From Caulobacter sp. X (GTDB lineage Bacteria; Pseudomonadota; Alphaproteobacteria; Caulobacterales; Caulobacteraceae): 64,000 nucleotides of DNA. Positions 1 through 64,000 of the stretch are shown one piece after another. The stretch is taken from contig NZ_PEGF01000001.1 in the NCBI RefSeq assembly GCF_002742635.1, positions 930,001-994,000 of the forward strand, in the 5' to 3' direction. The notes below the pieces were generated by a model. The model did not search any database. It saw only the letters and a list, made by a program, of their open reading frames with translations, and had not been told where the DNA came from. How positions within the stretch are numbered: the stretch's first letter is position 1; each line of letters opens with the position of its first letter. A program made the translations under genes and the position numbers.

Positions 1-44
1 TTGGCGAAGATGTTGTCCGCGTCGTAGCGTCCGTCGAGGCTCAT
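1..44 (-). CDS. HIT family hydrolase, N-terminal fragment
   Basis: Only the first 14 codons lie in the window; the gene continues past the left edge. The reverse strand starts with ATG at 44 and reads MSLDGRYDADNIFA, which resembles the N-terminus of histidine-triad (HIT) nucleotide-binding hydrolases (typically ...Y-D-x-x-N-I-F-A-K...). A GGGAG ribosome binding site lies just upstream on the same strand (around 52-57), supporting the start. HIT proteins hydrolyse nucleoside phosphoramidates or dinucleotides. The catalytic HxHxH region is outside the window, so the family call rests on the N-terminus only. Confidence 0.55.
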   Translation of the reverse strand, partial: MSLDGRYDADNIFA

Positions 45-96
45 GACCGTCTCCCTGTGTGGGACGGTGGTAGCAAACCAGGGGACGGGCGCAACC

Positions 97-678
97 ATGG
101 ACACCAAACCTCAGGGCCTGACCGAGCAGCAGCAGAAGTGGTTCGCCTCGCTGCGGGCCAATCTCGAGCGCGAGACCGGCAAGACGCTGGAGCAGTGGGT
201 CGAGATCGTCCGCCGCGAGTGCCCGGAGACCAAGCCCAGGGCCCGCGCCGAATGGCTGAAGGCGACCTATGGCCTTGGCCAAAATCGCGCCGCCAGCATC
301 TTCGCCGTCGCCTATCCCCAAGCCGGCGGCTGGGATGACGCGGCGGGGCTGCGCGCGGGCCTGTGGACCGACACGGCCGCGACCGCGATCCTGGCTGCGG
401 TCGAGGCGGCGATCGCCGACCTCCCGGACCTGGTGACCGGCCAGCGCAAGGGCTACACCGCCTGGTCCCGCAAGGCCCAGTTCGCGGCGCTGAAGCCGGC
501 GAGAGGCGGTCAAGCCGTGCTCGGCCTGGCGGTCACCCCGGACGCCTCACCGCGCCTCGCCGAGCCGAAGAACGAGGGCTGGTCGGAGCGGCTCAAAGCC
601 AAGCTGCTCCTCGCCTCCCCGGCCGAGGTGGACGATGAGGTCAGGGCGCTGCTCCAGGCGGCATGGGAGCGGTCTTAG
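97..678 (+). CDS. DUF4287/DUF5655 domain protein
   Basis: A 193-residue soluble protein. The N-terminal half (about 8-85) fits DUF4287, a small helical domain, with the typical helix-turn segment around W-L-K-A-T-Y-G-L-G-Q-N-R-A. The C-terminal part (about 105-190), with a K-G-Y-T-A-W-S-R-K-A-Q-F-A-A-L-K-P segment, fits DUF5655. This pairing is common in bacteria but its function is unknown. The ATG at 97 is preferred over one at 43 because the extra residues look like read-through leader and the earlier start would overlap the divergent HIT gene. Its 3' end overlaps the end of the convergent membrane-protein gene by 38 bases. Confidence 0.7.
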   Translation: MDTKPQGLTEQQQKWFASLRANLERETGKTLEQWVEIVRRECPETKPRARAEWLKATYGLGQNRAASIFAVAYPQAGGWDDAAGLRAGLWTDTAATAILAAVEAAIADLPDLVTGQRKGYTAWSRKAQFAALKPARGGQAVLGLAVTPDASPRLAEPKNEGWSERLKAKLLLASPAEVDDEVRALLQAAWERS

Positions 679-1228
679 GGGCGCCGACCTGATCCAGCCA
701 AGCAAGCTCGGCGCTCACCTTGGCGGCCTCCCTGGCCTGGATCACAAGCATGATGATCAACCACAGCGCCAGCAGCGCGGCGATCGGGGCCAGCCGCAAC
801 CACGCCCCTCCGCTGGCGACCGCCAGACCAACGAGCATAACGGCCATGCCCGGCAGCAGCGGGGCGACCAGCGCGATCCACCCGCCCTGCACCGCCCGTC
901 TTCGCCGCTCCAACATCTGTCGCAGAAAGCTCAGGCAGGCCTCCCCCGTTTCTGGTGAGGACAGCGACAACCGCCGCCAACCCAAAATCAGGACGAACAC
1001 GAAGCCGACGGCCAGAAGTCCCTCCCCCAGACGGAGCAATGTCGTGGGAGCCGACACCGCCAGCTTGATGGCCATCGCGACACCCACCCCTACGCATCCG
1101 ACAAGCAGGAGGCGCGCCCGGCGAATGCTGGCCAGTTGAGCATCTGCGCGCGCCCGCAGCGCGGCGAGGTTCATGTCGGTCGCGTCCAGCGGCTGCCGCC
1201 GCCACAGGGCCTTTACATCGTCAGTCAC
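641..1228 (-). CDS. Four-helix membrane protein, putative anti-sigma partner
   Basis: A 195-residue protein with a cytoplasmic N-terminal segment of about 35 residues and four predicted membrane helices (roughly 38-58, 66-84, 118-138, 146-166). It starts 8 bases inside the end of the ECF sigma gene, so the two are translationally coupled, which is the usual arrangement for a sigma factor and its membrane-bound negative regulator. No zinc-binding anti-sigma motif (HxxxCxxC) is visible, so the anti-sigma role is inferred from position. I recognise no named family. Confidence 0.6.
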   Translation of the reverse strand: MTDDVKALWRRQPLDATDMNLAALRARADAQLASIRRARLLLVGCVGVGVAMAIKLAVSAPTTLLRLGEGLLAVGFVFVLILGWRRLSLSSPETGEACLSFLRQMLERRRRAVQGGWIALVAPLLPGMAVMLVGLAVASGGAWLRLAPIAALLALWLIIMLVIQAREAAKVSAELAWLDQVGAPKTAPMPPGAAP

Positions 1229-1751
1229 GGCGATCTCCTTTCACGAAGGCGGCGCTCAGCAGCGCCTTCACCCGATAGATGCGCGTCGCCACCGCCCCGG
1301 TTGAAAGGCCGGTGACCTCGGCGATGGCCTTAGCGTCGAAGTCTTCGAGGTAAAGCAGCATGACCTGCCGATCGAGCGGCTTCAGACGCTGCAAGATGTC
1401 CATCAGAAGGCGGTGCGCTTGGGATGCGCCGACGGCCTCCTCCGGCGTCGGGGCTTCGCTGGGCCAGTCGAGATCGTCCAGCGAGATCAAGTTCGACAGC
1501 TGCGCGCGCTGCCTGACGATGTGCGACGCGCCGATATTATGCGCCACGCGATAGACCCAGGTGCGCAGGCTGCACCGATCATCGAACTTCGCCAGGCTCC
1601 GCCACAGGGCGACATGGATGTCCTGAAGGAGATCGCGACGCAGATCGGGATCGGCCTCATAGGCCCTGGACAGGCGATCCAGTCCCGGACCGAAAGCTTT
1701 GGCGGCTAGGCGGTATTGCTCTTGCTGCTTGGCGTCCATGTGGTCCGACAT
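1221..1751 (-). CDS. ECF-type RNA polymerase sigma factor
   Basis: A 176-residue sigma-70 family protein of the extracytoplasmic-function type. Region 2 lies at about 25-85, with the D-L-x-Q-D-I-H-V-A-L-W-R-S segment and the R-T-W-V-Y-R-V-A-H-N core that contacts the -10 element. Region 4 lies at about 115-170, with L-x-P-L-D-R-Q-V-M-L-L-Y-L and a helix-turn-helix ending in T-R-I-Y-R-V-K. Regions 1 and 3 are absent, as expected. It is co-transcribed with the downstream membrane gene (8-base overlap) and divergent from the stress-type oxidase gene at 1884, which makes that gene a candidate target. An alternative ATG lies at 1739. Confidence 0.88.
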   Translation of the reverse strand: MSDHMDAKQQEQYRLAAKAFGPGLDRLSRAYEADPDLRRDLLQDIHVALWRSLAKFDDRCSLRTWVYRVAHNIGASHIVRQRAQLSNLISLDDLDWPSEAPTPEEAVGASQAHRLLMDILQRLKPLDRQVMLLYLEDFDAKAIAEVTGLSTGAVATRIYRVKALLSAAFVKGDRRD

Positions 1752-1883
1752 CCCCCAGATACAGAGGTAGTCCGTTCGGCGCAGGGTTTCTCACCACTTT
1801 CTTCGACGGCTCACATACCGAAGCTTCGCCGTCGGAACGCGCCCGCCCCGCCGTCGTTCGTCTCCCAAGCAAAGGAGACGACG

Positions 1884-2372
1884 ATGTCCAAGGAAGCCGA
1901 TCTGGCCGAGAAGTTCTGGAAGGCCCTGAAGTCCGACCGCACCGTGATGCTGGGCCTCGCCGATCACGAGAACGGTCGCGCCCAGCCGATGACCGCCGTA
2001 TTCGAGGGGGATCATTCCGGGCCGATGTGGATCTTCAGCGCCGTCGACGTGGATCTCGTTCAGGCCGTCGCGGACGGCGAGCACGACGCGCTGATGCACT
2101 TCGTGTCCAAGGGTCACGACCTCTTCGCGACGATTGAAGGCCGCATGCGGATCGACAACGACCGCGAGACGATCGAGCGTCTGTGGAACCCCTTCATCGC
2201 CGCCTGGTACGAGGGCAAGGACGATCCCAAGCTGCGCCTGCTGCGCTTCGAGCCGGGCGACGCCCAGATCTGGCTGAACGAGAACAGCCTGTTCGCTGGC
2301 GTGAAGATGATGCTCGGGGCCGACCCGAAGAAGGACTACAAGGACAAGGTCGGCGAAGTCCGCCTGCAGTAG
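1884..2372 (+). CDS. Pyridoxamine 5'-phosphate oxidase-like general stress protein
   Basis: A 162-residue protein of the split-barrel flavin-binding superfamily, similar to general stress protein 26-type proteins. Visible features are the N-terminal helix (M-S-K-E-A-D-L-A-E-K-F-W), a strand with T-V-M-L-G-L-A, the barrel segment G-P-M-W-I-F-S-A-V-D, and a late W-Y-E-G-K-D-D-P segment followed by L-R-L-L-R-F. The ATG at 1884 has a strong AAAGGAG site at 1871-1877. It probably binds FMN or F420; the substrate cannot be told. It is divergent from the ECF sigma gene, so stress control by that sigma factor is a reasonable guess. Confidence 0.82.
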   Translation: MSKEADLAEKFWKALKSDRTVMLGLADHENGRAQPMTAVFEGDHSGPMWIFSAVDVDLVQAVADGEHDALMHFVSKGHDLFATIEGRMRIDNDRETIERLWNPFIAAWYEGKDDPKLRLLRFEPGDAQIWLNENSLFAGVKMMLGADPKKDYKDKVGEVRLQ

Positions 2373-2393
2373 GGGTTCGCCGTGAGGAGGAGC

Positions 2394-3566
2394 CTAGCGC
2401 TCCTCCCGGAACGGCGACAATTCCTCGGTCAGCATCTCGATGTCGGCCGCCACCGCCTCGCGTTCGCGCTCCAGATAACGCGCGACTGGCTCCCGCAAGG
2501 CCGGATCTGCGATCCAGTGCGCCGAATAGACCGGGCTCGGCAGATAGCCGCGGGCGATCTTGTGCTGGCCCTGCGCCCCCGCCTCGACGCGCGGCAGCCC
2601 AAGCCGGATCGCGTGCTCGATGGCCTGGTAGTAGCAGAGCTCGAAGTGCAGGAACGGCACATCCTCGACACAACCCCAGTGGCGGCCGTAGAGGCAATCG
2701 CGGCCGAGCAGGTTTAGAGCTCCGGCGATGAACGGGCCGCCCGGACGCCGGGCCATGATCAGCAGCACCCTGTCGGCCATCCGTGCGTTCAGCAACGAGA
2801 AGAACCGGCGGTTCAGATAGGGCCGGCCCCACTTGCGGCTGCCTGTGTCCATGTAGAAGGCGAAGAAGGCGTCCCAGTGATCCTCGGTCAGGTCGCCGCC
2901 GGTCAGGGCGACAATCTCCAGGCCGTCCTGGGCGTCGCGCCGCTCGCGCCGGATCGTCTTGCGGCGATTGGCCGACAAGGCGGCCAGGAAGTCGTCGAAG
3001 GTCGCGTAGTCGCGGTTCTCCCAGTGGTACTGCTGGTCCTGGCGGAGGAGCATTCCGCGCTCGCCCATCCAGCGCCACTCGTCCTCGACCGGGAAGGTCA
3101 CGTGGACGGAAGAGGCCCCCATCCGTTCGCAGAGCGTCAAGGCGCCGCCCAAGAGCGCTGAACGCCCCTCGTCCGCATCGACATCCGGCCGGACGATCAG
3201 CCGCGCCCCCGTCACCGGCGAGAACGGCGAGGAGCATTGGAGCTTGGGATAGTAACGCCCGCCAGCCCGCTCGTAGGCGTCGGCCCAGGCGTGATCGAAG
3301 ACATATTCGCCCTGGCTGTGGGACTTCAGATAGAGGGGCATGACGCCGGCGACGGCGCCGTCTTCGTCCTCGATCGACAGATGCTGCGGAGCCCAGCCGG
3401 TGCGGGCCGAGACACAGCCGCTTTCCTCCAGGATCGACAGGAAGTCGTAGGAGACGAACGGGTCGCCCGTCGGCCCGGCGCAAGCGTCCCAGGCGTCCTT
3501 GCCGATCTCGGCGATCGCGCGATGGACGCGAACCTGCGGACGGACCCCAGTGGGACCCGACTTCAC
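2394..3566 (-). CDS. FemAB-like/GNAT family N-acyltransferase (DUF482 type)
   Basis: A 390-residue protein of the family known as DUF482 or peptidogalycan biosynthesis-like, which adopts a GNAT/FemAB fold. Typical signatures include D-P-F-V-S-Y-D-F-L near residue 30, Q-S/G-E-Y-V-F-D-H-A-W-A-D-A-Y, Y-Y-P-K-L-Q, and the C-terminal Y-Q-A-I-E-H-A-I-x-x-G-L-P-R-V-E-A-G-A-Q-G-x-H-K. The family is assumed to transfer an acyl or aminoacyl group; the substrate is unknown. The GTG at 3566 shares a GTGA overlap with the stop of the upstream phosphodiesterase gene, so this start is chosen over a longer ATG at 3620. It is the last gene of a three-gene leftward operon. Confidence 0.8.
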   Translation of the reverse strand: MKSGPTGVRPQVRVHRAIAEIGKDAWDACAGPTGDPFVSYDFLSILEESGCVSARTGWAPQHLSIEDEDGAVAGVMPLYLKSHSQGEYVFDHAWADAYERAGGRYYPKLQCSSPFSPVTGARLIVRPDVDADEGRSALLGGALTLCERMGASSVHVTFPVEDEWRWMGERGMLLRQDQQYHWENRDYATFDDFLAALSANRRKTIRRERRDAQDGLEIVALTGGDLTEDHWDAFFAFYMDTGSRKWGRPYLNRRFFSLLNARMADRVLLIMARRPGGPFIAGALNLLGRDCLYGRHWGCVEDVPFLHFELCYYQAIEHAIRLGLPRVEAGAQGQHKIARGYLPSPVYSAHWIADPALREPVARYLEREREAVAADIEMLTEELSPFREER

Positions 3567-4336
3567 GCGTGGAAGCCCTCGAAGATCAGGTTGTCGCAAT
3601 GGTCCTGCACGCCTTCCCACTGGTCGGGGCTGCGGACCGTCCAGGCGATCACGGGCATGCCCTTGGCGCGATATAGGTCGGCGCGCGGGCTGGGCAACAT
3701 GTCGAGGCCTAGCGACAGGAAGTCGGGTCGCGCCAGCTCGACCTGCTCCAGCGCGGCCAGCGACTTGCGCATCTCCGGCGCCAGCTTGCGGGCGTTGTCG
3801 TCGTTCCAGCTGTAGGAGTTCAGGCCGCGCAGGATCTGCGGATGATGATCGGCGAACCAGGCGTGGGAGTAAGGGTTGAAGCCGATCACTGCGGTCGGGC
3901 CGTTGTGATCGAGCAGCACGTCGGAGACGCGCTTCTCCAGCGGACCGACCTCGCCAAACGGCGTCTTCAGCTCGATGAACACCATGGCGCGGTGGCCGAT
4001 CAGGGTCAGGGCGTCGGCCAGGGTTGGGATGGTCTCGTCCGCGCCCTTCAGGGTCATCGTCGCGAGGTCAGCGGCGGTGTGGTCGCGCAGGCGCCCTTCC
4101 CGGCCCGTCATCCGCTCCAGGCGGTCGTCGTGGAACACCACCGCCTCGCCGTCCGCGGTCAGTTGGACATCCAGCTCGATGGCGTAGCCGTGGGCGCAGG
4201 CGGCCTGGAAGGCGGCCAGGGAATTCTCCGGCGCGCCTTCGGGACTCCAGAGGCCGCGATGGGCCGCCGGCGGATCGAACAGGCGCTCCCACGCCTCGCC
4301 GAAGGTTTCGGTCGAGGGGCGTTCGCGCGAGCGCAT
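3563..4336 (-). CDS. Glycerophosphodiester phosphodiesterase
   Basis: A 257-residue GDPD-family enzyme that hydrolyses deacylated phospholipids (glycerophosphodiesters) to glycerol 3-phosphate and an alcohol. The catalytic core is visible: H26-R27-G28, E37-N38, E54 and D56 in E-L-D-V-Q-L-T, and H69-D-D. The metal and general acid/base residues are therefore present. No signal peptide is seen, so it should be cytosolic. It sits between ridA (1-base overlap, TGATG) and the DUF482 gene (GTGA overlap) in one operon. Confidence 0.92.
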   Translation of the reverse strand: MRSRERPSTETFGEAWERLFDPPAAHRGLWSPEGAPENSLAAFQAACAHGYAIELDVQLTADGEAVVFHDDRLERMTGREGRLRDHTAADLATMTLKGADETIPTLADALTLIGHRAMVFIELKTPFGEVGPLEKRVSDVLLDHNGPTAVIGFNPYSHAWFADHHPQILRGLNSYSWNDDNARKLAPEMRKSLAALEQVELARPDFLSLGLDMLPSPRADLYRAKGMPVIAWTVRSPDQWEGVQDHCDNLIFEGFHA

Positions 4337-4797
4337 CAGGCGATCTCCACCACCGCGTCCACCTCGACCGCGAAGCCGAGGGGCAGCTTGTAGACGCCCA
4401 CCGCCGAGCGAGCGTGCCGGCCGGCGTCGCCCAGGGCCTCGACCATCAGGTCCGAGCAGCCGTTGACGACCTTGGGGATGTCGATGAAGTCCGGGCCAGC
4501 CTGGACGAAGCCGCCCAGCTTCACCACCCGCACGACGCGGTCGAGGTCGCCGTCGCAGGCGGCCTTCATCTGGGCCAGCAGGTTGATCCCGCAGATGCGG
4601 GCGGCCTTCTGTGCGGTCTCCAGGTCGACGTCGACGCCAACCGTGCCCTTGATGCCGCCACCGGCGTCCAACGAGATCTGGCCGGAGATGTGGACGAGAT
4701 TACCCGAGCGGACGAAGGGGACGTAGTTGGCCACCGGCGCCACCGGCTGCGGCAACTCCACGCCCATCGCCTTCAGACGCTCTTCCACCTTCGACAT
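4336..4797 (-). CDS. ridA: RidA family protein (YjgF/UK114)
   Basis: A 153-residue member of the Rid/YjgF family, cytosolic proteins that hydrolyse reactive enamine/imine intermediates from PLP enzymes. Seen: the start V-E-E-R-L-K-A-M-G-V-E-L-P typical of the longer Rid subgroup, the S-G-Q-I-S-L-D segment, and the late strand R-S-A-V-G-V-Y-K-L-P. The canonical Rid arginine region is here V-V-R-V-V-K-L, with R-S-A-V-G near the C-terminus, so full deaminase activity is not certain. The ATG at 4797 has GGGAG seven bases upstream. It is the first gene of the operon with the GDPD and DUF482 genes. Confidence 0.85.
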   Translation of the reverse strand: MSKVEERLKAMGVELPQPVAPVANYVPFVRSGNLVHISGQISLDAGGGIKGTVGVDVDLETAQKAARICGINLLAQMKAACDGDLDRVVRVVKLGGFVQAGPDFIDIPKVVNGCSDLMVEALGDAGRHARSAVGVYKLPLGFAVEVDAVVEIA

Positions 4798-4858
4798 CCG
4801 CACGCTCCCACGAGTTTCACGGCATCCTTAACGCGAGCGGCGCGGGCGCAAAAGAAAA

Positions 4859-4884
4859 AAGCCCGGACCTTTCGGCCCGGGCTT
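4859..4884 (-). terminator. Rho-independent terminator of the phasin gene
   Basis: An 8-bp stem (4859-4866 with 4877-4884, AAGCCCGG/CCGGGCTT) and a 10-base loop. On the minus strand it is followed by a run of T with one interruption (complement of the A-rich 4850-4860). It lies 40 bases past the phasin stop codon. Confidence 0.85.
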
Positions 4885-4924
4885 CTCGTCTTGGATCGCG
4901 TCGGCGGGACGCGAAAGCCGGCTC

Positions 4925-5359
4925 TTAGCGAGCGGCTTGGAACTTCTCGACCGCGGCGCTGACGCGTTCGTTCAGCGGCTTGACCGAGTCCTTGATCGAG
5001 GCCGAGACGATCTCCGAGGCCTTGCTGACCTGGGCGATGTAGGCTTCGAGAGCCGACTTGGCCCAGGCGGTCTGCAGTTCGACGGCTTCCTGCACGCTCT
5101 TGGCGGCGGCCAGCGACTTGGCGGCGGCGACCTGGTCTTCGGCCAGCTTCTTGCCGTAGGCGAAGGTCTCGGCGCCCAGGGCTTCGGCGCCCTTGGTGGC
5201 GGCCGTCACCGAGGCGACGACGGCTTCGAGGTTTTTCTTCGAGTGCGTGTTGGCTTCGGCCAGAGCGGCGAGCGACTTCTCGACGCCGTCCTTGAAGGCT
5301 TGATTGGACGCGGCGGTGAACTGTTCGACGGTGTTCTTGACGGTTTCGGCGGCGGCCAT
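4925..5359 (-). CDS. Phasin family protein
   Basis: A 144-residue, alanine- and lysine-rich, almost wholly helical protein. The heptad-like region F-T-A-A-S-N-Q-A-F-K-D-G-V-E-K, the V-E-L-Q-T-A-W-A-K-S segment and the C-terminal V-x-P-L-N-E-R-V match the Phasin_2 family. Phasins coat polyhydroxyalkanoate granules and influence their size and number. The ATG at 5359 has GGAGAGA just upstream. Two TGC-N3-GCA palindromes upstream suggest control by a PhaR-like repressor. It is monocistronic, with its own terminator. Confidence 0.85.
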   Translation of the reverse strand: MAAAETVKNTVEQFTAASNQAFKDGVEKSLAALAEANTHSKKNLEAVVASVTAATKGAEALGAETFAYGKKLAEDQVAAAKSLAAAKSVQEAVELQTAWAKSALEAYIAQVSKASEIVSASIKDSVKPLNERVSAAVEKFQAAR

Positions 5360-5449
5360 GGGGTCTCTCCTGGGGAGGAAGGCGGCGGGGCGGACGGATC
5401 GAGCTGCAACTCGCCCATCTGCGCTTGGGACAACGTCGGTTTGCCATGT

Positions 5450-5483
5450 TGCAGTGCAGCAGTCAAGGATTTTGTGCAGCGCA
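5450..5483. promoter_or_regulatory. Two TGC-N3-GCA palindromes, candidate PhaR operators
   Basis: TGCAGTGCA at 5450-5458 and TGCAGCGCA at 5475-5483 (the latter extends to the perfect GTGCAGCGCAC at 5474-5484), centred 25 bp apart, lie about 90-125 bp upstream of the phasin start. PhaR of Paracoccus and Rhodobacter recognises GC-rich TGC/GCA palindromes near phasin genes. A TTGACT element on the minus strand (5461-5466) lies between the two, where a repressor could block polymerase. The binding protein is inferred. Confidence 0.45.
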
Positions 5484-5671
5484 CCATAACCTAAGGTTAC
5501 CCGCCACGCCGCCCATCCAAGCTGCAGCATTGGAACCACGCGCCCATTTTTTTCGCCCCTGCGGCATGTTCGCTCACCACTTGTTTACTTTAGCGAAAGG
5601 GGCCGGCCATCATGTTAAGGACACGCGTGTGGCGGTGCGGAACCGCTCAGTTCAGATGACGGACGTCCATC

Positions 5672-6976
5672 ATGTTCGCCAAGCTTACCTCCGCTCGTAC
5701 CGTTTTGGCCGCCGCCGGCCTGGCGCTGGCGACGCTGTTCAGCGCCTTGGCGCCGACCGCCTCGGCCGCCATACCCTATCTGCAGCTGAACGCTTCCGAA
5801 CCGAAGTACGCGGCGATCGTGATCGACGCCAATTCGGGCGAAGTCCTTTACGACAAAAGGGCTGACAGCCCCCGCTACCCGGCGTCGGTGACCAAGCTGA
5901 TGACGCTGTACCTCACCTTCGAGGCCCTCAGCGAAGGCCGCCTGAAACTGACCGATCGGGTGGTCATGTCCCCGCGCGCGGCCGCCCAGGCCCCGACCAA
6001 GATCGGCCTTCGTCCGGGCGACAGCATGAGTGTCGACGAAGCCATCAAGGCCATGACCGTGAAGTCGGCCAACGACGTCGCCGTCGCCATGGCCGAACGT
6101 CTGGCTAGCAGCGAGTCGCGATTCGCCGCCCTGATGACCCTGCGTGGTCAGGAACTGGGCATGCGCAACAGCCGCTTCGTGAACGCCTCGGGCCTGCCCG
6201 ACAGCCGCCAGATCTCGACCGCCCGCGACCTGGCCATCCTGTCGCGCGCCATCATGCGGGACTTCCCCCAGTACTACAGCTACTTCTCGGTCCGAGGCTT
6301 CACCTTCCGCGGCAACTACATCAAGGGCCACAACCGCCTGCTGGACAGCATGGAGGGCTTTGACGGCCTGAAGACCGGCTACACCAACGCCTCGGGCTTC
6401 AACCTGGCCGGTTCGGCCGTCCGCGACGGCCGCCGCCTGATCGCCGTGGTCCTGGGCGGCCCGTCGACCGCCTGGCGCGACAACAACATGGAAGACCTTC
6501 TGCTGACGGGCTTCGACGTGATGAAGCGCCGCGCCAAGGGCGAGCGGACCACCATCGCCGCCAACATCTACGAGGATGATCCCTCGGGTCCGATCCAGCG
6601 TCCGTCGGTCGAACAGGGCGATGGCGACCAGGCCGGCCTGAAAATCGTGTTGACCGAGAACCCGCATAATCCGGGCCCGATGAAGGTGTCCCCCACCCTG
6701 CGCGCCGCCCAGGCCACCGCCAAGCCGGCCAAGAAGCCGCAAGGCGAGTGGAGCGTGCAGGTCGGCGCTTTCAAGTCCAAGTCGCTGGCCAACGACCAGC
6801 TGAAGCTGGTGCGTGGTCGCTTCGCCAAGGTCGTCGCCGACGCCGAGGCCGCCGTCGAAGGCGCGGGCGGCACGTTCCGCGCCCAGTTCCAGGGCCTGAC
6901 GGCCGACGCCGCCCGCAACGCCTGCTCGGCTCTGAAGGCCAAGCGCGTGCCCTGCATGGTGCTGTCGCCGCGCTAA
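5672..6976 (+). CDS. D-alanyl-D-alanine carboxypeptidase with SPOR domain
   Basis: A 434-residue exported penicillin-binding protein (peptidase S11) that removes the terminal D-alanine of peptidoglycan pentapeptides. A signal peptide occupies residues 1-32, ending around T-A-S-A-A. All three active-site motifs are present: S72-x-x-K75 (ASVTK), S132-A-N134 and K234-T-G236. The C-terminus (about 358-434) is a SPOR domain (W-S-V-Q-V-G-A-F-K-S), which binds denuded septal glycan and suggests division-site localisation. The gene is monocistronic and ends in a strong terminator. It is divergent from the phasin gene across 312 bp, which contains the PhaR-like sites and nothing else I can identify. 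Confidence 0.93.
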   Translation: MFAKLTSARTVLAAAGLALATLFSALAPTASAAIPYLQLNASEPKYAAIVIDANSGEVLYDKRADSPRYPASVTKLMTLYLTFEALSEGRLKLTDRVVMSPRAAAQAPTKIGLRPGDSMSVDEAIKAMTVKSANDVAVAMAERLASSESRFAALMTLRGQELGMRNSRFVNASGLPDSRQISTARDLAILSRAIMRDFPQYYSYFSVRGFTFRGNYIKGHNRLLDSMEGFDGLKTGYTNASGFNLAGSAVRDGRRLIAVVLGGPSTAWRDNNMEDLLLTGFDVMKRRAKGERTTIAANIYEDDPSGPIQRPSVEQGDGDQAGLKIVLTENPHNPGPMKVSPTLRAAQATAKPAKKPQGEWSVQVGAFKSKSLANDQLKLVRGRFAKVVADAEAAVEGAGGTFRAQFQGLTADAARNACSALKAKRVPCMVLSPR

Positions 6977-6995
6977 GGCCCGCCACCCCCAAAAG

Positions 6996-7029
6996 AAAAA
7001 CCCCGGAAGGCAAACCTTCCGGGGTTTTT
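6996..7029. terminator. Strong bidirectional terminator
   Basis: A perfect 15-bp stem, 6996-7010 pairing with 7015-7029, and a CAAA loop. It begins with five A and ends with five T, so it works on both strands. It lies between the convergent carboxypeptidase (stop 6976) and aminotransferase (stop 7035) genes. Confidence 0.95.
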
Positions 7030-7034
7030 GCTGT

Positions 7035-8255
7035 CTAGGCTTCCGCCATCACCCGTCCGATCAGCCGGGCCAGGCGCTGAACGCCCTCCTCGATCTGGGC
7101 GTCGGTCGGCAGGGAATAGCTGAGGCGGATGGCGTTCGCCCTCGGAACCTCGGCGAAGAACGGCGCGCCCGGCACGAAGGCCACGCGCTCCTCCTCGATC
7201 GCCCGCGCCAGCAGCGCGGCGCCGTCGAACCCCTCGGGCAGGTCGATCCAGACGAACATGCCGCCTTCGGGATGCGACCAGGTCACGCCCTGGGGCATGG
7301 TCTTGTCCAACGCCGCCAGCATCACCCGCGCCTTGTGGCCATAGGCGCCGCGCAGGCGGTGCAGGTGCTGATCATAGCCTTCCGAGACGGCGCGATGGGC
7401 GACCATCTGGTTGATCGTCGAGACATGCAGGTCCGCGCCCTGCTTGAGCAGAACAAGCTTCTCGATCACCGCCTTGGGCCCGCAGACCCAACCGATGCGC
7501 AGCGCGGGCGACAGGGTCTTGGACAGTGTGCCCAGGAACATCGTCCGGGCGTTGTCGATGCCGCCCGAGCGGGCGATATCCAGCGACAGCAAGGTGGGCG
7601 TGGACTCGCCGACGAAACGCAGCTCGCGATAGGCGGCGTCCTCGACCAGGCTCCAGTCCAGGCGATCGGCGAGCGCCAGCAACGCCTCGCGCTCGGCCAA
7701 GGTCAGGCTGACCCCCGTCGGATTGGCGAAGTCGGGCACGAAATAGCCCAGCGCGCCGCGGGGCAGATCGACGTCCGCCGGCGCGGCCAGCGCGCCGTCA
7801 GGCAGGTCTCGATAGGCCGGCTCATAGCCGTTGAACGCTTGCAGGGCGCCCAGATAGGTCGGCCGAGCCACCACGACGGGATCGCCCGGACTGACGAATA
7901 GCTTGCCGATCAGATCCAGCGCCTGCTGCGAGCCGGCGGTCAGCATGATGTTGTGCGGCTCGCACGGCATGCCGTCGCGGGTCATCCGCTCGGCGATCCA
8001 TTGGCGCAGCGGCAGGTAGCCCTCGCTGACCGAATACTGCAGCGCCTGGCGCGACAGCACGGGGTCGGCCAGCACGGCCTGGTAGCCCTTCTGGATCTCC
8101 TCGGCGGGGAAGAGACCCGGATCGGGAATGCCGCCGGCGAAGGACAGGATGTCGGGCTGGTCCAGCAGCTTGAGAAGCTCGCGGATCTCGCTGGCGCGGA
8201 CGCGGGCCATGCGATCGCTGAAGCGCGAAGCCCAGTCGTGGGATTGGTCGGTCAT
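7035..8255 (-). CDS. PLP-dependent aminotransferase, class I/II (2-aminoadipate/aromatic type)
   Basis: A 406-residue fold-type I aminotransferase like the stand-alone catalytic domains related to MocR proteins and archaeal/Thermus 2-aminoadipate transaminases. Seen: F-A-G-G-I-P-D-P near residue 40, the T-A-G-S-Q-Q-A-L-D cofactor loop, D-F-A-N-P-T-G, E-D-A-A-Y-R-E-L, and the Schiff-base lysine in G-T-L-S-K-T-L-S-P, followed by R-I-G-W. The C-terminal G-G-M-F-V-W-I segment and the substrate-carboxylate arginine region (A-I-R-L-S-Y) are intact. The precise amino acid substrate is not decidable. It is monocistronic. Confidence 0.88.
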   Translation of the reverse strand: MTDQSHDWASRFSDRMARVRASEIRELLKLLDQPDILSFAGGIPDPGLFPAEEIQKGYQAVLADPVLSRQALQYSVSEGYLPLRQWIAERMTRDGMPCEPHNIMLTAGSQQALDLIGKLFVSPGDPVVVARPTYLGALQAFNGYEPAYRDLPDGALAAPADVDLPRGALGYFVPDFANPTGVSLTLAEREALLALADRLDWSLVEDAAYRELRFVGESTPTLLSLDIARSGGIDNARTMFLGTLSKTLSPALRIGWVCGPKAVIEKLVLLKQGADLHVSTINQMVAHRAVSEGYDQHLHRLRGAYGHKARVMLAALDKTMPQGVTWSHPEGGMFVWIDLPEGFDGAALLARAIEEERVAFVPGAPFFAEVPRANAIRLSYSLPTDAQIEEGVQRLARLIGRVMAEA

Positions 8256-8409
8256 GGGATGATCAGAAGTCCGAACGGGAAAGACACGGTGAAGAGACGC
8301 GCGAAAGCGTCTCGCCTGAACAAGCGATCAGGGCGTCATACCGAGCAGGTCGGTCCCGAGGAGCGGCGGCGCCAGAAGCGTTCGCGATTGATCATGCCCC
8401 TGTCCTAGC

Positions 8410-8847
8410 TCAGCCGCGCTTCCTGATCAAACGATCCCGCGCGGCGTTCAGCTGGGCGGCGAGGCCCTCGGTCCCGCCGACGTCGGGATGGGCCATGCGG
8501 ATCAGGCGAGCATAGGCGGCCTTGACCTCCTCCAGCGTCGCGTCGGGAGAGACGCCCAGGATGGCGCGGGCCTCCGACAGGCTGAGTTCGCTACGCGGCG
8601 GATGGACGACCTGGCGGCGGATGATCGGCCGTCGACGCGCCTCGGTGACGGTCCAAAGGCCCAGGACGCCCAGCACGATCCCCGTGCCCCAGGAGCCGCG
8701 GATCGTGGCGTAGCCGGCGAAGGCGAAGGCGACAATGGCGGCCACGCCCGCCCCCACCCGCCAGCCGTCGCCTTTCAGCAGGGCCCGGCGCGGCCAGAGC
8801 AGGAAGGCCAGGATGGCCACGCCCAGCAGCAGGTAAAGCATCGACAC
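8410..8847 (-). CDS. J-domain-containing small membrane protein
   Basis: A 145-residue protein. Two or three hydrophobic segments (about 3-18, 33-50 and 55-70) anchor it, and a C-terminal J domain (about 90-140) reads A-I-L-G-V-S-P-D-A-T... with the essential H-P-D motif in M-A-H-P-D-V-G-G-T. J domains stimulate the ATPase of DnaK/Hsp70, so this is a membrane-tethered co-chaperone rather than DnaJ itself. The topology, with a C-terminal cytosolic J domain, is common in alphaproteobacteria. The 154 bp downstream hold only a short hairpin (8294-8313). Confidence 0.85.
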   Translation of the reverse strand: MSMLYLLLGVAILAFLLWPRRALLKGDGWRVGAGVAAIVAFAFAGYATIRGSWGTGIVLGVLGLWTVTEARRRPIIRRQVVHPPRSELSLSEARAILGVSPDATLEEVKAAYARLIRMAHPDVGGTEGLAAQLNAARDRLIRKRG

Positions 8848-8861
8848 TCCGGATACGAAGA

Positions 8862-8889
8862 CGGGCGGCGAGGTCTCCCCAGCCGCCCG
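8862..8889 (-). terminator. Terminator-like hairpin after mipZ
   Basis: An 8-bp stem CGGGCGGC/GCCGCCCG (8862-8869 with 8882-8889) and a 12-base loop, placed between the mipZ stop and the J-domain gene start. No T tract follows, so termination is uncertain. Confidence 0.4.
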
Positions 8890-8912
8890 CTCCAGATCAT
8901 GTAGCCCTTGGA

Positions 8913-9749
8913 CTACTGCGCCGCCAGCAGCGTCTCGCCCGAATAGGCCGACAGGCCCAGGCTGTGCATCAAGGCGCGCAGCTCCTGGCGCGCGGCCAGG
9001 TGCTGCAGCGACACCGGCACCGGGCGAACCTGCGGCGACAGATCCGCGATGGTCAGGCCGAACGGGAACAGCTCGCGATAGATGACGCGGTCGCGCAGAC
9101 CGGGCCCGATGCGGAAGCCGACCCGCTTGGCCAGAGCCGTCAGGCGGTCTTCAAGACGCTTGCGGTTCCGGGCTTCCGTCGTCGCCAAACGATTGCGCAG
9201 CACGACCCAATCAAGCGCCTGACGTTGGCCGGACAGAGCCCTCTGCTTGCGGGCTTCCCACACCGTCAGCGAATAGAGGCTGGGCTTGGTCAGCTCCATG
9301 CTCACCGGATCGACGTGGCCCAGCATGTCGAAGTCGACGAAGCTGTCGTTCATCGGGGTGACGATCAGGTCGGCGCGGCCGTGGGCCAGGCGCGAGACGG
9401 CGGTGTCGCCCCCGGGGGTGTCGATCAGCACGAAGTCGCATTCGGCGAGGCCCCTGGCGAAGGCGGCCTCGAAGCCGGCGATCTGCTCCTCTTCCGGCTT
9501 CTCGGCCAGGGCGATGTCATTGTCCGACAGGCGCAGCGACAGCGGCTCGGGCAGTTCCAGCTTCTTGCTTTCCAGCCAGGTGCGACGGTTCTCGAAGAAC
9601 CGCGCCGAGGTGCTCTGGCGCAGGTCCAGGTCGATGACCGCGACCTTGGCGCCGCCGTACAGCAGCGCGGTGACGAGATGGACGGCGATGGTCGACTTGC
9701 CCGCCCCGCCCTTCTCGTTGCCGACGACGATGACACGCGTTTCGGCCAT
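8913..9749 (-). CDS. mipZ: Division-plane positioning ATPase MipZ
   Basis: A 278-residue ParA/MinD-type P-loop ATPase. In Caulobacter, MipZ dimers form a bipolar gradient by interaction with ParB-parS near the poles and inhibit FtsZ polymerisation, so the Z ring forms at midcell. Seen: deviant Walker A G10-N-E-K13-G-G-A-G-K18-S with the signature lysine K13, switch I D40-L-D42-L-R, and switch II/Walker B D-F-V-L-I-D-T-P-G-G. The arginine-rich C-terminal half used for ParB/DNA contact (R-N-R-L-A-T-T-E-A-R-N-R-K-R) is present. The match to C. crescentus MipZ appears close throughout. The promoter region carries a GACTC (CcrM) site at 9774-9778 and a TAACA-CGA-TGTTA palindrome at 9799-9811. Confidence 0.96.
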   Translation of the reverse strand: MAETRVIVVGNEKGGAGKSTIAVHLVTALLYGGAKVAVIDLDLRQSTSARFFENRRTWLESKKLELPEPLSLRLSDNDIALAEKPEEEQIAGFEAAFARGLAECDFVLIDTPGGDTAVSRLAHGRADLIVTPMNDSFVDFDMLGHVDPVSMELTKPSLYSLTVWEARKQRALSGQRQALDWVVLRNRLATTEARNRKRLEDRLTALAKRVGFRIGPGLRDRVIYRELFPFGLTIADLSPQVRPVPVSLQHLAARQELRALMHSLGLSAYSGETLLAAQ

Positions 9750-9950
9750 GAGTTTCGATCCTTCATGCGTCGCGACTCGCGCGACCTTGGACGGAGGTTA
9801 ACACGATGTTACCAGCGCCTCATGGGGTCAACGCCCTCCATCCACAGACCTAATTGTCGCAGCGCGCTCCACGGCGGGTTTCCGCTGCGTCGCGGTGGAC
9901 CTTCGATCCCGCGAAGGCCATAAGCCCCACCTGTCCGCGTGGAGGCCGTC

Positions 9951-10814
9951 ATGACCCAACCGACCATCGTCCGCACCGTCGCTGAAATGCGCGAGCATGT
10001 CCGCGCCTGGAAGGCGGTCGGCCAGCGCGTGGCCCTGGTCCCGACCATGGGCGCTCTGCATGAAGGCCATCTCTCACTGATCCGTCTGGCGCAGCAGCAC
10101 GCCGACCGCGTGATCGCCAGCGTCTTCGTCAATCCCAAGCAGTTCGCGCCGCACGAGGACTTTGACGCCTATCCGCGCGGCGAAGCCGCCGACGCCGAGA
10201 AGCTGGCCGCGGTCGGTTGCGACCTGATGTTCGCGCCGAACGCCGCAGAGATGTACGCGCCCGGCTTCTCGACCCTGATCACCGTGTCCGGCGTGTCAGA
10301 GCCTTTGGAAGGCGCGGCGCGGCCGCAGTTCTTCGGCGGCGTCGCGACCGTGGTCGCCAAGCTGTTCATCCAGTCGCAAGCCGACGTCGCCGTGTTCGGC
10401 GAAAAGGACTACCAGCAGCTGCAGGTGGTCAAGCGCATGGCGCGGGATCTCGACATTCCGGTCGAAATCATCGGCGCCCCCACCGCCCGGGCCGAGGACG
10501 GACTGGCCCTCTCCTCGCGCAACGCCTACCTGTCCGCGGACGAACGCGCGGCGGCCGTGGCCCTGCCCGACGCGATGAAAGCGGCTTCACAAGCCGTGGC
10601 GGCTGGCGGCCGGGTCGACGAGGCCGAGGCGATCGCGGTCGAGGCGCTGAAGGCCGCCGGTTTCCGCCAAGTGGACTATGTGGAAGTGCGTGAGGCCAGC
10701 GATCTGTCGCGGTTGGGTCCGGGCCCGATCGGCGAGGCGGAGGGCCGCATCCTCGTGGCGGCCTGGCTGGGCGGCACGCGCTTGATCGACAATATGGCCG
10801 TCAAGCGGGTCTGA
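9951..10814 (+). CDS. panC: Pantoate-beta-alanine ligase
   Basis: A 287-residue pantothenate synthetase that condenses pantoate and beta-alanine with ATP to give pantothenate, the precursor of coenzyme A. Visible signatures: P-T-M-G-A-L-H-E-G-H (the HIGH-type nucleotide loop), V-F-V-N-P-x-Q-F, the K-L-F-x-x-x-Q-A-D-V-A-V-F-G-E-K-D-Y-Q-Q block, and L-A-L-S-S-R-N. Length fits the family (about 280). The ATG at 9951 has GGAGG at 9941-9945; an earlier in-frame GTG at 9939 overlaps that site and is rejected. It is divergent from mipZ, with no pan gene next to it. Confidence 0.96.
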   Translation: MTQPTIVRTVAEMREHVRAWKAVGQRVALVPTMGALHEGHLSLIRLAQQHADRVIASVFVNPKQFAPHEDFDAYPRGEAADAEKLAAVGCDLMFAPNAAEMYAPGFSTLITVSGVSEPLEGAARPQFFGGVATVVAKLFIQSQADVAVFGEKDYQQLQVVKRMARDLDIPVEIIGAPTARAEDGLALSSRNAYLSADERAAAVALPDAMKAASQAVAAGGRVDEAEAIAVEALKAAGFRQVDYVEVREASDLSRLGPGPIGEAEGRILVAAWLGGTRLIDNMAVKRV

Positions 10815-10824
10815 CGCCGGGCGG

Positions 10825-10914
10825 TCAGATCGCCGGCTGCAGCGCGATGAACACGCCGACGGCGAAGCCCACGAACAACATGCCCGCCCCCAAGACGGCG
10901 TAACCGGCTTTCAT
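10825..10914 (-). CDS. 29-residue predicted membrane peptide
   Basis: A small open reading frame of 29 codons encoding one hydrophobic helix (Y-A-V-L-G-A-G-M-L-F-V-G-F-A-V-G-V-F-I-A-L) after a short K-containing start. It has an excellent ribosome binding site, GGAGGA, on the minus strand 6-7 bases before ATG. No family is recognised. The clean Shine-Dalgarno sequence, sensible topology and position 10 bases from the panC stop in a gap otherwise without a gene support it. Function unknown. Confidence 0.6.
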   Translation of the reverse strand: MKAGYAVLGAGMLFVGFAVGVFIALQPAI

Positions 10915-10988
10915 CTTTATTCCTCCGCTTCCCTGCGCAGAGGAAACACCCGCCCTAGTTGCTATTAAGCTAACAACGATCGCCGAAG

Positions 10989-11387
10989 TTACCAGGCGCC
11001 CAGTTCGCGTAGCTGGCGGGCCAGCTCCGGCGGCAGGTCCGCCGCCTCGCCTTCGGTAAGGTCCGGCGGCGCGTCCTCGGGCGTCAGATACCGCCAGCCC
11101 TGGAACGCCCGGCGCGGCTGGGGCGCCACGCGGACGATCGTCGGATCGACCGTGACCTCGCAGCGGGACGCCGGGCCGGAACCGACCGTGTCGATCGCCA
11201 GGATCTTTTGGCGGCACAGGATCTGGCCCTTGAACACGCGGTACAACGAACCGCCGTCCAACACCTCGTCGATCCGCTTGGGCGTCATGCGCGTGTGCAT
11301 GACCCAAGGGTGGCCTTCTTTGTGCCAGGCCAGAAGATCGTCGATCGTATCGCAGCCAACGACCAGTTTGATGATGTGCAGCGCCAT
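10989..11387 (-). CDS. DUF1489 family protein
   Basis: A 132-residue protein matching the alphaproteobacterial DUF1489 family: start M-A-L-H-I-I-K-L-x-V-G, then L-L-A-W, the H-T-R-M-T-P-K-R signature near residue 35, I-L-C-R-Q-K-I-L, and the C-terminal F-Q-G-W-R-Y-L-x-P-E-D-A-P-x-D-L. Function is unknown; the family is cytosolic and often single copy. The start at 11387 matches the usual family N-terminus; further upstream codons lack family similarity. It is divergent from the PfpI-like gene over 339 bp that contain a series of palindromes. Confidence 0.85.
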   Translation of the reverse strand: MALHIIKLVVGCDTIDDLLAWHKEGHPWVMHTRMTPKRIDEVLDGGSLYRVFKGQILCRQKILAIDTVGSGPASRCEVTVDPTIVRVAPQPRRAFQGWRYLTPEDAPPDLTEGEAADLPPELARQLRELGAW

Positions 11388-11497
11388 GGCGGGTAGATAG
11401 CGCGCTAGAGGCGCAAGGCAAATCGCCTGGTCCGCGTCCAGGCTCGCCCCAAGGGTGAAAGCCGTCGCCCCCTCGCCGCACGTCGTTATGCTGAGGT

Positions 11498-11696
11498 CAT
11501 CGCGCTTCACCAGAGCGCGATGACTCGGCGGACTCGTCCGCCTGGCGCCGCCGCTGAGGACGTTGTCGCATGCGTCCGAAGCGGCGGTTCTCTTTTCGGC
11601 CCGAGCCGCTCTGGTTTCGCGCGCGTTCCCTCACCAGATAAGGCCTCCCGACGACGCCGAGGCGTCGTCCCGAGCCGCTCGGCGGATCCGAGCGGC
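11498..11696. repeat. Series of four perfect inverted repeats upstream of a PfpI-like gene
   Basis: Four different perfect palindromes follow each other in the 339-bp gap 11388-11726: 9-bp arms at 11498-11506/11514-11522, 7-bp arms at 11527-11533/11536-11542, 9-bp arms at 11650-11658/11661-11669, and 9-bp arms at 11674-11682/11688-11696. The last ends 17 bases before the AAAGGAG site of the downstream gene, so at least the last two are likely to be transcribed. No T tract follows any of them. The rest of the gap holds nothing I recognise. Confidence 0.65.
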
Positions 11697-11726
11697 GCTC
11701 CGCCCATGCTCCAAAGGAGAACGCCC

Positions 11727-12404
11727 GTGAAGATCCTGATGGTCCTCACCTCGCACGATCAACTCGGCGACACCGGCAAGAAGACCGGCTTCTGGCTGGA
11801 AGAGTTCGCCGCCCCCTACTACGCGTTCAAGGACGCCGGCGCCGAGATCGTGCTGGCCTCGCCGGCTGGCGGACAGCCGCCGCTGGACCCCAAGAGCGAC
11901 CTGCCCGAGTTCCAGACCCAGCTGACCCACCGCTTCAAGGCCGATCCCGAAGCCCAAAAGGCCCTGGCGAACACGGTGAAGCTCGAGACTGTCAACGCCG
12001 TCGATTTCGATACGGTCTTCTATCCGGGCGGCCACGGGCCTCTCTGGGACCTCGCCGAATCGCAAACCTCGATCCAGCTGATCGAAAGCTTCGAGCGCGC
12101 CGGCAAGCCCATCGGCTTCGTCTGCCACGCGCCGGGCGTGCTGCGCCACGTCAAGGCGGCCGATGGCTCGCCGCTGGTCCAGGGCCGCAAGGTCACCGGC
12201 TTCACCAATTCCGAGGAAGCCGCCGTCGAACTGACCGACGTCGTGCCCTTCCTGGTCGAGGACGAGTTCAAGAAGCTGGGCGCGACCTATGAGAAGGGCG
12301 CCGACTGGGGCTCCTTCGTGGTCGTGGACGGCAAGCTGGTCACCGGCCAGAACCCCGCCAGCTCCGAGGACGCCGCCAAGGCGCTGCTCGACCAGATCCG
12401 CTAG
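11727..12404 (+). CDS. DJ-1/PfpI superfamily protein (Hsp31-like)
   Basis: A 225-residue class I glutamine amidotransferase-like protein. It reads V-K-I-L-M-V-L-T-S-H at the start, has T-G-F-W-L-E-E-F-A-A-P-Y as in Hsp31/YajL-type glyoxalase III and deglycase candidates, a conserved E in A-G-A-E-I-V-L-A-S-P, and the nucleophile elbow G-F-V-C-H-A-P-G. The F-Y-P-G-G-H-G-P-L-W-D-L motif is also intact. The GTG start at 11727 follows AAAGGAG with 7-base spacing. Probable role: protection from reactive carbonyls; true activity unproven. It is monocistronic, with a terminator at 12407-12439. Confidence 0.88.
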   Translation: MKILMVLTSHDQLGDTGKKTGFWLEEFAAPYYAFKDAGAEIVLASPAGGQPPLDPKSDLPEFQTQLTHRFKADPEAQKALANTVKLETVNAVDFDTVFYPGGHGPLWDLAESQTSIQLIESFERAGKPIGFVCHAPGVLRHVKAADGSPLVQGRKVTGFTNSEEAAVELTDVVPFLVEDEFKKLGATYEKGADWGSFVVVDGKLVTGQNPASSEDAAKALLDQIR

Positions 12405-12406
12405 GC

Positions 12407-12439
12407 AAAGGGGCCAGGTCCGTCGCGGCCTGGCCCTTT
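12407..12439. terminator. Bidirectional terminator between PfpI-like gene and liuD
   Basis: Stem GGGCCAGG/CCTGGCCC (12411-12418 with 12429-12436), flanked by AAAG on the left and TTTC on the right. It sits between two convergent stop codons (12404 and 12450). Confidence 0.8.
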
Positions 12440-12449
12440 CTCTTTGGCG

Positions 12450-14408
12450 TCAGGCGCCTTCCAGCCGCGCCAGCACCACGCCTTCGCTGACCTGGCCGCC
12501 GGCCGAGGCCGAGAGCTCGGCCACGACGCCATCGAATGGCGCGACCAGGGCGTGCTCCATCTTCATGGCTTCCAGGGTCAGCAGCGTCTGACCCTTGCTG
12601 ACGCTCTGTCCGGCCGAGACGGCGACGGAGACGATCTTGCCCGGCATTGGCGAAAGGATCGCGCCATCCGAGGCCGCCCCCTCCCCCGCGCCGCCCACGT
12701 GGGCCTCGAAGTCGAACGTCTGGACGTCGCCCCCCTCGAACACGTGGATCGGCCCCTTGCCATAGGTCGTGGGCAGGCGCGCGACCTCGTCGAAGGTTCG
12801 GCCGTCGGCGTGGCGGATGTCCCAGGACCAGTCCTCGGTCCCTCCGCCCAGCAAGGCCACTCGCAGCGGCGTCGGCTTGCCGTCCACCGACATGGGCAGG
12901 GTCATGGCCGCGCGATCGGCGTTCATGCGGAAACCCAGCAGCTTGGACGGCGCGCTCTCCCACGGATCGCGGCGGGCCTCGGCCTCCAGGAAGCTGTCGA
13001 GACGCCAGCCGATCGCGGCCATGGCCGGCTCGTCACTGAAGGTCCGTTCGGTCAGCTCCTCCAGGCGCGCTTCGATGAATCCGGTATCGACCGCGCCATC
13101 GACGAAGTCTGGATGGCTTGCGCACTTGGCCAGGAAGGCGGCGTTGGTCTTGACCGGCCAGACCTCGACCAGGGCGCAGGCCTCGGCCAGGCGCTGGGCG
13201 GCGTCCTCGCGGTCGGCGCCATGGGCGATCAACTTGGCGATCATCGGGTCGTAGAAGGCGGTGACCTCGCCGCCCTCCTCCACCGCGCTGTCGACGCGGA
13301 CGTCGCCCTCGGGCAGGCGGAAATGCTTCAGCTTGCCCGTCGACGGCAGGAAGCCGGTGGCCGGGTTCTCGGCGTAGAGGCGCGCCTCCATGGCCCAGCC
13401 GTCCAGAGTGATCTCGTCCTGGTCCAGCGGCAGGCGCTCGCCGGCGGCGACGCGCAGTTGCCACTCGACGAGGTCCTGGCCCGTGACCATCTCGGTGACG
13501 GGGTGCTCGACCTGCAGGCGGGTGTTCATCTCCATGAACCAGATGCGGTCGGCGCGGAGGCCCTCGCTGGCGTCGGCGATGAACTCGACCGTGCCGGCGC
13601 CGACATAGCCCACGGCCTTGGCGGCCTTCACGGCGGCGGCGCAGACCGCTTCACGCGTGGCCTCGTCCATGCCCGGGGCCGGCGCTTCCTCGATGACCTT
13701 CTGGTGGCGGCGCTGCAGCGAGCAGTCCCGCTCGAACAGGTGGACGACATTGCCGTGGCTGTCGCCGAACACCTGCACCTCGATATGGCGCGGGCGGGTG
13801 ACGTACTTCTCAAGCAGCACCCGGTCGTCGCCGAACGCCGCCGCGGCCTCGCGGCGGCACGAGCCCAGGGCGGCCTCGAAGTCCTCCGCCCGCTCGACCT
13901 TGCGCATGCCCTTGCCGCCGCCGCCGGCCACGGCCTTGATCAGCACGGGATAGCCGATCTTGCTCGCCTCGGCCGCGAGGCGCTCGACGGACTGGTCTTC
14001 GCCGAGGTAGCCGGGGGTCGTCGGCACGCCGGCCTCGATCATCACGGACTTCGCCGCATCCTTCAGGCCCATGGCGCGGATCGCCGAGGGCGGCGGACCA
14101 ATCCAGGTCAGGCCCGCGTCGATCACGCTCTGGGCGAAGTCGGCGTTCTCGGACAGGAAGCCGTAGCCGGGGTGGATCGCGTCCGCGCCCATCTGCTTGG
14201 CCGCCGCCAGGATCTTGCGCGGATCCAGATAGCTGTCCTTGGCCGGCGCTGGTCCGATCAGGATCGCCGCGTCGGCCTCCATCACGAACGGCGCGTCGGC
14301 GTCGGCTTCCGAATAGACGGCGACCGTCCGCACGCCCAGCTCTCGGGCGGTGCGGATGATGCGGCGAGCGATCTCGCCGCGATTGGCGATCAGGACGGAA
14401 GCGATCAA
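12450..14408 (-). CDS. liuD: 3-methylcrotonyl-CoA carboxylase, biotin-containing alpha subunit
   Basis: A 652-residue acyl-CoA carboxylase alpha subunit: biotin carboxylase domain (1-450) with N-R-G-E-I-A at the N-terminus, ATP-grasp glycine loop A-G-G-G-G-K-G near 165 and E-M-N-T-R-L-Q-V-E-H, then a BT-type linker, and a C-terminal biotinyl domain with E-A-M-K616-M. It carboxylates biotin, from which the beta subunit loads 3-methylcrotonyl-CoA in leucine breakdown. The leucine assignment rests on the neighbouring carboxyltransferase and hydratase genes in the same leftward operon, since sequence alone does not separate it from propionyl-CoA carboxylase. The window holds a second alpha subunit at 28020-30014. 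Confidence 0.9.
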   Translation of the reverse strand: MIASVLIANRGEIARRIIRTARELGVRTVAVYSEADADAPFVMEADAAILIGPAPAKDSYLDPRKILAAAKQMGADAIHPGYGFLSENADFAQSVIDAGLTWIGPPPSAIRAMGLKDAAKSVMIEAGVPTTPGYLGEDQSVERLAAEASKIGYPVLIKAVAGGGGKGMRKVERAEDFEAALGSCRREAAAAFGDDRVLLEKYVTRPRHIEVQVFGDSHGNVVHLFERDCSLQRRHQKVIEEAPAPGMDEATREAVCAAAVKAAKAVGYVGAGTVEFIADASEGLRADRIWFMEMNTRLQVEHPVTEMVTGQDLVEWQLRVAAGERLPLDQDEITLDGWAMEARLYAENPATGFLPSTGKLKHFRLPEGDVRVDSAVEEGGEVTAFYDPMIAKLIAHGADREDAAQRLAEACALVEVWPVKTNAAFLAKCASHPDFVDGAVDTGFIEARLEELTERTFSDEPAMAAIGWRLDSFLEAEARRDPWESAPSKLLGFRMNADRAAMTLPMSVDGKPTPLRVALLGGGTEDWSWDIRHADGRTFDEVARLPTTYGKGPIHVFEGGDVQTFDFEAHVGGAGEGAASDGAILSPMPGKIVSVAVSAGQSVSKGQTLLTLEAMKMEHALVAPFDGVVAELSASAGGQVSEGVVLARLEGA

Positions 14409-14415
14409 GCGAGAC

Positions 14416-15729
14416 CTACATCTGGGTGAGGGTGAAAATCAGCAGCAGCGAGAGCAGCAGCGCGAACGAGAAGACGCTCATGAACCAGACGACCAGCGTC
14501 TTGAAGATCGCGCCCACGATGGTCGAGCCGTAGCCGCCACGCAGGGTCTGGAACAGGTTGATGGGCGTCCAGAAGGTGATGATGACGCCCCAGATCCCCG
14601 CCAGGGGCATCGGCAACACCATCATGATCGCATTGGTCAGGAACGAGAAAGACAGCAGGTTGGTCGCCACCAGCAGGTGGTCGTAGATGTAGAACTGTCG
14701 GCGGTTCACATAGACGAGGGCCAGGCTCAGCCCGATGATCGGCAGCAGCAGCACCGCCAAGCGGTGGGCCCAGCCGAACATTACGACCATATAGTACTCA
14801 GGATTGGCCACGGCCTTGGCCAGGCCCTCCTTGAACCGCTGGCCCATGCCAGACTTTCCGGAGTGCCCGCCGAGATCGACATCGGCCTTGAACGCCTTGT
14901 GGTTCTCGGCGCCCGGCGTCACCACGTTGAAGTGTTGCCCGCCGATATCAGCCTCGCCGATCTTCTGAGTGTCTTCGTCGATCTTGTCCAACCTTTGCAG
15001 GTCGATCCCGCGGATGGTTTGAGCGACGTCCTCGCCGCGTTTCTCGATCTGCGCCTTGGCTTCCGCGGCGGCGTTGGGGTTCTTTTCCAGCGCGTCCGCC
15101 TCGGCGAGCTTGGCGGCGTAGCGGTCTTGAGCCTTCTTGGCCTTCTCGTCGTGCTTGGCGATGATCGCGGCCTTGTCAGCGCCGGGCTCCTTGAGCGCCT
15201 CATCGCGCTCTTCCGCCGCGTCTTTCAGGCGGCTGTCGCGCGTTTCCGACGCGTCCTTACGCATCTCGTCCGCCTTGGCCTTCCGGCCGGCGGGCGTGGC
15301 GAGGGCGGCGACTTCCCGCTCCTCCTTCAGCTCGACCTCGTGGCGAATCTTATGAATCGCGTGCTCGGCCGCGAAGATGAACAACAGCAGGGCGACCAGG
15401 AAGGTCCGGAACGGCGGCACGTGCCGCGCGATGCGGCCTTCCATATAGTCCTTGGCCAGCTTGCCAGGCTTGAAGAACAGCAGCGGCAGGGTGTTGGCCA
15501 GGCGGCCATCGAGGTGGAACATCCCCTCGATGGCCTCCCAGATCAGATGCAGGATCGACCGGTGGTGAGTGTCGGCGTTCTGGCCGCAGTTATAGCAGTA
15601 CCAGCCCTCCAACGGCGTGCCGCAGTTCTTGCAGGGCTCTCCCTTGTGGGTGAACGGCTTTTTCTTGGCCCCGGCGAAACCTCCCGCCGAGTCCGCCGCC
15701 GCAGCTTCCAATTCCGCGCCTGTGACCAC
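14416..15729 (-). CDS. DUF3667 zinc-ribbon membrane protein with long coiled coil
   Basis: A 437-residue protein. A C-x-x-C...C-x-x-C zinc ribbon (about 33-52, C-K-N-C and C-Y-N-C) is followed by the DUF3667 core (H-L-D-G-R-L...L-F-F-K-P-G-K-L). One hydrophobic helix lies near 110-125, then a charged Lys/Glu/Ala-rich coiled-coil stretch of about 150 residues (roughly 130-285), and three or four C-terminal membrane helices. Function is unknown. It ends 8 bases before the start of liuD and follows liuC by 23 bases, so it is co-transcribed with leucine-degradation genes although nothing in it suggests an enzyme. Confidence 0.8.
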   Translation of the reverse strand: MVTGAELEAAAADSAGGFAGAKKKPFTHKGEPCKNCGTPLEGWYCYNCGQNADTHHRSILHLIWEAIEGMFHLDGRLANTLPLLFFKPGKLAKDYMEGRIARHVPPFRTFLVALLLFIFAAEHAIHKIRHEVELKEEREVAALATPAGRKAKADEMRKDASETRDSRLKDAAEERDEALKEPGADKAAIIAKHDEKAKKAQDRYAAKLAEADALEKNPNAAAEAKAQIEKRGEDVAQTIRGIDLQRLDKIDEDTQKIGEADIGGQHFNVVTPGAENHKAFKADVDLGGHSGKSGMGQRFKEGLAKAVANPEYYMVVMFGWAHRLAVLLLPIIGLSLALVYVNRRQFYIYDHLLVATNLLSFSFLTNAIMMVLPMPLAGIWGVIITFWTPINLFQTLRGGYGSTIVGAIFKTLVVWFMSVFSFALLLSLLLIFTLTQM

Positions 15730-15752
15730 GCCCCACGTCCCCCTGGTTGAGT

Positions 15753-16592
15753 CTATTCAGCCCAGGAGGGTTTACGACGCGCGAGGAAGGCGCGCACGCC
15801 TTCTTGTCCTTCTTCGGAGACACGGCGACGCGCGATGCGGCGCGCGGTCTCTTCGACCAGGCCTCTGTCGAGTTTCTGACCAGCGAAGTCGTTGACCAGG
15901 GCCTTGGCGTCGCCGATCGCGCCGGGGGCGCAGGGAACCATCTCCTCGATCAGAGCGTCACGGGCGGCCTCAAGGCCGGCGACGTCGTCGAACACCTCGT
16001 CGACCAGGCCGTAGCTCCAGGCCGCGTCGGCGTCGAAGACGCGGGCGGTCGCGAACAGCAGCTTGGCCGTACGCGGCCCAAGGGCCGCGATGACGTACGG
16101 GCTGATGGTGGCGGGCGTCAGGCCCAGCTTGACCTCGGAGAACGAGAACTTGGCGTCCGCCGTCGCCAGGGCGTGGTCGCAGGCCGCCACCAGGCCCGCG
16201 CCGCCGCCATAGGCCGCGCCTTCCACCAGGGCCACGGTCAAGGCCGGGATGTCGTGCAGGGCCTTCAGCATATGGGCCAGTTCGAGCGCATCCTCGCGGT
16301 TGTCGTCCTCGTCCCACTCGACAGCGTCGGCCATCCAGGAAAGGTCCGCGCCAGCGCTGAACGTTCCGGCCACGCCGCGCAGGAACACCACGCGTACGCC
16401 CTCGGCCCCGTGCAGGGTCTCGAAGGTCTGGCGCAGGGCCGCGATGGTCGCCGCGTCGAAGGCGTTCTTCTTGTCGGGACGGTTGATCCAGACGGTGACC
16501 GCGCCCTCGGGCGTGCTCTCCATGTGGACCAGCGGGCTCATCGCGTCGGTGTCTTGGACCTCGACGATGGGATCGGCGATGGGATTGGTCAT
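15753..16592 (-). CDS. liuC: Enoyl-CoA hydratase family, probable methylglutaconyl-CoA hydratase
   Basis: A 279-residue crotonase-fold enzyme, expected to hydrate 3-methylglutaconyl-CoA to HMG-CoA in leucine catabolism. Seen: N-R-P-D-K-K-N-A-F-D, the oxyanion-hole segment F-S-A-G-A-D-L-S-W-M, and A-A-Y-G-G-G-A-G-L-V-A-A-C-D with a catalytic glutamate position later (F-S-E-V-K-L-G-L). The D-L-x-W-M sequence is typical of LiuC-type proteins. The ATG at 16592 has AAAGGAG seven bases upstream. It lies 20 bases after liuB in the operon. Confidence 0.9.
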   Translation of the reverse strand: MTNPIADPIVEVQDTDAMSPLVHMESTPEGAVTVWINRPDKKNAFDAATIAALRQTFETLHGAEGVRVVFLRGVAGTFSAGADLSWMADAVEWDEDDNREDALELAHMLKALHDIPALTVALVEGAAYGGGAGLVAACDHALATADAKFSFSEVKLGLTPATISPYVIAALGPRTAKLLFATARVFDADAAWSYGLVDEVFDDVAGLEAARDALIEEMVPCAPGAIGDAKALVNDFAGQKLDRGLVEETARRIARRRVSEEGQEGVRAFLARRKPSWAE

Positions 16593-16612
16593 GGGGCTAC
16601 TCCTTTGGGACG

Positions 16613-18205
16613 CTACATCCGGAAAACGCCGAAGGTCGTCTCCGGGATAGGGGCGTTGAGACTGGCCGAGATTGCAAGCCCCAGAACGTCCCGCGTTTGA
16701 GCCGGGTCAATGATCCCGTCATCCCATAGCCGCGCCGTGGCGTGGTAGGGGTTGCCCTCATCTTCGTAGCGCTGGCGGATCGGCGCCTTGAAGGCCTCGG
16801 CCTCCTCGGGCGTCCACTTGGCCGCGTCGCGGTGGACGGTGGCCAGCACGCTGGCGGCCTGCTCGCCGCCCATCACCGAGATGCGGCTGTTCGGCCAGGT
16901 GAACAGGAAGCGCGGGCTGTAGGCCCGGCCGCACATCCCGTAGTTACCCGCGCCGAAGCTGCCGCCGATCAGCACGGTGAACTTCGGCACCTCGGCCGAG
17001 GCGACGGCGGTGACCAGCTTGGCGCCGTCCTTGGCGATGCCGCCGGCCTCGTACTTGCCGCCGACCATGAAGCCCGAGATGTTCTGCAGGAAAACCAGCG
17101 GGACCTTGCGCTTGCAGGCCAGCTCGATGAAGTGCGCGCCCTTCACGGCGCTCTCGCTGAACAGCACGCCGTTGTTGGCCAGGATCGCCACCGGCTGTCC
17201 CCAGATGCGGGCGAAGCCGCAGACCAGGGTCTTTCCGTACAGGGCCTTGAACTCGTCGAACCTTGAGCCGTCGACGATGCGGGCGATGACCTCGCGCACG
17301 TCGTAAGGCGCGCGGACGTCCGTCGGGACGATGCCGTAGAGCTCCTGGGGGTCGTAAAGCGGCGGTTCGGCGTCGGCCAGGACCACCTGCTCCGGCTTGG
17401 TCGTGTTCAGATTGGCGACGATCGCGCGGACAATCTCCAGCGCATGCTCGTCGTTCTCGGCGACATGGTCGACCACGCCCGAGCGGCGACCATGGGTCTC
17501 GGCCCCGCCCAGTTCCTCGGCGCTGATCACCTCGCCCGTCGCGGCCTTCACCAGCGGCGGGCCGGCCAGGAAGATGGTGCCCTGGTTGCGGACGATCACC
17601 GTCTCGTCGCTCATCGCCGGGACATAGGCGCCGCCGGCGGTGCACGAGCCCATAACGCAAGCGATCTGCGGAATGCCCGCCGCGCTCATCCGCGCCTGGT
17701 TGAAGAAGATGCGGCCGAAGTGGTCGCGGTCGGGGAAGACCTCGGCCTGGTGCGGCAGGTTCGCGCCGCCGCTGTCGACCAGATAGACGCAAGGCAGATG
17801 GTTCTGAGCCGCGATCTCCTGAGCGCGCAGATGCTTCTTCACCGTCATCGGGAAGTAGGCGCCGCCCTTCACCGTGGCGTCGTTGGCGACGATCATCACC
17901 TCGCGGCCCGACACCCGGCCGACCCCGCAGATGATCCCCGCCCCCGGCGCCTCGCCGCCATAGAGGTCGCAGGCGGCCAGTTGGCCGATCTCCAGGAAGG
18001 GCGAACCGGGATCCAGCAGGCGCTCGACCCGCTCGCGGGGCAGCAGCTTGCCGCGCGAGGCGTGGCGCTCGCGGGCGCTCTCCGGACCGCCCAGGGCCGC
18101 CTCGGCCACCTTGGCGCGAAGTTCGGCGACCAGGGCGCGATTGTGCGCGGCGTTGCGGGCGAAGGCGTCGTTGGACGCGTCGATAACGGAGTTCAACTTC
18201 GGCAT
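16613..18205 (-). CDS. liuB: 3-methylcrotonyl-CoA carboxylase, carboxyltransferase beta subunit
   Basis: A 530-residue carboxyltransferase with two crotonase-like halves. It carries the signature [16 protein letters not shown], two glycine loops for CoA/oxyanion binding ([12 protein letters not shown] and [15 protein letters not shown]), and the E-E-L-G-G-A-x-x-H segment. Length and the Y-G-M-C-G-R-A-Y-x-P-R-F-L-F-x-W-P motif fit MccB better than PccB. It is the first gene of the leftward operon liuB-liuC-DUF3667-liuD. About 200 bp upstream (18206-18405) separate it from the divergent patatin gene; I see no clear regulator site there. Confidence 0.93.
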
Positions 18206-18405
18206 GACCGACGCTTAGCCTTTTCCACCCATCCCCGGAAGTCGGAGTTTTTTGGACCCCGAAGCCGAAGATTCAGAGCCAAAACCGTTCTTAGACATTT
18301 TATCTTCCAGAGCAATGATTGCGCCTGAACGCGTGCTCGGGGTCAAGCCTGCCGATCGCGCGAGGCCGTTTACAGCTTCGCCCTGGCGGCACTACGGTCC
18401 GCGCC

Positions 18406-20169
18406 GTGGAAACGCCCCTGCCTGATGACTCGGCCCTAGCGCGCCTGTTCGCCCGCGAGCGGCGAAACGGGACGGCGGCGTGGTTCTCGTTGCCAGGCGG
18501 CGCGACGCTGTTCGAGCCGGGCGAAGCGGCCGACCAGCTCTATTTCCTGAAGACCGGCCGCTTGGGCGCTTTCCGCCGCGAACCCGGCCAGGAGCCGCAG
18601 TTCCTGGGGCTGATCCGCCCAGGCGAACCCGCCGGCGAGATGGCCATGATCGGCGACACCGCCCACTCCGCCAGCATGGTCGCTCTGCGTGACAGCGAGA
18701 TGCTGGCCATGCCCCGCGATGTCTTCTTCGAGGCGGCCGAGGAGGATCCCAGCGTCCTGCTGGAGCTTTCGCGGCTGATGATCCATCGGGCGCGGCAGGC
18801 CCGAAGCCAGCCGGCCGTGGGCGATCCGTCGGTGTTCGGCTTCATCGCCGTCGAGCCCGGCGCGCCCATCCGGCCGATCGTCGAACGCCTGGGCCGCTGT
18901 ATCGAGAACCTGGGCTACACGGTCACGGTCGAGGGCGGCGAGGCGCTGCTGGCCCCGACCGAGTGGTTCGGCAATGTCGAGTACGCTCACGACTTCGTCC
19001 TCTATGTCGCCGAGGCCGACGAGACCGCCTGGAAGCACGTGGTCGGCCGGCAGGTGGACCGGCTGTTCCGCGTTGGGCGCGGCGACCGCCCGCCGCCGAC
19101 CGTGATCCCCAGCTACGCTTCGGGACCCCTGCAGGCCCAGCGCCTGGTCGACCTGATCCTGCTGCAGTCGGCCAGCCTTGTTCGCCCCAGCGGCTCGGAG
19201 GCCTGGGTCGCCGCGACCCAGCCCGCGCGCCTCTTCCATCTGCGCGAAAACGGCGTGGCCGACCTTCAACGGCTGGCGCGGGTGATGACCGGACAGTCCG
19301 TCGGCCTAGTCCTCTCCGGCGGCGGCGCGCGGGCGTACGCCCACATCGGCGCGATCCAGGCGATGCGCGAGCGGGCCATTCCGATCGACTTCGTCGGCGG
19401 CGCCTCGATGGGCGCGATCATCGCCGCGGGCCTGGCCATGGGCTGGGACGACGGTGAGATGGAGGCGCGCATCCAAAAGGCCTTTGTCGACTCCAGCCCC
19501 TTGGACGACATCGCCTTTCCCATGATCGCCATGACACGCGGCGAAAAGGTCAGGGCGCGCCTGGAAGAGCATTTCAGCGGCGTCGAGATCAGCGATCTCT
19601 GGCTGCCGTTCTTCTGCGTCTCGTCGAACCTAACCTCGGGGGCCTACCAACTGCATCGCACGGGCGAGCTGCAGGCGGCTCTGCGCGCCTCGATCGCTTT
19701 GCCCGGCGTCATGCCGCCGGCCACCGCCAACGGCTCGGTGCTGGTCGACGGGGCGGTGATGAAGAACTTCCCCGCCGACGTCATGCGCGCGCTCCAGCCT
19801 GGTCCGATCGTCGGCGTCGACGTCACGCGCGGCCGCAGCATCACCCCGGACGATATCGTCACCCCGCCTTCCCTCTGGAACTGGATCACCTCGGGCGAGT
19901 GGCGACGCGGTCCGCCGATCGTGGCCCTGCTGATGCGGGCGGCCACGGTCACCTCCGGCCGCGACATCACCGCCGCGCGCGAGGCCACCGACGTCCTGAT
20001 CACGCCGAAGCTGGAAGGGGTCGACATCCGCGACTGGCGCGCTTTCGAGCCTTCCGTGAAGGCCGGGCGCGTCGCCGCCGGCTTCGCGCTGGACACCCTG
20101 CGCCAGCCCGTGACGACGCTGCGTCGCCGCCTGAGCCTGCGCGAACGCCAAGCCGCCTCAGGTCGCTGA
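18406..20169 (+). CDS. Patatin-like phospholipase with N-terminal cyclic-nucleotide-binding domain
   Basis: A 587-residue protein. Residues about 25-150 form a cNMP-binding/Crp-type sensor domain (F-E-P-G-E-A-A-D-Q-L-Y-F-L-K-T-G-R-L-G, later P-G-E-x-x-G-E-M-A-M-I-G). A linker follows, then a patatin domain from about 300 with oxyanion loop S-G-G-G-A-R-A-Y, nucleophile G-A-S-M-G near 333 and catalytic Asp in D-G-A near 448. The architecture resembles eukaryotic NTE/PNPLA6 and bacterial YchK/RssA-type esterases. The GTG at 18406 is chosen because similarity begins there; an upstream TTG (18319) is in frame. Its end overlaps the convergent methyltransferase by 12 bases. Confidence 0.88.
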   Translation: METPLPDDSALARLFARERRNGTAAWFSLPGGATLFEPGEAADQLYFLKTGRLGAFRREPGQEPQFLGLIRPGEPAGEMAMIGDTAHSASMVALRDSEMLAMPRDVFFEAAEEDPSVLLELSRLMIHRARQARSQPAVGDPSVFGFIAVEPGAPIRPIVERLGRCIENLGYTVTVEGGEALLAPTEWFGNVEYAHDFVLYVAEADETAWKHVVGRQVDRLFRVGRGDRPPPTVIPSYASGPLQAQRLVDLILLQSASLVRPSGSEAWVAATQPARLFHLRENGVADLQRLARVMTGQSVGLVLSGGGARAYAHIGAIQAMRERAIPIDFVGGASMGAIIAAGLAMGWDDGEMEARIQKAFVDSSPLDDIAFPMIAMTRGEKVRARLEEHFSGVEISDLWLPFFCVSSNLTSGAYQLHRTGELQAALRASIALPGVMPPATANGSVLVDGAVMKNFPADVMRALQPGPIVGVDVTRGRSITPDDIVTPPSLWNWITSGEWRRGPPIVALLMRAATVTSGRDITAAREATDVLITPKLEGVDIRDWRAFEPSVKAGRVAAGFALDTLRQPVTTLRRRLSLRERQAASGR

Positions 20170-20937
20170 CCGGCGAGCCACAATAAATAGGCGCTTGAAG
20201 GGAAACAGGGTCACGCCGTCCTCCCGACGCGGAAACCGTCGCGCCAGTCGAGCGCGCCAAGCGTCCAGGAACAGCGACTTCTCCCCATCATCCAGCGCGT
20301 CGAGATAGGGGCGCAGGGTGGCGCCCATCGTCCACTCGACGATCGGATCCTCGCCGCGCAGCGCGTGCAGATAGGTGGTGGTCCAGATGTCGATCTCGGC
20401 GCACAGCGGCGCCAGCCAGCCATAATAGTCCTCGGGCGACGCTGTCGGGCCAGCGCCGGCGATGTTCGCCAGCTTGGCGGCCCAGGTCCCCACCTGGATG
20501 ACCTCGGCCAGGCTGCCGCGCCAGCCCAGGCTATCGACCACCGGGACCTGAACCGCCAGGACGCCCGACGGCGCCAAGGCGGCCGCGAGGCGCGGGATCA
20601 ACATCCTATGATCGTTCACCCAGTGGAGAGCGGCGTTGGTGAAGATCAGATCGGCGGGCGCGTCCGGGGCGAAGCCTTCGATGCCGCCCTCGATCCATTC
20701 CACCTGATCGGACAGCGCCCGGGCCCGTCGCAGCATCTCCGGGCTGGAGTCCAGGCCGCGCACGCGCGCCAGCGGAAAGCGCTCGGCCAGCAAGGCCGCC
20801 TGCTCGCCCATGCCGCAGCCGAGGTCCCAGATTTCGCGCGGCGCCATATCGGCGGGCAACATCGCCATGAGGTCTTGAGCCGGCCGCTCGCGGTATCGGC
20901 GGTAGAGGGCGTAGATGTCCGGATCCCAGCGCGCCAT
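20158..20937 (-). CDS. tam: Trans-aconitate 2-methyltransferase-like SAM methyltransferase
   Basis: A 259-residue class I methyltransferase. The Tam-like start W-D-P-D-I-Y-A-L-Y-R-R-Y-R-E-R-P-A-Q-D-L, the SAM loop D-L-G-C-G-M-G-E-Q, the acidic ribose site G-L-D-S-S-P-E-M, and F-T-N-A-A-L-H-W-V match E. coli Tam in order. Tam esterifies trans-aconitate, a spontaneous by-product that inhibits aconitase. Cytosolic and single-gene. A W-T-T-T-Y segment and P-Y-L-D-A-L near the C-terminus also fit. Confidence 0.85.
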   Translation of the reverse strand: MARWDPDIYALYRRYRERPAQDLMAMLPADMAPREIWDLGCGMGEQAALLAERFPLARVRGLDSSPEMLRRARALSDQVEWIEGGIEGFAPDAPADLIFTNAALHWVNDHRMLIPRLAAALAPSGVLAVQVPVVDSLGWRGSLAEVIQVGTWAAKLANIAGAGPTASPEDYYGWLAPLCAEIDIWTTTYLHALRGEDPIVEWTMGATLRPYLDALDDGEKSLFLDAWRARLARRFPRREDGVTLFPFKRLFIVARRSAT

Positions 20938-20988
20938 TCTATCCCTCCCCGGTGCGACAATCCGACACCGTGCAACTTCGTCGTCTGT

Positions 20989-21000
20989 GAAGAATTCTTC
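20989..21000. repeat. 12-bp perfect palindrome GAAGAATTCTTC
   Basis: GAAGAATTCTTC at 20989-21000 is followed by a similar GAAGAAGATTC at 21006-21016. It lies between tam (start 20937, leftward) and the small gene at 21076 (rightward), so it may be an operator for either. The composition is unusually A/T-rich for this genome. Confidence 0.4.
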
Positions 21001-21075
21001 TCAACGAAGAAGATTCATCATACTGTTCGAAATAGACCTCCGACAGAGGGGCCACAGGGAAGGAATTCACGCGGA

Positions 21076-21225
21076 ATGGTCACGCAGATTCATCTGGCTC
21101 CGGGCGGCGCGCCCGCCCCGGCCCCGAACGTCCGTCGACTGAACCTTAGCCGCCCCCTGGCGGTTGGCGCCGCCGTGGCGATGTGGGCTCTGATCCTGAT
21201 CGGCCTTCGCCTGCTTACGCTCTGA
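21076..21225 (+). CDS. 49-residue predicted single-pass membrane protein
   Basis: Begins with ATG at 21076; AAGGA about 12 bases upstream is a weak ribosome binding site. The first 27 residues are proline/alanine-rich and soluble, followed by one hydrophobic helix (V-G-A-A-V-A-M-W-A-L-I-L-I-G-L-R-L-L) at the C-terminus. This is a tail-anchored layout. No family is recognised. It sits in a 540-bp gap otherwise occupied by the small transcript at 21301-21476, and it could be a chance reading frame. Confidence 0.4.
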   Translation: MVTQIHLAPGGAPAPAPNVRRLNLSRPLAVGAAVAMWALILIGLRLLTL

Positions 21226-21305
21226 CCGCGACCTCGGGTCGCGTTAGGCGCCTCTTCCCATCCCGGCGGAAAGGCCCATATCCTCCTTGTGTTGTTCAAC
21301 TACTG

Positions 21306-21319
21306 AAAGGAGGTGATCC
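21306..21319 (+). promoter_or_regulatory. 14-base Shine-Dalgarno sequence, full complement of the 16S rRNA 3' tail
   Basis: AAAGGAGGTGATCC is the exact complement of the last 14 bases usual for bacterial 16S rRNA (GGATCACCTCCTTT). Normal sites pair with 4-7 bases. It is one base upstream of a GTG codon at 21321 (8 bases from GGAGG), so it fits a translation start for the peptide below. Confidence 0.75.
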
Positions 21320-21320
21320 A

Positions 21321-21389
21321 GTGTCTCATTGTCTCCAACCGCGGTCGCAAGTCGTGACCTGGAGCCTGAAGAACGAGGTCTCCGCCTAG
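21321..21389 (+). CDS. 22-residue peptide with extreme ribosome binding site
   Basis: Reads from GTG (21321) to TAG (21387-21389) and begins MSHCLQPRSQ and ends LKNEVSA; it is polar, with two basic residues and no membrane segment. The evidence for translation is the 14-base Shine-Dalgarno sequence. The stop codon lies inside a hairpin (21385-21406), and a strong terminator follows at 21446-21476, so the peptide appears to be the only coding content of a transcript of about 180 bases. I recognise no family. It could be a leader peptide, a ribosome-titrating RNA, or an independent small protein. Confidence 0.55.
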   Translation: MSHCLQPRSQVVTWSLKNEVSA

Positions 21390-21445
21390 GGTGTTGAGCA
21401 CCTAGGTTTCAAGTCACACGCTGCGAACAGCGGCTACGACGATGG

Positions 21446-21476
21446 AAGGGCCGTTCCAGCCGGGACGGCCCTTTTT
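21446..21476 (+). terminator. Rho-independent terminator of the small transcript
   Basis: 9-bp stem AAGGGCCGT/ACGGCCCTT (21446-21454 with 21465-21473), 10-base loop and a run of five T (21472-21476). It also lies just past the end of the leftward dehydrogenase gene, but the T tract follows only on the plus strand. Confidence 0.88.
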
Positions 21477-21483
21477 CATGACT

Positions 21484-22641
21484 TCAGGCGCCGATCAGTT
21501 CGCGCCCGATCAGGAAGCGGCGAATTTCGTTTGTGCCGGCGCCGATGTCGTAGAGCTTGGCGTCGCGCAGCAGGCGCTCGACCGGCCATTCCTTGGTGTA
21601 GCCGGCGCCGCCCAGGGCCTGGATCGCCTCCAGCGACACCTTCACGGCGTTCTCGGACGCCATCAGGATCGCGCCGGCCGCGTCGAAGCGCGTGGTCTTG
21701 CCGGCGTCGCAAGCCCGCGCCACGGCGTAGACATAGGCCCGCGCCGAGTTCAGAGCCACGTACATGTCGGCGATCTTGCCCTGCATCAGCTGGAAGCCGC
21801 CGATCGGCTGGCCGAACTGCTTGCGGTCGCGGACATAGGGCAGGACGATGTCGAGGCAGGCCTGCATGATGCCCAGCGGCCCCGCCGCCAGCACGGCGCG
21901 CTCGTAGTCGAGACCGCTCATCAGCACGCCGACGCCGCCGCCGACCGGGCCCATCACGTTCTCTTCCGGGATCTCGCAGTCCTCGAACACCAACTCGGCG
22001 GTGTCGGACCCGCGCATGCCCATCTTGTCCAGCTTCTTGGAGACGCTGAAGCCCTTCATGCCCTTCTCGACCAGGAAGGCGGTGATGCCGCGGCTGCCCT
22101 CCCCCGTCTTGGCGTAGACGACCAAGGTGTCGGCGTGCGGAGCGTTGGTGATCCAGAACTTCGTGCCGTTCAGGACATAGCGATCGCCGCGCTGCTCGGC
22201 GCGCAGCTTCATCGACACGACGTCCGAGCCCGCCCCCGCCTCGCTCATGGCCAGGGAGCCGACATGCTCGCCGCTGATCAGCTTGGGCAGGTAGCGCCGC
22301 TTCTGTTCGGGCGTGCCCCAGCGGCGGATTTGGTTCACGCAGAGGTTCGAGTGGGCGCCATACGACAGGCCCACGGAGGCCGAGGCGCGGGACACCTCCT
22401 CCATCGCCACCACGTGCTCGAGGTAACCGAGGCCCAGGCCGCCGAACTCCTCCTCGACCGTGACGCCGTGCAGGCCAAGGTCGCCCATCGGGACCCAGAG
22501 CGAGCGGGGGAAGGTGTTGGTTTCGTCGATCTCGGCGGCCAGCGGCGCGATGCGGTCGGCGGCGAAGCGGGCGGTCGTCTCGCGGATGGCGTCGGCGGTC
22601 TCGCCCAACGCGAAGTCCATCGTGGGTGCGAAATTCGTCAT
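21484..22641 (-). CDS. liuA: Isovaleryl-CoA dehydrogenase
   Basis: A 385-residue FAD-dependent acyl-CoA dehydrogenase that converts isovaleryl-CoA to 3-methylcrotonyl-CoA, the substrate of LiuB/LiuD encoded at 12450-18205. Seen: [32 protein letters not shown]-x-A-D, and the catalytic glutamate region [11 protein letters not shown]. That position (in the middle of the protein) is typical of isovaleryl-CoA and long-chain types rather than butyryl-CoA dehydrogenase. The ATG at 22641 has GGGAGGA eight bases upstream. Confidence 0.92.
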
Positions 22642-22661
22642 GATAGTCCTCCCATAGCACG

Positions 22662-22694
22662 AACGCCCGCGGATCAACGAGACCCGCGGGCGTT
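22662..22694 (-). terminator. Hairpin after the lysozyme-like gene
   Basis: Perfect 11-bp stem AACGCCCGCGG/CCGCGGGCGTT (22662-22672 with 22684-22694) and an 11-base loop, between the GH24 gene stop (22727) and the liuA start (22641). There is no T tract, so it may instead shape the liuA leader. Confidence 0.55.
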
Positions 22695-22726
22695 CTTGCT
22701 CGACTTCCCCAGAGTAAGGGAAGTTC

Positions 22727-23965
22727 TTATTCGCCCGCCTTATCCGGCCCGGCCAGTCGGCGCAACAGAAGATAAGCCGAAACCACGAAGCAGATGGCGC
22801 CAATCATACTGGCGCCATAGCCGAACAGCCTGACCTGATCAGCCGCCCCGACCGCCACGGTCAGGATCCACAGGACGCCGCCGCCGAACAGAAAAAGTCC
22901 GAGCAGGCCCAGGATGATCAATAGGCTGGCGTTGCCGGAAGAGCGCTTCGTCTTCCGCGGACCGCCCGCGACCCCGGCGACGGGCGAAGGCTCAACCGCC
23001 GCGCTGGTCGAGAAGCCGTCAAGATTGAAGGCCGAGCCGCCATCCGTCGACACGCCAAACAACGTAGGCTCGTTAGCGACCGGACCGGGCGAAAAGGCTT
23101 CGACCGAAGCCGTCTTGTCGGAAGACTGAGGCGGGGGACGGAAGGGCGTCAGCTCAACGGGCGCGTCTTGGAACAAGACGGGCCCCGATGAGGCGCTGGC
23201 GGCCTTCTCCGGCGCGGGCGGCTCGGGCAGGCTAAGATCCGGCTGAGCCTTGCTGGGCGGCGCTTCCGCCTCGGCGAGGATCGCTTCCAGGCGCGCGCTG
23301 ACGGCGGCGGCCGACTGCTCCGTCGCGGTGGGCCTGTCCTCTTCCGGGACAACGATGCTGAACGGCAGGTCGCCCTCGCGGTGGGCGACGATCCGGTCGC
23401 CGTCCGTGCGGGTGCTGACCGTGGCGGGCGTCTGCTTGGGGATCGCGTTGCTTGCGTCATAGTCGATCTTGGGACGCAGGATCGGGCTGGGCGCGGGCAC
23501 CCACTGGCCGTTGGCCGGGGTCAGGAACAGCGTCTTCTCGGCCGAGCGGCGGCGGACCAGGGCGTCGATCACAATGCGCTCGCCCTCGAAGTCGGCCTTG
23601 CGCCACATCTCCATGGCGCAGGCGGCTTGCAGCAACGAGCCCTCGTTGATCCGGCGCAGCACGCCCGAGCGCACGAAGTTCTCGATGCCGATGTTGAAGG
23701 CGAAGCAGACCAGGGCGTCGAACTGGTTCTGGGTCAGGGGCGTGTAGGTGTGCTCGTTGACCGAGTGGGCCACCGAGATCAGGTCGTACAGCAGCAGGGC
23801 CTCGGCGTCCTTTTCCGAGACAGTCGCGCCCGGACGCGCGGTCAGCGTGTGGCCATAGCCGATCGTCCAGCGTCCATCGGGCAGCTGGGCGGACGTCTGA
23901 CGGTAGCCTTCGAATCTCTTGATGAGATCGACGGCGGCGCGGGAGACCTGATGACGCGGTTTCAT
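22727..23965 (-). CDS. GH24 lysozyme-like protein with C-terminal membrane anchor
   Basis: A 412-residue protein. Residues 1-150 form a phage-lysozyme-type (GH24) domain: L-I-K-R-F-E19-[11 protein letters not shown] around 33-40, and [17 protein letters not shown]. The catalytic Glu and the Thr of W-T-I-G-Y-G are kept. The usual Asp nine residues after Glu is Leu; an Asp is found two residues later (D30). A long, low-complexity Pro/Ala/Glu linker (about 170-320) leads to two C-terminal membrane helices (about 345-365 and 378-400). No signal peptide is seen, which is odd for a muramidase. No other phage genes are nearby. Confidence 0.82.
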
Positions 23966-24060
23966 CGCCTAGTTTGACCCAAATTGAGACAGACGCGGGT
24001 GCGCTCGCCTGTCCCGGCGCAAGGACCGCGCCAGTTTTCCCTATCTAGGCGATCAACGGC

Positions 24061-25503
24061 TCATTGCATCAGCAGCGCCGCGATCAGCAGCACCGCGAAG
24101 AAGCCCATGAAGTCGGTCAGGAAGGTGACGAAGATCGACGACGAGACCGCCGGGTCGCGGCCCATCTTCTCCAGGGCCAGAGGCGCCAGGATGCCGCCCA
24201 GGGCGGCCGTGAAGATGTTGGCGATCAGCGCCGCGCCCACCGTGATGGCCAGCTTGGCGTTGTGGTAGAAGAAGAACGTCGCCATGCCCATGACCAACGC
24301 AAGACATATGCCGTTGGTCAGGCCGACCAGGACCTCGCGCACGATGATGCGCCGGGCGTTGGCCGCGGTCAGCTCCTTGCTGGCCAGGGCGCGGACGGCC
24401 ACGGCCAGGGTCTGGGTGCCGGCGTTGCCGCCCAGCGACGAGACGATCGGCATCAGCACCGCCAGCGCCACCAGCTTGGCGATCTGATCCTGGAAGATGG
24501 CGATGGCGCTGACCGCGATGGTCTCGGTGACCAGGTTCAGCAGCAGCCACGGCAGGCGCGAGCGGACGATCTCCTGGACGCTGGCGTCGCGGCCGGCGTC
24601 GGACACACCGGCCAGGGCCAGGATGTCTTCCTGGGCTTCGTCACGAATGACCTCGACGATGTCGTCGACGGTGATCTGCCCGACCAGGCGCCCGCCCGGC
24701 TCGATCACCGGGGCGCTGATCAGGTGGTACTTGTCGAAGATATAGGCGACCTCTTCCTGGTCCATGTCGACTGGGATTTCGGTGACCGCCTCCATCAGCT
24801 CGGCCAGCGGCGTCTCGCGGCGGCTGCGGAGCAGGATGCTGATCGGGATGGCGCCGACGGGCTTGTAGGTCGGATCGACGACGTAGACGTCGAAGAAGAG
24901 CTCGGGCAGCGACTCGCCCGCCTCGCGGACGTGGTCGATTGTCTGGCCGACGGTCCAGAATTCCGGCGCGGCCAGAAATTCCCGCTGCATCAGGCGGCCG
25001 GCGGTCTCGTCCTCATAGGACAGGGTCGTCTCGATCGCGGCGCGGTCGGTCTCGCCCATGGCGGCCAGCACCTGGAACCGCTTGGTGTCGTCCAGGTCGT
25101 CGATGACGTCGGCGGCGTCGTCGGTGTCCAGCTCCTCCAGCGCGCGGGCCAGGGTCACCGACGGGGTGGCCTCCAGCACCTCTTCGCGGATGTTGTCCTC
25201 GAGCTCGGAGATGATCTCGCCCAGCGCCTCGGGATCGAGCAGCGGGATGATCTGCTCGCGATAGTCGGCGGTCAGGAAGCCCATCAGGTCGGCGACGTCG
25301 GCCGGGTCCAGGGCGCCGACCAGCTCGCGCAGGCGCTTGCCATCGCCGCTGTCGGCGGCGTCGACCACCATCTCGACATATTCGGGATTGAGGGCGTAGT
25401 CCTCGCCAAGGGCCAGGTCTTCCAGCTCCTCGGGGGTCTCGGACTTGGCCAGCGGGATGTCGTCCAGCACGTCGTCGGTCAGTTCGGCGGTGTCCCGGGT
25501 CAT
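24061..25503 (-). CDS. mgtE: Magnesium transporter MgtE
   Basis: A 480-residue Mg2+ channel of the MgtE family. The cytosolic N domain (about 45-165; G-A-L-D-P-A-D-V-A-D-L) is followed by two CBS domains (about 165-290, with P-V-G-A-I-P-I-S-I-L-L and L-V-G-Q-I-T-V-D-D-I-V) and five membrane helices from about 315 to the end, including the pore signature G-N-A-G-T-Q. The CBS/N domains close the pore at high Mg2+. It is a single gene with a long leader before the tRNA gene. Confidence 0.94.
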   Translation of the reverse strand: MTRDTAELTDDVLDDIPLAKSETPEELEDLALGEDYALNPEYVEMVVDAADSGDGKRLRELVGALDPADVADLMGFLTADYREQIIPLLDPEALGEIISELEDNIREEVLEATPSVTLARALEELDTDDAADVIDDLDDTKRFQVLAAMGETDRAAIETTLSYEDETAGRLMQREFLAAPEFWTVGQTIDHVREAGESLPELFFDVYVVDPTYKPVGAIPISILLRSRRETPLAELMEAVTEIPVDMDQEEVAYIFDKYHLISAPVIEPGGRLVGQITVDDIVEVIRDEAQEDILALAGVSDAGRDASVQEIVRSRLPWLLLNLVTETIAVSAIAIFQDQIAKLVALAVLMPIVSSLGGNAGTQTLAVAVRALASKELTAANARRIIVREVLVGLTNGICLALVMGMATFFFYHNAKLAITVGAALIANIFTAALGGILAPLALEKMGRDPAVSSSIFVTFLTDFMGFFAVLLIAALLMQ

Positions 25504-25591
25504 GGGGGCCTCCTGAGCTCTGAGAGCGCGTTGGGTTCGTTTGGCTGGTCCGATGCGGCGACCCTGAGGCGAAATCAGGGCCCAAAACGAT

Positions 25592-25638
25592 TAGAGCGCC
25601 CCTTGCGAGTCGGAAACCGATTTCGCCGGAGCGCTCTA
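25592..25638 (-). terminator. Terminator of tRNA-Leu(GAG)
   Basis: Outer stem TAGAGCGC/GCGCTCTA (25592-25599 with 25631-25638), with a shorter imperfect inner stem. On the minus strand it is followed after four bases by TTTT. It lies 12 bases past the tRNA 3' end and upstream of mgtE. A smaller hairpin (CCCTGA/TCAGGG, near 25562-25580) follows it in the mgtE leader. Confidence 0.6.
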
Positions 25639-25650
25639 TTCAGGTTCACC

Positions 25651-25735
25651 TGGTGCGGTCGAGAAGACTCGAACTTCCACGGGTTGCCCCACAGCGACCT
25701 CAACGCTGCGCGTCTACCAATTCCGCCACGACCGC
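25651..25735 (-). tRNA. tRNA-Leu (anticodon GAG)
   Basis: 85 bases including encoded CCA. The 7-bp acceptor stem GCGGTCG/CGACCGC, D-arm G-G-A-A-T-T-G-G-T-A-G-A-C, anticodon stem CAGCG/CGCTG around loop TTGAGGT (anticodon GAG), a long class II variable arm, and the T-arm with GTTCGAGTC are all present. The GAG anticodon reads CTC and CTT leucine codons. Confidence 0.97.
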
Positions 25736-25821
25736 TCGTGGTGAGGGGCGGCAGGTAGCAAACTGAATCGGCTTTGGGAAGTCGGAAGTTTCGCGACGAG
25801 CGAAACCGATGGGGGCGGATG

Positions 25822-26097
25822 CTACGCCCCGCCCGCCATGTAGTCGTAGACGTCGGCCGCGCGGGTCACCTGGATGGCGATGCGGTCGTCGCTGATCTGG
25901 ATTTCGCCGCGGGCGATCGGGTGGTTGTTGGCCAGGATCCAGACCTCGTCATTGGTCTTGGCGTCCAGCGGGATCACGGCGCCACGACCCATGCGCAGCA
26001 ATTGCTGCATCGGCAGGATCGAGCGGCCCAAAAGGACGGAGATCTCGACATTGACGGCGTTGACCTGGGTCACGAAGTAAGGCCCCTGAACTGACAC
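25822..26097 (-). CDS. FliN-like (SpoA-domain) protein
   Basis: A 91-residue protein made almost entirely of one SpoA/SURF1-type domain: V-E-I-S-V-L-L-G-R-S-I-L-P-M-Q-Q-L-L-R-M-G-R-G-A-V-I-P-L-D followed by E-V-W-I-L-A-N-N-H-P-I-A-R-G-E-I. FliN forms the lower C ring of the flagellar motor switch. This copy has no other flagellar gene near it. The longer start (ATG 26133) would leave almost no room for the divergent lipB promoter, so GTG 26097 is preferred; no good ribosome binding site is seen for either. It could be the main FliN or a paralogue. Confidence 0.75.
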   Translation of the reverse strand: MSVQGPYFVTQVNAVNVEISVLLGRSILPMQQLLRMGRGAVIPLDAKTNDEVWILANNHPIARGEIQISDDRIAIQVTRAADVYDYMAGGA

Positions 26098-26190
26098 ACG
26101 CGACCGACCGGGTCGCCGCGTCCAAGATTGCAAGATTAGGGCCGTATGCTTGCGCTCCCGTTAAACGCTGAAAACACTGGACTTCCGACC

Positions 26191-26871
26191 ATGAGGCGCG
26201 ATGACGCAGCTCCTGTCGGGTGGGCGGTTTCGACCGACTACGTAGATTACCCGGCAGCGGTTGCCGCCATGGAGGCGCGCGCCGCCGCCATCGCCGACGG
26301 CGCGGCGGGCGAGCTGGTCTGGCTGCTGGAGCACCCTCCCCTCTACACCGCCGGCGTTTCGGCCAAGGCGACCGACCTGCTGGCGCCAGACCGCTTTCCG
26401 GTGTTCGAGAGCGGGCGCGGCGGGCAATTCACCTATCACGGCCCCGGCCAGCGCGTGGCCTATGTGATGCTCGACCTGACCAAGCGCGGTCGGGATGTGC
26501 GCGCCTTCGTCGCGGCGCTGGAGGCCTGGATCATCGACGCCTTGGCCGCCTTCAACGTCACGGGCGAACTGCGCGATGGCCGCGTCGGCGTCTGGGTCGA
26601 GCGCAAGGGCGCGGGCTGGAGCCGCGAGGACAAGATCGCCGCCATCGGGGTGAAGTTGCGCCGCTGGGTCAGCTTCCACGGGATCAGCCTGAACGTGGAG
26701 CCGGATCTCTCGCACTTCTCGGGCATCGTGCCGTGCGGCCAGACCGAGCACGGCGTGACCAGCCTGGTGGATCTGGGCCTGCCCATCACCATGGACGAGG
26801 CCGATGCGGCGCTGAGGAACAGCTTTACGAAGGTGTTCGGAGCGACCGAGGACGCGGCAGCGCCAGTTTAA
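26191..26871 (+). CDS. lipB: Octanoyltransferase (lipoate biosynthesis)
   Basis: A 226-residue LipB that transfers octanoate from acyl carrier protein to lipoyl domains of 2-oxoacid dehydrogenases and the glycine cleavage H protein; LipA then inserts sulfur. Seen: [12 protein letters not shown], the [13 protein letters not shown] signature, the catalytic lysine in I-A-A-I-G-V-K and the catalytic cysteine in I-V-P-C-G. The ATG at 26191 gives a normal length; an upstream in-frame ATG at 26146 would add 15 residues and crowd the divergent gene. A palindromic repeat follows immediately. Confidence 0.93.
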
Positions 26872-26874
26872 AAT

Positions 26875-27003
26875 CCCTCTCCCGTGGGGAGAGGGCGGGG
26901 CCCATGCGAAGCATGGGAGGGTGAGGGCGTACACCGTCAGCCGCCGAACCCCCTCACCTCCCGCCGCTTCGCGGCGGGTCCCTCCTCTCCCAAGGGAGAG
27001 GGG
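26875..27003. repeat. Composite palindromic intergenic element
   Basis: About 129 bp with terminal inverted repeats CCCTCTCCC (26875-26883) and GGGAGAGGG (near 26994-27002). Inside are nested hairpins: CCCTCTCCC/GGGAGAGGG at 26875-26895, CCCATGC/GCATGGG around 26901-26917, and CCCGCCGC/GCGGCGGG around 26960-26978. A longer pair, GGAGGGTGAGGG near 26917-26928 and CCCCCTCACCTCC near 26949-26961, brings the halves together as a cruciform. It fills the whole gap between lipB and the convergent DUF805 gene. It resembles the REP/MITE-like elements dispersed in alphaproteobacterial genomes and may also terminate transcription. Confidence 0.75.
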
Positions 27004-27006
27004 TTC

Positions 27007-27411
27007 CTAGATCGAAATCGTCTTCAAGGGATTGGGCCCATAACGGTTCGCGCCCTGCTCGCCGCCCATCACGCCCAGCTCGACCACCGCCCAGGCGATG
27101 ACCAGGCAGAACATGAAGTCGAGGAAGTGCTCGGGCTGGGGCCAGACGGCGATGAAGGCCACCAGGATCAGCAGCGCCCACCAGCCCGACCGGCCGCGAT
27201 CGTGCAAGCGCTTCGACAGCACGCAGGCGCCCGAGAACAGCAGGGCCGGATAGACCACCCAGCCCGTCAGCCAGTGAAGGGTGTAGCCGGCGATCGCCTC
27301 ATAGAGGACCGCCACCCCCAGCAGGACCGCCGCCGCGATCAGGAACGGCGTGCGCGCCAGCCGGCCGTTCGACGACAGGAACAGCTCCGCCCACTCGCTA
27401 CGTTCGCTCAT
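27007..27411 (-). CDS. DUF805 family membrane protein
   Basis: A 134-residue protein with the DUF805 layout: a short start, N-G-R-L-A-R-T-P-F-L-I-A-A (compare G-R-x-x-R-x-x-F-W), three to four membrane helices (about 25-42, 52-70, 80-97, 100-118), the K-R-L-H-D-R-G-R-S-G-W-W signature and the end N-R-Y-G-P-N-P-L. Function unknown; inner membrane. It is the second of two adjacent DUF805 genes, 41 bases apart, likely an operon or tandem duplication. Confidence 0.88.
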   Translation of the reverse strand: MSERSEWAELFLSSNGRLARTPFLIAAAVLLGVAVLYEAIAGYTLHWLTGWVVYPALLFSGACVLSKRLHDRGRSGWWALLILVAFIAVWPQPEHFLDFMFCLVIAWAVVELGVMGGEQGANRYGPNPLKTISI

Positions 27412-27452
27412 GCTCGCCCTCTTCGAGTCGGCGCTACGCCGACGCGGGCAAT

Positions 27453-27974
27453 CTAGGCGCTAGCGCTGCCGTCAGGAAGGGCGTCGTCGTCAAACGACAG
27501 TGGTCGGCCCGCATCCGGATTCTTCGGCGAGGGGCCGTAACGATTGCGGCCCGGATCGCCGTCCAGGAAGCCGTAGTCGACGAAGAGAAAAAGCCCCATC
27601 AGGAGCAAGGGAATTCCGAGCACCCATTCGACGATCTGGCCGTAGAGAACCTTGGCCGGCGCGGCGAACAATGCGCCCGTGAAGAGCGCTCCTATGAACG
27701 CGACAGAGACCCACGCCGAGCGCCCTCGGTCATGGCCCCGCTTCACCATCAACGCGAAGCCCGGCCAGAAGAAGACCCACTTCAACGCGAGGGCCACGCC
27801 TTGGGCGGCGGGCGATGTGAAGCCGACCAGACCCATCAAAAGGAAACCTAGAACGACCTGGACGAAATTAAGCGCTATTCCGCCCAACCAGTATTCCGAT
27901 CGCCTGATCCGGCCGTCCAAGCTGATGTAGAGGCTGACCAGCCCCGTGAGGAACGTGTTCGCGCGTTTCGCCAT
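27453..27974 (-). CDS. DUF805 family membrane protein
   Basis: A 173-residue paralogue of the preceding protein: D-G-R-I-R-R-S-E-Y-W-L-G-G, K-R-G-H-D-R-G-R-S-A-W-V and G-R-N-R-Y-G-P-S-P are the family signatures. Four membrane helices are predicted (about 30-50, 60-72, 90-105, 112-128), with a hydrophilic tail of some 35 residues that the neighbour lacks. Function unknown. Confidence 0.88.
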   Translation of the reverse strand: MAKRANTFLTGLVSLYISLDGRIRRSEYWLGGIALNFVQVVLGFLLMGLVGFTSPAAQGVALALKWVFFWPGFALMVKRGHDRGRSAWVSVAFIGALFTGALFAAPAKVLYGQIVEWVLGIPLLLMGLFLFVDYGFLDGDPGRNRYGPSPKNPDAGRPLSFDDDALPDGSASA

Positions 27975-28019
27975 GCCTCACCTAAGCGGAAGCTTGCTCG
28001 AAACGCAACCTGTGGTCGT

Positions 28020-30014
28020 TCAGGCGAACTCCACCAGCACCTCGTCGGCCGCGACCGGGTCGCCGCCCTTGGCGTTGACGGCCTTCACGACGCCGTCGCG
28101 CTCGGCCCGGATGATGTTCTGCATCTTCATGGCCTCGAGCACGCAGACCACCTCGCCCTCGCGGACCTGCTGGCCGGCGGTGACGTCCATCGAGACGACC
28201 AAGCCCGGCATCGGCGACAGCACCAGCTTGGAGGTGTCGGCCGCCTGCTTCTCGGGCAGCTTTCCATGCAAGTCGGCCGAGCGCGGGGTCAGAACCAGCA
28301 CCCGAGCCTTGGCGGCGCGGTGGCGGATCGTGAAGCCCTCGGCCGCCGGCGTGGCCTGCACGGTGAAGGCCTTGCCGTCCAGCGCCGCCTTGAACACCGG
28401 CTTGCCCGGACGCCAGTCGATGCCGGTCAACGACAGGACGCGGCCTTCGTCGAGCAGCTCGACCGTGATGTCGCCCTCCCCGGCCACCTTAACGCGACGC
28501 TTCTCATGGCCGACGAAGACGACCCACTCGTCACGAGCCGCCGAGATCAGGCCCGTGGCGTAGGACCGCGCGCGGGCGGCGTAGACGCGCTGCATGGCCG
28601 CGCCGACGGCGGTCAGGATGTCCAGCTGGGCCGGGGTCGGGGCCGCGCCGGCGAAGCCTTCGGGGAACTCGTCCTTGATGTAGTTGGTCGAGATCTTGCC
28701 CGAGCGGAACCGCTCCTGGTCCATCACGGCGGCCAGGAACGGGATGTTCTGGCCCAGCCCCTCGATGTGGAAATCCTCCAGCGCCCGGCCCATCCCGTCG
28801 ATCGCCGCGATCCGCGTCGGCGCCCAGGCGCACAGCTTGGAGATCATCGGGTCGTAATACATCGAGATCTCGTCGCCCTCGCGGACGCCGGCGTCGTTGC
28901 GGACCTTGTAGCCGTCCTGCTCGCCTTCCGCCGGCGGGTCGTAGCGGACCAGGCGGCCGATGCTGGGCAGGAACTTGCGGTACGGGTCCTCGGCGTAGAT
29001 GCGGCTCTCGATGGCCCAGCCGTTGATCTTCAGGTCCTTCTGCTCGAAGGCCAGCTTTTCGCCCCAGGCCGAGCGGATCATCTGCTCGACGAGGTCCAGG
29101 CCCGTGATCAGCTCGGTGACCGGGTGCTCGACCTGCAGGCGGGTGTTCATCTCCAGGAAGAAGAAGCTCTTGTCCTGGCCGGCGACGAACTCGACCGTCC
29201 CGGCGCTGTCGTAGTTCACGGCCTTGGCCAGGGCGACGGCCTGGGCGCCCATGGCCGCGCGGGTCGCCTCGTCCAGCAGCGGGCTGGGGGCCTCCTCGAT
29301 GACCTTCTGGTTCCGGCGCTGGATCGAGCACTCGCGCTCGAACAGGTGGACGACGTTGCCGTGCTTGTCGCCCAGCACCTGGATCTCGATGTGGCGCGGG
29401 CTCTCGATGAACTTCTCGATGAAGATCCGGTCGTCGCCGAAGCTGGCCTTGGCCTCGGCGCGCACGGCCGGGAAGCCTTCCTCGACGTCCTGGCGGTTCC
29501 AGGCGACGCGGATGCCCTTGCCACCGCCGCCGGCCGAGGCCTTGATCATCACCGGATAGCCGATCTGCTCGGAGATCTTCACCGCCTCGGCCGTGTCGGC
29601 GATCTCGCCGATGTGGCCCGGCACGCAGGAGACGCCAGCCTGGGCCGCGAACTTCTTGCTCTCGATCTTATCGCCCATCGCCTGGATGGCGCCGGGGTTC
29701 GGGCCGATGAACACGATCCCCTCGTCCGCGCAGCGCTGGGCGAAGCCCGCGTTCTCCGACAGGAAGCCGAAGCCCGGATGGATCGCCTGGGCGCCCGTCT
29801 GCTTGCAGGCGGCGATGATCTTGTCGGCGACGAGATAGGACTGGGCGGCGGGCGACGGGCCGATGTGCACGGTCTCGTCCGCCATCTCGACCGCCAGGCT
29901 GCCGGCGTCGGCGTCGGAATAGACCACGACCGTGGCGATCCCCAGGCGACGGCAGGTCTTGATGACGCGAACGGCGATCTCGCCGCGGTTGGCGATCAGG
30001 ATCTTGGTGAACAT
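28020..30014 (-). CDS. pccA: Propionyl-CoA carboxylase, biotin-containing alpha subunit
   Basis: A 664-residue acyl-CoA carboxylase alpha subunit. The biotin carboxylase domain (1-450) begins M-F-T-K-I-L-I-A-N-R-G-E-I-A and has S-A-G-G-G-G-K-G-I-R near 165; a BT domain typical of PccA follows (W-A-F-E-Q-K-D-L region and later P-T-P-A-Q-L-D), and a biotinyl domain with E-A-M-K630-M-Q-N. The M-K-M-Q-N ending favours propionyl-CoA over methylcrotonyl-CoA carboxylase. Product: methylmalonyl-CoA, feeding the TCA cycle. No pccB lies in the window. It is divergent from the large LamG gene over 154 bp. Confidence 0.88.
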   Translation of the reverse strand: MFTKILIANRGEIAVRVIKTCRRLGIATVVVYSDADAGSLAVEMADETVHIGPSPAAQSYLVADKIIAACKQTGAQAIHPGFGFLSENAGFAQRCADEGIVFIGPNPGAIQAMGDKIESKKFAAQAGVSCVPGHIGEIADTAEAVKISEQIGYPVMIKASAGGGGKGIRVAWNRQDVEEGFPAVRAEAKASFGDDRIFIEKFIESPRHIEIQVLGDKHGNVVHLFERECSIQRRNQKVIEEAPSPLLDEATRAAMGAQAVALAKAVNYDSAGTVEFVAGQDKSFFFLEMNTRLQVEHPVTELITGLDLVEQMIRSAWGEKLAFEQKDLKINGWAIESRIYAEDPYRKFLPSIGRLVRYDPPAEGEQDGYKVRNDAGVREGDEISMYYDPMISKLCAWAPTRIAAIDGMGRALEDFHIEGLGQNIPFLAAVMDQERFRSGKISTNYIKDEFPEGFAGAAPTPAQLDILTAVGAAMQRVYAARARSYATGLISAARDEWVVFVGHEKRRVKVAGEGDITVELLDEGRVLSLTGIDWRPGKPVFKAALDGKAFTVQATPAAEGFTIRHRAAKARVLVLTPRSADLHGKLPEKQAADTSKLVLSPMPGLVVSMDVTAGQQVREGEVVCVLEAMKMQNIIRAERDGVVKAVNAKGGDPVAADEVLVEFA

Positions 30015-30168
30015 CGGCTACTTCCGCCCGTCGTATTTTGTGCTTTGCAGCATGGCCTATCAGGCCGCGTCGGGTTTGCAAGCCTGCCCTTACGGCGCTA
30101 CACAAAAGGGGCGGAATGACACCGGTTACCAAAAAACGGGATGTCCGCCAGTCGGAGGAGACGGTTGC

Positions 30169-33100
30169 ATGAAGGCGATTTTCCTGGGTTCGGCCTGCGC
30201 GCTGATCTTGGCCAACGCGGCCGCCGCCGCCCAGACACCGACCGAGCCCCGGCTGCTTTTCAAGCTTTCGGGTGACAAGGGCCTCGTCGCCGACGTCGCC
30301 GCCGGCGACCCCGTCCCCAACTTCGCCGACAAGGTCGCGCCGATCGACGGCAAGGCTGGCAAGGGCTTCCGCGCCGCCGACGACGGCGTCGTCTCGTGGA
30401 ACGCGCCCAGCAACATCCTGGCCCAGCGCGGCACGCTCTCCTTCTTCTGGCGCTCGGGCTATCCGGTCGGCGTCGCGCCGTTCGTGATCTTCCGCGTCGG
30501 CTATGCCGATCACTCCAGCTGGGACATGGCGTTCCTGCGCATCGACTGGAACGGCCACGGCTTCGACGCCTTCGTCACCGACAACGGCCTGGCGCGAACC
30601 CGCGTCTCATTCAAGGTCGACAAGAACCCTGCCCCCGACGCCTGGACGCACCTGGCCTTCACCTGGGACGAGACCAGCGGCGTTCAGCTCTATGTCGATG
30701 GCAAGCTGGCGGCCAAGAAGGAGGCCAAGGCGGTCTACGACGCAGGTCTCGACCAGTTCGGCGTCGCCGGCCGCGTGATCGCTCCGCACCAGGTGCAGAG
30801 CCGCTACAACTTCACGCGCGGCGGCGATCTGGATGAGCTGAGGGTCTATGACCGGGCGCTGGACGCACCCGCCATCGCCGCCCTCGCCCGCAATGAGACG
30901 CCGACCGTGTCCGCCCCCGTCGCGACGCTCGACGACCCGGCCGTCCACGCCGCCTGGAAGCAACGCTACGGCTGGAACCTCGCCTCCCCTCCAGTGCTGA
31001 CCGACGCCCAGACCACGATCCGCAAGGTCGAGTTCGCGGACGTGAAGGACATCAAGGAATGGATGTGGAAGGGCACGGACGGCATCGCCGAAACCACCTG
31101 GCCAGGCGTCTACAACCGGTCGCGCCTGCCCGGCCGCGACGACTATTTCCAACTGCCGGACTGGAACGTCTATGTCGACGGCGGCAAGGCCCTGACCCTG
31201 ACCCTGCCTGACGAGCCAATCAATCGCCTGGAGATCCAGGGCCCGGCCTATGGCGCCCTCACCTGGGCGGCGAAGGCGGGGGACAAGGCGACCAATGTCG
31301 GGACCCGCGCCAAGGACCAGGAACGCACCGTCAACACCCTGGCCCAGCCGCTGAAAGGCGGCGTCCTGACCTTCACCAACGTGGCGCAGGAAACCCCGAT
31401 CCAGGAGATCTGGGCCTATAACGTCTCGGCCGGCGCCGAGCCGAAGGACGCCTTCAAGATGAACTACACGGTCCGCGCCGACGTGGCGCCGGACTATCTG
31501 AACCTGGCCGACCTCAACGCCTATATCGCCGGCCGCCATCCTGCTGGCGAGCGCGCCACCGTCGTGGCGATCCCGGAGGGCGCGCCCAACCGTCCGCGCC
31601 CGGCGACGGACCTGACGGCCAAGGGCCTGCCGATCGTCCACGTCCTGATCCCGTCGGGGTTCGGCGACGCCCCGGCCGCCAAGCCGCTGGCCCGCAACTG
31701 GGCCTATGGCTGGGAGAACGCTCGCGACGGCCTGGACGGGATCGCCATCGACATCCCCGCCCTGCCCGGCGTGGCCGGGACGATCATCCCGCTGAACATC
31801 CAGGTGAAGGACCCGATCTGGCCGGGTCGAAACATGATCGACGTCAGCGTCTCGGTGAAGGCCGGCGAAGCGCGCACCGTCTGGCTCGACCTGCGCGACC
31901 GCATCCTGACCGCCGACAGCCTGTACCTGACCCTCGCCGCCGACAGCGCCGACTTTGGCCCGAAGGCGCTGGACGGCGCCAAGATCCGCCTGGTGCTGAA
32001 GGACCGCGACAAGGCCAAGGTCGAGCACATCGCCGACCGCCTGAACCAGGTGAAGGACAACTGGGCCTTCCTGGTCGAGGAGCACACGACCTCCAAGCGC
32101 CAGGGTCTCTACCGTCGCCTCTACGCCGACATCACCGACCTGCTGCGCGTCGATCCCGACAACCAGATCGGTCGCGAATACTGGGGCGACATCACCTATG
32201 GCAGCCAGGGCTGGCCCGCGTTCGAGCAGCCAAAGCCCAAGGACAACACGCCCCTGTGGGCCTTCCGGCAGCTCGAGGACCTCAAGCTGGTCTCCAAGTA
32301 CGTCAACTGGTGGATCGACGAGCGCCAGGCTGATTTCGGCGACTTCGGCGGCGGCCTGTCGGACGACACCGACCTTCTGCAGCAATGGCCGGGACTGGCC
32401 CTGATGGGCGTCCAGCCGGACAAGATCACCCATTCGCTGAACCGCCTGACCGACGCGGTCTACAAGAACGGCATGTTCACCGATGGCCTCTCGACCATCG
32501 TGACCGACGAGTTGCACGCCTACGAGGAAGGCATCAACAGCAATTCCGAGGCCATGTACGTCAACTACGGCGATCCGCTGGCGGTCGAGCGGCTGTTCAC
32601 GACCGTCAAGGCGCTGCCCCGCGTCGTTGACAAGAACCCGGCGGGCCACGTCCACTTCAACACCAACTGGTACAGCGGCAAGATCTCGTACCGCGAAGGG
32701 CCTTGGGAGTGGCAGAAGCCCTACTCGTTCGGCGTCACCCACCCCTCGATCCTGATCAGCGACTTCAACGGCGACCCGACCGCGCGCGACACGATCATCG
32801 GCCTGGCCGACGGCTACCTCGCGCACGTCAACAAGAAGGACGGCTCGTACCCCAACGAGATCAACTGGCGCACCGACGCCGAGCGCGGCGGCACGGTGCT
32901 GCAGGGCTCGGGCGCGGATGGCCCGTTCCAGGTCTTCTGGTCCGCCTACCGCCTGACCGGCGATCCAAAGTACCTGGTCCCGATCCAATGGCGGATCGGC
33001 AAGAGCGGCCTGAAGTCGCTGGGGTCGATCAACGAGAACGCCCTCACGGAGATGAAGCTGGGCGAGGCCAACAAGGACGCGCTGATCAAGGCCGCGGCCA

Positions 33101-33948
33101 AGGGCGGGGCGTTCGAGCGCTACGCGGCCTGGTCGTTGACCGGCGACAAGGCGTTCCTCGAGGACCTCTACGCCGACGAGATCCAGTGGAACGCCCAGCA
33201 CATGTACATGCACACGGAAGGACACTGGTGGTCCGACCGCGTGGAGCTGCCGTCCGACTACCTGCAGCGGACCCGCCTGGGAGGCATCGCCAACAAGCGC
33301 ACCCAGATGACTCCCGGCCATGTCGTCTCCTGGCGCTTCGACAACGCCGACGGCACGGACGTGGCGCTGCTGGTCAAGGACGCGACCAAGACCAGCTTCA
33401 AGGTCGTGGCCTACAACACGACCGACAAGCCGGTGACGGCGACCATGACCGGCTGGAACGTCGCGCCGGGTCAGTGGAGCCTGTCGCAAGGCCTCGACGC
33501 CAACGGCGACGACGCCATCGACGGCGTGGCGCAGACCCGCTCGGTCGCCTTCGAACGCAGCCTGGGAACCCAGGTCGTGCTGGCGCCGCGCCAGGCGACC
33601 GTCATCGACATGAAGCTGACCTCGGCGGGGGACGATCCGGCCAAGCGCGCCGATCTCGGCGTCGGTCGCGGTGACGTGACGGTGAAGGGCTTGGCCATCA
33701 CCGCCGTCGTCCACAGCCTGGGCGCCCAGGACGCCGCGCCGGCCAAGCTCGAACTGGTCGATGCGTCGGGCAAGGTGCTGGCCAGCGCGCCGACGCCCGC
33801 CCTGAAGGCGCCGCGGGACCTGCTGCCCAAGACCGCCTCGGTGAAGCTGAAAATCCCCGCCGGCGCCAAGGTCCAGGGGCTGCGGGTCCGGATCGCCACG
33901 AGCCAAGCCCAGAACACCCGCCTGAACGACGAGGTCGTGCTGCCATGA
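30169..33948 (+). CDS. Very large secreted LamG-domain protein with helical C-terminal catalytic-like region
   Basis: A 1259-residue exported protein. Signal peptide about 1-22 (ends A-A-A-A-A-Q). A LamG/concanavalin-like domain lies at about 75-245 (W-T-H-L-A-F-T-W-D, L-Y-V-D-G-K, L-D-E-L-R-V-Y-D-R-A-L). A beta-rich middle (about 250-640) leads into a helical, aromatic-rich region (about 640-1060) with repeated W/E/N motifs (W-W-I-D-E-R-Q, E-G-I-N-S-N-S-E-A-M-Y-V, W-E-W-Q-K-P-Y) that recalls alpha/alpha-toroid glycoside hydrolases or lyases. A beta domain closes the chain. I cannot assign the enzyme family. The ATG at 30169 has GGAGGAG upstream. It overlaps the next gene by 4 bases (ATGA). 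Confidence 0.82.
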   Translation: MKAIFLGSACALILANAAAAAQTPTEPRLLFKLSGDKGLVADVAAGDPVPNFADKVAPIDGKAGKGFRAADDGVVSWNAPSNILAQRGTLSFFWRSGYPVGVAPFVIFRVGYADHSSWDMAFLRIDWNGHGFDAFVTDNGLARTRVSFKVDKNPAPDAWTHLAFTWDETSGVQLYVDGKLAAKKEAKAVYDAGLDQFGVAGRVIAPHQVQSRYNFTRGGDLDELRVYDRALDAPAIAALARNETPTVSAPVATLDDPAVHAAWKQRYGWNLASPPVLTDAQTTIRKVEFADVKDIKEWMWKGTDGIAETTWPGVYNRSRLPGRDDYFQLPDWNVYVDGGKALTLTLPDEPINRLEIQGPAYGALTWAAKAGDKATNVGTRAKDQERTVNTLAQPLKGGVLTFTNVAQETPIQEIWAYNVSAGAEPKDAFKMNYTVRADVAPDYLNLADLNAYIAGRHPAGERATVVAIPEGAPNRPRPATDLTAKGLPIVHVLIPSGFGDAPAAKPLARNWAYGWENARDGLDGIAIDIPALPGVAGTIIPLNIQVKDPIWPGRNMIDVSVSVKAGEARTVWLDLRDRILTADSLYLTLAADSADFGPKALDGAKIRLVLKDRDKAKVEHIADRLNQVKDNWAFLVEEHTTSKRQGLYRRLYADITDLLRVDPDNQIGREYWGDITYGSQGWPAFEQPKPKDNTPLWAFRQLEDLKLVSKYVNWWIDERQADFGDFGGGLSDDTDLLQQWPGLALMGVQPDKITHSLNRLTDAVYKNGMFTDGLSTIVTDELHAYEEGINSNSEAMYVNYGDPLAVERLFTTVKALPRVVDKNPAGHVHFNTNWYSGKISYREGPWEWQKPYSFGVTHPSILISDFNGDPTARDTIIGLADGYLAHVNKKDGSYPNEINWRTDAERGGTVLQGSGADGPFQVFWSAYRLTGDPKYLVPIQWRIGKSGLKSLGSINENALTEMKLGEANKDALIKAAAKGGAFERYAAWSLTGDKAFLEDLYADEIQWNAQHMYMHTEGHWWSDRVELPSDYLQRTRLGGIANKRTQMTPGHVVSWRFDNADGTDVALLVKDATKTSFKVVAYNTTDKPVTATMTGWNVAPGQWSLSQGLDANGDDAIDGVAQTRSVAFERSLGTQVVLAPRQATVIDMKLTSAGDDPAKRADLGVGRGDVTVKGLAITAVVHSLGAQDAAPAKLELVDASGKVLASAPTPALKAPRDLLPKTASVKLKIPAGAKVQGLRVRIATSQAQNTRLNDEVVLP

Positions 33949-34439
33949 GAAAGTCCCTGACGCTGATCGCCGCCGGCCTCTGCCTGTTCGGCGCGCCCGC
34001 CCTGGCCCAGACGGCCGCGCCGCCGCCCGCGCCCCATCCAGCCTATTCCGGCCGGGTGATCACTCTGGCCGAGGCCAAGTCGGTGGTCGCCGCCGCCGAG
34101 GCCGAGGCGCGCAAGAAAGGCTGGTCCATGGTCATCACGGTGGTCGAGTCCAACGGCGCGGTCGTGCTCTCCGAAAAGATGGACGGCGCTCAGTACGGCT
34201 CGGGCGAGGTGGCGCTGAAGAAGGCCCTTACCGCCGCCAACTTCCGCCGTCCGACCTCCGAGTTCCAGAACGCGGTGAAGGCCGGCACGCTGAACGCCAT
34301 CTTCACCGGCGCCATGGCGATCGAGGGCGGCGAGCTGCTGCTGGTCGACGGCAAGATCGTCGGCGCGATCGGCGTCTCGGGGGGCTCGGCGCCGGAGGAC
34401 GGGATTGTAGCCCGCGCCGCCGCCGCGACACTCAAATAA
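33945..34439 (+). CDS. Secreted GlcG/HbpS-family protein (DUF336)
   Basis: A 164-residue protein with a signal peptide (M-R-K-S-L-T-L-I-A-A-G-L-C-L-F-G-A-P-A-L-A-Q). The mature part fits the GlcG/HbpS family: I-T-L-A-E-A-K-S-V-V-A-A-A-E-A-E-A, V-E-S-N-G-A-V-V-L-S-E-K-M-D-G-A, K-K-A-L-T-A-A, I-E-G-G-E-L-L-L-V-D-G-K-I-V-G-A-I-G-V-S-G-G. Members bind heme or cobalamin or act as accessory proteins of secreted enzymes. Its ATGA overlap with the LamG gene means coupled translation. Its 3' end overlaps the convergent amidase by 8 bases. Confidence 0.85.
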   Translation: MRKSLTLIAAGLCLFGAPALAQTAAPPPAPHPAYSGRVITLAEAKSVVAAAEAEARKKGWSMVITVVESNGAVVLSEKMDGAQYGSGEVALKKALTAANFRRPTSEFQNAVKAGTLNAIFTGAMAIEGGELLLVDGKIVGAIGVSGGSAPEDGIVARAAAATLK

Positions 34440-35448
34440 GCGACTTCAGATAGGCCCGGAACGCGGCCATGGTCATCAGACGGGCGGGGTCGGCCAAGGC
34501 TCCGCCCGGATCGTTCTTACGCTGAGGCGCCACCTCGTCATGGCCGAGCACCCGATCCAGGCTGAAGGTCGTCGGGAAGGTCTTCGCTAGGTACAGGCAA
34601 AGGTTCGTCAGCGCCTCGAACTGGTCGAAGCTATAGGGCAGATAGGTCCCAGCCTTGATGTTGCCGTCGGCCTCGACGGTGCGGACCTCCGAAGCGGCGA
34701 ACCATTCGTCGTGGATCGATTTCCTTTGGCAGCGCCCGCGCCCGTCGAGCACGACATTGCCAGCCGCGTCGCGAACCGCGTTGAACCAGGGGCAGAAGAC
34801 GCCATCCTCCTGCGCCTCGTAGAGACGGCCAGGATTGTTCATCTCGACGCCGACATAGTAGCGCGAGACCCCGCTCCTCTGGGTCACGGGGCATTGGCTG
34901 ACGCCGGCGTGGGAGCCCCACTCGCTCCACTCGAAGTTCTCGGGCAGGAAGATCGTCCCGGTGCGACTGATCTCGCCGTAGTGGAAGCCGTTGGCCTGGC
35001 CCGACCGCATCATGTCCAGGCTGCGGGCGTCGGAGTCCTCCGCGCCGTTTCCGGCCTTCTTGATGCGATAGGCGTCGAAGTGGACGATCAGCCCTTCCAG
35101 CCCGCTCGGCCGGCGGCCTTGGACGCGATGGCGGACGCCCGCCGCGACCTTAAAGCGGGGCGGGACATAGTCATGAAGGTGATGACGATCGGGACGTTCG
35201 GCGTCCTCCTCGACCAGCGGTTGGAAATCCCTGCACCCGCCAGCCCAGACGTACTCGCCGCCGCCGAGATCGAACCACTGGCTGACGCCTGAGACGAGGT
35301 CGCCCGTAACGGAATTCCTGACGGGAAAGCGGGTCCCAGCCTCGATGACCCTCGCCTTGAGCGAGGTCGTGCGCGGCTTGTCTCGTCGGACATTCAGCCG
35401 CCCCGCCGCCTCGACCGATCCCCGCCCAGGTGGAAATGGATCCGCCAT
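34432..35448 (-). CDS. N-acetylmuramoyl-L-alanine amidase (Amidase_2) with SH3-like domain
   Basis: A 338-residue protein. Residues about 15-75 look like a bacterial SH3 wall-binding domain (V-R-N-S-V-T-G-D-L-V-S-G-V-S-Q-W-F-D-L-G-G-G-E-Y-V in two strands). The rest is an AmpD/PGRP-type zinc amidase: L-I-V-H-F-D-A-Y with a zinc histidine, G-F-H-Y-G-E-I, and the C-terminal G-H-D-E-V-A-P-Q-R-K-N-D-P-G-G-A signature. These enzymes cut the bond between muramic acid and the stem peptide. No signal peptide is visible. Outside a prophage, a role in wall recycling or interbacterial competition is possible. Confidence 0.78.
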   Translation of the reverse strand: MADPFPPGRGSVEAAGRLNVRRDKPRTTSLKARVIEAGTRFPVRNSVTGDLVSGVSQWFDLGGGEYVWAGGCRDFQPLVEEDAERPDRHHLHDYVPPRFKVAAGVRHRVQGRRPSGLEGLIVHFDAYRIKKAGNGAEDSDARSLDMMRSGQANGFHYGEISRTGTIFLPENFEWSEWGSHAGVSQCPVTQRSGVSRYYVGVEMNNPGRLYEAQEDGVFCPWFNAVRDAAGNVVLDGRGRCQRKSIHDEWFAASEVRTVEADGNIKAGTYLPYSFDQFEALTNLCLYLAKTFPTTFSLDRVLGHDEVAPQRKNDPGGALADPARLMTMAAFRAYLKSLI

Positions 35449-35515
35449 GTCGCCGCCCCCTCACGTCACAAGAACGTATCAGGAACGGCGATGAATTGCA
35501 ATCTATGAGACTAAT

Positions 35516-36094
35516 TCACGCGTCGGAAAACTCTTGAGCGAACATCGTCTCGTAGCCGGCGATCATCTCCTCAGCTTCTGGAGCCACGAGGCGCGCCACC
35601 GCGGCGGCGAAGGTGACCGGGGCCAGGCCCGAGGCGCTGACGACCTTGCCATCCGTCACCGCCTTCGGCGTGTCGACATAGTGCTCCGCGCCCGCATAGC
35701 CCGGAACGACGCCTTCCAGCCAATCCTTGCCGTTGGAGGTGTGCTTGCGGCCCTCGAAAAGACCCGCGCGCGCCAAGGCGGTCGTGCCGGCGCAGATGCC
35801 GGCCACCGGCTTGCCGTCGGCGAAGGCCTGGCGCAGCAGGGCCGTGATCCCAGCGGCCTCGCCCTTCGACCATTCATCGCTGCCGATCAGGATGAAGAGG
35901 TCGGCGTCGCTGAGCACCGGATCGTCGAACCTATAGTCGGCGGCGGCCAGGATCCCCCCGATCGAGGTCTCCGGATCGCCGGTCGGAGTGGCGATCTCGA
36001 TCTGAACCTTCAGGTGCTCGCGCAGCAGGGCCAGCACGGGACCAGCCTCCCAATCGGCCCAACCCGGCTGCAGAAAGGCGACGGCGACAGTCAT
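35516..36094 (-). CDS. DJ-1/PfpI family protein
   Basis: A 192-residue protein: V-A-V-A-F-L-Q-P-G-W-A-D-W-E start, F-I-L-I-G-S-D-E-W strand, and nucleophile elbow I-C-A-G-T-T-A-L-A-R-A-G. It resembles the YoaZ/type 1 amidotransferase subgroup of the superfamily. The ATG at 36094 has AGGAG five bases upstream. Activity unknown; candidates are deglycase or glyoxalase. It is divergent from msrB across 51 bp, and both could serve repair of damaged proteins. Confidence 0.82.
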   Translation of the reverse strand: MTVAVAFLQPGWADWEAGPVLALLREHLKVQIEIATPTGDPETSIGGILAAADYRFDDPVLSDADLFILIGSDEWSKGEAAGITALLRQAFADGKPVAGICAGTTALARAGLFEGRKHTSNGKDWLEGVVPGYAGAEHYVDTPKAVTDGKVVSASGLAPVTFAAAVARLVAPEAEEMIAGYETMFAQEFSDA

Positions 36095-36145
36095 GATCAC
36101 TCCTGGTGCTACCGGTTCGGCGCGCGAGCGCCTACATTGGCAGTC

Positions 36146-36625
36146 ATGACAGACGCAGCCGCCCTTTCAACCGCCGGGTTCGATCTCACTCCGCCGACGG
36201 AGCCCGAACGCGAACGCCTGGAGGCCGACCTGACGGCCGAGGAAGCGCGCGTCCTTCTGCACCATGGCACCGAGGCCCCGTTCTGCGGCGGCCTGCTGGG
36301 CGAGAAGAGCCCCGGCGCCTACTGCTGCCGCCTCTGCGGCCTGCCGCTGTTCAAGCACGAGACCAAGTTCGAAAGCGGCACCGGCTGGCCCAGCTTCTAC
36401 GCGCCGTTCGCCGAGGATCACGTGATCGGCGTACGCGACACCTCGTACGGCATGGTTCGGATCGAGACCCGCTGCGCCCGTTGCGACAGCCACCAGGGCC
36501 ACGTCTTCCCGGATGGTCCTCCCCCGACCCAACTGCGCTACTGCATCAACTCGGTGTCTCTGCAGTTCGTGAAGTCGGGCGATCCCCTGCCCGATCCGCT
36601 GCACCGGGGCGACAAGATCGGCTGA
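36146..36625 (+). CDS. msrB: Peptide-methionine (R)-S-oxide reductase
   Basis: A 159-residue MsrB that reduces the R-epimer of methionine sulfoxide in proteins. Structural zinc cysteines are seen as C61-x-x-C64 and C110-x-x-C113, S-G-T-G-W-P-S-F around 78-84, H-Q-G-H-V-F-P-D-G-P near 116-125 and catalytic C133 in R-Y-C-I-N-S-V-S-L. A resolving cysteine is likely among the extra N-terminal cysteines (C47 or C60). ATG 36146. It is divergent from the PfpI-family gene. Confidence 0.95.
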   Translation: MTDAAALSTAGFDLTPPTEPERERLEADLTAEEARVLLHHGTEAPFCGGLLGEKSPGAYCCRLCGLPLFKHETKFESGTGWPSFYAPFAEDHVIGVRDTSYGMVRIETRCARCDSHQGHVFPDGPPPTQLRYCINSVSLQFVKSGDPLPDPLHRGDKIG

Positions 36626-36749
36626 TCGGCGAGCGAAACGGCGGTCTCGCCTCAGCTTTTCTCAATTCCTATCGAATTCATATGAATTGAGCGGGGACCG
36701 CGAAACGCGCCATTTGCGTTCGACGGCTTCCAGTTGCCCCGAGCGCATC

Positions 36750-37364
36750 ATGACCCCCGCCCCGCACGCCTTCGAAACGCCGCGCCGCCATCGCCGCCGC
36801 GACCTCGACGGACCACCGATCCTGATCGTGCCGGGCCTGTACAATTCCGGCCCGGATCACTGGCAGACCCATTGGGAGCGCGAGCTTCCGAACGCCGAGC
36901 GCGTCGAGCAGCAGGATTGGGAGCGCCCGTTGCTTGGCGACTGGACGATCAGCCTGGCCGAAGCGGTGCGCCAGCGGCCGGGCGCGATCCTGGTCGCCCA
37001 CAGCCTGGGCTGCGCCCTCGTCGCCCACTTCGCTCAAGTCACGGGGGGGCGCGGCGTGGGCGGGGCTATGCTGGTCGCGCCGGCCGACGTCAATCGTGAG
37101 GGTCCGGCCGGACGTCTGCTGGTCGGTTTCTCGCCGATCCCCCGCCAGCGCCTGCCCTTCCCCAGCCTAGTCGTCGCCAGCCGCAACGACCCCTATGTCG
37201 AGATCGAGCGCGCCGAAGCCTTCGCCCGTGGCTGGGGCGCCGAGTTCGTCGACCTCGGCCGCGCCGGCCACATCAACGTCGATTCTGGCCACGGCGCTTG
37301 GCCGAAGGGCCGGACCTTGCTCAAGGGCCTAGTCGACCGGGTCGCAGCGACGCGGCGACTCTAG
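36750..37364 (+). CDS. RBBP9/YdeN family alpha/beta hydrolase
   Basis: A 204-residue small serine hydrolase: I-L-I-V-P-G-L-Y-N-S-G-P-D-H-W-Q-T-H-W-E (family signature near residue 25), nucleophile in A-H-S-L-G-C, V-A-S-R-N-D-P-Y-V carrying the acid, and G-H-I-N-V-D-S-G-H-G-A-W-P with the histidine. The triad is therefore complete. Substrate unknown. ATG 36750 matches the usual start; an earlier in-frame start (36687) adds unrelated residues. The stop shares 4 bases with that of the convergent LamG gene. Confidence 0.88.
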   Translation: MTPAPHAFETPRRHRRRDLDGPPILIVPGLYNSGPDHWQTHWERELPNAERVEQQDWERPLLGDWTISLAEAVRQRPGAILVAHSLGCALVAHFAQVTGGRGVGGAMLVAPADVNREGPAGRLLVGFSPIPRQRLPFPSLVVASRNDPYVEIERAEAFARGWGAEFVDLGRAGHINVDSGHGAWPKGRTLLKGLVDRVAATRRL

Positions 37365-38107
37365 GCCGGCGTCACGCGTAGCAAGGCTTCCGGCGGCAAG
37401 GCGCGCGGCGTGAAGCGGGCCTCGCGCACCGCGCCCTTGAAGTAGTCGATCTTGTTCATCCGGGCGCCGACCGACGAACGTCCCTGCCCTTGCGGCTTGA
37501 AGGCCATCTCGACTTCGCCCTGCAGCTGACCGTTGACGAAGGCGCGGTAGGTCCGCCCGTCATAGCTCTGGGCGACCCAGCACCAGCGGCCGACCGGGAA
37601 GGTCTTGTCCTGGAACAGCAGGGTCTGCTTGTAGCCAGGTCCCGTGGCGAAGGCGTCCAGGCTCCAGGCCTCGCCGGTCACGCGGATCTCGAACAGCATA
37701 CGGGTGACCGAAGGCGGAGCGTCGGGCGTCGGGTCTTCTTCGTTCAGATGGAACCAGCGCTGAGCGAAGACACCGCCGTCGGGCCGGAACAGCGCCTCGA
37801 AGGTGAACTGGGACATGCCGGCCAGAGGATGGCGATCGATGACCAGACGGTCGTCAACGCCGTCGAACTGCACGGCTTTGCCGTAGGGCGTGTCTACTAG
37901 GCGCGGATCGCCCTCGACCGTCGTGGCGAAGCCGCCAATGTTGGTCAGGCGATCGAAGATCCAGCGCGTCTGGTCGGGCGCGTCGCGCGGCGGCCGCCGC
38001 CCCATGGCGAAAGCGTCGACGCCCGCCGACAGCGCGCCCACGCCGCCGAGCACGACTCGCCGCCCGATCGGTCGCGACAGCTCGCCGAAGCCCTTAAACG
38101 CGGTCAT
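37361..38107 (-). CDS. LamG/concanavalin-like domain protein, possible Tat substrate
   Basis: A 248-residue protein. The start contains R-P-I-G-R-R-V-V-L-G-G-V-G-A-L-S-A-G, a twin-arginine pattern followed by a hydrophobic stretch, so export by Tat is likely. The remainder is one LamG-type jellyroll: A-V-Q-F-D-G-V-D-D-R-L-V-I, F-T-F-E-A-L-F-R-P, G-R-W-C-W-V-A-Q-S-Y-D-G-R-T-Y-R-A-F-V-N-G, G-A-V-R-E-A-R-F-T-P-R-A-L. Such domains bind sugars or act as accessory modules; no catalytic part is present. The ATG at 38107 has GGGAGAAG upstream. Confidence 0.8.
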   Translation of the reverse strand: MTAFKGFGELSRPIGRRVVLGGVGALSAGVDAFAMGRRPPRDAPDQTRWIFDRLTNIGGFATTVEGDPRLVDTPYGKAVQFDGVDDRLVIDRHPLAGMSQFTFEALFRPDGGVFAQRWFHLNEEDPTPDAPPSVTRMLFEIRVTGEAWSLDAFATGPGYKQTLLFQDKTFPVGRWCWVAQSYDGRTYRAFVNGQLQGEVEMAFKPQGQGRSSVGARMNKIDYFKGAVREARFTPRALPPEALLRVTPA

Positions 38108-38217
38108 GACGTCTTCTCCCCGGCGCGCTACTGACACCGGTATCAGCGTCGATGCTGCGGTCATGCCGGGACTTTTTCAAGCCGAAACCGGCGCTTGGCT
38201 CTTAAGGAAGAAAGAGT

Positions 38218-38302
38218 TGGTGCGGGCGGTCGGGGTCGAACCGACACTCCTTTCGGAACCGGATTTTGAGTCCGGCGCGTCTACCAGTTTCACCACGCCC
38301 GC
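38218..38302 (-). tRNA. tRNA-Leu (anticodon CAA)
   Basis: 85 bases with encoded CCA (38218-38220). Acceptor GCGGGCG/CGCCCGC, D-loop with A-A-A-C-T-G-G-T-A-G-A-C, anticodon stem CCGGA/TCCGG around CTCAAAA (anticodon CAA), long variable arm, T-arm GTCGGTTCGACCCCGAC. It decodes TTG leucine codons. Confidence 0.97.
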
Positions 38303-38401
38303 AGGCTTCGCAACGCGAAGGGTGGTCTTCCTAGCAGGCGTCGACGGTGAATTCCAGTCTCGCGACGACCGGTCTAGCATCGAAGTCCACGGAGATTCCC
38401 G

Positions 38402-39397
38402 ATGCCTCGTCCTGGCCCGCGTAACCTGATCACCGACGTCCCCGGCCTGACCGTGGGCTGTGTCGAGGACGAGGCCGTTCGCACCGGCGTGACGGTGCTG
38501 CTGTGCCCCGAGGCCTGGACGGCGGCGGTCGATGTGCGCGGCGGCGGACCGGCCGTGCGCGAAACCGACACCCTGCGCCCAGAAAACAGCTTCTCTCGCG
38601 CCCACGCGATATGCCTGTCGGGCGGATCCGTGTTCGGTCTGGGGGCCGCCGACGGCGCGGCGATCGCCCTCTCTGCGCGCGATGTCGGGGTCAAGCTGGC
38701 GGCGGGCTCTCCGGCGATCCCGATCGTGCCGGCCGCGTCGCTGCACGACCTGGGCAACGGCGGCGACAAGGCCTGGGGCCTCGCCCCGCCCTATCGCCAG
38801 CTTGGCATGAAGGCGGTGGAGGCCGCCGGCGTCGACTTCCCGCTAGGCTCGGTTGGCGCGGGCCGGGGCGCCATGGCGGGCGTGGTCAAGGGCGGCCTCG
38901 GCTCGGCCTCTCTGGACCTGGGCGACGGCCTCATCGTCGGCGCGCTGGTGGCGGCCAATCCGGTCGGCTCGGTCTACATGCCCGACGGCGAGACCTTCTG
39001 GGCCTGGCCGTTCGAAATCGACAGCGAGTTTGGCGGACGGCGTCCCGGCCCGATGCCGACGGCGATCGAGCCGATGCCCGACGACAGCAAGCTGGGCGCC
39101 ATGGGCCGCCTGCGCCCCGGCGCCAACACCACCCTGGCGATCGTGGCGACGACCGCCGACCTCAGCACGGCCGAGGCGCAACGCATGGCGATGATGGCGC
39201 ACGACGGCATGGGGCGCGCGATTCGCCCGGCCCATACGACCTTCGACGGCGACATCGTCTTCGCCCTGGCCTCGGGCGCGACGGCTCTGGGCGAAGGTCC
39301 TGGACGGTCGGCGGGCCTCGCGCGCCTTGGGTCGTCGGCGGCGGATTGCCTGGCGCGCGCCATCGCCCGCGCCGTGTTCGAAGCTAGGGCGGCGTGA
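38402..39397 (+). CDS. P1 (DmpA/NylC-type, S58) family peptidase
   Basis: A 331-residue N-terminal-nucleophile-type hydrolase. Seen: start N-L-I-T-D-V-P-G-L-T-V-G (family hallmark), V-D-V-R-G-G-G-P-A-x-R-E-T-D, I-C-L-S-G-G-S-V-F-G-L-G-A-A-D-G, and G-A-N-T-T-L-A-I-V-A-T-T, where the N-T-T/S site is autocleaved and the Thr becomes the nucleophile. Relatives are beta-aminopeptidases, DmpA and nylon oligomer hydrolase NylC. Substrate not predictable. Cytosolic, no signal peptide. It overlaps the end of the convergent marR gene by 14 bases. Confidence 0.9.
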   Translation: MPRPGPRNLITDVPGLTVGCVEDEAVRTGVTVLLCPEAWTAAVDVRGGGPAVRETDTLRPENSFSRAHAICLSGGSVFGLGAADGAAIALSARDVGVKLAAGSPAIPIVPAASLHDLGNGGDKAWGLAPPYRQLGMKAVEAAGVDFPLGSVGAGRGAMAGVVKGGLGSASLDLGDGLIVGALVAANPVGSVYMPDGETFWAWPFEIDSEFGGRRPGPMPTAIEPMPDDSKLGAMGRLRPGANTTLAIVATTADLSTAEAQRMAMMAHDGMGRAIRPAHTTFDGDIVFALASGATALGEGPGRSAGLARLGSSAADCLARAIARAVFEARAA

Positions 39398-39893
39398 TCG
39401 TCTCGCCGCCGGCTAGCTGGATGGCGGCGGTCTCAAGATGGTTCAGCAGACGCTTGAAGGTCGCGACCTCGCTGGGCGCCAGGCCGGCCAACAGCGTGGC
39501 CTCATAGGCCAGGGCCAGAGGCGCGATCTCGGCGAACAGCCGGCGACCGGCGGCCGTCAGCTCCAGGGTGTGCGAGCGGCGGTCCGAGCGCACCGTGGTG
39601 CGGGCGACCAGGCGGCGAACCACCAGATCCTGAGCGGCGCGGCTGACGCGGACCTTGTCCATGGCCGTGCGGGTGACGGCGGCGTGCTGGGTCAGCGCCC
39701 CCTCGGCCAGAACGGACATCAGGCGCCACTGCGGGATCGTCAGTCCGAAGCGGTCCTCATAGGCGCGGGCGATCAGGCGGCTGACGGCCGCCGAGGCGGT
39801 GGCCAGGCGATAGGGTACGTAATCGGAAAGACTGACACCGGCTTCGGGCGCGTCAGGCGCGCCCGGCGTAAGCGGAGAGACCGTGGCGGTCAT
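39384..39893 (-). CDS. MarR family transcriptional regulator
   Basis: A 169-residue winged helix-turn-helix protein: S-D-Y-V-P-Y-R-L-A-x-A-S-A-A-V-S-R, L-T-I-P-Q-W-R-L-M-S-V-L, recognition region M-D-K-V-R-V-S-R-A-A-Q-D-L, and wing D-R-R-S-H-T-L-E-L-T-A-A-G. The ATG at 39893 has AAAGGAA upstream. Its targets are unknown; the convergent peptidase is not an obvious one. The region 39894-40175 (282 bp) to its right contains no gene I can support. Confidence 0.88.
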   Translation of the reverse strand: MTATVSPLTPGAPDAPEAGVSLSDYVPYRLATASAAVSRLIARAYEDRFGLTIPQWRLMSVLAEGALTQHAAVTRTAMDKVRVSRAAQDLVVRRLVARTTVRSDRRSHTLELTAAGRRLFAEIAPLALAYEATLLAGLAPSEVATFKRLLNHLETAAIQLAGGETITPP

Positions 39894-40175
39894 GTCCCGT
39901 TCCTTTCGTCCTCCCAGGCGCGACCGCCTTGAAGGAGCGGCCTTCGCCAGTCCATCACGCTGGCCGGACCCTGGCGTTTCGGTCCGGTGCGCGTCTTGAT
40001 CTGAGCGCGGCGAGCTAAACCCACAATGCCGCCCGGCGACCACCCTCTCGATGACGCAGTTTCGCACGCCCCGTGGGCAGAGAATAGCTCTCTCGCCTCG
40101 CAGAGTGGCGTTTCCATGCCTCGACTGGGCTGAAACAGGCGTTTTTGTCTTCGCGGCGGCGAGTCAGGACCCGCC

Positions 40176-40448
40176 CTAGGCGGGACGCGGAATTGTCGCA
40201 GACGCGCGCGCGCCATGATCATAGCGCGACGGGCCGCCATAGACGGCGACCTCGCAAAGGATGTCGCCGCCCTCCTCAGCCGCCCAGATGTAGCTGCGCT
40301 CCACCTCGACATAGCGGCCGGCCGGCGAGATTCCCTCGAAGGTGTCGCCCCAGGGGATGATCCCACGCAGATCCTGCCACCGCAGGGTCAGGGCCCGCGA
40401 AAGCTCGTCGCGGGCCATCGCCTCCAGGTCGGGATCGTCCGCCAACAA
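40176..40448 (-). CDS. Hypothetical protein, 90 residues
   Basis: A small soluble protein starting with TTG at 40448, one base after the stop of the DUF3297 gene (40450), so it is likely translationally coupled. It contains D-L-E-A-M-A-R-D-E-L, L-R-W-Q-D-L and V-E-R-S-Y-I-W-A-A. No family is recognised. The stop codon lies in the loop of a CCCGCC-CTA-GGCGGG hairpin (40170-40184), which may help termination. An internal ATG at codon 11 is an alternative start. Confidence 0.55.
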   Translation of the reverse strand: MLADDPDLEAMARDELSRALTLRWQDLRGIIPWGDTFEGISPAGRYVEVERSYIWAAEEGGDILCEVAVYGGPSRYDHGARASATIPRPA

Positions 40449-40449
40449 C

Positions 40450-40698
40450 TCAGCCTTCGGCGGTGTCGCGGAAATAGGCCTCGACCTCGCCCTGCAGCTT
40501 GATGGTCATCGGGTTGCCCTTGCGGTCCAGCGTCTTGCCGGCCGCGACGCGCACCCACTTCTCGCTGATGCAGTATTCCTCGACATTGGTCTTCTCGACG
40601 CCCTTGAAGCGGATGCCGATGCCGCGTTCCAGCAGATCGGCGTCGTAGTAGGGGCTGTCGGGATTGACGGAGAGGCGGTCGGGAGGCGTGTCGCTCAT
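40450..40698 (-). CDS. DUF3297 family protein
   Basis: An 82-residue protein matching DUF3297: P-P-D-R-L-S-V-N-P-D-S-P-Y-Y-D, then R-G-I-G-I-R-F-K-G-V-E-K-T-N-V-E-E-Y-C, and W-V-R-V-A-A-G-K-T-L-D-R-K-G-N-P-M-T-I-K-L-Q-G in the second half. Cytosolic; function unknown, widespread in proteobacteria. It heads a two-gene unit with the hypothetical gene after it. Confidence 0.87.
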   Translation of the reverse strand: MSDTPPDRLSVNPDSPYYDADLLERGIGIRFKGVEKTNVEEYCISEKWVRVAAGKTLDRKGNPMTIKLQGEVEAYFRDTAEG

Positions 40699-40801
40699 GG
40701 TCTTCCAACTTGGATGCGGGCGCGCTGGCCCGTGTCTTGGCCGGCGGTGATACCCACGAAACGCGGAAAGTCCAAATCGGACAGCCGCCCGACGCCGTCG
40801 C

Positions 40802-41272
40802 CTAGGTCTGTTGATCGTCCTTGATCGGATCCGCGGCCGAGACCACCCCGTCCTCGTTGGTGTCGTGGTGGACGAACATCCGCCAGCCGGAATAGTCGAA
40901 CTCGGCCCGGGTGATCGCGCCGCTCTTGTCGCTGTCCAGCACATGGAAGCGCACGTCGGTCTGGCGCATCTGGCGCTCGCGCTCCTCTTCCTTCTTCTCG
41001 GGCGTCCGGTCCGAGGCGTCCAGCTTCTTCTCGAGGCGGGCCTTGAACTCGGCGACATACTCGGCCTGGGACAGCACGCCGTTCTTGTCAGAGTCGGTCT
41101 TGTCGAACTGAATCGTCCGGGTGGCGGCGTACTCGTCCTTGGTGACGACGCCATCGCCGTTTTGATCCTGTTCCTTGATGAAGATGTCCCGGGCGTGGGA
41201 GGCGGCGCTGGCCGGACCGGCCAGCAGCGAGGCGAAGAGAGCCGCCCCAGTGAAGAAGATACGGGTGTTCAT
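40802..41272 (-). CDS. Secreted EF-hand calcium-binding protein
   Basis: A 156-residue protein with a signal peptide (1-23, ending G-P-A-S-A-A) and four EF-hand loops: D-Q-N-G-D-G-V-V-T-K-D-E, D-S-D-K-N-G-V-L-S-Q-A-E, D-S-D-K-S-G-A-I-T-R-A-E and D-T-N-E-D-G-V-V-S-A-A-D. The first three have all six usual ligand positions; the last ends in D. The calmodulin-like pairing implies periplasmic Ca2+ binding. The ATG at 41272 has AAGGA seven bases upstream. It follows the DUF4198 gene by 26 bases in the same direction, so it probably shares its Fur-type control. Confidence 0.88.
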   Translation of the reverse strand: MNTRIFFTGAALFASLLAGPASAASHARDIFIKEQDQNGDGVVTKDEYAATRTIQFDKTDSDKNGVLSQAEYVAEFKARLEKKLDASDRTPEKKEEERERQMRQTDVRFHVLDSDKSGAITRAEFDYSGWRMFVHHDTNEDGVVSAADPIKDDQQT

Positions 41273-41298
41273 GGCGTGTCCTTGTTTAACGAGAGGGT

Positions 41299-42084
41299 TC
41301 ACGGGAGGGATTCGAAGGTCAGGGCGTAGGTGTGGCTTTGGCCGGGCCGCCCCTGTCCCGCGGACGCCACCCGGTGGCGGCCCTGGATCTGGTAGACGCC
41401 GGACCGCTCAACCTTGAAGGCCACCTGCCCCTTGGCGTCGCTGACCAGAATCTTCGGCGGCGACTTGACGTCGGCGTAGCGGTCGTCGGCCGCGCTGAGC
41501 GTCACCGTCAGGCCGGCCAGCGGCTTACCGTCGAACAGAGCTTCGAACACGACCGGCCGCCCGGTGACGATCTTGCTGGGATGAGTGATCGGGCGGAACT
41601 CCAGCCCTTTCCCGATGGGGGCCAAGGCCGCGTCGCTCGGCGCGCCGCGCGTGACATAGACCTCGGCGGTCGTAAGGCTCTGCATGTCGATGGCGTCGGC
41701 CGGCGCCTTCTCGCCTTCGAAGAATTTCCACTCCCCGCCGACCAGAGCGGCCTTGGCGACCCGACCAGCCCGCTGGCCCGTCGTGATGCGATAGGTGCCC
41801 GGCGCCTCGGTCGCCACTTCGAAGACCGCCAGTTGGCGCAGGTAGGTCGGGGACAGCGCCGTGCGCGTCCCATCGGGACCGATCACCGCGTAGGCGTCGG
41901 ACTTCATCACCACCTCGGGCGTGAAGAAACTTTCGGTGAACGCCCCCTCGACAGTGATCAGCTTGCGGTCCGAAGCGTCGAACACGCTGGGCAAAAGATA
42001 GGGCGAATGAGCCTGGGCGGCCGTCACGGCGAGGCCTAGCGCGAGCGCGCCGCCCAGCAGGCCGGCGCGAAGAGAACGGATCAT
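41299..42084 (-). CDS. DUF4198 (GH25-like, Ni/Fe-uptake-associated) periplasmic protein
   Basis: A 261-residue exported protein with signal peptide (about 1-26, A-A-Q-A-H at cleavage). The mature start H-S-P-Y-L-L-P-S, V-E-G-A-F-T-E-S-F-F-T-P-E and the C-terminal beta domain V-A-F-K-V-E-R-S-G-V-Y fit DUF4198, often found beside TonB-dependent receptors for metal complexes. It is divergent from the receptor at 42242 and shares the Fur-like boxes. Three closely spaced in-frame ATG codons exist (42102, 42093, 42084); the shortest fits the signal peptide best. Confidence 0.85.
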   Translation of the reverse strand: MIRSLRAGLLGGALALGLAVTAAQAHSPYLLPSVFDASDRKLITVEGAFTESFFTPEVVMKSDAYAVIGPDGTRTALSPTYLRQLAVFEVATEAPGTYRITTGQRAGRVAKAALVGGEWKFFEGEKAPADAIDMQSLTTAEVYVTRGAPSDAALAPIGKGLEFRPITHPSKIVTGRPVVFEALFDGKPLAGLTVTLSAADDRYADVKSPPKILVSDAKGQVAFKVERSGVYQIQGRHRVASAGQGRPGQSHTYALTFESLP

Positions 42085-42129
42085 CGGGGACATTCCTGAC
42101 ATCGCCGAAACGCGGCGATGTCGACTTAT

Positions 42130-42156
42130 TGCGATTAGTTCTGAGAATCAATTGCA
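42130..42156. promoter_or_regulatory. Two overlapping Fur-like boxes
   Basis: TGCGATTAGTTCTGA (42130-42144) and TGAGAATCAATTGCA (42142-42156) share three bases and resemble the alphaproteobacterial Fur consensus TGC-N-AAT-N-ATT-N-GCA. They lie about 45-70 bp upstream of the DUF4198 start and about 90-110 bp upstream of the receptor start. Confidence 0.6.
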
Positions 42157-42203
42157 AATAGCTTGACCACGTTTCGACCTCGCTCTACCCCGTCGCCATC
42201 AAT

Positions 42204-42218
42204 TGCGAATGGTTCGCA
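42204..42218. promoter_or_regulatory. Fur-like palindrome before the TonB receptor
   Basis: TGCGAATGGTTCGCA is a perfect inverted repeat (TGCGAA-N3-TTCGCA) 24 bp upstream of the receptor ATG, overlapping where the promoter or transcript start should be. Iron-bound Fur would repress there. Confidence 0.65.
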
Positions 42219-42241
42219 TATAACCATCGAAGGGGATATCG

Positions 42242-44467
42242 ATGTCTCGCCTGAAGCTGGCCGCCCTGGCGGCCGCCTCGACCGCCGCCCTGCTCGCCTC
42301 GACAGCCTTGGCCGCTGAAAACGCCACCGCGCCCGCCGACGCCACCGAAGTCGACAAGGTCACCGTGACGGCCACGCGTTCGGAGAAGCCTGTGTCGAAG
42401 GCGCCGGCGACCGTCAGCGTCATCTCGGCCGACGAGATGGAGGACGGGCTGGTGAAGGACATCAAGGACCTGGTCCGCGACGAACCCGGCGTCGCTGTGC
42501 GCACCGCCCCCGCCCGCTTCACGGCCGCCGGCGCCTCGACCGGGCGCGACGGCAACGCCGGCTTCAACATCCGCGGCCTGGAAGGCAATCGCGTGCTGAT
42601 CGTGGTCGACGGCGTGCGCGTGCCGGACGGCTTCGCGTTCGGCGCCCAGTCAACCGGACGCGGCGATTATGTGGATCTCGACATCCTGAAATCGGTCGAG
42701 ATCGTGCGCGGCCCCGCCTCGGCGCTCTATGGCGCGGACGGCCTGGCGGGCTCGGTCAGCTTTATCACCAAGGATCCGTCCGACATCCTCAAGCCGGGCC
42801 AGAACGTGGCCGGGCGGGCGCGGGCGTCCTACGCCTCGGCGGATGAAAGCTGGAGCGAGAGCTTGGTCCTGGCGGGGCGCACGGACCGCTGGGAAGCTAT
42901 GCTGGCCTATACCCGCCGCGACGGAGAGGGCCAGAAGACGGCCGGGACCAACGACTCGGCCAACACCGACCGCACCACCGCCAACCCCGAGGACAACCAG
43001 TCCAACGCCGTCCTGGGCAAGCTGATCTACAGCCCCAATGACCGCAACCGTTTCCGCCTGACCGTGGACCATCTGGACCGCGATGTGGATTGGACGGTGC
43101 TCTCGGCCATCGCCAAGCCGCCGCTGGCCTCGACCAGCGTGATCGGCCTGACCGCCTTCGACCGCATGAAGCGCGATCGCGTCAGCCTGGACCACCGCTT
43201 CGACGGCGGAACGGGCCTGATCGAGGCCGCCCAGACCACGCTCTACTGGCAGCGCAGCAAGACCCGCCAGTTCTCGGCCGAGGACCGCAACACCGCCGCC
43301 GACCGCACGCGCGACGCGACCTTCGACAACCGCGTGTTCGGCGCGGGCGTCGAGCTTCATAGCCGTTTCGAGACCGGCGCCTTCGCCCACGACGTCGTCT
43401 GGGGCGGCGACGCCTCGATCACGCGTCAGCAGGGCACGCGCGACGGCACGGTCCCGCCGGCCGGCGAGACCTTCCCCGGCAAGGCCTTCCCGACCACCGA
43501 CTTCACCCTGGCTGGCCTTTATGTGCAGGACGAGATCAAGGCTGGACCGGTGACGATCTATCCGGCCGTCCGCCTCGACTACTACAAGCTGGATCCCAAG
43601 GCCGATCCGCTGTTCACGACGGCCGCTTCCGGCCAGAGCGACACGCACCTCAGCCCCAAGATCGGGCTGGTCTGGGACGCGACGGACCTGGTGACGCTGT
43701 TCGCCAACCTGGCCGCCGGCTTCAAGGCCCCTTCCCCGTCGCAGGTCAACACCGGCTTCGCCAACCTAGTCTCGAACTACAAGTCGATCTCGAACCCGGA
43801 CCTGAAGCCCGAGACCAGCCGCACGCTCGAGGGCGGCATTCGCCTGCATCGGGACCGCTGGCGGGTGGCGTTGACGGGCTTCACCGGCGAGTACGACGAC
43901 TTCATCGAGCAGGTGCAGGTCTCGGGGAACTTCACCGCCGCCAATCCGGCGGTCTACCAGTACGTAAACCTGTCGGGCGTGAAGATCAGCGGGGCCGAGG
44001 CGAAGGGGTCGTTCGACCTGGGCTCCGGATTCACGGCCAAGGCGGCGGTCTCGTATGCGCGGGGCTCCTCGCGGACCAATGGCGTCAACACGCCGCTGGC
44101 CTCGATCGATCCGGTGAAGATCACGGGCGGGGTCAACTACCGCGCGCCTTCGGGCAAGTTCGGCGGCGAGCTCAGCGTGATCCACTCGGATCGCAAGTCC
44201 GCCGGCCGCGCCGGGGTCACCTGCGCGGGGACCGGCGGCAGTTCGGCCAATAACTGCTTCATGCCGCCGTCGTTCACGGTAGCCGACCTGACGGGTTGGT
44301 GGGCGGTGACGGACGCCGTGACGGTCCGCGCCGGCGTCTTCAACCTGACCGACGAGAAGTACTGGTGGTGGAGCGACATGCGCGGCTTGGCCGACAGCTC
44401 GACCGTCAAGGACGCCTACAGCCAGCCTGGACGCAACTACAGCGTCTCCCTCGCGCTGAAGTTCTAG
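42242..44467 (+). CDS. TonB-dependent receptor, hemin/hemoglobin type
   Basis: A 741-residue outer-membrane receptor. Signal peptide 1-24 (A-L-A-A-E), TonB box-like region (D-K-V-T-V-T-A-T-R-S) near 38, plug domain with I-R-G-L-E-G-N-R-V-L-I-V-V-D-G-V-R and V-E-I-V-R-G-P-A-S-A-L-Y-G-A-D-G-L-A-G, and a barrel that ends in ...Y-S-V-S-L-A-L-K-F with terminal Phe. The N-R-V-L-x-x-V-D-G-V-R-x-P and L-Y-G-S/A-D-x-L-x-G patterns are typical of TonB-hemoglobin/transferrin/lactoferrin family receptors. AAGGGGA precedes the ATG. Fur-like control makes iron or heme uptake likely. Confidence 0.9.
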   Translation: MSRLKLAALAAASTAALLASTALAAENATAPADATEVDKVTVTATRSEKPVSKAPATVSVISADEMEDGLVKDIKDLVRDEPGVAVRTAPARFTAAGASTGRDGNAGFNIRGLEGNRVLIVVDGVRVPDGFAFGAQSTGRGDYVDLDILKSVEIVRGPASALYGADGLAGSVSFITKDPSDILKPGQNVAGRARASYASADESWSESLVLAGRTDRWEAMLAYTRRDGEGQKTAGTNDSANTDRTTANPEDNQSNAVLGKLIYSPNDRNRFRLTVDHLDRDVDWTVLSAIAKPPLASTSVIGLTAFDRMKRDRVSLDHRFDGGTGLIEAAQTTLYWQRSKTRQFSAEDRNTAADRTRDATFDNRVFGAGVELHSRFETGAFAHDVVWGGDASITRQQGTRDGTVPPAGETFPGKAFPTTDFTLAGLYVQDEIKAGPVTIYPAVRLDYYKLDPKADPLFTTAASGQSDTHLSPKIGLVWDATDLVTLFANLAAGFKAPSPSQVNTGFANLVSNYKSISNPDLKPETSRTLEGGIRLHRDRWRVALTGFTGEYDDFIEQVQVSGNFTAANPAVYQYVNLSGVKISGAEAKGSFDLGSGFTAKAAVSYARGSSRTNGVNTPLASIDPVKITGGVNYRAPSGKFGGELSVIHSDRKSAGRAGVTCAGTGGSSANNCFMPPSFTVADLTGWWAVTDAVTVRAGVFNLTDEKYWWWSDMRGLADSSTVKDAYSQPGRNYSVSLALKF

Positions 44468-44479
44468 GCGACTGAACGG

Positions 44480-44505
44480 CGCGCGCGGACTGCAAGCCGC
44501 GCGCG
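44480..44505 (+). terminator. GC-rich hairpin after the receptor gene
   Basis: 9-bp stem CGCGCGCGG/CCGCGCGCG (44480-44488 with 44497-44505), 8-base loop, 12 bases past the receptor stop. No T tract. Confidence 0.5.
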
Positions 44506-44573
44506 TCGACATCCTTGCGGACAAGGACGCCTGGCCCTGCTAGCTACGGGCTCTCACCGCGCTTGGAGTTCGC

Positions 44574-45182
44574 ATGCTGCGTCGCCTCTACGACTGGGTC
44601 ATGGGCTTGGCCGCCTCCCGTCACGCCCCCACCAGCCTGTTCGCCGTGTCGTTCGCCGAGAGCTCGTTCTTCCCGATTCCGCCGGACGTGATGCTGGCGC
44701 CGATGTGCCTGGCCAAGCCCGAGAAGGCCTGGCGCTACGCCCTGATCTGCACGATCGCGTCGGTGCTGGGCGGGATTCTCGGCTATGCGATCGGTTACTT
44801 CCTGCGCGACTTCGGCCTGTGGATCATGGCGGCGACCGGCCATTCCGGCGGGCTTGAGCAGTTCCAGTGCTGGTACGGCAAGTACGGCGTCTGGGTGATC
44901 CTGGCCAAGGGCCTGACGCCGATCCCCTACAAGCTGGTGACGATCGCCTCGGGCCTGGCGGCCTTCAGCTTCCCGATCTTCATCGTCGCCTCGACCCTGA
45001 CGCGGGGCGCGCGATTTTTCCTTGTCGCCTTCATCATCAAGAAGTTCGGCCCCGCCCTGCTGCCGGTGGTCGAGCGTCGCCTGGCCCTGTTCGCCGGAAT
45101 CTTGATCGCCCTCATTGTCATCGGCCTGACCGCGAGCCATTTCATTGGCGGTAGCGGACACGGCGGAGCCTGCGTGGCATGA
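44574..45182 (+). CDS. YqaA family (DedA/VTT-like) membrane protein
   Basis: A 202-residue inner-membrane protein of the SNARE-associated/VTT superfamily (COG1238 YqaA): A-E-S-S-F-F-P-I-P-P-D-V-M-L-A-P-M near residue 25, G-G-I-L-G-Y-A-I-G-Y, W-V-I-L-A-K-G-L-T-P-I-P-Y-K-L-V-T-I-A-S-G, F-x-x-x-S-x-L-T-R-G-A-R-F. Relatives scramble or flip phospholipids. GGAG precedes the ATG at 44574. It is the first gene of the operon yqaA-dsbB-coq7 with ATGA overlaps. Confidence 0.92.
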   Translation: MLRRLYDWVMGLAASRHAPTSLFAVSFAESSFFPIPPDVMLAPMCLAKPEKAWRYALICTIASVLGGILGYAIGYFLRDFGLWIMAATGHSGGLEQFQCWYGKYGVWVILAKGLTPIPYKLVTIASGLAAFSFPIFIVASTLTRGARFFLVAFIIKKFGPALLPVVERRLALFAGILIALIVIGLTASHFIGGSGHGGACVA

Positions 45183-45736
45183 CGAGCGAGAGCGCCACGG
45201 GCGAAACGAAGGGCCTTGTCGGTCGCGTCTACGATCTGGTCACGCGGCGCTGGCCGCTGCTGGCTTTCCTGTCCAGCGCGCTGATGCTGGTCATCGCCCA
45301 TGCCTTCGAGCGCTTTGGCGGCCTCGCGCCCTGCCACCTCTGCCTGAAGCAGCGCGAGATCTATTGGGCGGCCGGAACGGTCGGCCTGATCGCCTTCGCC
45401 CTGCAACGCACGCCGCTGTGGCCGCGGCTGCGAATGCCGGCCAATCTGCTGCTGGGCGCGCTGTTCCTGTATGGGGCGGGCCTGGCGACCTATCACGCCG
45501 GCGCCGAATGGAAGTGGTGGCCGGGCCCCTCGTCCTGTTCGGGCGTGGGCTATGCCGGCGCGGCGGATCTCGAAGCGATGCTGAAAGGCACGGCCAAGAT
45601 CAAGGCCCCGGCCTGCGACAAGGCCGCCTGGGTATTCCTTGGTCTGTCGATGGCGGGCTGGAACGTGCTCATCTCGCTGAAACTGGCCGTCTGGTCCGTC
45701 CTGGCGGCGCTGCGCAAGTCGGAAGCCTCGGTATGA
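45179..45736 (+). CDS. dsbB: Disulfide bond formation protein B
   Basis: A 185-residue four-helix membrane protein that passes electrons from DsbA to ubiquinone. First cysteine pair C52-x-x-C55 (P-C-H-L-C-L-K-Q-R) with the conserved Q-R motif; the second pair is C121 (S-S-C-S-G) and C147 (P-A-C-D), in the second periplasmic loop. It overlaps yqaA upstream and coq7 downstream by 4 bases each. The ubiquinone link to the next gene is neat but may be incidental. No DsbA gene in the window. Confidence 0.92.
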   Translation: MTSESATGETKGLVGRVYDLVTRRWPLLAFLSSALMLVIAHAFERFGGLAPCHLCLKQREIYWAAGTVGLIAFALQRTPLWPRLRMPANLLLGALFLYGAGLATYHAGAEWKWWPGPSSCSGVGYAGAADLEAMLKGTAKIKAPACDKAAWVFLGLSMAGWNVLISLKLAVWSVLAALRKSEASV

Positions 45737-46293
45737 GCAAACCCACACCTCCCCGTCCCGGCCAGGGCGCCCTGAAGACCCGTCTCGGCGAGATCCTCCG
45801 CGTCGATCAGGCCGGCGAGCTGGCCGCCGTCCACATCTATCGCGGCCAGGCGGCCGTGATGCGGAACGCCCCCGGCCGCGAGCGGATCGCCGACCAGCTG
45901 AAGGAGATGGAGGGCCACGAACAGGTCCACCTCTCCCGTTTCAACGACCTTCTGACCGAGCGCGGCGTGCGCCCGACCCTGATGTCGCCGGTCTGGCGCG
46001 CGGCGGCTTTCGCCCTCGGCGCCGGCACCGCCCTGATGGGCGACAAGGCCGCCCATGCTTGCACCGAGGCGGTCGAGTCGGTGATCGAAAAGCACTATGC
46101 CGGCCAGATCGCGGAACTGAAGGACCGCGATCCCGAGCTGGCCGCCGAGCTTTCGCAGTTCCGCGACGACGAACTGGCCCATCGTGACCTGGCCGTCGAG
46201 GAAGGCGCCCGCGAGGCCCCCGGCTATCCGCTGCTGAGCGCCGTGATCCAGGCCGGCTGCCGCGCCGCGATCAAGATCAGCGAAAAGATCTAA
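45733..46293 (+). CDS. coq7: Demethoxyubiquinone hydroxylase Coq7
   Basis: A 186-residue di-iron monooxygenase that hydroxylates demethoxyubiquinone, the penultimate step of ubiquinone synthesis. The carboxylate/histidine ligands are visible: E29 in D-Q-A-G-E-L, E60 and E63-x-x-H66 (E-M-E-G-H-E-Q-V-H), and the second half E-A-V-E-S-V-I-E-x-H-Y and D-D-E-L-A-H. Length is close to the human and Pseudomonas proteins without leader. It starts at ATG 45733, overlapping the dsbB stop. Confidence 0.94.
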   Translation: MSKPTPPRPGQGALKTRLGEILRVDQAGELAAVHIYRGQAAVMRNAPGRERIADQLKEMEGHEQVHLSRFNDLLTERGVRPTLMSPVWRAAAFALGAGTALMGDKAAHACTEAVESVIEKHYAGQIAELKDRDPELAAELSQFRDDELAHRDLAVEEGAREAPGYPLLSAVIQAGCRAAIKISEKI

Positions 46294-46367
46294 GCCCGGC
46301 GCTTGGCGCCATGCGCCCCCGCGCCTACCGATGCTTCCCAAATCTTCGCGTTGGGGAGTCGCCCGCC

Positions 46368-48134
46368 TTGTCCGTCCGTATCCGCGCCCTGGCCGCCTGC
46401 GCCGCGTCCCTGCTCGCCCTGTCCGCCGCCAGCGGCGCGTTCGCGGCCGAGCCCCTGAAGACCAGCGCGCTCTCCCTTGAGACCGGCGGACCCATGCCCG
46501 TCGAGCAGCAGGCGCTGGGCTTCGACCACGCGGACCTGAAGTTCAAAATCCTGCCCGACAAGAAGGCGATCGAGGGCGAGGCGACCCTGACCTTCACGGC
46601 CAAGTCGCCGCTGGACAAGCTGGTCCTCGACTTCGACCGCGTGTTCGCGATCAGCAAGCTGACGATCGACGGCAAGGCGCTGAAGCCCTCGGCCTGGACC
46701 AATCCGGAAGGCCGGATGACCATCACCCTGCCCCGCCGCGTCGCCAAAGGTAAGACGGTCACGGTCGCGATCACCTATGCGGGCGTCCCGCTGGAGGCCA
46801 AGCGCGCCCCCTGGGACGGCGGCTTTGTCTGGAGCAAGACTCCGACGGGCGAGCCCTGGATCGCCACGGCCGTGCAGGGCGACGGCTGCGACCTGTTCTG
46901 GCCCTGTATCGACTATCCGACCGGCGAACCCAAGCTGGTCGACCTGCACATCACCGTCCCCGCCTCGCTGGTCGCGCCGGCCAACGGCGTCTTCCTGGGC
47001 ATGACCGAGAAGGACGGCTGGCGCACCTACAACTGGCGCGCCAAGACCCCCAATACCTACGCCGTCGCGCTGGATGTCGGCCCGTATGAGGAGCTCACCG
47101 CGACCTACAAGAGCCGCTACGGCGACAGCTTCCCGATGTCGTTCTGGTATCTGAAGGGCCGCGCCGAAAAGGCCAAGGCGCTGTTCGCCGAGTTCACGCC
47201 AATGCTGGACTTCTACGAGCAGATGATCGGTCCCTACCCGTTCCGCGACGAGAAGATGGGCGTGGTCGAGACCCCGCACCTGGGCATGGAGCACCAGACC
47301 ATCAACGCCTATGGCAACGAGTACCGCAAGGACGTCTACGGCTTTGACTGGCTGCTGCAGCACGAGTTCGCGCACGAGTGGTTCGGCAACCAGCTGACCA
47401 ACGCCGACAATGACGACATGTGGCTGCACGAGGGCTATGGCACCTATATGCAGCCGCTATTCTCCCAGTGGCTCCACGGCGACATGGAGTACATGGCGCG
47501 CCTGAACCAGATGCGCGTCGACACCAAGAACCGGTTCCCGATCGTCTCGGGCCGCGCCCTCAAGGAGGACGAGGTCTATAACGGCGACCGTGGCCCCGGG
47601 AACGACATCTACTACAAGGCGGCCAACGTCCTGCACACGCTGCGCGCCTTGCTCGGCGACGAGGCCTTCTTCAAGATCACGCGGATCGCCGTCTATGGGA
47701 CCCCGGACCCCAAGCCCGGCAACTTCGCGCCGCGCTATCTGAGCACCAGGGACTTCATCAAGATCGTCAACCAGGTGACCGGCAAGGACTACGGCTGGTT
47801 CTTCGACGTCTATCTGTACGAGGCCCAGCAACCCGAGTTGCTGGAGTCGCGCGAGGGCGATGATCTGGTGCTGACCTGGAAGACGCCGAAGGACAAGCCG
47901 TTCCCCATGCCGGTTGAAGTCAAGGTCGGGGACAGGCTTGTGACCGCGCCGATGACGGACGGGACCGCTCGGATCACGGTCGGCGCCGCCGCGCCGGTGA
48001 TCATCGACCCGGCCTCAAAAGTCCTTCGTCGTCAACCTTATCTGGAAGCTTACCAAGCCTGGAAGAAGGCCAAGGACGAGGCGGACCGGGCGGCGACGGA
48101 GGCAAAGAAAAAAGCCGAGTCCGGAGAAAAATAG
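46368..48134 (+). CDS. Secreted M1 family aminopeptidase
   Basis: A 588-residue zinc metallopeptidase. Signal peptide with S-V-R-I-R-A-L...A-S-G-A-F-A-A. The gluzincin centre is H-E-F-A-H-E-W-F-G-N with the third ligand Glu in W-L-H-E-G-Y-G-T-Y-M. The exopeptidase motif usually G-A-M-E-N is replaced by L-G-M-E-H-Q, as in several bacterial M1 enzymes and leukotriene A4 hydrolase relatives. M1 members trim N-terminal residues from peptides. TTG at 46368 gives a proper signal peptide; an earlier ATG (46311) would place 19 polar residues before it. The C-terminal tail is Lys/Glu-rich. Confidence 0.9.
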   Translation: MSVRIRALAACAASLLALSAASGAFAAEPLKTSALSLETGGPMPVEQQALGFDHADLKFKILPDKKAIEGEATLTFTAKSPLDKLVLDFDRVFAISKLTIDGKALKPSAWTNPEGRMTITLPRRVAKGKTVTVAITYAGVPLEAKRAPWDGGFVWSKTPTGEPWIATAVQGDGCDLFWPCIDYPTGEPKLVDLHITVPASLVAPANGVFLGMTEKDGWRTYNWRAKTPNTYAVALDVGPYEELTATYKSRYGDSFPMSFWYLKGRAEKAKALFAEFTPMLDFYEQMIGPYPFRDEKMGVVETPHLGMEHQTINAYGNEYRKDVYGFDWLLQHEFAHEWFGNQLTNADNDDMWLHEGYGTYMQPLFSQWLHGDMEYMARLNQMRVDTKNRFPIVSGRALKEDEVYNGDRGPGNDIYYKAANVLHTLRALLGDEAFFKITRIAVYGTPDPKPGNFAPRYLSTRDFIKIVNQVTGKDYGWFFDVYLYEAQQPELLESREGDDLVLTWKTPKDKPFPMPVEVKVGDRLVTAPMTDGTARITVGAAAPVIIDPASKVLRRQPYLEAYQAWKKAKDEADRAATEAKKKAESGEK

Positions 48135-48246
48135 TCTTCAGGAAGACATCGCGAGAGGCGGAAAAGTCATACTTGGCTAACCGCGTTCGTTCACCACTTG
48201 GCGTAATCTTCATCTTAAGACGAGGACGCCATTTGGAGATCCTCGC

Positions 48247-48756
48247 ATGTTCCTCAAGCCCCGCCATATCGTTCCCGTGGCCCGCGGCGCCCTTGTCGTG
48301 GGCGGCCTGGCCGTGGTGGCGTTGACCCTCGGTCCGTTCGCGGGCGCCGAGGAAATCCTCGGTCTGAGCGACAAGGTCGCCCACGCGCTCGCGTTTGGCG
48401 CGCTCCTGGGGATTGCGTTCTTTGCATTCCCGTTCCGTCGCCGGTTCGACATGATGCTCATCGCGCTGGCGATTGGGGCCGCGGTCGAAATCGCCCAGAC
48501 CTACGTCGCGCGCAGCAGCAGCCTGGCCGATTGGGTGGCTGACGCGGTTGGCGTCTACGGCGTTTACGTGATCAGCATGATCGAACGCTGGCGCTGGATG
48601 ATCCGCGAGCAAGGCTCGCTGACCTTCGCCGAGATCGCCGCCATGGACGCTCGTCGCGCATCGCGTCGCGCCAATGTCGCCTTCGAACCGCAGGAGGGCT
48701 CGGCCGAAGCCGCGAACTTCGCCGAGCGCGCCTCGCAACGGTTCCCGGCTCGCTGA
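48247..48756 (+). CDS. VanZ-like family membrane protein
   Basis: A 169-residue protein with three or four hydrophobic segments in the first 115 residues. The VanZ-type signature E-I-L-G-L-S-D-K-V-A-H-A-L-A-F-G-A-L and A-V-E-I-A-Q-T-Y-V-A-R-S-S-S-L-A-D-W-V-A-D-A-V-G is intact. The soluble tail of about 55 residues is unusual for the family. VanZ proper confers teicoplanin resistance; most homologues have unknown roles. It is followed at once by the convergent small gene at 48757. Confidence 0.85.
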   Translation: MFLKPRHIVPVARGALVVGGLAVVALTLGPFAGAEEILGLSDKVAHALAFGALLGIAFFAFPFRRRFDMMLIALAIGAAVEIAQTYVARSSSLADWVADAVGVYGVYVISMIERWRWMIREQGSLTFAEIAAMDARRASRRANVAFEPQEGSAEAANFAERASQRFPAR

Positions 48757-49041
48757 TCAGGTAATGCGCTTGACGCTGACCGGGTCACTGCCCGGGAAGC
48801 TCTCTTCCAGACCCTCGTCCAGCAAGGCTTCCTGACGGTTTTCAGCCGTCTCGACCTTGGCGGCGAGCTGGTCATGCTTCTCACCCTCGCGGAGCGGTTC
48901 TTCCGCTTCGCGGGCGTGGGGGGCGTCGAACGACTTATCCTCCGGCCGGATCGCCCCCTCCGACGCCATGTCGGCGGTCGATGCGGCGGTGCCGTGGGTA
49001 AAGTGGCGGTCGTCGCCCTTCTGGGTATCGGGTCGGGTCAT
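48757..49041 (-). CDS. Small acidic conserved hypothetical protein
   Basis: A 94-residue hydrophilic protein, low complexity and probably disordered, ending L-L-D-E-G-L-E-E-S-F-P-G-S-D-P-V-S-V. That C-terminal L-D-E-x-L-E-E-S-F-P-x-S-D-P-x-x-V motif recurs in many alphaproteobacterial small proteins I have seen annotated only as hypothetical. No membrane part. ATG 49041. Function unknown. Confidence 0.7.
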   Translation of the reverse strand: MTRPDTQKGDDRHFTHGTAASTADMASEGAIRPEDKSFDAPHAREAEEPLREGEKHDQLAAKVETAENRQEALLDEGLEESFPGSDPVSVKRIT

Positions 49042-49123
49042 GGCTTATCTCCGATGGCTTGAGCCTCGAAGATAGAACCCTGCCGCCAAGGTTCCGGTTG
49101 CATCGGAACGCCGAGTGGAAGCC

Positions 49124-49684
49124 TCAGGCCTCCAGCTCGATATCCCAGTACAGATAGTCCAGCCAGCTGACGTGCAGCCTGCCCGGCGGGAAGCGCCGTC
49201 CACGCTCCTGCAATTCGTGCATCGAGGGCCGCCGCGCGTGGTGATAGGGCTGCATGCCCGCCTCACGCGGCGTGCGACCGCCCTTGCTGAGATTGCAGGG
49301 CGCGCAGGCCGTGACGATGTTTTCCCAGGTGGTTCGCCCGCCTCGCGACCGCGGGATGACGTGATCGAACGTCAGGTCCTCGGTCGAGCCGCAGTACTGG
49401 CAGCTGAACGCGTCGCGCAGGAACAGGTTGAAGCGGGTGAAGGCCGGCGGGCGCTCTTGCGGGACGTATTGCTTCAGCGCCACGACGCTGGGCAGCCGCA
49501 TCTCGAACGACGGCGAATGGACCACCTGGTCGTAGCTGGCCACGACATCGACCCGGTCCAGGAACACCGCCTTGATCACCTCCTGCCAGGGCCAGAGGGA
49601 TAGCGGATAGTAGCTGAGCGGCCTGAAATCGGCGTTGAGCACGAGGGCCGGCATGCCCGACGGGGGGCGTGTGAGGACCTGCAT
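49124..49684 (-). CDS. HNH endonuclease
   Basis: A 186-residue nuclease-fold protein. It has the N-terminal L-V-L-N-A-D-F-R-P-L-S-Y-Y-P-L-S-L-W-P-W-Q-E segment shared by a common proteobacterial group, then the zinc-stabilised HNH core C-Q-Y-C-G...D-H-V-I-P-R-S-R-G-G...N-x-x-x-A-C-x-x-C-N. The ATG at 49684 has GGGAGG five bases upstream. No methylase or restriction partner is near. The group is single-copy chromosomal and its role is unknown. Confidence 0.9.
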   Translation of the reverse strand: MQVLTRPPSGMPALVLNADFRPLSYYPLSLWPWQEVIKAVFLDRVDVVASYDQVVHSPSFEMRLPSVVALKQYVPQERPPAFTRFNLFLRDAFSCQYCGSTEDLTFDHVIPRSRGGRTTWENIVTACAPCNLSKGGRTPREAGMQPYHHARRPSMHELQERGRRFPPGRLHVSWLDYLYWDIELEA

Positions 49685-49860
49685 CAGATCCTCCCTTCGA
49701 GGCGAGCGCCAAAACGCCCGGAGCCTCGGCTGAGGGGGTACGCGACAGGACTGAAGACGGGCCTCCTTCCTACGCAATTCTGGGAATCGGCATTCATTCC
49801 CGAACGCAGGGAAAGGATGAGCCAGATCGGCGACAGAACCAAGACATCTGTCGAAGGGAC

Positions 49861-50502
49861 TTAGAAAGGCGCGATCTCGCGTCGCTTCACCGCCCCGTAG
49901 CAGGCCCACAGCAAGTGCGCCGCGACGCCGCGATACGGCCGCCAAGGCTCCGCGCGAAGATAGGCCTGCTTCTCGTTGGGACGGACCTCCGACCTGTCCA
50001 TCCAGCGCATGGCTTCCTGCAAGGCCACGTCGCCGCCGGGGAACATGTCCAGCCGGCCCTGGGTGAACATCAGATAGACCTCGGCCGTCCAGCGCCCGAT
50101 CCCGGTGATCGCCGTCAGGGCCGCGACGGCTTCCTCGTCGGAAAGGCCCGGCAAGGCGTCGAAGTCGCAGGTTCCCGAGACATGGGCCTGCGCAATGGCG
50201 CGGGCGTAACGCGCCTTGGGCCGCGATAGCCCCAACGACAGCAGGTAGGCGTCCTCATGCGCCAGCACGGCCTCGGGCGTCATGTCCGGCACGCCAGCTT
50301 CGACCCGCGCCCAGATGGCCGCCGCGGAGGCCAGCGAGACCTGCTGCTGCACCACCATCTTCAAAAGGCCCGGAAAGCCGCCAAGGCCCACGCGCCAGTC
50401 GAAGGCTGGCGTCACCGCCTCGATCGCCGCCAAGGCCGGGTCGGCGTCGGCGAGGACCTTGCGGGCTTCCAGGAGGGCGTCTGCGGCGGGCGGAACGAAC
50501 AT
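49861..50502 (-). CDS. DNA-3-methyladenine glycosylase II family (AlkA-like)
   Basis: A 213-residue helix-hairpin-helix-GPD glycosylase that removes alkylated bases. Hairpin I-T-G-I-G-R-W-T-A-E-V-Y-L-M-F and catalytic Asp in F-P-G-G-D-V-A-L-Q are present; the N-terminal F-x-x-L-L-K-M-V-V-Q-Q-Q-V-S-L motif is typical. It lacks the N-terminal sheet domain of E. coli AlkA, like the shorter Mag1-type enzymes. No SOS box (GTTC-N7-GTTC) upstream. Confidence 0.92.
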   Translation of the reverse strand: MFVPPAADALLEARKVLADADPALAAIEAVTPAFDWRVGLGGFPGLLKMVVQQQVSLASAAAIWARVEAGVPDMTPEAVLAHEDAYLLSLGLSRPKARYARAIAQAHVSGTCDFDALPGLSDEEAVAALTAITGIGRWTAEVYLMFTQGRLDMFPGGDVALQEAMRWMDRSEVRPNEKQAYLRAEPWRPYRGVAAHLLWACYGAVKRREIAPF

Positions 50503-50552
50503 GGTTCGCAGGTGGGGGCCTTATCGAGCCATGGCAATCCGAAACTTGCGGC

Positions 50553-51035
50553 CTATTCGATCGCGGTGATCTCGATCTCGCCGCCGGGCGCCACGGCGGT
50601 CTCGCCAATCGCCTTGCCCAGCAACGCCCTGGCGATCGGCGCGATGTAGGACACCGAGCCCTTGGTCGGGTCGGCCTCATCCTCGCCGACGATGCGGAAG
50701 GTCTGTACGCGGCCGTCCTCGCGCTCGAACGTCACGCGGTCGCCGAACTGGACGACGGTCTTGCTCGGGTCGCGCTCCGTCAGCTGGGCGGTCGCGCGGC
50801 GGGCGGACCAATAGCGCAGGTCGCGGGTGGCCCGCGCCATGGCCGTGCGATCGCCATCGGCCGCGCCGCCGGCGCTCTGGGCGGCGGCGTAGGCCGCGCG
50901 CGCCGAGGCGAGCTCGGCCTCGATCTGGGCCAGGCCTTCCGGCGTGACGAGATTGGGATGGGGAGAGATCGGGCGATCGGGCAGATCGGCCGCGAAGGCC
51001 TCGCTGTCGCCCTCTTTGGTGAAGGCGACGCTCAT
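50553..51035 (-). CDS. GreA/GreB family transcription elongation factor
   Basis: A 160-residue protein: an N-terminal coiled coil (about 30-80) and a C-terminal FKBP-like domain (D-R-V-T-F-E, I-V-G-E-D-E-A-D, G-S-V-S-Y-I-A-P-I-A-R-A-L-L-G-K, G-E-I-E-I-T-A-I-E). These factors insert a coiled coil into the RNA polymerase secondary channel to rescue stalled complexes. The tip acidic pair is not the canonical D-E, so cleavage activity may be weak (closer to Rnk/GreB-like members). It is the first gene left of the TetR region. Confidence 0.86.
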   Translation of the reverse strand: MSVAFTKEGDSEAFAADLPDRPISPHPNLVTPEGLAQIEAELASARAAYAAAQSAGGAADGDRTAMARATRDLRYWSARRATAQLTERDPSKTVVQFGDRVTFEREDGRVQTFRIVGEDEADPTKGSVSYIAPIARALLGKAIGETAVAPGGEIEITAIE

Positions 51036-51213
51036 GGCCGCTCGGAAGTCTGGATCATTGAGAATTCGCCTGCGACGCGCGATGGGCGGCGTCGAAGGCC
51101 TAACGCGTCCTGATCTGGTTAGCTCCGTACACGGGAGGCTTCAAGCCGCCAGACCTTCAGGAGGGACACGGCGGCGGGGGCCCAAGGCCGCCCGCCGATC
51201 GCGAACGGATCGC

Positions 51214-51324
51214 TTACAGGACGACGCCGGCGACAGCGGCGGCCACCGCCAGGGCGATAACCAGAAAATAACCGCCCGCAAGGCGGTCGAAGGCGTTCTC
51301 AAAGGCGTTTACGTAACGAAGCAT
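51214..51324 (-). CDS. 36-residue predicted membrane protein
   Basis: Small gene with ATG at 51324 and TAA at 51214-51216. GAGGGG lies eight bases upstream. It begins M-L-R-Y-V-N-A-F-E-N-A-F-D-R-L, an amphipathic helix, followed by one membrane helix Y-F-L-V-I-A-L-A-V-A-A-A-V-A-G-V-V-L at the C-terminus. It is divergent from tetR and shares with it the palindrome at 51409-51427. No family is recognised. The 178 bp to its left (51036-51213) hold no further gene. Confidence 0.6.
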   Translation of the reverse strand: MLRYVNAFENAFDRLAGGYFLVIALAVAAAVAGVVL

Positions 51325-51408
51325 ATCGGTAGCCCCTCATATGTTGTTGCGTCCTGGCTCACCGCGAGCCACCGGCGGCCGCTAGCGGCTAGCCAATCTG
51401 GACAGTGC

Positions 51409-51427
51409 TTAGATAGCGCAAATCTAA
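51409..51427. promoter_or_regulatory. TTAGAT-N7-ATCTAA palindrome, candidate TetR operator
   Basis: Perfect 6-bp arms at 51409-51414 and 51422-51427. ATCTAAACG (51422-51430) is also mirrored, with one mismatch, by CGTTTGGAT (51452-51460). The site lies in the AT-rich gap between the small membrane gene and tetR, 68 bp before the tetR start, where an autoregulating TetR protein would bind. Confidence 0.5.
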
Positions 51428-51494
51428 ACGGCGTCAAGATGATCTTTACAGCGTTTGGATGAAATTTTAGAAAGCTATGGTTAGAGTGAGGCCG

Positions 51495-52115
51495 ATGACC
51501 ACCGCGACCGTCGAATCCCGCCCCTATCACCACGGCGATCTCAGCCGCGCGCTGGTCGACGCCGCGCGCAAGATTCTCGAGACCGACGGTCCCGCCGCCC
51601 TCTCGCTAAGGGCCGTGGCGCGCGAGGCCGGGGTCAGCCCAGCCGCGCCCTACCACCACTTCAAGGACAAGGCCGAGCTGCTTGAAGCGGTGGCCCACGA
51701 GGGTTGGGTCGAACTGGATCAGGCGCTCTCGAAGGCGCGCGCCCTGACCGCCGATCCGGGCGAGCGCATGACCAATCTGGGCGTGGCCTATGTCTGCTTC
51801 GCCCGCGACAACCCCGCGATCTATCGCGTGATGTACGACTGCTCACGCGACAAGGACGCCCTGCCCGAACAGTTGAAGGAAGGCGGCGCCTATTGCCAGG
51901 TGCGCGACACCCTGGCCGAGCAGGCCAAGAGCCCCCTGGCCGAGATCGACCTGGAGCTGGCCACCATCGCCGGCTGGTGCGCGGGTCACGGCCTGGCCGA
52001 GATGATCGGCTTCAAACAGTTCGCGCACCTCAAGGAAATCCTGGGCGGCGAAGAAGCCTTCCTGCGGGCGGTGTTCCAACACCTGGGCATGTTCGCGAAG
52101 CTCGACGCAGACTGA
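51495..52115 (+). CDS. TetR family transcriptional regulator
   Basis: A 206-residue repressor. N-terminal helix-turn-helix: Y-H-H-G-D-L-S-R-A-L-V-D-A-A-R, L-S-L-R-A-V-A-R-E-A-G-V-S-P-A-A-P-Y-H-H-F-K-D-K; this Y-H-H-G-D/P-Y-H-H-F subgroup carries the TetR_C_33-type ligand domain with W-x-x-x-H-G-L-A-E-M/L near residue 170. Ligand unknown. Starts at 51495 and 51477 are both possible, neither with an ideal ribosome binding site. Stop is 2 bases from gluQ. Confidence 0.9.
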   Translation: MTTATVESRPYHHGDLSRALVDAARKILETDGPAALSLRAVAREAGVSPAAPYHHFKDKAELLEAVAHEGWVELDQALSKARALTADPGERMTNLGVAYVCFARDNPAIYRVMYDCSRDKDALPEQLKEGGAYCQVRDTLAEQAKSPLAEIDLELATIAGWCAGHGLAEMIGFKQFAHLKEILGGEEAFLRAVFQHLGMFAKLDAD

Positions 52116-52117
52116 GC

Positions 52118-52960
52118 GTGGCCTTCGTCACTCGGTTCGCGCCGTCGCCCACCGGCTATCTGCATCGCGGCCACGCCTATTCCGCCGTCACCGCCTACGA
52201 AGCCGCGCAGGAGGCTGGCGGTCGTTTTCTGCTGCGGATCGAAGACATCGACGTCACCCGCAGCCGCCCCGAATATGAGGCGGCGATTCTCGAGGATCTG
52301 GCCTGGCTGGGCTTGTCCTGGGAAAATCCGGTGCGCCGGCAGTCCGAACACCTGGGCGACTATCACGCCGCCATCGAGGCGCTCCGTGCGCGAAGCCTCG
52401 TCTATCGCTGCTTCAAGACCCGCAAGGAGATCGACGTCGGCCGCGCGCCCCACGAGCCGGCGGTTCCCTATGTCGGCTCGCCGCTACCGCCGGACGAGGA
52501 AGCCGAGCGCCTAGACCGCGGCGAAGCTTTCGCCTGGCGGCTGTCGCTGGCGGCGTCACGCGACATGCTGGGCGGTTTCGATGCCCTGACCTTCATCGAG
52601 GACGGCGCGGGCCCCAACGGCGAGACGGGTCTGATCCAGGCGCGCCCCGAAACCGCCGGCGACATCGTCTTGGCTCGCAAGGACGTTGGTGTCGCCTATC
52701 ACCTGGCTGTCGTTCACGACGACGCCCTGCAAGGCGTCACTCACGTGATCCGAGGTCACGACCTGTTCGAGGCGGCCCATATCCAGCGCCTGCTGCAGGC
52801 TCTGCTCGACCTGCCGACGCCGACTTACCGCCATCACGGCCTGCTCGTCGGCCCCGACGGCAAGCGCTATGCCAAGCGCGACAAGGCCCAGACGCTACGC
52901 GAGCTGCGGGCGGCCGGCGTCACGGCCAAGGCCCTGCGGCAAGAGCTGGGCTTCTCCTGA
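52118..52960 (+). CDS. gluQ: Glutamyl-Q tRNA(Asp) synthetase
   Basis: A 280-residue truncated glutamyl-tRNA synthetase lacking the anticodon-binding domain; it attaches glutamate to queuosine in tRNA(Asp). Signature 1 is R-F-A-P-S-P-T-G-Y-L-H-R-G-H-A, and signature 2 is Y-A-K-R-D-K (KLSKRDxA-type). D-I-D-V-T-R-S-R-P and L-x-W-L-G-L-x-W fit the family, which is about 300 residues long. Only one of the zinc cysteines of E. coli YadB (Y-R-C-F) is obvious. GTG start at 52118; it likely reads through from tetR. Confidence 0.92.
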   Translation: MAFVTRFAPSPTGYLHRGHAYSAVTAYEAAQEAGGRFLLRIEDIDVTRSRPEYEAAILEDLAWLGLSWENPVRRQSEHLGDYHAAIEALRARSLVYRCFKTRKEIDVGRAPHEPAVPYVGSPLPPDEEAERLDRGEAFAWRLSLAASRDMLGGFDALTFIEDGAGPNGETGLIQARPETAGDIVLARKDVGVAYHLAVVHDDALQGVTHVIRGHDLFEAAHIQRLLQALLDLPTPTYRHHGLLVGPDGKRYAKRDKAQTLRELRAAGVTAKALRQELGFS

Positions 52961-52964
52961 AGCC

Positions 52965-53693
52965 TCACCGGCTCCAGTAGCGATAGCGATAGGCGGGCGC
53001 GAAGCCCTCGGCCGCATAGAGAGCGATGGCTGGCGCGTTGTGGGCCTCGACCTGCAGCCAGGCGCGCTCGACGCCCTCTCGGCGAGCCTCGGACAGCAAG
53101 GTCAGCAGCACCCTCCGGGCCAGGCCCTTGCGACGATGGTCCGGAACCGTGCGCATGCCGAAGACGCCGGCGAAGCCCCCGCCAAGGGCCGCCACGCCGA
53201 TCGCCGCCGGCGCGCCGTCGATATCCAGTCGCGCGAAGCAGGCCGGCGGCGGCATCCGACTCAGCGCTTCGATACGCTCGCGGCCATCCTCGGGATCGCC
53301 CGCCGAGGCGGTGAACACCGTCTCAAAGGTTTCGTCCGGCGCAGAAGACACGCGCACCGCCAGATCGCGCTCCCCGCCCGTCGCCCCGACCATGACCAGG
53401 GTGTCCTTGCCGGGACGGTAGCCCCGCGCGGCGAGACGTTCGGCGAGGTCGGCGGGCGCGACGACGTCGTCGGTCAGCTTGAAGCGCGGCGGCAGGCCAC
53501 GCGCGGCGTACCAGGCCTCGACGGCGTCAATGGCTGCGTTGGGATCGCGATCCGGCGCTCCCAACGGCCAACAGGCGTTGATCCGCATCGAGTGACCAGA
53601 CGCGGCGTTCAGCCGCCAGCCGCCCAGCCGCTCGCGCTCGCGCGCTGGCCAGGCGTCGTCCGCCAGGGGTTCGAGAATCGCCGGATCGATCAC
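52965..53693 (-). CDS. GNAT family N-acetyltransferase
   Basis: A 242-residue protein with a less conserved N-terminal half and a C-terminal GNAT domain: G-V-F-G-M-R-T-V-P-D-H-R-R-K-G-L-A-R-R-V-L-L is the acetyl-CoA loop (R/Q-x-x-G-x-A/G), and L-Q-V-E-A-H-N-A-P-A-I-A-L-Y-A-A-E-G-F the typical last motif. Substrate unknown. It begins with GTG overlapping the TlpA stop (GTGA), so both are on one transcript. Confidence 0.9.
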   Translation of the reverse strand: MIDPAILEPLADDAWPARERERLGGWRLNAASGHSMRINACWPLGAPDRDPNAAIDAVEAWYAARGLPPRFKLTDDVVAPADLAERLAARGYRPGKDTLVMVGATGGERDLAVRVSSAPDETFETVFTASAGDPEDGRERIEALSRMPPPACFARLDIDGAPAAIGVAALGGGFAGVFGMRTVPDHRRKGLARRVLLTLLSEARREGVERAWLQVEAHNAPAIALYAAEGFAPAYRYRYWSR

Positions 53694-54322
53694 TTCTCTG
53701 ACAAGAGCTTCTCGACCAGCGCCCGAACCTCGGGCGCGGACCAGTCGGCGGGCCCGGACAAACGGGCGCGCTCGCGGCCCTGACGGTCATAGATCACGGT
53801 CGTGGGATAGCCCGCCGCGCGCGGCTCCAGGTCGAAGGACAGCTTGTAGGATGGATCGCGATAGGTCTTCAGCGGCGGGTTCGCGGCCATCTCGGCCTGG
53901 ACGAGGTTCAGGTCGCTGTCGCGGTCGACGCTGATCGGCAGGACGGTGAGCGGCTGGGTCGCATAGGCCGCCTGCAGCTTGGCCAGGGTCGGCATCTCGG
54001 CCTTGCACGGCGCGCACCAAGTGGCCCACAGGTTCATGACCACGACGCGGCCCTTGAAGTCGGCCAGGGTGGCGGGCTTTCCGTCCAGGCTGGTGAACAC
54101 CGTGGCCGGCGCGGCGCGCGGGCTGGCGGGCACGTCCAGCTTTGCAAGCGTCCCCTTCTTGAATTCTGTGAGGTCGGCGGGCCCTTGGGGTTTGAACGAA
54201 GCGGTTGCGATGACGTATAGAACCGCCGCCACGCCGACGAGGATGACGCCCGCAAGCGCCAGTCTCAAAGGATTGCGCTTCGCAGCGCCCGGCTCGTTCT
54301 GACCCGACTGGACTTCGCTCAT
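53690..54322 (-). CDS. TlpA-like membrane-anchored thioredoxin
   Basis: A 210-residue thiol-disulfide oxidoreductase. One N-terminal membrane helix (about 22-43) and a periplasmic thioredoxin domain with [12 protein letters not shown], the cis-Pro region [10 protein letters not shown] and family insert V-D-R-D-S-D-L. TlpA proteins reduce periplasmic disulfides, notably in cytochrome oxidase assembly (as known from Bradyrhizobium). Its ATG (54320-54322) directly abuts the argH ATG on the other strand. Confidence 0.93.
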
Positions 54323-55744
54323 ATGACCGACCACGCCTCCGATACGCCCCAGGCCGCCAAGGGCCAGGGCCAAGCCATGTGGGGCGGTCGCTTCTCGGCC
54401 AAGCCCGCCGAGCTGATGCAGGCGATCAACGTCTCCATCGGCTTCGACAAGCGCCTGTGGGCGCAGGACCTGGCAGGCTCGCGCGCCCACGCCCGGATGT
54501 TGATCAGCCAAGGTGTGATTGCAAGCGCCGACGGCGAGGAAATTCTGAAAGGTCTCGACGCCATCGAGGGCGAGATCGCCGCGGGCGCCTTCCCGTTCCG
54601 CGACGAGTACGAAGACATCCACATGAACATCGAGGCGCGGCTGCGCGAGCTGATCGGCCCGACGGCCGGCCGGCTGCACACCGCCCGCTCGCGCAACGAC
54701 CAGGTGGCGGTCGACTTTCGCCTGTGGGTCCGCGACGCCTGTGACCGTTCGGTGGGGCAGCTGGAGGCTCTGCAGAAGGCCCTGCTCACCCAGGCCGAAG
54801 CCTATGCCGACGCCCTGATGCCGGGCTTCACCCACCTGCAGCCAGCCCAGCCGGTGACGTTCGGCCATCACCTGATGGCCTATGTCGAGATGTTCGGCCG
54901 CGACGCCTCGCGCTTCCGCGACGCCCGGGCGCGGATGAACGAGTGTCCGCTGGGCGCGGCCGCCCTGGCCGGCTCGCCCTTCCCGATTGATCGCCACCAG
55001 ACGGCGGCGGCGCTGGGTTTTGACCGTCCGACCGCCAATTCGCTGGATAGCGTCTCCTCGCGCGACTTCGCCCTGGAGGCCCTCTCGGCCGCCTCGATCA
55101 CGGCCACGCACCTGTCGCGGCTGGCCGAGGAAATCGTGCTGTGGACGACGCCGATGTTCGGCTTCATCAAGCTGACCGACGCCTTTACGACGGGCAGCTC
55201 GATCATGCCGCAGAAGAAGAACCCCGACGCGGCCGAGCTGATCCGCGCCAAGGTCGGCCGGATTCTGGGCTCGCTGACCACCCTGACGGTGGTGATGAAG
55301 GGCCTGCCGCTGGCCTATTCGAAGGACATGCAGGAGGACAAGGTCCCGACCTTCGAGGCCTTCGACGCCCTGGAGCTGGCTTTGCTGGCCATGGCCGGCA
55401 TGGTCGCCGACCTGACGCCGAACACCGAGACCATGGCCAAGGCGGCGGGCGCGGGCTTCTCGACGGCCACGGACCTCGCCGACTGGCTGGTGCGGACGCT
55501 GAACATGCCTTTCCGCGACGCGCACCACGTGACAGGGTCGGCGGTGAAGACCGCCGAGGGTCTTGGCGTCGATCTGGCCGATCTTACCTTGGAGCAGTTC
55601 CAGGCGATCGAACCCCGGATCACCCAGGACGTCTATGCTGTCCTGACCCCGGCCGCCTCGGCGGCCAGCCGCATGAGCTACGGCGGGACCGCCCCCGCCC
55701 AGGTCCGCGCCCAGATCGCGCGTTGGAAGGAAGTTCTGGCATGA
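54323..55744 (+). CDS. argH: Argininosuccinate lyase
   Basis: A 473-residue enzyme of the fumarase/aspartase superfamily that splits argininosuccinate to arginine and fumarate. Seen: M-W-G-G-R-F near residue 19, [28 protein letters not shown], and the mobile signature loop [12 protein letters not shown] with catalytic Ser. The first 18 residues are an extension of low conservation. It is the first gene of argH-lptM-like-lysA. Confidence 0.96.
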
Positions 55745-56046
55745 CGCTGCGCCCCATTACCCTGCTCGCGCTGACCGCCCTGGCCGTCACGGCCGCCGCC
55801 TGCGGCAAGCAAGGCGCGCTTGAGCGTCCCGCGCCGCTCTGGGATCCGGCCAAGAAGGCCGCCTGGGAAGCCGAGCGCCGCGCCGCCTCGGCCCAAGCCA
55901 ATCAACCGGCCCGCGCCGGCGGCACGCAGGAAATCCGCGACCCGGCCTCCAGCAACCGCACCATCCGCGCCGCGCCGCTTCCCGGCACGAACGATCCGTT
56001 CGGCGGTCCGTCCGCCGCCGGCTTCCCCGGCGCCACGCCCAACTAG
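55741..56046 (+). CDS. lptM: LptM-like (YifL) small lipoprotein
   Basis: A 101-residue lipoprotein. Signal peptide [11 protein letters not shown] with lipobox A-A-A-C at residue 21; the mature start [10 protein letters not shown] is the LptM/YifL hallmark (C-G-x-K-G-x-L). In E. coli LptM helps the LptD/LptE lipopolysaccharide translocon mature. The argH-lptM-lysA order is common in proteobacteria and supports the call. This version has a long Pro/Ala-rich tail of about 60 residues absent from E. coli LptM. It overlaps argH by 4 bases (ATGA). Confidence 0.82.
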
Positions 56047-56055
56047 GACTTCGCG

Positions 56056-57321
56056 TTGAACCACTTCGAATACGGCCCCGAAGGCCTGGCCTGCGAGGGC
56101 GTTCCGCTGGCCAAGATCGCGGCCGAGGTCGGCACGCCGGTCTATGTCTATTCCCGCGCCACCCTAGAGCGGCATTTCACGGTCTTTCGCGACGCGCTGG
56201 CCCTGGCCGGCGTGGCCGATCCGCTGATCGCCTATGCGGTGAAGGCCAATTCCAACGTCGCGGTGCTGAAGGTGCTGGGCGACCTCGGCGCCGGGGCCGA
56301 CACCGTCTCGGAAGGCGAGATCCGCCGCGCCCTGGCGGCAGGCATTCCGGGCGAGCGGATCGTCTTCTCGGGCGTCGGCAAGACCCGCCGCGAGATCGCC
56401 TTCGCCCTGTCCGTCGGCGTCGCCGAGATCAATGTCGAGTCGGAACCCGAGCTGGACCTGATCGCGCAGGTCGCCGCCAACATGCGCGTGAAGGCCAAGG
56501 TCGCCTTCCGCGTCAATCCGGACGTCGCGGCCGGCGGCCACGCCAAGATCGCCACCGGCAAGTCCGAAAACAAGTTCGGCGTCTCGTTCGCCGAGGCCGC
56601 GCGCCTCTACGCCAACGCCAGCAACAATTCGAGCCTCGAGCCGGTCGGCGTGGCCTGCCACATCGGCAGCCAGATCACCGACCTCGAGCCCATGCGCGCC
56701 GCCTTCACGAAGATGCGGGGCCTGGTCGAGCAGCTGCTGGGCGAGGGCCTGTCGGTCGAGCGCCTGGACCTGGGCGGCGGTCTGGGCGTGCCCTATTTCA
56801 ACAGCCCCGAACCGCCCTCGCCCGCCGCGTTCGCCGCCATGGTCGGCGAAGTCACCCAGGGCCTGCCCGTGACCCTGGCCTTTGAGCCCGGCCGCGTGAT
56901 CGCCGCCAACGCCGGCGTGCTGGTCAGCGAGGTCGTGCATGTCCATGAGCGTCCGGAAGGCCGCAAGTTCCTGGTCATCGACGCGGCTATGAACGATCTG
57001 ATCCGACCGGCGATGTACGACGCGTTCCACGACATCCGTCCCGTGGTCCAGCGCGGCGGCGAAACGGTCTACGATGTCGTGGGCCCGGTCTGCGAGACCG
57101 GCGACACCTTCACGCGTGATCGCGCGCTGCCCCCGTTCACGACGGGCGACCTGGTCGCCTTCATGTCGGCGGGCGCTTATGGCGCGGCCATGGCCAGCGA
57201 GTACAACACCCGCCCCCTCGTCCCCGAGGTTCTGGTGGATGGCGACCGCTACGCGGTCATCCGCAAGCGCCCGACCTATGACGAGATTTTGGCCCGGGAT
57301 CTGGTCCCGGAATGGGTTTAG
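56056..57321 (+). CDS. lysA: Diaminopimelate decarboxylase
   Basis: A 421-residue fold-type III PLP enzyme making lysine from meso-diaminopimelate. PLP lysine in Y-A-V-K-A-N-S-N, phosphate loop and H-I-G-S-Q-I-T-D, G-G-G-L-G-V-P-Y, E-P-G-R, and C-E-T-G-D (active-site cysteine from the partner) near 347. M-S-A-G-A-Y-G near the end completes the set. The TTG start at 56056 is 9 bases after the lipoprotein stop. Confidence 0.96.
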   Translation: MNHFEYGPEGLACEGVPLAKIAAEVGTPVYVYSRATLERHFTVFRDALALAGVADPLIAYAVKANSNVAVLKVLGDLGAGADTVSEGEIRRALAAGIPGERIVFSGVGKTRREIAFALSVGVAEINVESEPELDLIAQVAANMRVKAKVAFRVNPDVAAGGHAKIATGKSENKFGVSFAEAARLYANASNNSSLEPVGVACHIGSQITDLEPMRAAFTKMRGLVEQLLGEGLSVERLDLGGGLGVPYFNSPEPPSPAAFAAMVGEVTQGLPVTLAFEPGRVIAANAGVLVSEVVHVHERPEGRKFLVIDAAMNDLIRPAMYDAFHDIRPVVQRGGETVYDVVGPVCETGDTFTRDRALPPFTTGDLVAFMSAGAYGAAMASEYNTRPLVPEVLVDGDRYAVIRKRPTYDEILARDLVPEWV

Positions 57322-57413
57322 GTAGTCGTACGCACAAAAAGTCCGCTTCATCGTCACTCTAGATTAACCGCAATCACCGATTTTCACCCAGTTTGGGGCG
57401 TGGAGTGTCTTCG

Positions 57414-59030
57414 GTGAGCAGCTTCATAGAGTTCGACAGTATCGAAGCTCAACGAAAGGTGGGCGGCCATCTTGTGCTGGCCTGCATCGCCGCCCTGGTG
57501 CTGATCACACCAGCGGCCAGCCTGTTCACCGGCGGTAAATCGACCCTGATCCTGGCGGGCGCCTCGGTGCTGCTCGCCGCGATCGGCTGGGGCGGCTGGG
57601 CCATCTGGCGCGACAACGCCGCGCAGCGCATCTCGACCGCCGTCACCCTCATGGGCCAGGTCAGCCTGTTCGTCGCGGCCTTCGCCGGCCATCCGCTGCA
57701 GCACGAAGCCCGCATGGCTTATCTGGCCGCCCTGGCCCTGATGGTGGCCTATGGCGATTGGCGCGCGGTGGCCGTGGCCGCCGGCACGATCATCGGCGTC
57801 GAGATCGCCGGCGCCCTGTTCGCGCCTCACCTGCTGATGGTCGGCGAGGTCACGCCCCTGCGCGTCGCCTTCAGCGCCGGAGTCACCCTGGCGACCGCCT
57901 GGTCGCTGATCTGGCTGACCGCCAGCGTCTCGCGCCTGTTCGTCACCGTCACCGCCCGCACCGACAAGGCCCTCGACGCGGCCGCCCGCGCCGACGCGGC
58001 CAACGCCGACGCCGAGGCCCAGCGCGCCGCCCGCGACGCCGCCAACGCCGAGCAGGCCCGTCAGAAGGCCGCCCTGGAAGCCGAGCAGACTCAGGTCGTC
58101 GAGGAGCTGGCCGAAGCCCTCGCCCACCTGTCGCGCGGCGACCTGACCTGGCGCCTGACCAAGACCTTCGCCGACCGCTACGAGCCCCTGCGCGCCGACT
58201 TCAACGAGGCGCTGAGCCGCCTGCAGGCCGCCATGCGCGAGATCGCCGGCAACGCCGCCAGCATGACCGCCGGCGTCGCCGACATGTCTCGCGCCTCGGA
58301 CGAGCTGGCCCGTCGTACTGAGCACCAGGCCGCCAGCCTGGTGCAGACCACCGCCGCCCTCGGCGAGATCACCGTCGCCGTCCAGAACACCGCCGAAAGC
58401 GCCAACCAGGCCAACGCCGCCGCCGCCGCCGCCCGCCAGGAGGCCGAGCGCTCGGACCCGGTGGTCAGCGAGGCCGTCGAGGCCATGACCCAGATCGAGA
58501 CCTCGTCGGGTCAGATCGGCAAGATTATCGGCGTCATCGACGAGATCGCCTTCCAGACCAACCTCCTGGCCCTGAACGCCGGGGTCGAGGCCGCCCGCGC
58601 GGGCGAAGCTGGTCGCGGCTTCGCGGTCGTGGCTCAGGAAGTTCGGGCCCTGGCCCAGCGCTCGGCCGACGCGGCCAAGGAGATCAAGGACCTGATCAAC
58701 ATCTCCGGCGACCAGGTCAGCGCCGGCGTCGAGCGCGTGGGCCGCACGCGCGAGGCGCTGCAGCGCATCATCGCCCGGGTCGCCGAGATCAACACTCAGA
58801 TCAACGCCATCGCCGCCTCGGCTCGCGATCAAGCCGAGGGGCTGGGCGAGGTCAACGCCACCATGGGCGAGATGGACCGGGTGGTGCAGCAAAACGCCGC
58901 GATGGTGGAAGAGACCACCGCCGCCGCTCACGCCCTCGGCAACGAGGCGCAGGAGCTGGCGCGGCGGGTCGACATGTTCGAGATCGGCCGCGAAAAGGCC
59001 GCCTCCGCGGCGGAGCAGCGCGCGGCTTAG
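57414..59030 (+). CDS. Methyl-accepting chemotaxis protein with multi-helix membrane sensor
   Basis: A 538-residue receptor. Five hydrophobic helices lie within the first 175 residues with no large periplasmic domain. An alanine-rich coiled coil (about 175-220) leads to a HAMP-like segment ([10 protein letters not shown]), then the signalling domain with the conserved tip [15 protein letters not shown] and [11 protein letters not shown]. No C-terminal CheB/CheR pentapeptide. It couples to CheA/CheW. GTG at 57414 is chosen because GGAG stands eight bases before it; TTG 57393 and GTG 57405 are in frame. Confidence 0.92.
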
Positions 59031-59051
59031 GTCAAGCCGCGCCCCAATCCT

Positions 59052-59582
59052 TTAGTCCATCGCGCCGATGTACGGCAGGCCGCGGCTCTTGCCTTCGTCG
59101 TCGAGGCCGTAGCCCACCAGATAGCGGGGCGGCGCTTCCCAGGCCACGAAGTCGGGCTCCATGCCGCGCGAGGTCGGCCAGGGCTTGCGGGCGAACACCG
59201 CGGTGAGCACCTCGCTGGCGCCGGCGTCCTTCACCAGCCGCGCGGCTTCCGACAGCGATAGACCTGTGTCGAAGACGTCGTCGACGACCAGGGCGCGACG
59301 GCCGACCAGCGGGCGCTGCAGGTCCGCGCGGACTTCGCAACGGCCCGAGCTCTTGCGCTCGTCGTGGTATGACGCCAGCCACAGCGCGTCGAAACGCACG
59401 TCGCGGCCAGCCTTGTACAGGGCGCGGGTCAGGTCGGCGGCGAACCAGAGGCCGCCGGTCAGCAGGCAGATGACCACGGTGTCGTCGTCGATGCGCGGCG
59501 CGATCGCTTCGGCCAGCGCCTTCACCCGTTCGGCGATCTCGGCTTCCGAGATCAGGACTTCGGGCTTCTTGGAGTCATTCAT
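59052..59582 (-). CDS. hpt: Hypoxanthine/purine phosphoribosyltransferase
   Basis: A 176-residue type I phosphoribosyltransferase for purine salvage. Motifs: L-T-G-G-L-W-F-A-A-D-L near residue 42, the PRPP loop R-A-L-V-V-D-D-V-F-D-T-G-L-S-L near 98-112, and the base-binding P-D-F-V-A-W near the C-terminus. It uses hypoxanthine and probably guanine. It starts 8 bases inside the upstream zinc-ribbon gene, so the two are co-expressed. Confidence 0.88.
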   Translation of the reverse strand: MNDSKKPEVLISEAEIAERVKALAEAIAPRIDDDTVVICLLTGGLWFAADLTRALYKAGRDVRFDALWLASYHDERKSSGRCEVRADLQRPLVGRRALVVDDVFDTGLSLSEAARLVKDAGASEVLTAVFARKPWPTSRGMEPDFVAWEAPPRYLVGYGLDDEGKSRGLPYIGAMD

Positions 59583-60531
59583 GATGAGCGGGTTCGTGAG
59601 AGGCTGTAGGGACGGTTTTGTCCCCGCTCTCATGTCCCGGGGGGGCATGTCCAGCCGCTTCTGACGTCGCGGACGCATCCTGAGCCCCACGCAGGGCGAC
59701 ATCGGGCTTCTCGCCATGGCCCTCGGCGGGCTTGTCGTGACCGGCTTCGGGGTGGATCGAGGCCTTCACGCCGCCCTCTTCGTTCGCGAAGCCGATCTGC
59801 AGGTCCTTGGCCGTGCGGGGCGGATCCACGAAGGTGATCGAGAAGTGCCGGACCTCGCCGGGCGGGATCTTGGCGTCGTGGGCGGCGGCCAGCTGGCCGG
59901 AGACGCGCTTGCCTTCGCCATTGAGCAGCTCGACGCGCAGGGCCGGCGCGACCACCGCGTGTTCGGTGATGTTGCGGATCGCGCCCGTCACCGTGACCGC
60001 CGCGTGGCCGTCCTTCATCAGAGGCTGGGCCTTGATGCTGCCCCGGTCGATCACGAGGCCCACCGTGTTCACAGGCAAGCCCACCGCCGCGTAGGCTCCG
60101 GCGGTTCCAGGCATGATCCGGACGACGTCGATCCGGAAGATCAGGGCGCCGATCACCAGCGCGGCCATCACGGCGGCCATGCCCGCCCAGACGATGCCGG
60201 TGACCGTGGCCTCGCGCAGCCGTCGCTCGGCGTCGGCGCGGGCCCGGAAGACCTTAGGAAGCTCTTCTCCGGGCAGAGCGCTGACGGGCGGCTCTTCCTC
60301 TGGTTCGTTGGCGGGCTGGTCTCCCGCCGCGGACGCCGCCGCGGCGTCAGAGTCGCCTCGGCTGGCGAGGCTAGGGTTCTCGGGGTCCTCGAAGAGATCG
60401 GTCGCCGCCTCTTCGTTGCGCGCCGTCCAGCGGTGGCCGCAGGCCGCGCAACGCACGACCCGGCCTTCCGGACCGACCTTCGAGTCGTCCACGAAATAGC
60501 GGCTGGCGCACTCCGGACAGGTCAGTATCAT
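59575..60531 (-). CDS. Zinc-ribbon membrane protein (MJ0042-type)
   Basis: A 318-residue protein. N-terminal MJ0042-type zinc ribbon M-I-L-T-C-P-E-C...V-R-C-A-A-C-G-H-R-W (residues 5-38), an acidic disordered linker, one membrane helix (about 125-150), a periplasmic beta-rich domain of the FxLYD/DUF3426 kind (V-T-V-T-G-A-I-R-N-I-T, F-S-I-T-F-V-D-P-P) and a His/Glu/Ala-rich tail. Its role is unknown; in alphaproteobacteria it is regularly next to ftsE, as here (divergent, 83 bp). ATG 60531. Confidence 0.85.
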   Translation of the reverse strand: MILTCPECASRYFVDDSKVGPEGRVVRCAACGHRWTARNEEAATDLFEDPENPSLASRGDSDAAAASAAGDQPANEPEEEPPVSALPGEELPKVFRARADAERRLREATVTGIVWAGMAAVMAALVIGALIFRIDVVRIMPGTAGAYAAVGLPVNTVGLVIDRGSIKAQPLMKDGHAAVTVTGAIRNITEHAVVAPALRVELLNGEGKRVSGQLAAAHDAKIPPGEVRHFSITFVDPPRTAKDLQIGFANEEGGVKASIHPEAGHDKPAEGHGEKPDVALRGAQDASATSEAAGHAPPGHESGDKTVPTASHEPAHHE

Positions 60532-60614
60532 GGCCGCGAATCGAACGATCCCCACAAGCTTATAAGGGGGTCGCTGATTTTAACCCTGATGTCCAGAAAG
60601 CCCAGTGACGCGCC

Positions 60615-61322
60615 TTGCGGATCGACACAGAACAGGGCGATGACGCCCTACCGGTGGTCCGCTTCGAAGGCGTCTCGATGCGCTACGGCCGGGCGCCGGA
60701 AACCCTCAAGGATATCAGCTTCTCCCTCCGTCAGGGTTCGTTCCATTTCCTGACCGGAGCGTCCGGCGCGGGCAAGAGTTCGCTGCTGAAACTGATCTAT
60801 CTGGCCCATCGTGCGTCACGAGGACGCGTCGAGCTGTTCGGCCGCGATATCAGCCTGCTGCACGCCCACGACCTGCCCTTCGTGCGCCGGCGGATCGGCG
60901 TCGTCTTCCAGGAATTCCGGCTGCTGGAGCACCTGTCGGTGTTCGACAACGCCGCCCTGCCGCTACGCATCCTCAAACGCAAGCCCGCTACCTATCGCGA
61001 AGACGTCGCCGAACTCTTGAACTGGGTGGGCCTTGGCGAGCGGATGCACGCCTTGCCGGCCACCCTGTCCGGCGGCGAGAAGCAGCGCCTGGCCATCGCC
61101 CGCGCCGTGGTCGACCGCCCAGACATCCTGCTGGCGGACGAGCCGACCGGCAATGTCGATCCGGCCATGTCGCTGCGCTTGCTGCGCCTGTTCGTCGAGC
61201 TGAACCGCCTGGGCACCACGGTGCTGATCGCCACCCATGACGAGGACATGGTCGCGCGCGCCGGCCGGCCGGCTCTGCGCCTTCTGGACGGTCGCCTGAT
61301 GGGGACGGAGGCGACGCCATGA
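60615..61322 (+). CDS. ftsE: Cell division ATP-binding protein FtsE
   Basis: A 235-residue ABC ATPase. Walker A G-A-S-G-A-G-K-S-S, Q-loop in V-F-Q-E-F-R, signature L-S-G-G-E-K-Q-R, Walker B I-L-L-A-D-E-P-T-G and H-loop A-T-H-D-E-D-M. With FtsX it activates amidase-type hydrolases at the septum. In Caulobacter FtsE also organises the Z ring. TTG start at 60615 (GTG 60654 is a less likely alternative). It overlaps ftsX by 4 bases. Confidence 0.95.
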   Translation: MRIDTEQGDDALPVVRFEGVSMRYGRAPETLKDISFSLRQGSFHFLTGASGAGKSSLLKLIYLAHRASRGRVELFGRDISLLHAHDLPFVRRRIGVVFQEFRLLEHLSVFDNAALPLRILKRKPATYREDVAELLNWVGLGERMHALPATLSGGEKQRLAIARAVVDRPDILLADEPTGNVDPAMSLRLLRLFVELNRLGTTVLIATHDEDMVARAGRPALRLLDGRLMGTEATP

Positions 61323-62212
61323 CCGCCCTGTTCGATGTCTCGCGCTGGCGGCCCGGGCCGCTGCTGCCGCCGCGCGACGCCCGCGACGGCGCTTTGGTGT
61401 TCGTCGTGGCGGTGCTGTGCTTCCTGGCTTGCCTGACAGCCTTCGCCGCCCTCGCCGCCAACCGCGCCGCCCACGGCTGGACCGCCCAGCTCACCGGCTC
61501 GGCCACCGTCGTTGTCCGCGCCCGCGCCGGCGAGACGCCCGACAGCGCCGCCGCCCGCGCCGCCGAGACCCTGGCCGGCGTCCGCGGCGTGGTCGAAGCC
61601 CAGGCCTTGACCCGCGAGAAGGCCGAGGCCCTGCTGGAGCCCTGGATCGGCAAGGACGCCCTGGTCGAGGACCTGCCAACGCCGCGTCTCGTCACCCTGG
61701 ACCTGGACCCGAAGGCCCCGCCGACGGCCGAGACCCTGGACAAGGCCCTCCGGTCCGCCGGCGTCGACGCCACCGTGGACGACCACAGCCGCTGGATCGC
61801 CGACATCGAGCGCGCCGCCGACATGGCGCGATTGGCGGCGCTGGGCGTTTTCACTCTGATCGCGGCGGCCGCCGCGGCGGTGATCGCTTTCGCCACCCGG
61901 GCCGGCCTCGCCGCACGCCATGAGGTGATCGAGGTGCTGCATTTCTCCGGCGCCGAACGGGGTTTCATCGCCGGCCTCTTCCAGGGCCGCTTCGCGATGA
62001 TGGGCGCGCTCGCCGGCTTCCTGGGCGGCGCCAGCGCGGCGGGCGTCGGCGCTCTGCTGCGGTATTTCGGCGGCGGCGCGGGTCTGGCGCCCGTCCTGCC
62101 GTTGGCCTGGATGGACCTGCTGGCGGCCGCGCCAGCCCCCTTCGTCGCGGCCCTGATCGCGGGCGTTTCGGCGCGTCTGGCCGCGTCGCGGATCGTGGGG
62201 GAGATGGCGTGA
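61319..62212 (+). CDS. ftsX: Cell division protein FtsX
   Basis: A 297-residue permease-like membrane protein of the FtsX/MacB type. Four membrane helices (about 25-45, 170-190, 222-248, 262-285), with a periplasmic domain of about 120 residues between the first two, as expected. It does not transport but transmits FtsE ATP hydrolysis to periplasmic cell-wall hydrolases. It overlaps both ftsE and the ydcF gene by 4 bases, forming one operon. Confidence 0.92.
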   Translation: MTALFDVSRWRPGPLLPPRDARDGALVFVVAVLCFLACLTAFAALAANRAAHGWTAQLTGSATVVVRARAGETPDSAAARAAETLAGVRGVVEAQALTREKAEALLEPWIGKDALVEDLPTPRLVTLDLDPKAPPTAETLDKALRSAGVDATVDDHSRWIADIERAADMARLAALGVFTLIAAAAAAVIAFATRAGLAARHEVIEVLHFSGAERGFIAGLFQGRFAMMGALAGFLGGASAAGVGALLRYFGGGAGLAPVLPLAWMDLLAAAPAPFVAALIAGVSARLAASRIVGEMA

Positions 62213-62826
62213 AGTCGCTCGCCGCCCTCTTGATCGGCCTGATGATCTGGGGCCTGGGCCTGGTGGCCTTCACCGGCCGCGTGGACCTTTCCACGCCCGC
62301 CCCCGAACCGCCGCAAGCCGACGGCGTCGTCGCCCTGACCGGCGCCTCGAACCTGCGTCTGGAAGCCGCCACGCGCTTGCTTGAGGAAGGCAAGGGCAAG
62401 CGCCTGCTGATCTCGGGGGTCAACCGCGAGGCCACCCGCGCCGACGTCCAGAGCGTCACAAAAGCGGTCAAGCCAATCTACGACTGCTGCGTGGACCTGG
62501 GCTTCACCGCCGCCAACACAGTGGGCAACGCGCTGGAGACCGCCGAATGGGCGAGGTCCAACGGTTATGACAGCCTCATTGTGGTCACCGCCGACTATCA
62601 CATGCCGCGTTCGATGCTGGAGCTCGGCGCCGCCATGCCTGGCGTGAAGCTCTATCCCTACCCGGTGAAGACCGACCTCAACGCTCATCGCTGGTGGAAA
62701 ACCAGCATCAGCGCTCGGCGGATGATCGTGGAATATTGTAAGTACCTGGCCATCCTGGGGCGCGAAGCGTTCCTGGGCCTTGGCCCCAAGACCAAAGGCG
62801 CCCCCGAGGCGAAGGACGCTCCTTGA
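62209..62826 (+). CDS. YdcF family (DUF218) membrane-anchored protein
   Basis: A 205-residue protein with one N-terminal membrane helix (5-24) and a DUF218 domain: A-D-G-V-V-A-L-T-G, L-L-I-S-G-V-N, A-x-N-T-V-G-N-A-L-E-T-A-E-W-A, V-T-A-D-Y-H-M-P-R-S-M-L-E-L. The family binds SAM-like ligands or acts on envelope glycans (SanA, ElyC). Its place between ftsX and plsC suggests an envelope role. GTG start with a GTGA overlap. Confidence 0.9.
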   Translation: MKSLAALLIGLMIWGLGLVAFTGRVDLSTPAPEPPQADGVVALTGASNLRLEAATRLLEEGKGKRLLISGVNREATRADVQSVTKAVKPIYDCCVDLGFTAANTVGNALETAEWARSNGYDSLIVVTADYHMPRSMLELGAAMPGVKLYPYPVKTDLNAHRWWKTSISARRMIVEYCKYLAILGREAFLGLGPKTKGAPEAKDAP

Positions 62827-63533
62827 TCTACCTGCGCTCGTTCCTGTTCCAGCTTGTTTTCTGGCTGTGGTCCGCGACGATGGCGGTCCTGATGCTCGCC
62901 ACGATCCCGCTGCCGCGCGCGGTCAATCGCGCCTGCCTGACCTTCTGGTCGAAAGGCGTGATCCTGAGCCTGCGCTGGCTGGCGGGCGTCCGCATCGAGA
63001 TCCGCGGCCGCGAGAACGTGCCGACTGGAGCGGCGATCGTGGCCGCCAAGCACCAGTCGATGTTCGACGTCTTCAGCCAGTTCGCCATCCTGCCCGACGC
63101 CTGCTTCGTGATGAAGAAGGAGCTCCTGATGGTGCCGCTGTTCGGCTGGCATGGCCTGAAGGCGGACATGATCGTCGTCGACCGCGACGGTCACTCGGCG
63201 GCGCTGAAGAAGCTGGTCCGCGACGCCAAGGATCGCATGAAGGACGCCCGCCAGATCGTGATCTTCCCGGAAGGCACGCGCGGCGACGTGGGCCAGCCTG
63301 GCGACTACAAGCCCGGCATCGCCGCGCTCTATCGCGAGCTGGACATGCCGGTGACGCCGCTGGCCCTGAACTGCGGCAGCCACTGGGACAAGGGCTTCCT
63401 GCGCAAGCCCGGGACCATCGTCTTCGAATATCTCGAGCCAATCCCCGCTGGCCTGAAGCGCGCCGAGTTCATGCGCGAGCTGCAGACCCGCATCGACGGC
63501 GCGACCCAGGCGCTGGAGGCCGAGGGGCTCTAA
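62823..63533 (+). CDS. plsC: 1-acyl-sn-glycerol-3-phosphate acyltransferase
   Basis: A 236-residue membrane acyltransferase forming phosphatidic acid from lysophosphatidate. Motif I H-x4-D as A-A-K-H-Q-S-M-F-D-V-F (near 78-88), motif III F-P-E-G-T-R-G, and motif II/IV V-V-D-R-D-G and P-V-T-P-L-A-L-N-C-G. One or two N-terminal membrane helices. The TTG start overlaps the ydcF stop by 4 bases (TTGA). The stop overlaps that of the convergent chaC gene by 4 bases. Confidence 0.94.
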   Translation: MIYLRSFLFQLVFWLWSATMAVLMLATIPLPRAVNRACLTFWSKGVILSLRWLAGVRIEIRGRENVPTGAAIVAAKHQSMFDVFSQFAILPDACFVMKKELLMVPLFGWHGLKADMIVVDRDGHSAALKKLVRDAKDRMKDARQIVIFPEGTRGDVGQPGDYKPGIAALYRELDMPVTPLALNCGSHWDKGFLRKPGTIVFEYLEPIPAGLKRAEFMRELQTRIDGATQALEAEGL

Positions 63534-64000
63534 GCCTCCGCCTCGATCGCCTCGACCATCTTCAGCAGCCGCTCCATGGCGTAGTCGCGCACGCCATCCT
63601 CGCGCAGGTGCATGACGAGGTCGCGGAGGTAGTCGATGTTCGGACCCGACAAGCCCGTCGCGCCGGCGATCAACTGGGCTTGTTGATCCAGGGTCAGAGC
63701 GCCAGCCCACTGGCTGTGCTTCATGTCGGACAGGAAAACCAGCGCCGACGCCTTGCCGTTTCCGTCGATCTTCACGTCGCGCCAGGTTTCGAAATAGGTC
63801 TCGGTCGGCTGCTCGCGCTCGCGCAGATAGGCGTAGACGCCCTCCCACTCGGACGCCGCCACCCGATAGGCCATGCCGCGCACCGCCCCGCCGGGCGCCA
63901 GGCCCAGCACCAAGCCCGGCCGCTCGTAGGTGCCGCGATGGTGGACCGAATAGATGCAGAAGGCGCGTCTCCGACCGTGGAGCACGGCGGTTCTTCGGTC
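63530..64000 (-). CDS. ChaC-type gamma-glutamylcyclotransferase, 5' end beyond window
   Basis: The C-terminal 156 codons of a protein whose start lies right of the window; the frame stays open to base 64000 (reads D-R-R-T-A-V-L-H-G-R-R-R-A-F-C-I-Y-S-V-H-H-R-G-T). That segment, with the later G-G-A-V-R-G-M-A-Y-R-V and the catalytic-type E in L-R-E-R-E, matches ChaC, which cleaves glutathione to 5-oxoproline and Cys-Gly. The N-terminal Y-G-S-L substrate loop is missing because of the edge. Confidence 0.9.
   Translation of the reverse strand, partial: DRRTAVLHGRRRAFCIYSVHHRGTYERPGLVLGLAPGGAVRGMAYRVAASEWEGVYAYLREREQPTETYFETWRDVKIDGNGKASALVFLSDMKHSQWAGALTLDQQAQLIAGATGLSGPNIDYLRDLVMHLREDGVRDYAMERLLKMVEAIEAEA

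Follow-up and report, generated by a model that had tools for sequence, protein, structure and literature searches.

A Caulobacter member of the CC2171 small RNA family joins an extended Shine-Dalgarno element to a short reading frame whose translation, rather than its peptide, may be the selected feature

In a 64,000-nucleotide stretch of the Caulobacter sp. X genome (henceforth the window), the segment at 21297-21471 of the plus strand matches the Rfam family RF01867 'CC2171' over model positions 1-159 of 159 (cmscan, 119.8 bits, gathering score 75) and is the only copy of RF01867 in this genome. Our reading, held at a little under even confidence and drawn from sequence comparison, is that of a stand-alone structured small RNA in which translation, and not the peptide, would be the selected feature. 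Comparison of relatives shows an extended Shine-Dalgarno (SD) element with a near-invariant core, a putative frame of mostly 14 to 30 codons whose stop has a place fixed in each clade and, for RNAs of the present type, a predicted and covarying helix (P1) that runs from codon 3 of the frame to just before the terminator. We see strong comparative evidence that the start, the frame and the stop of this RNA are under selection in relatives, and we consider the short frame very probably translated.

CC2171 is reportedly a Caulobacter sRNA, and Landt et al. 2008 is said to be its original paper. Rfam types the RF01867 entry as an sRNA gene and annotates it as non-coding; membership by score stands, and on the comparative evidence the non-coding label does not appear to hold, the frame and its stop being apparently selected. 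The literature passages searched hold no description of a function for RF01867, and in the same passages we saw neither the frame nor the 16S match of CC2171 described, which leaves room for such a description elsewhere in print. The preliminary description of this locus, made from its letters, had known no named family for it; RF01867 now supplies one. Its outline of a separate small RNA gene that has a short frame and a terminator has held, with start and stop apparently under selection in relatives, and the 22-codon frame opened by GTG, the stop codon inside a hairpin and the terminator with its T tract are present as it had them (Table 1).

Table 1. Features of the small RNA locus and its immediate surroundings, in positions of the window.
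Feature	Position	Strand	Evidence or remark
Putative -10-like element CATATC	21277..21282	+	weak
Small RNA gene RF01867 (CC2171) plus T tract	21297..21476	+	cmscan 119.8 bits; fold z-score -3.46
17-nt perfect complement of the 16S rRNA 3' end (extended SD), GAAAGGAGGTGATCCAG	21305..21321	+	
Near-invariant ten-base core of the extended SD, AAAGGAGGTG	21306-21315	+	
22-codon frame VSHCLQPRSQVVTWSLKNEVSA; GTG 21321-21323, stop TAG 21387-21389	21321..21389	+	kept in relatives
P1 5' strand CATTGTC; frame bases 7-13 (codons 3-5), inside the initiation footprint	21327..21333	+	predicted fold, covariation
Hairpin CCTAGGGTGTTGAGCACCTAGG holding the stop codon	21385..21406	+	sequence, predicted fold
P1 3' strand GACGATG, just before the terminator	21438..21444	+	predicted fold, covariation, Rfam consensus structure
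Terminator hairpin and T tract	21446..21476	+	12-nt arms 21446-21457 / 21462-21473, 92% complementary
Convergent acyl-CoA dehydrogenase-like gene, adjoining the RNA and not part of it	21484..22683 (scanned stretch)	-	

A 14-base full complement of the 16S rRNA 3' end had been claimed for AAAGGAGGTGATCC, which indeed lies at 21306-21319 before the GTG at 21321. The match is perfect as claimed, and only its length needed correction: because both 16S genes of this genome end in ...GCGGCTGGATCACCTCCTTTCT, the complement measures 17 nucleotides rather than 14, judged on the 16S gene sequence, from which the mature 16S 3' end may differ. The exact 13-mer AAAGGAGGTGATC occurs in the whole 4.81-Mb genome only at this locus and in the two 16S genes. 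With up to two mismatches allowed, the element has one match in the window, an exact one, versus 0.22 expected, and its calculated pairing with the 16S tail (-34.6 kcal/mol) is the strongest among 25,592 sampled 22-mers of the window (mean -10.3, standard deviation 3.1). The best other site, at 48960 on the minus strand, reaches -30.6 kcal/mol. A chance match to the 16S tail was rejected on the number of matches in the window, the uniqueness in the genome and the pairing energy; an antisense 16S gene was rejected as well, the complement ending after 17 nucleotides and no rRNA family matching in 15000-28000. As given in passages of a C. crescentus study, an SD precedes only 24.6% of its CDSs (PMC4117421), and by this measure the element is exceptional for Caulobacter.

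The core of the element scarcely varies. Close relatives had been named as the place to look for frameshifts or for loss of AAAGGAGG; there, the core is kept in 30/30 same-genus copies and in 40/40 further copies from the same family, all of them recovered by the Rfam model, whose span covers the core region, and every one of those 40 model-selected copies keeps a frame of 21-23 codons. The 14-base match itself is only partly kept among the 30 same-genus copies, being intact in 9, shortened by a single base in 18 and altered by substitutions in 3, with the changes in its outer part. Across the 40 same-family copies the outer element reads ATCC in 28, GTCC in 6, ACCC in 4, and ACCT and ATCT in one copy each. 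Since the outer part varies while the core stays, the strict 14-mer is common but not required. The 20-mer AAAGGAGGTGATCCAGTGTC occurs with at most one mismatch in 49 of 387 genomes of the class, at one place each; 30 of these 49 places have a mismatch, and both AAGGAGGTG and TGTC are free of any. In 17 of the 30 the start codon is changed at its first base (to A in 14, to T in 3, to C in 0), and the remaining 13 lie at 20-mer positions 1, 11, 14 and 15. In relatives the start codon usually stands 6-7 nucleotides behind the GGAGG of the element.

The hibernation factor RMF masks the 16S tail, and an RNA counterpart of it might serve as a ribosome decoy whose extended SD masks or holds 30S subunits. 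The strongest sampled complement of the 16S tail in the window, a 13-mer unique apart from the 16S genes and a core present in 40/40 copies would all suit a decoy. We nevertheless regard it as quite unlikely: a pure decoy needs neither an open frame nor a stop codon at a fixed place, and in the predicted folds of the Rhodobacterales group the SD is mostly paired (unpaired 0.23). Ribosome capture was a role offered in the preliminary description; capture without elongation is disfavoured because the position of the stop is kept.

Within the Caulobacteraceae family the RF01867 model matches at E <= 0.001 in 247 of 299 genomes, and above the cut-off in 178. The 20-mer is found in at least 119 stretches of named genomes, and among the 80 matches listed nearly all are from named alphaproteobacteria or Proteobacteria; a phylum-wide draw, with one mismatch allowed, gave 57 of 168 genomes of the class versus 0 of 228 of other classes. 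Genomes that lack the 20-mer can still have the RNA, because the Rfam model finds it in 22 of 38 chosen class genomes of this kind, always below the Rfam cut-off; among 40 chosen class genomes, 24 match at E <= 0.001. Eighteen of the 26 places found by the model were parsed directly and eight were looked at separately, and 25 of the 26 have a short frame behind the element, which is interrupted in two of these. The eight comprise five with the element and an 18-codon frame, two (L265 and L272) in which an inserted A interrupts the core and the frame was recognised by eye, and one (L274) with the terminator only. Relatives in Rhodobacterales, Bradyrhizobium and other orders fall below the RF01867 threshold: among other-order loci 6 of 19 reach it, and among the further loci 0 of 16, at which no other RNA family was reported either. 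A Mesorhizobium screen, in the passages at hand, lists RF01867 as MH_s33 (PMC5596092). The 20-mer is also carried by the gammaproteobacterial bins L074 and L100, whose differing 44- and 25-codon frames share GSR[MK]APFY; by eye, a tRNA-like stretch lies close to the 20-mer in L074.

In none of 253 distinct loci does frame 0, the one behind the element, have a stop before codon 13; its stop lies at codons 13-26 in 240, at codons 27-35 in 9 and later in 4 (L074, L140, L154 and L155), whereas frames +1 and +2 of the same loci stop before codon 13 in 113 and 67. After dereplication to 110 loci, frame 0 has 0 early stops and 107 stops at codons 13-26, versus 32.6 early stops (lowest of 200 runs, 19) and 19.2 at codons 13-26 (highest, 30) in a Markov null; the groups behind this 110-locus test were drawn partly by ORF features, those behind the 253-locus and 40-copy counts were not. 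Start codons across the 253 loci are GTG in 221, ATG in 31 and TTG in 1. In the search patterns the start codon is followed by TC (a single mismatch being tolerated in two of them) and codon 2 is not free there; CAT as codon 2 occurs in five copies, which were found by the model.

While the place of the stop is fixed by clade, the codon that fills it alternates, the 40 Rhodobacterales-group loci having TAG in 21, TAA in 11, TGA in 8 and TGG in 0. The lack of TGG at the stop place has p values of ~0.001 in this group, 0.006 in the 30 Caulobacter-group loci and 0.08 in the 10 Bradyrhizobium-group loci, under the assumption that the two bases vary independently and with relatedness ignored. Column permutation of the Rhodobacterales group yields a mean of 35.0 internal stops versus 0 observed, and 0 of 300 permutations give none. 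This group was defined by its 18-codon frame and its own length statistic is circular, which the pooled counts avoid. One locus runs against selection on the frame: in L027 a TGA replaces Trp at codon 14, leaving 13 codons. Among the late-stopping loci, the 20-mer of L140 opens a long, ordinary-looking frame, and that of L154 and L155 (ATG) a frame of 58 or 56 codons whose beginning resembles a signal peptide and which may be a version that has turned into a small secreted protein.

As an ordinary trans-acting non-coding sRNA, as annotated, the RNA would carry its frame incidentally. The Rfam annotation and the covarying helix fit this, and Rfam 15 adds, according to the passage seen, one covarying pair to RF01867 (PMC11701678). 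We rate it as very unlikely, however, in view of the frame-0 stop statistics and the alternating stop and start codons.

A separate question is whether selection acts on the amino acids. The RNA could be a small mRNA for a functional, fast-evolving peptide of 14-30 residues, its structure only tuning expression. Start, frame and stop are kept, and peptides look alike within clades, with VSHC..PRS....TW.LAS.EVRA in the Rhizobiales type and VS[YF].KRCHLAGIAR in Bradyrhizobium. Synonymous change was compared with a column permutation that keeps the diversity of each column and destroys the codons. In four sets of 12-40 distinct sequences this detected no synonymous excess: the synonymous share of the Rhodobacterales group is 0.213 versus 0.184 +- 0.053 permuted, with 87 of 300 permutations reaching the observed value, and the sets of 23, 24 and 25 codons give 0.104 versus 0.111, 0.120 versus 0.111 and 0.109 versus 0.133. 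In these four sets the three codon positions are about equally heterozygous, without an excess at third positions. Two Caulobacter sets do lean towards synonymous change, with third positions the most variable, and count for the peptide: 0.391 versus 0.253 in the 22-codon set of 16 sequences (34/300 permutations) and 0.600 versus 0.233 in the 21-codon set (9/300, five sequences). The test loses power wherever third positions are also constrained by pairing.

Between clades the peptides look unrelated, sharing little beyond the start and a second residue that is mostly Ser (His in five copies), and their recurrent His-Cys falls in the P1 strand, as CATTGT. In L189 a +1 shift behind the start is undone by a -1 shift about 30 nucleotides on, with nine residues changed (by eye). 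Five peptides had no match in Pfam or NCBIfam, on which ground a known peptide family was rejected. We consider a functional peptide improbable on balance, and for the tiny protein that the preliminary description had entertained, conservation in sequence did not show in the larger sets. The comparison suggests instead that the length of the frame and its stop are kept, and the amino acids not visibly so.

The frame also takes part in the predicted fold of the RNA. Support for P1 comes from a single-sequence fold and from covariation: in 148 sequences of this type the fourth base of the 5' strand changes together with its partner. CATAGT is answered by a downstream ACTATG in 8/8 sequences versus 1/140 of the others, CATGGT by ACCATG in 5/6 versus 2/142, and CATTGT by ACAATG in 46/114 (107 with G-U allowed) versus 2/34. 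The Watson-Crick partner of the sequence's own hexamer is present in 69 of the 148 (133 with G-U), versus 40.9 when shuffled (highest, 49). The strict partner of the minor hexamers is found in 1/3 for CATCGT, 1/2 for CATGGA and 0/1 each for CATTAT, CATAGC, CATTCC and CATCGC. The hairpin of the stop codon has one double change at each of two column pairs in alignment A1, 95-108 and 97-106.

The consensus fold of the own genus (29 sequences from 30 Caulobacter-group copies, L011 being dropped as near-identical to L009) did not choose P1; it has a local hairpin instead, which pairs GGAG with CTCC and CAGTG with CATTG and hides the SD and the start. In the Rhodobacterales consensus fold (33 of 40 copies, the others having an unparsed, odd or short 3' end), GGAGGT pairs with ACCTCC near the 3' end. 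Such SD-hiding hairpins, formed instead of or besides P1, would make a switch plausible. Blocking the initiation footprint, which contains the 5' strand of P1, costs 9.6 kcal/mol in the predicted fold. The fraction of frame bases that pair with the part behind the stop is 0.51, 0.45, 0.42 and 0.31 in four groups (predicted folds, no shuffled control), the 0.31 of the largest group being depressed by the inclusion in the folding sets of some sequences cut short at the 3' end. From these fractions, the frame would largely form the 5' arm of a predicted rod, with the stop towards its apex. In types without a P1 of the CATTGTC kind, a mini-hairpin of the type GG(A/G)GCAGCC(U/C)C recurs by eye at or just behind the end of the frame (L225-L227, L235, L237, L238, L266, L268 and Rhodobacterales loci).

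A strict terminator scan listed none at the RNA, which may reflect the pairing of some T-run bases within the stem. A consensus promoter scan found no promoter for the RNA; by eye, most of 28 same-genus copies have a CATAT-like box at the same distance as the -10-like element here.

Both flanking genes, one methyltransferase-like and the other acyl-CoA dehydrogenase-like, lie on the minus strand, and the RNA gene stands alone. In 29 of 30 same-genus loci a relative of the acyl-CoA dehydrogenase-like gene is found 3' of the RNA. The preliminary description was right, as regards the next gene, that none larger comes after the RNA in its own direction; that gene is convergent, and the suggestion of a translation-sensing leader finds no support at this locus. 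Farther along the minus strand are two tRNA-Leu genes, at 25651-25735 and 38218-38302, with anticodons GAG and CAA.

Other clades could nonetheless tell of a leader or attenuator, with the short frame as a sensor of translation and the terminator as the control of a gene behind it, originally that for the ribosome rescue hydrolase ArfB. In 35 of 40 loci of the Rhodobacterales group (L031-L149), and in 7/7 further loci of family f20, an ArfB-like gene is found downstream on the same strand; in 31 of the Rhodobacterales-group loci it is 164-301 nucleotides from the start of the short frame, and some arfB genes start about 12-40 nucleotides behind the T tract. The ArfB-like copy of L078 matches NF006718 at 184.5 bits (cut-off 100). 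Against a leader stand the convergent gene at the Caulobacter sp. X locus, the lack of arfB in the flanks (<1 kb to ~7 kb) of other loci and, in some other clades, a UPF0178-like gene at that place. By eye, -10-like boxes lie close to several arfB starts, which suggests that arfB may have a leaderless promoter of its own. A leader is unlikely in our estimate, and the arfB neighbourhood, remarkable as it is for an RNA of this kind, may be old synteny. A leader acting in cis throughout the class was rejected, the downstream gene not being constant among clades. ArfB is also found no more than 1 kb away in 3/3 loci of Hyphomonadaceae-like type (family name inferred), but upstream and on the opposite strand. 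A queuosine precursor transporter gene lies upstream in 38 of 40 Rhodobacterales-group loci. In L152, L177, L239 and L240 a gene is found 3' of the RNA on the same strand, at about +165 to +200, and in L229 nearby on the other strand; we take it to be UPF0178/DUF188-like.

For a stand-alone RNA selected for its translation, we can sketch how the parts might work together. 30S subunits would bind the extended SD, and a bound ribosome and P1 would be mutually exclusive. The ribosome would then travel the 5' strand of the rod-like fold as far as the stop, towards the apex, and release the 3' strand from its pairing, so that the RNA would have two forms, closed when free of ribosomes and open when loaded. 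The simplest candidates for the consequence are that the change between them sets how stable the RNA is or how available its 3' half becomes to a protein or a second RNA. A ribosome that must travel to a fixed stop would account for a frame that retains its length and punctuation but not, visibly, its amino acids. It is possible, if doubtful, that this is a widespread 'ribosome-gated' alphaproteobacterial RNA, whose 16S-matching element would sense free 30S subunits and in which the number of codons, and not their meaning, would set a switch that reports translation capacity. Passages of the C. crescentus study place most ncRNAs in intergenic regions that, by ribosome profiling, are not translated, which speaks against the translation of this RNA; they also mention two earlier predicted ncRNAs that are translated, unnamed in the text (PMC4117421).

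Translation of the frame would change the description of RF01867 from non-coding to translated, and would link the family with relatives from further orders that score too low for the Rfam threshold. The case would be unusual in that a frame seems to have kept its length and punctuation in evolution, and not its message. Should translation gate the RNA, a relative of the SD-poor C. crescentus would possess a sensor of ribosome supply that is genetically simple.

Set beside known systems, the locus has the 5' element, P1 and terminator of RF01867 CC2171, of which it is a full-length member; it departs from that family as an sRNA gene in its apparently selected reading frame and in having relatives in further orders below the threshold. 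Among dual-function or translated sRNAs, rnTrpL of Sinorhizobium meliloti is likewise a short transcript with a frame, of 14 codons; RNA and translation are both relevant in it, as they may be here, but it is leaderless and corresponds to the trp attenuator, whereas the RNA described here has an extended SD and no same-strand gene behind it; passages of the same source put 33% of 54 unannotated translated sORFs of S. meliloti on annotated sRNAs (PMC10117765). In leader-peptide attenuators, too, the position of a ribosome on a short frame decides the RNA fold, as it would here; they differ in that here no regulated gene follows and the amino acids are not visibly conserved. The extended SD sites described for Staphylococcus aureus likewise combine long SD-anti-SD pairing with a nearby start, also at small frames (PMC13009471), but in a different phylum, whereas the present element belongs to a relative of C. 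crescentus, with its sparse use of SD sequences (PMC4117421).
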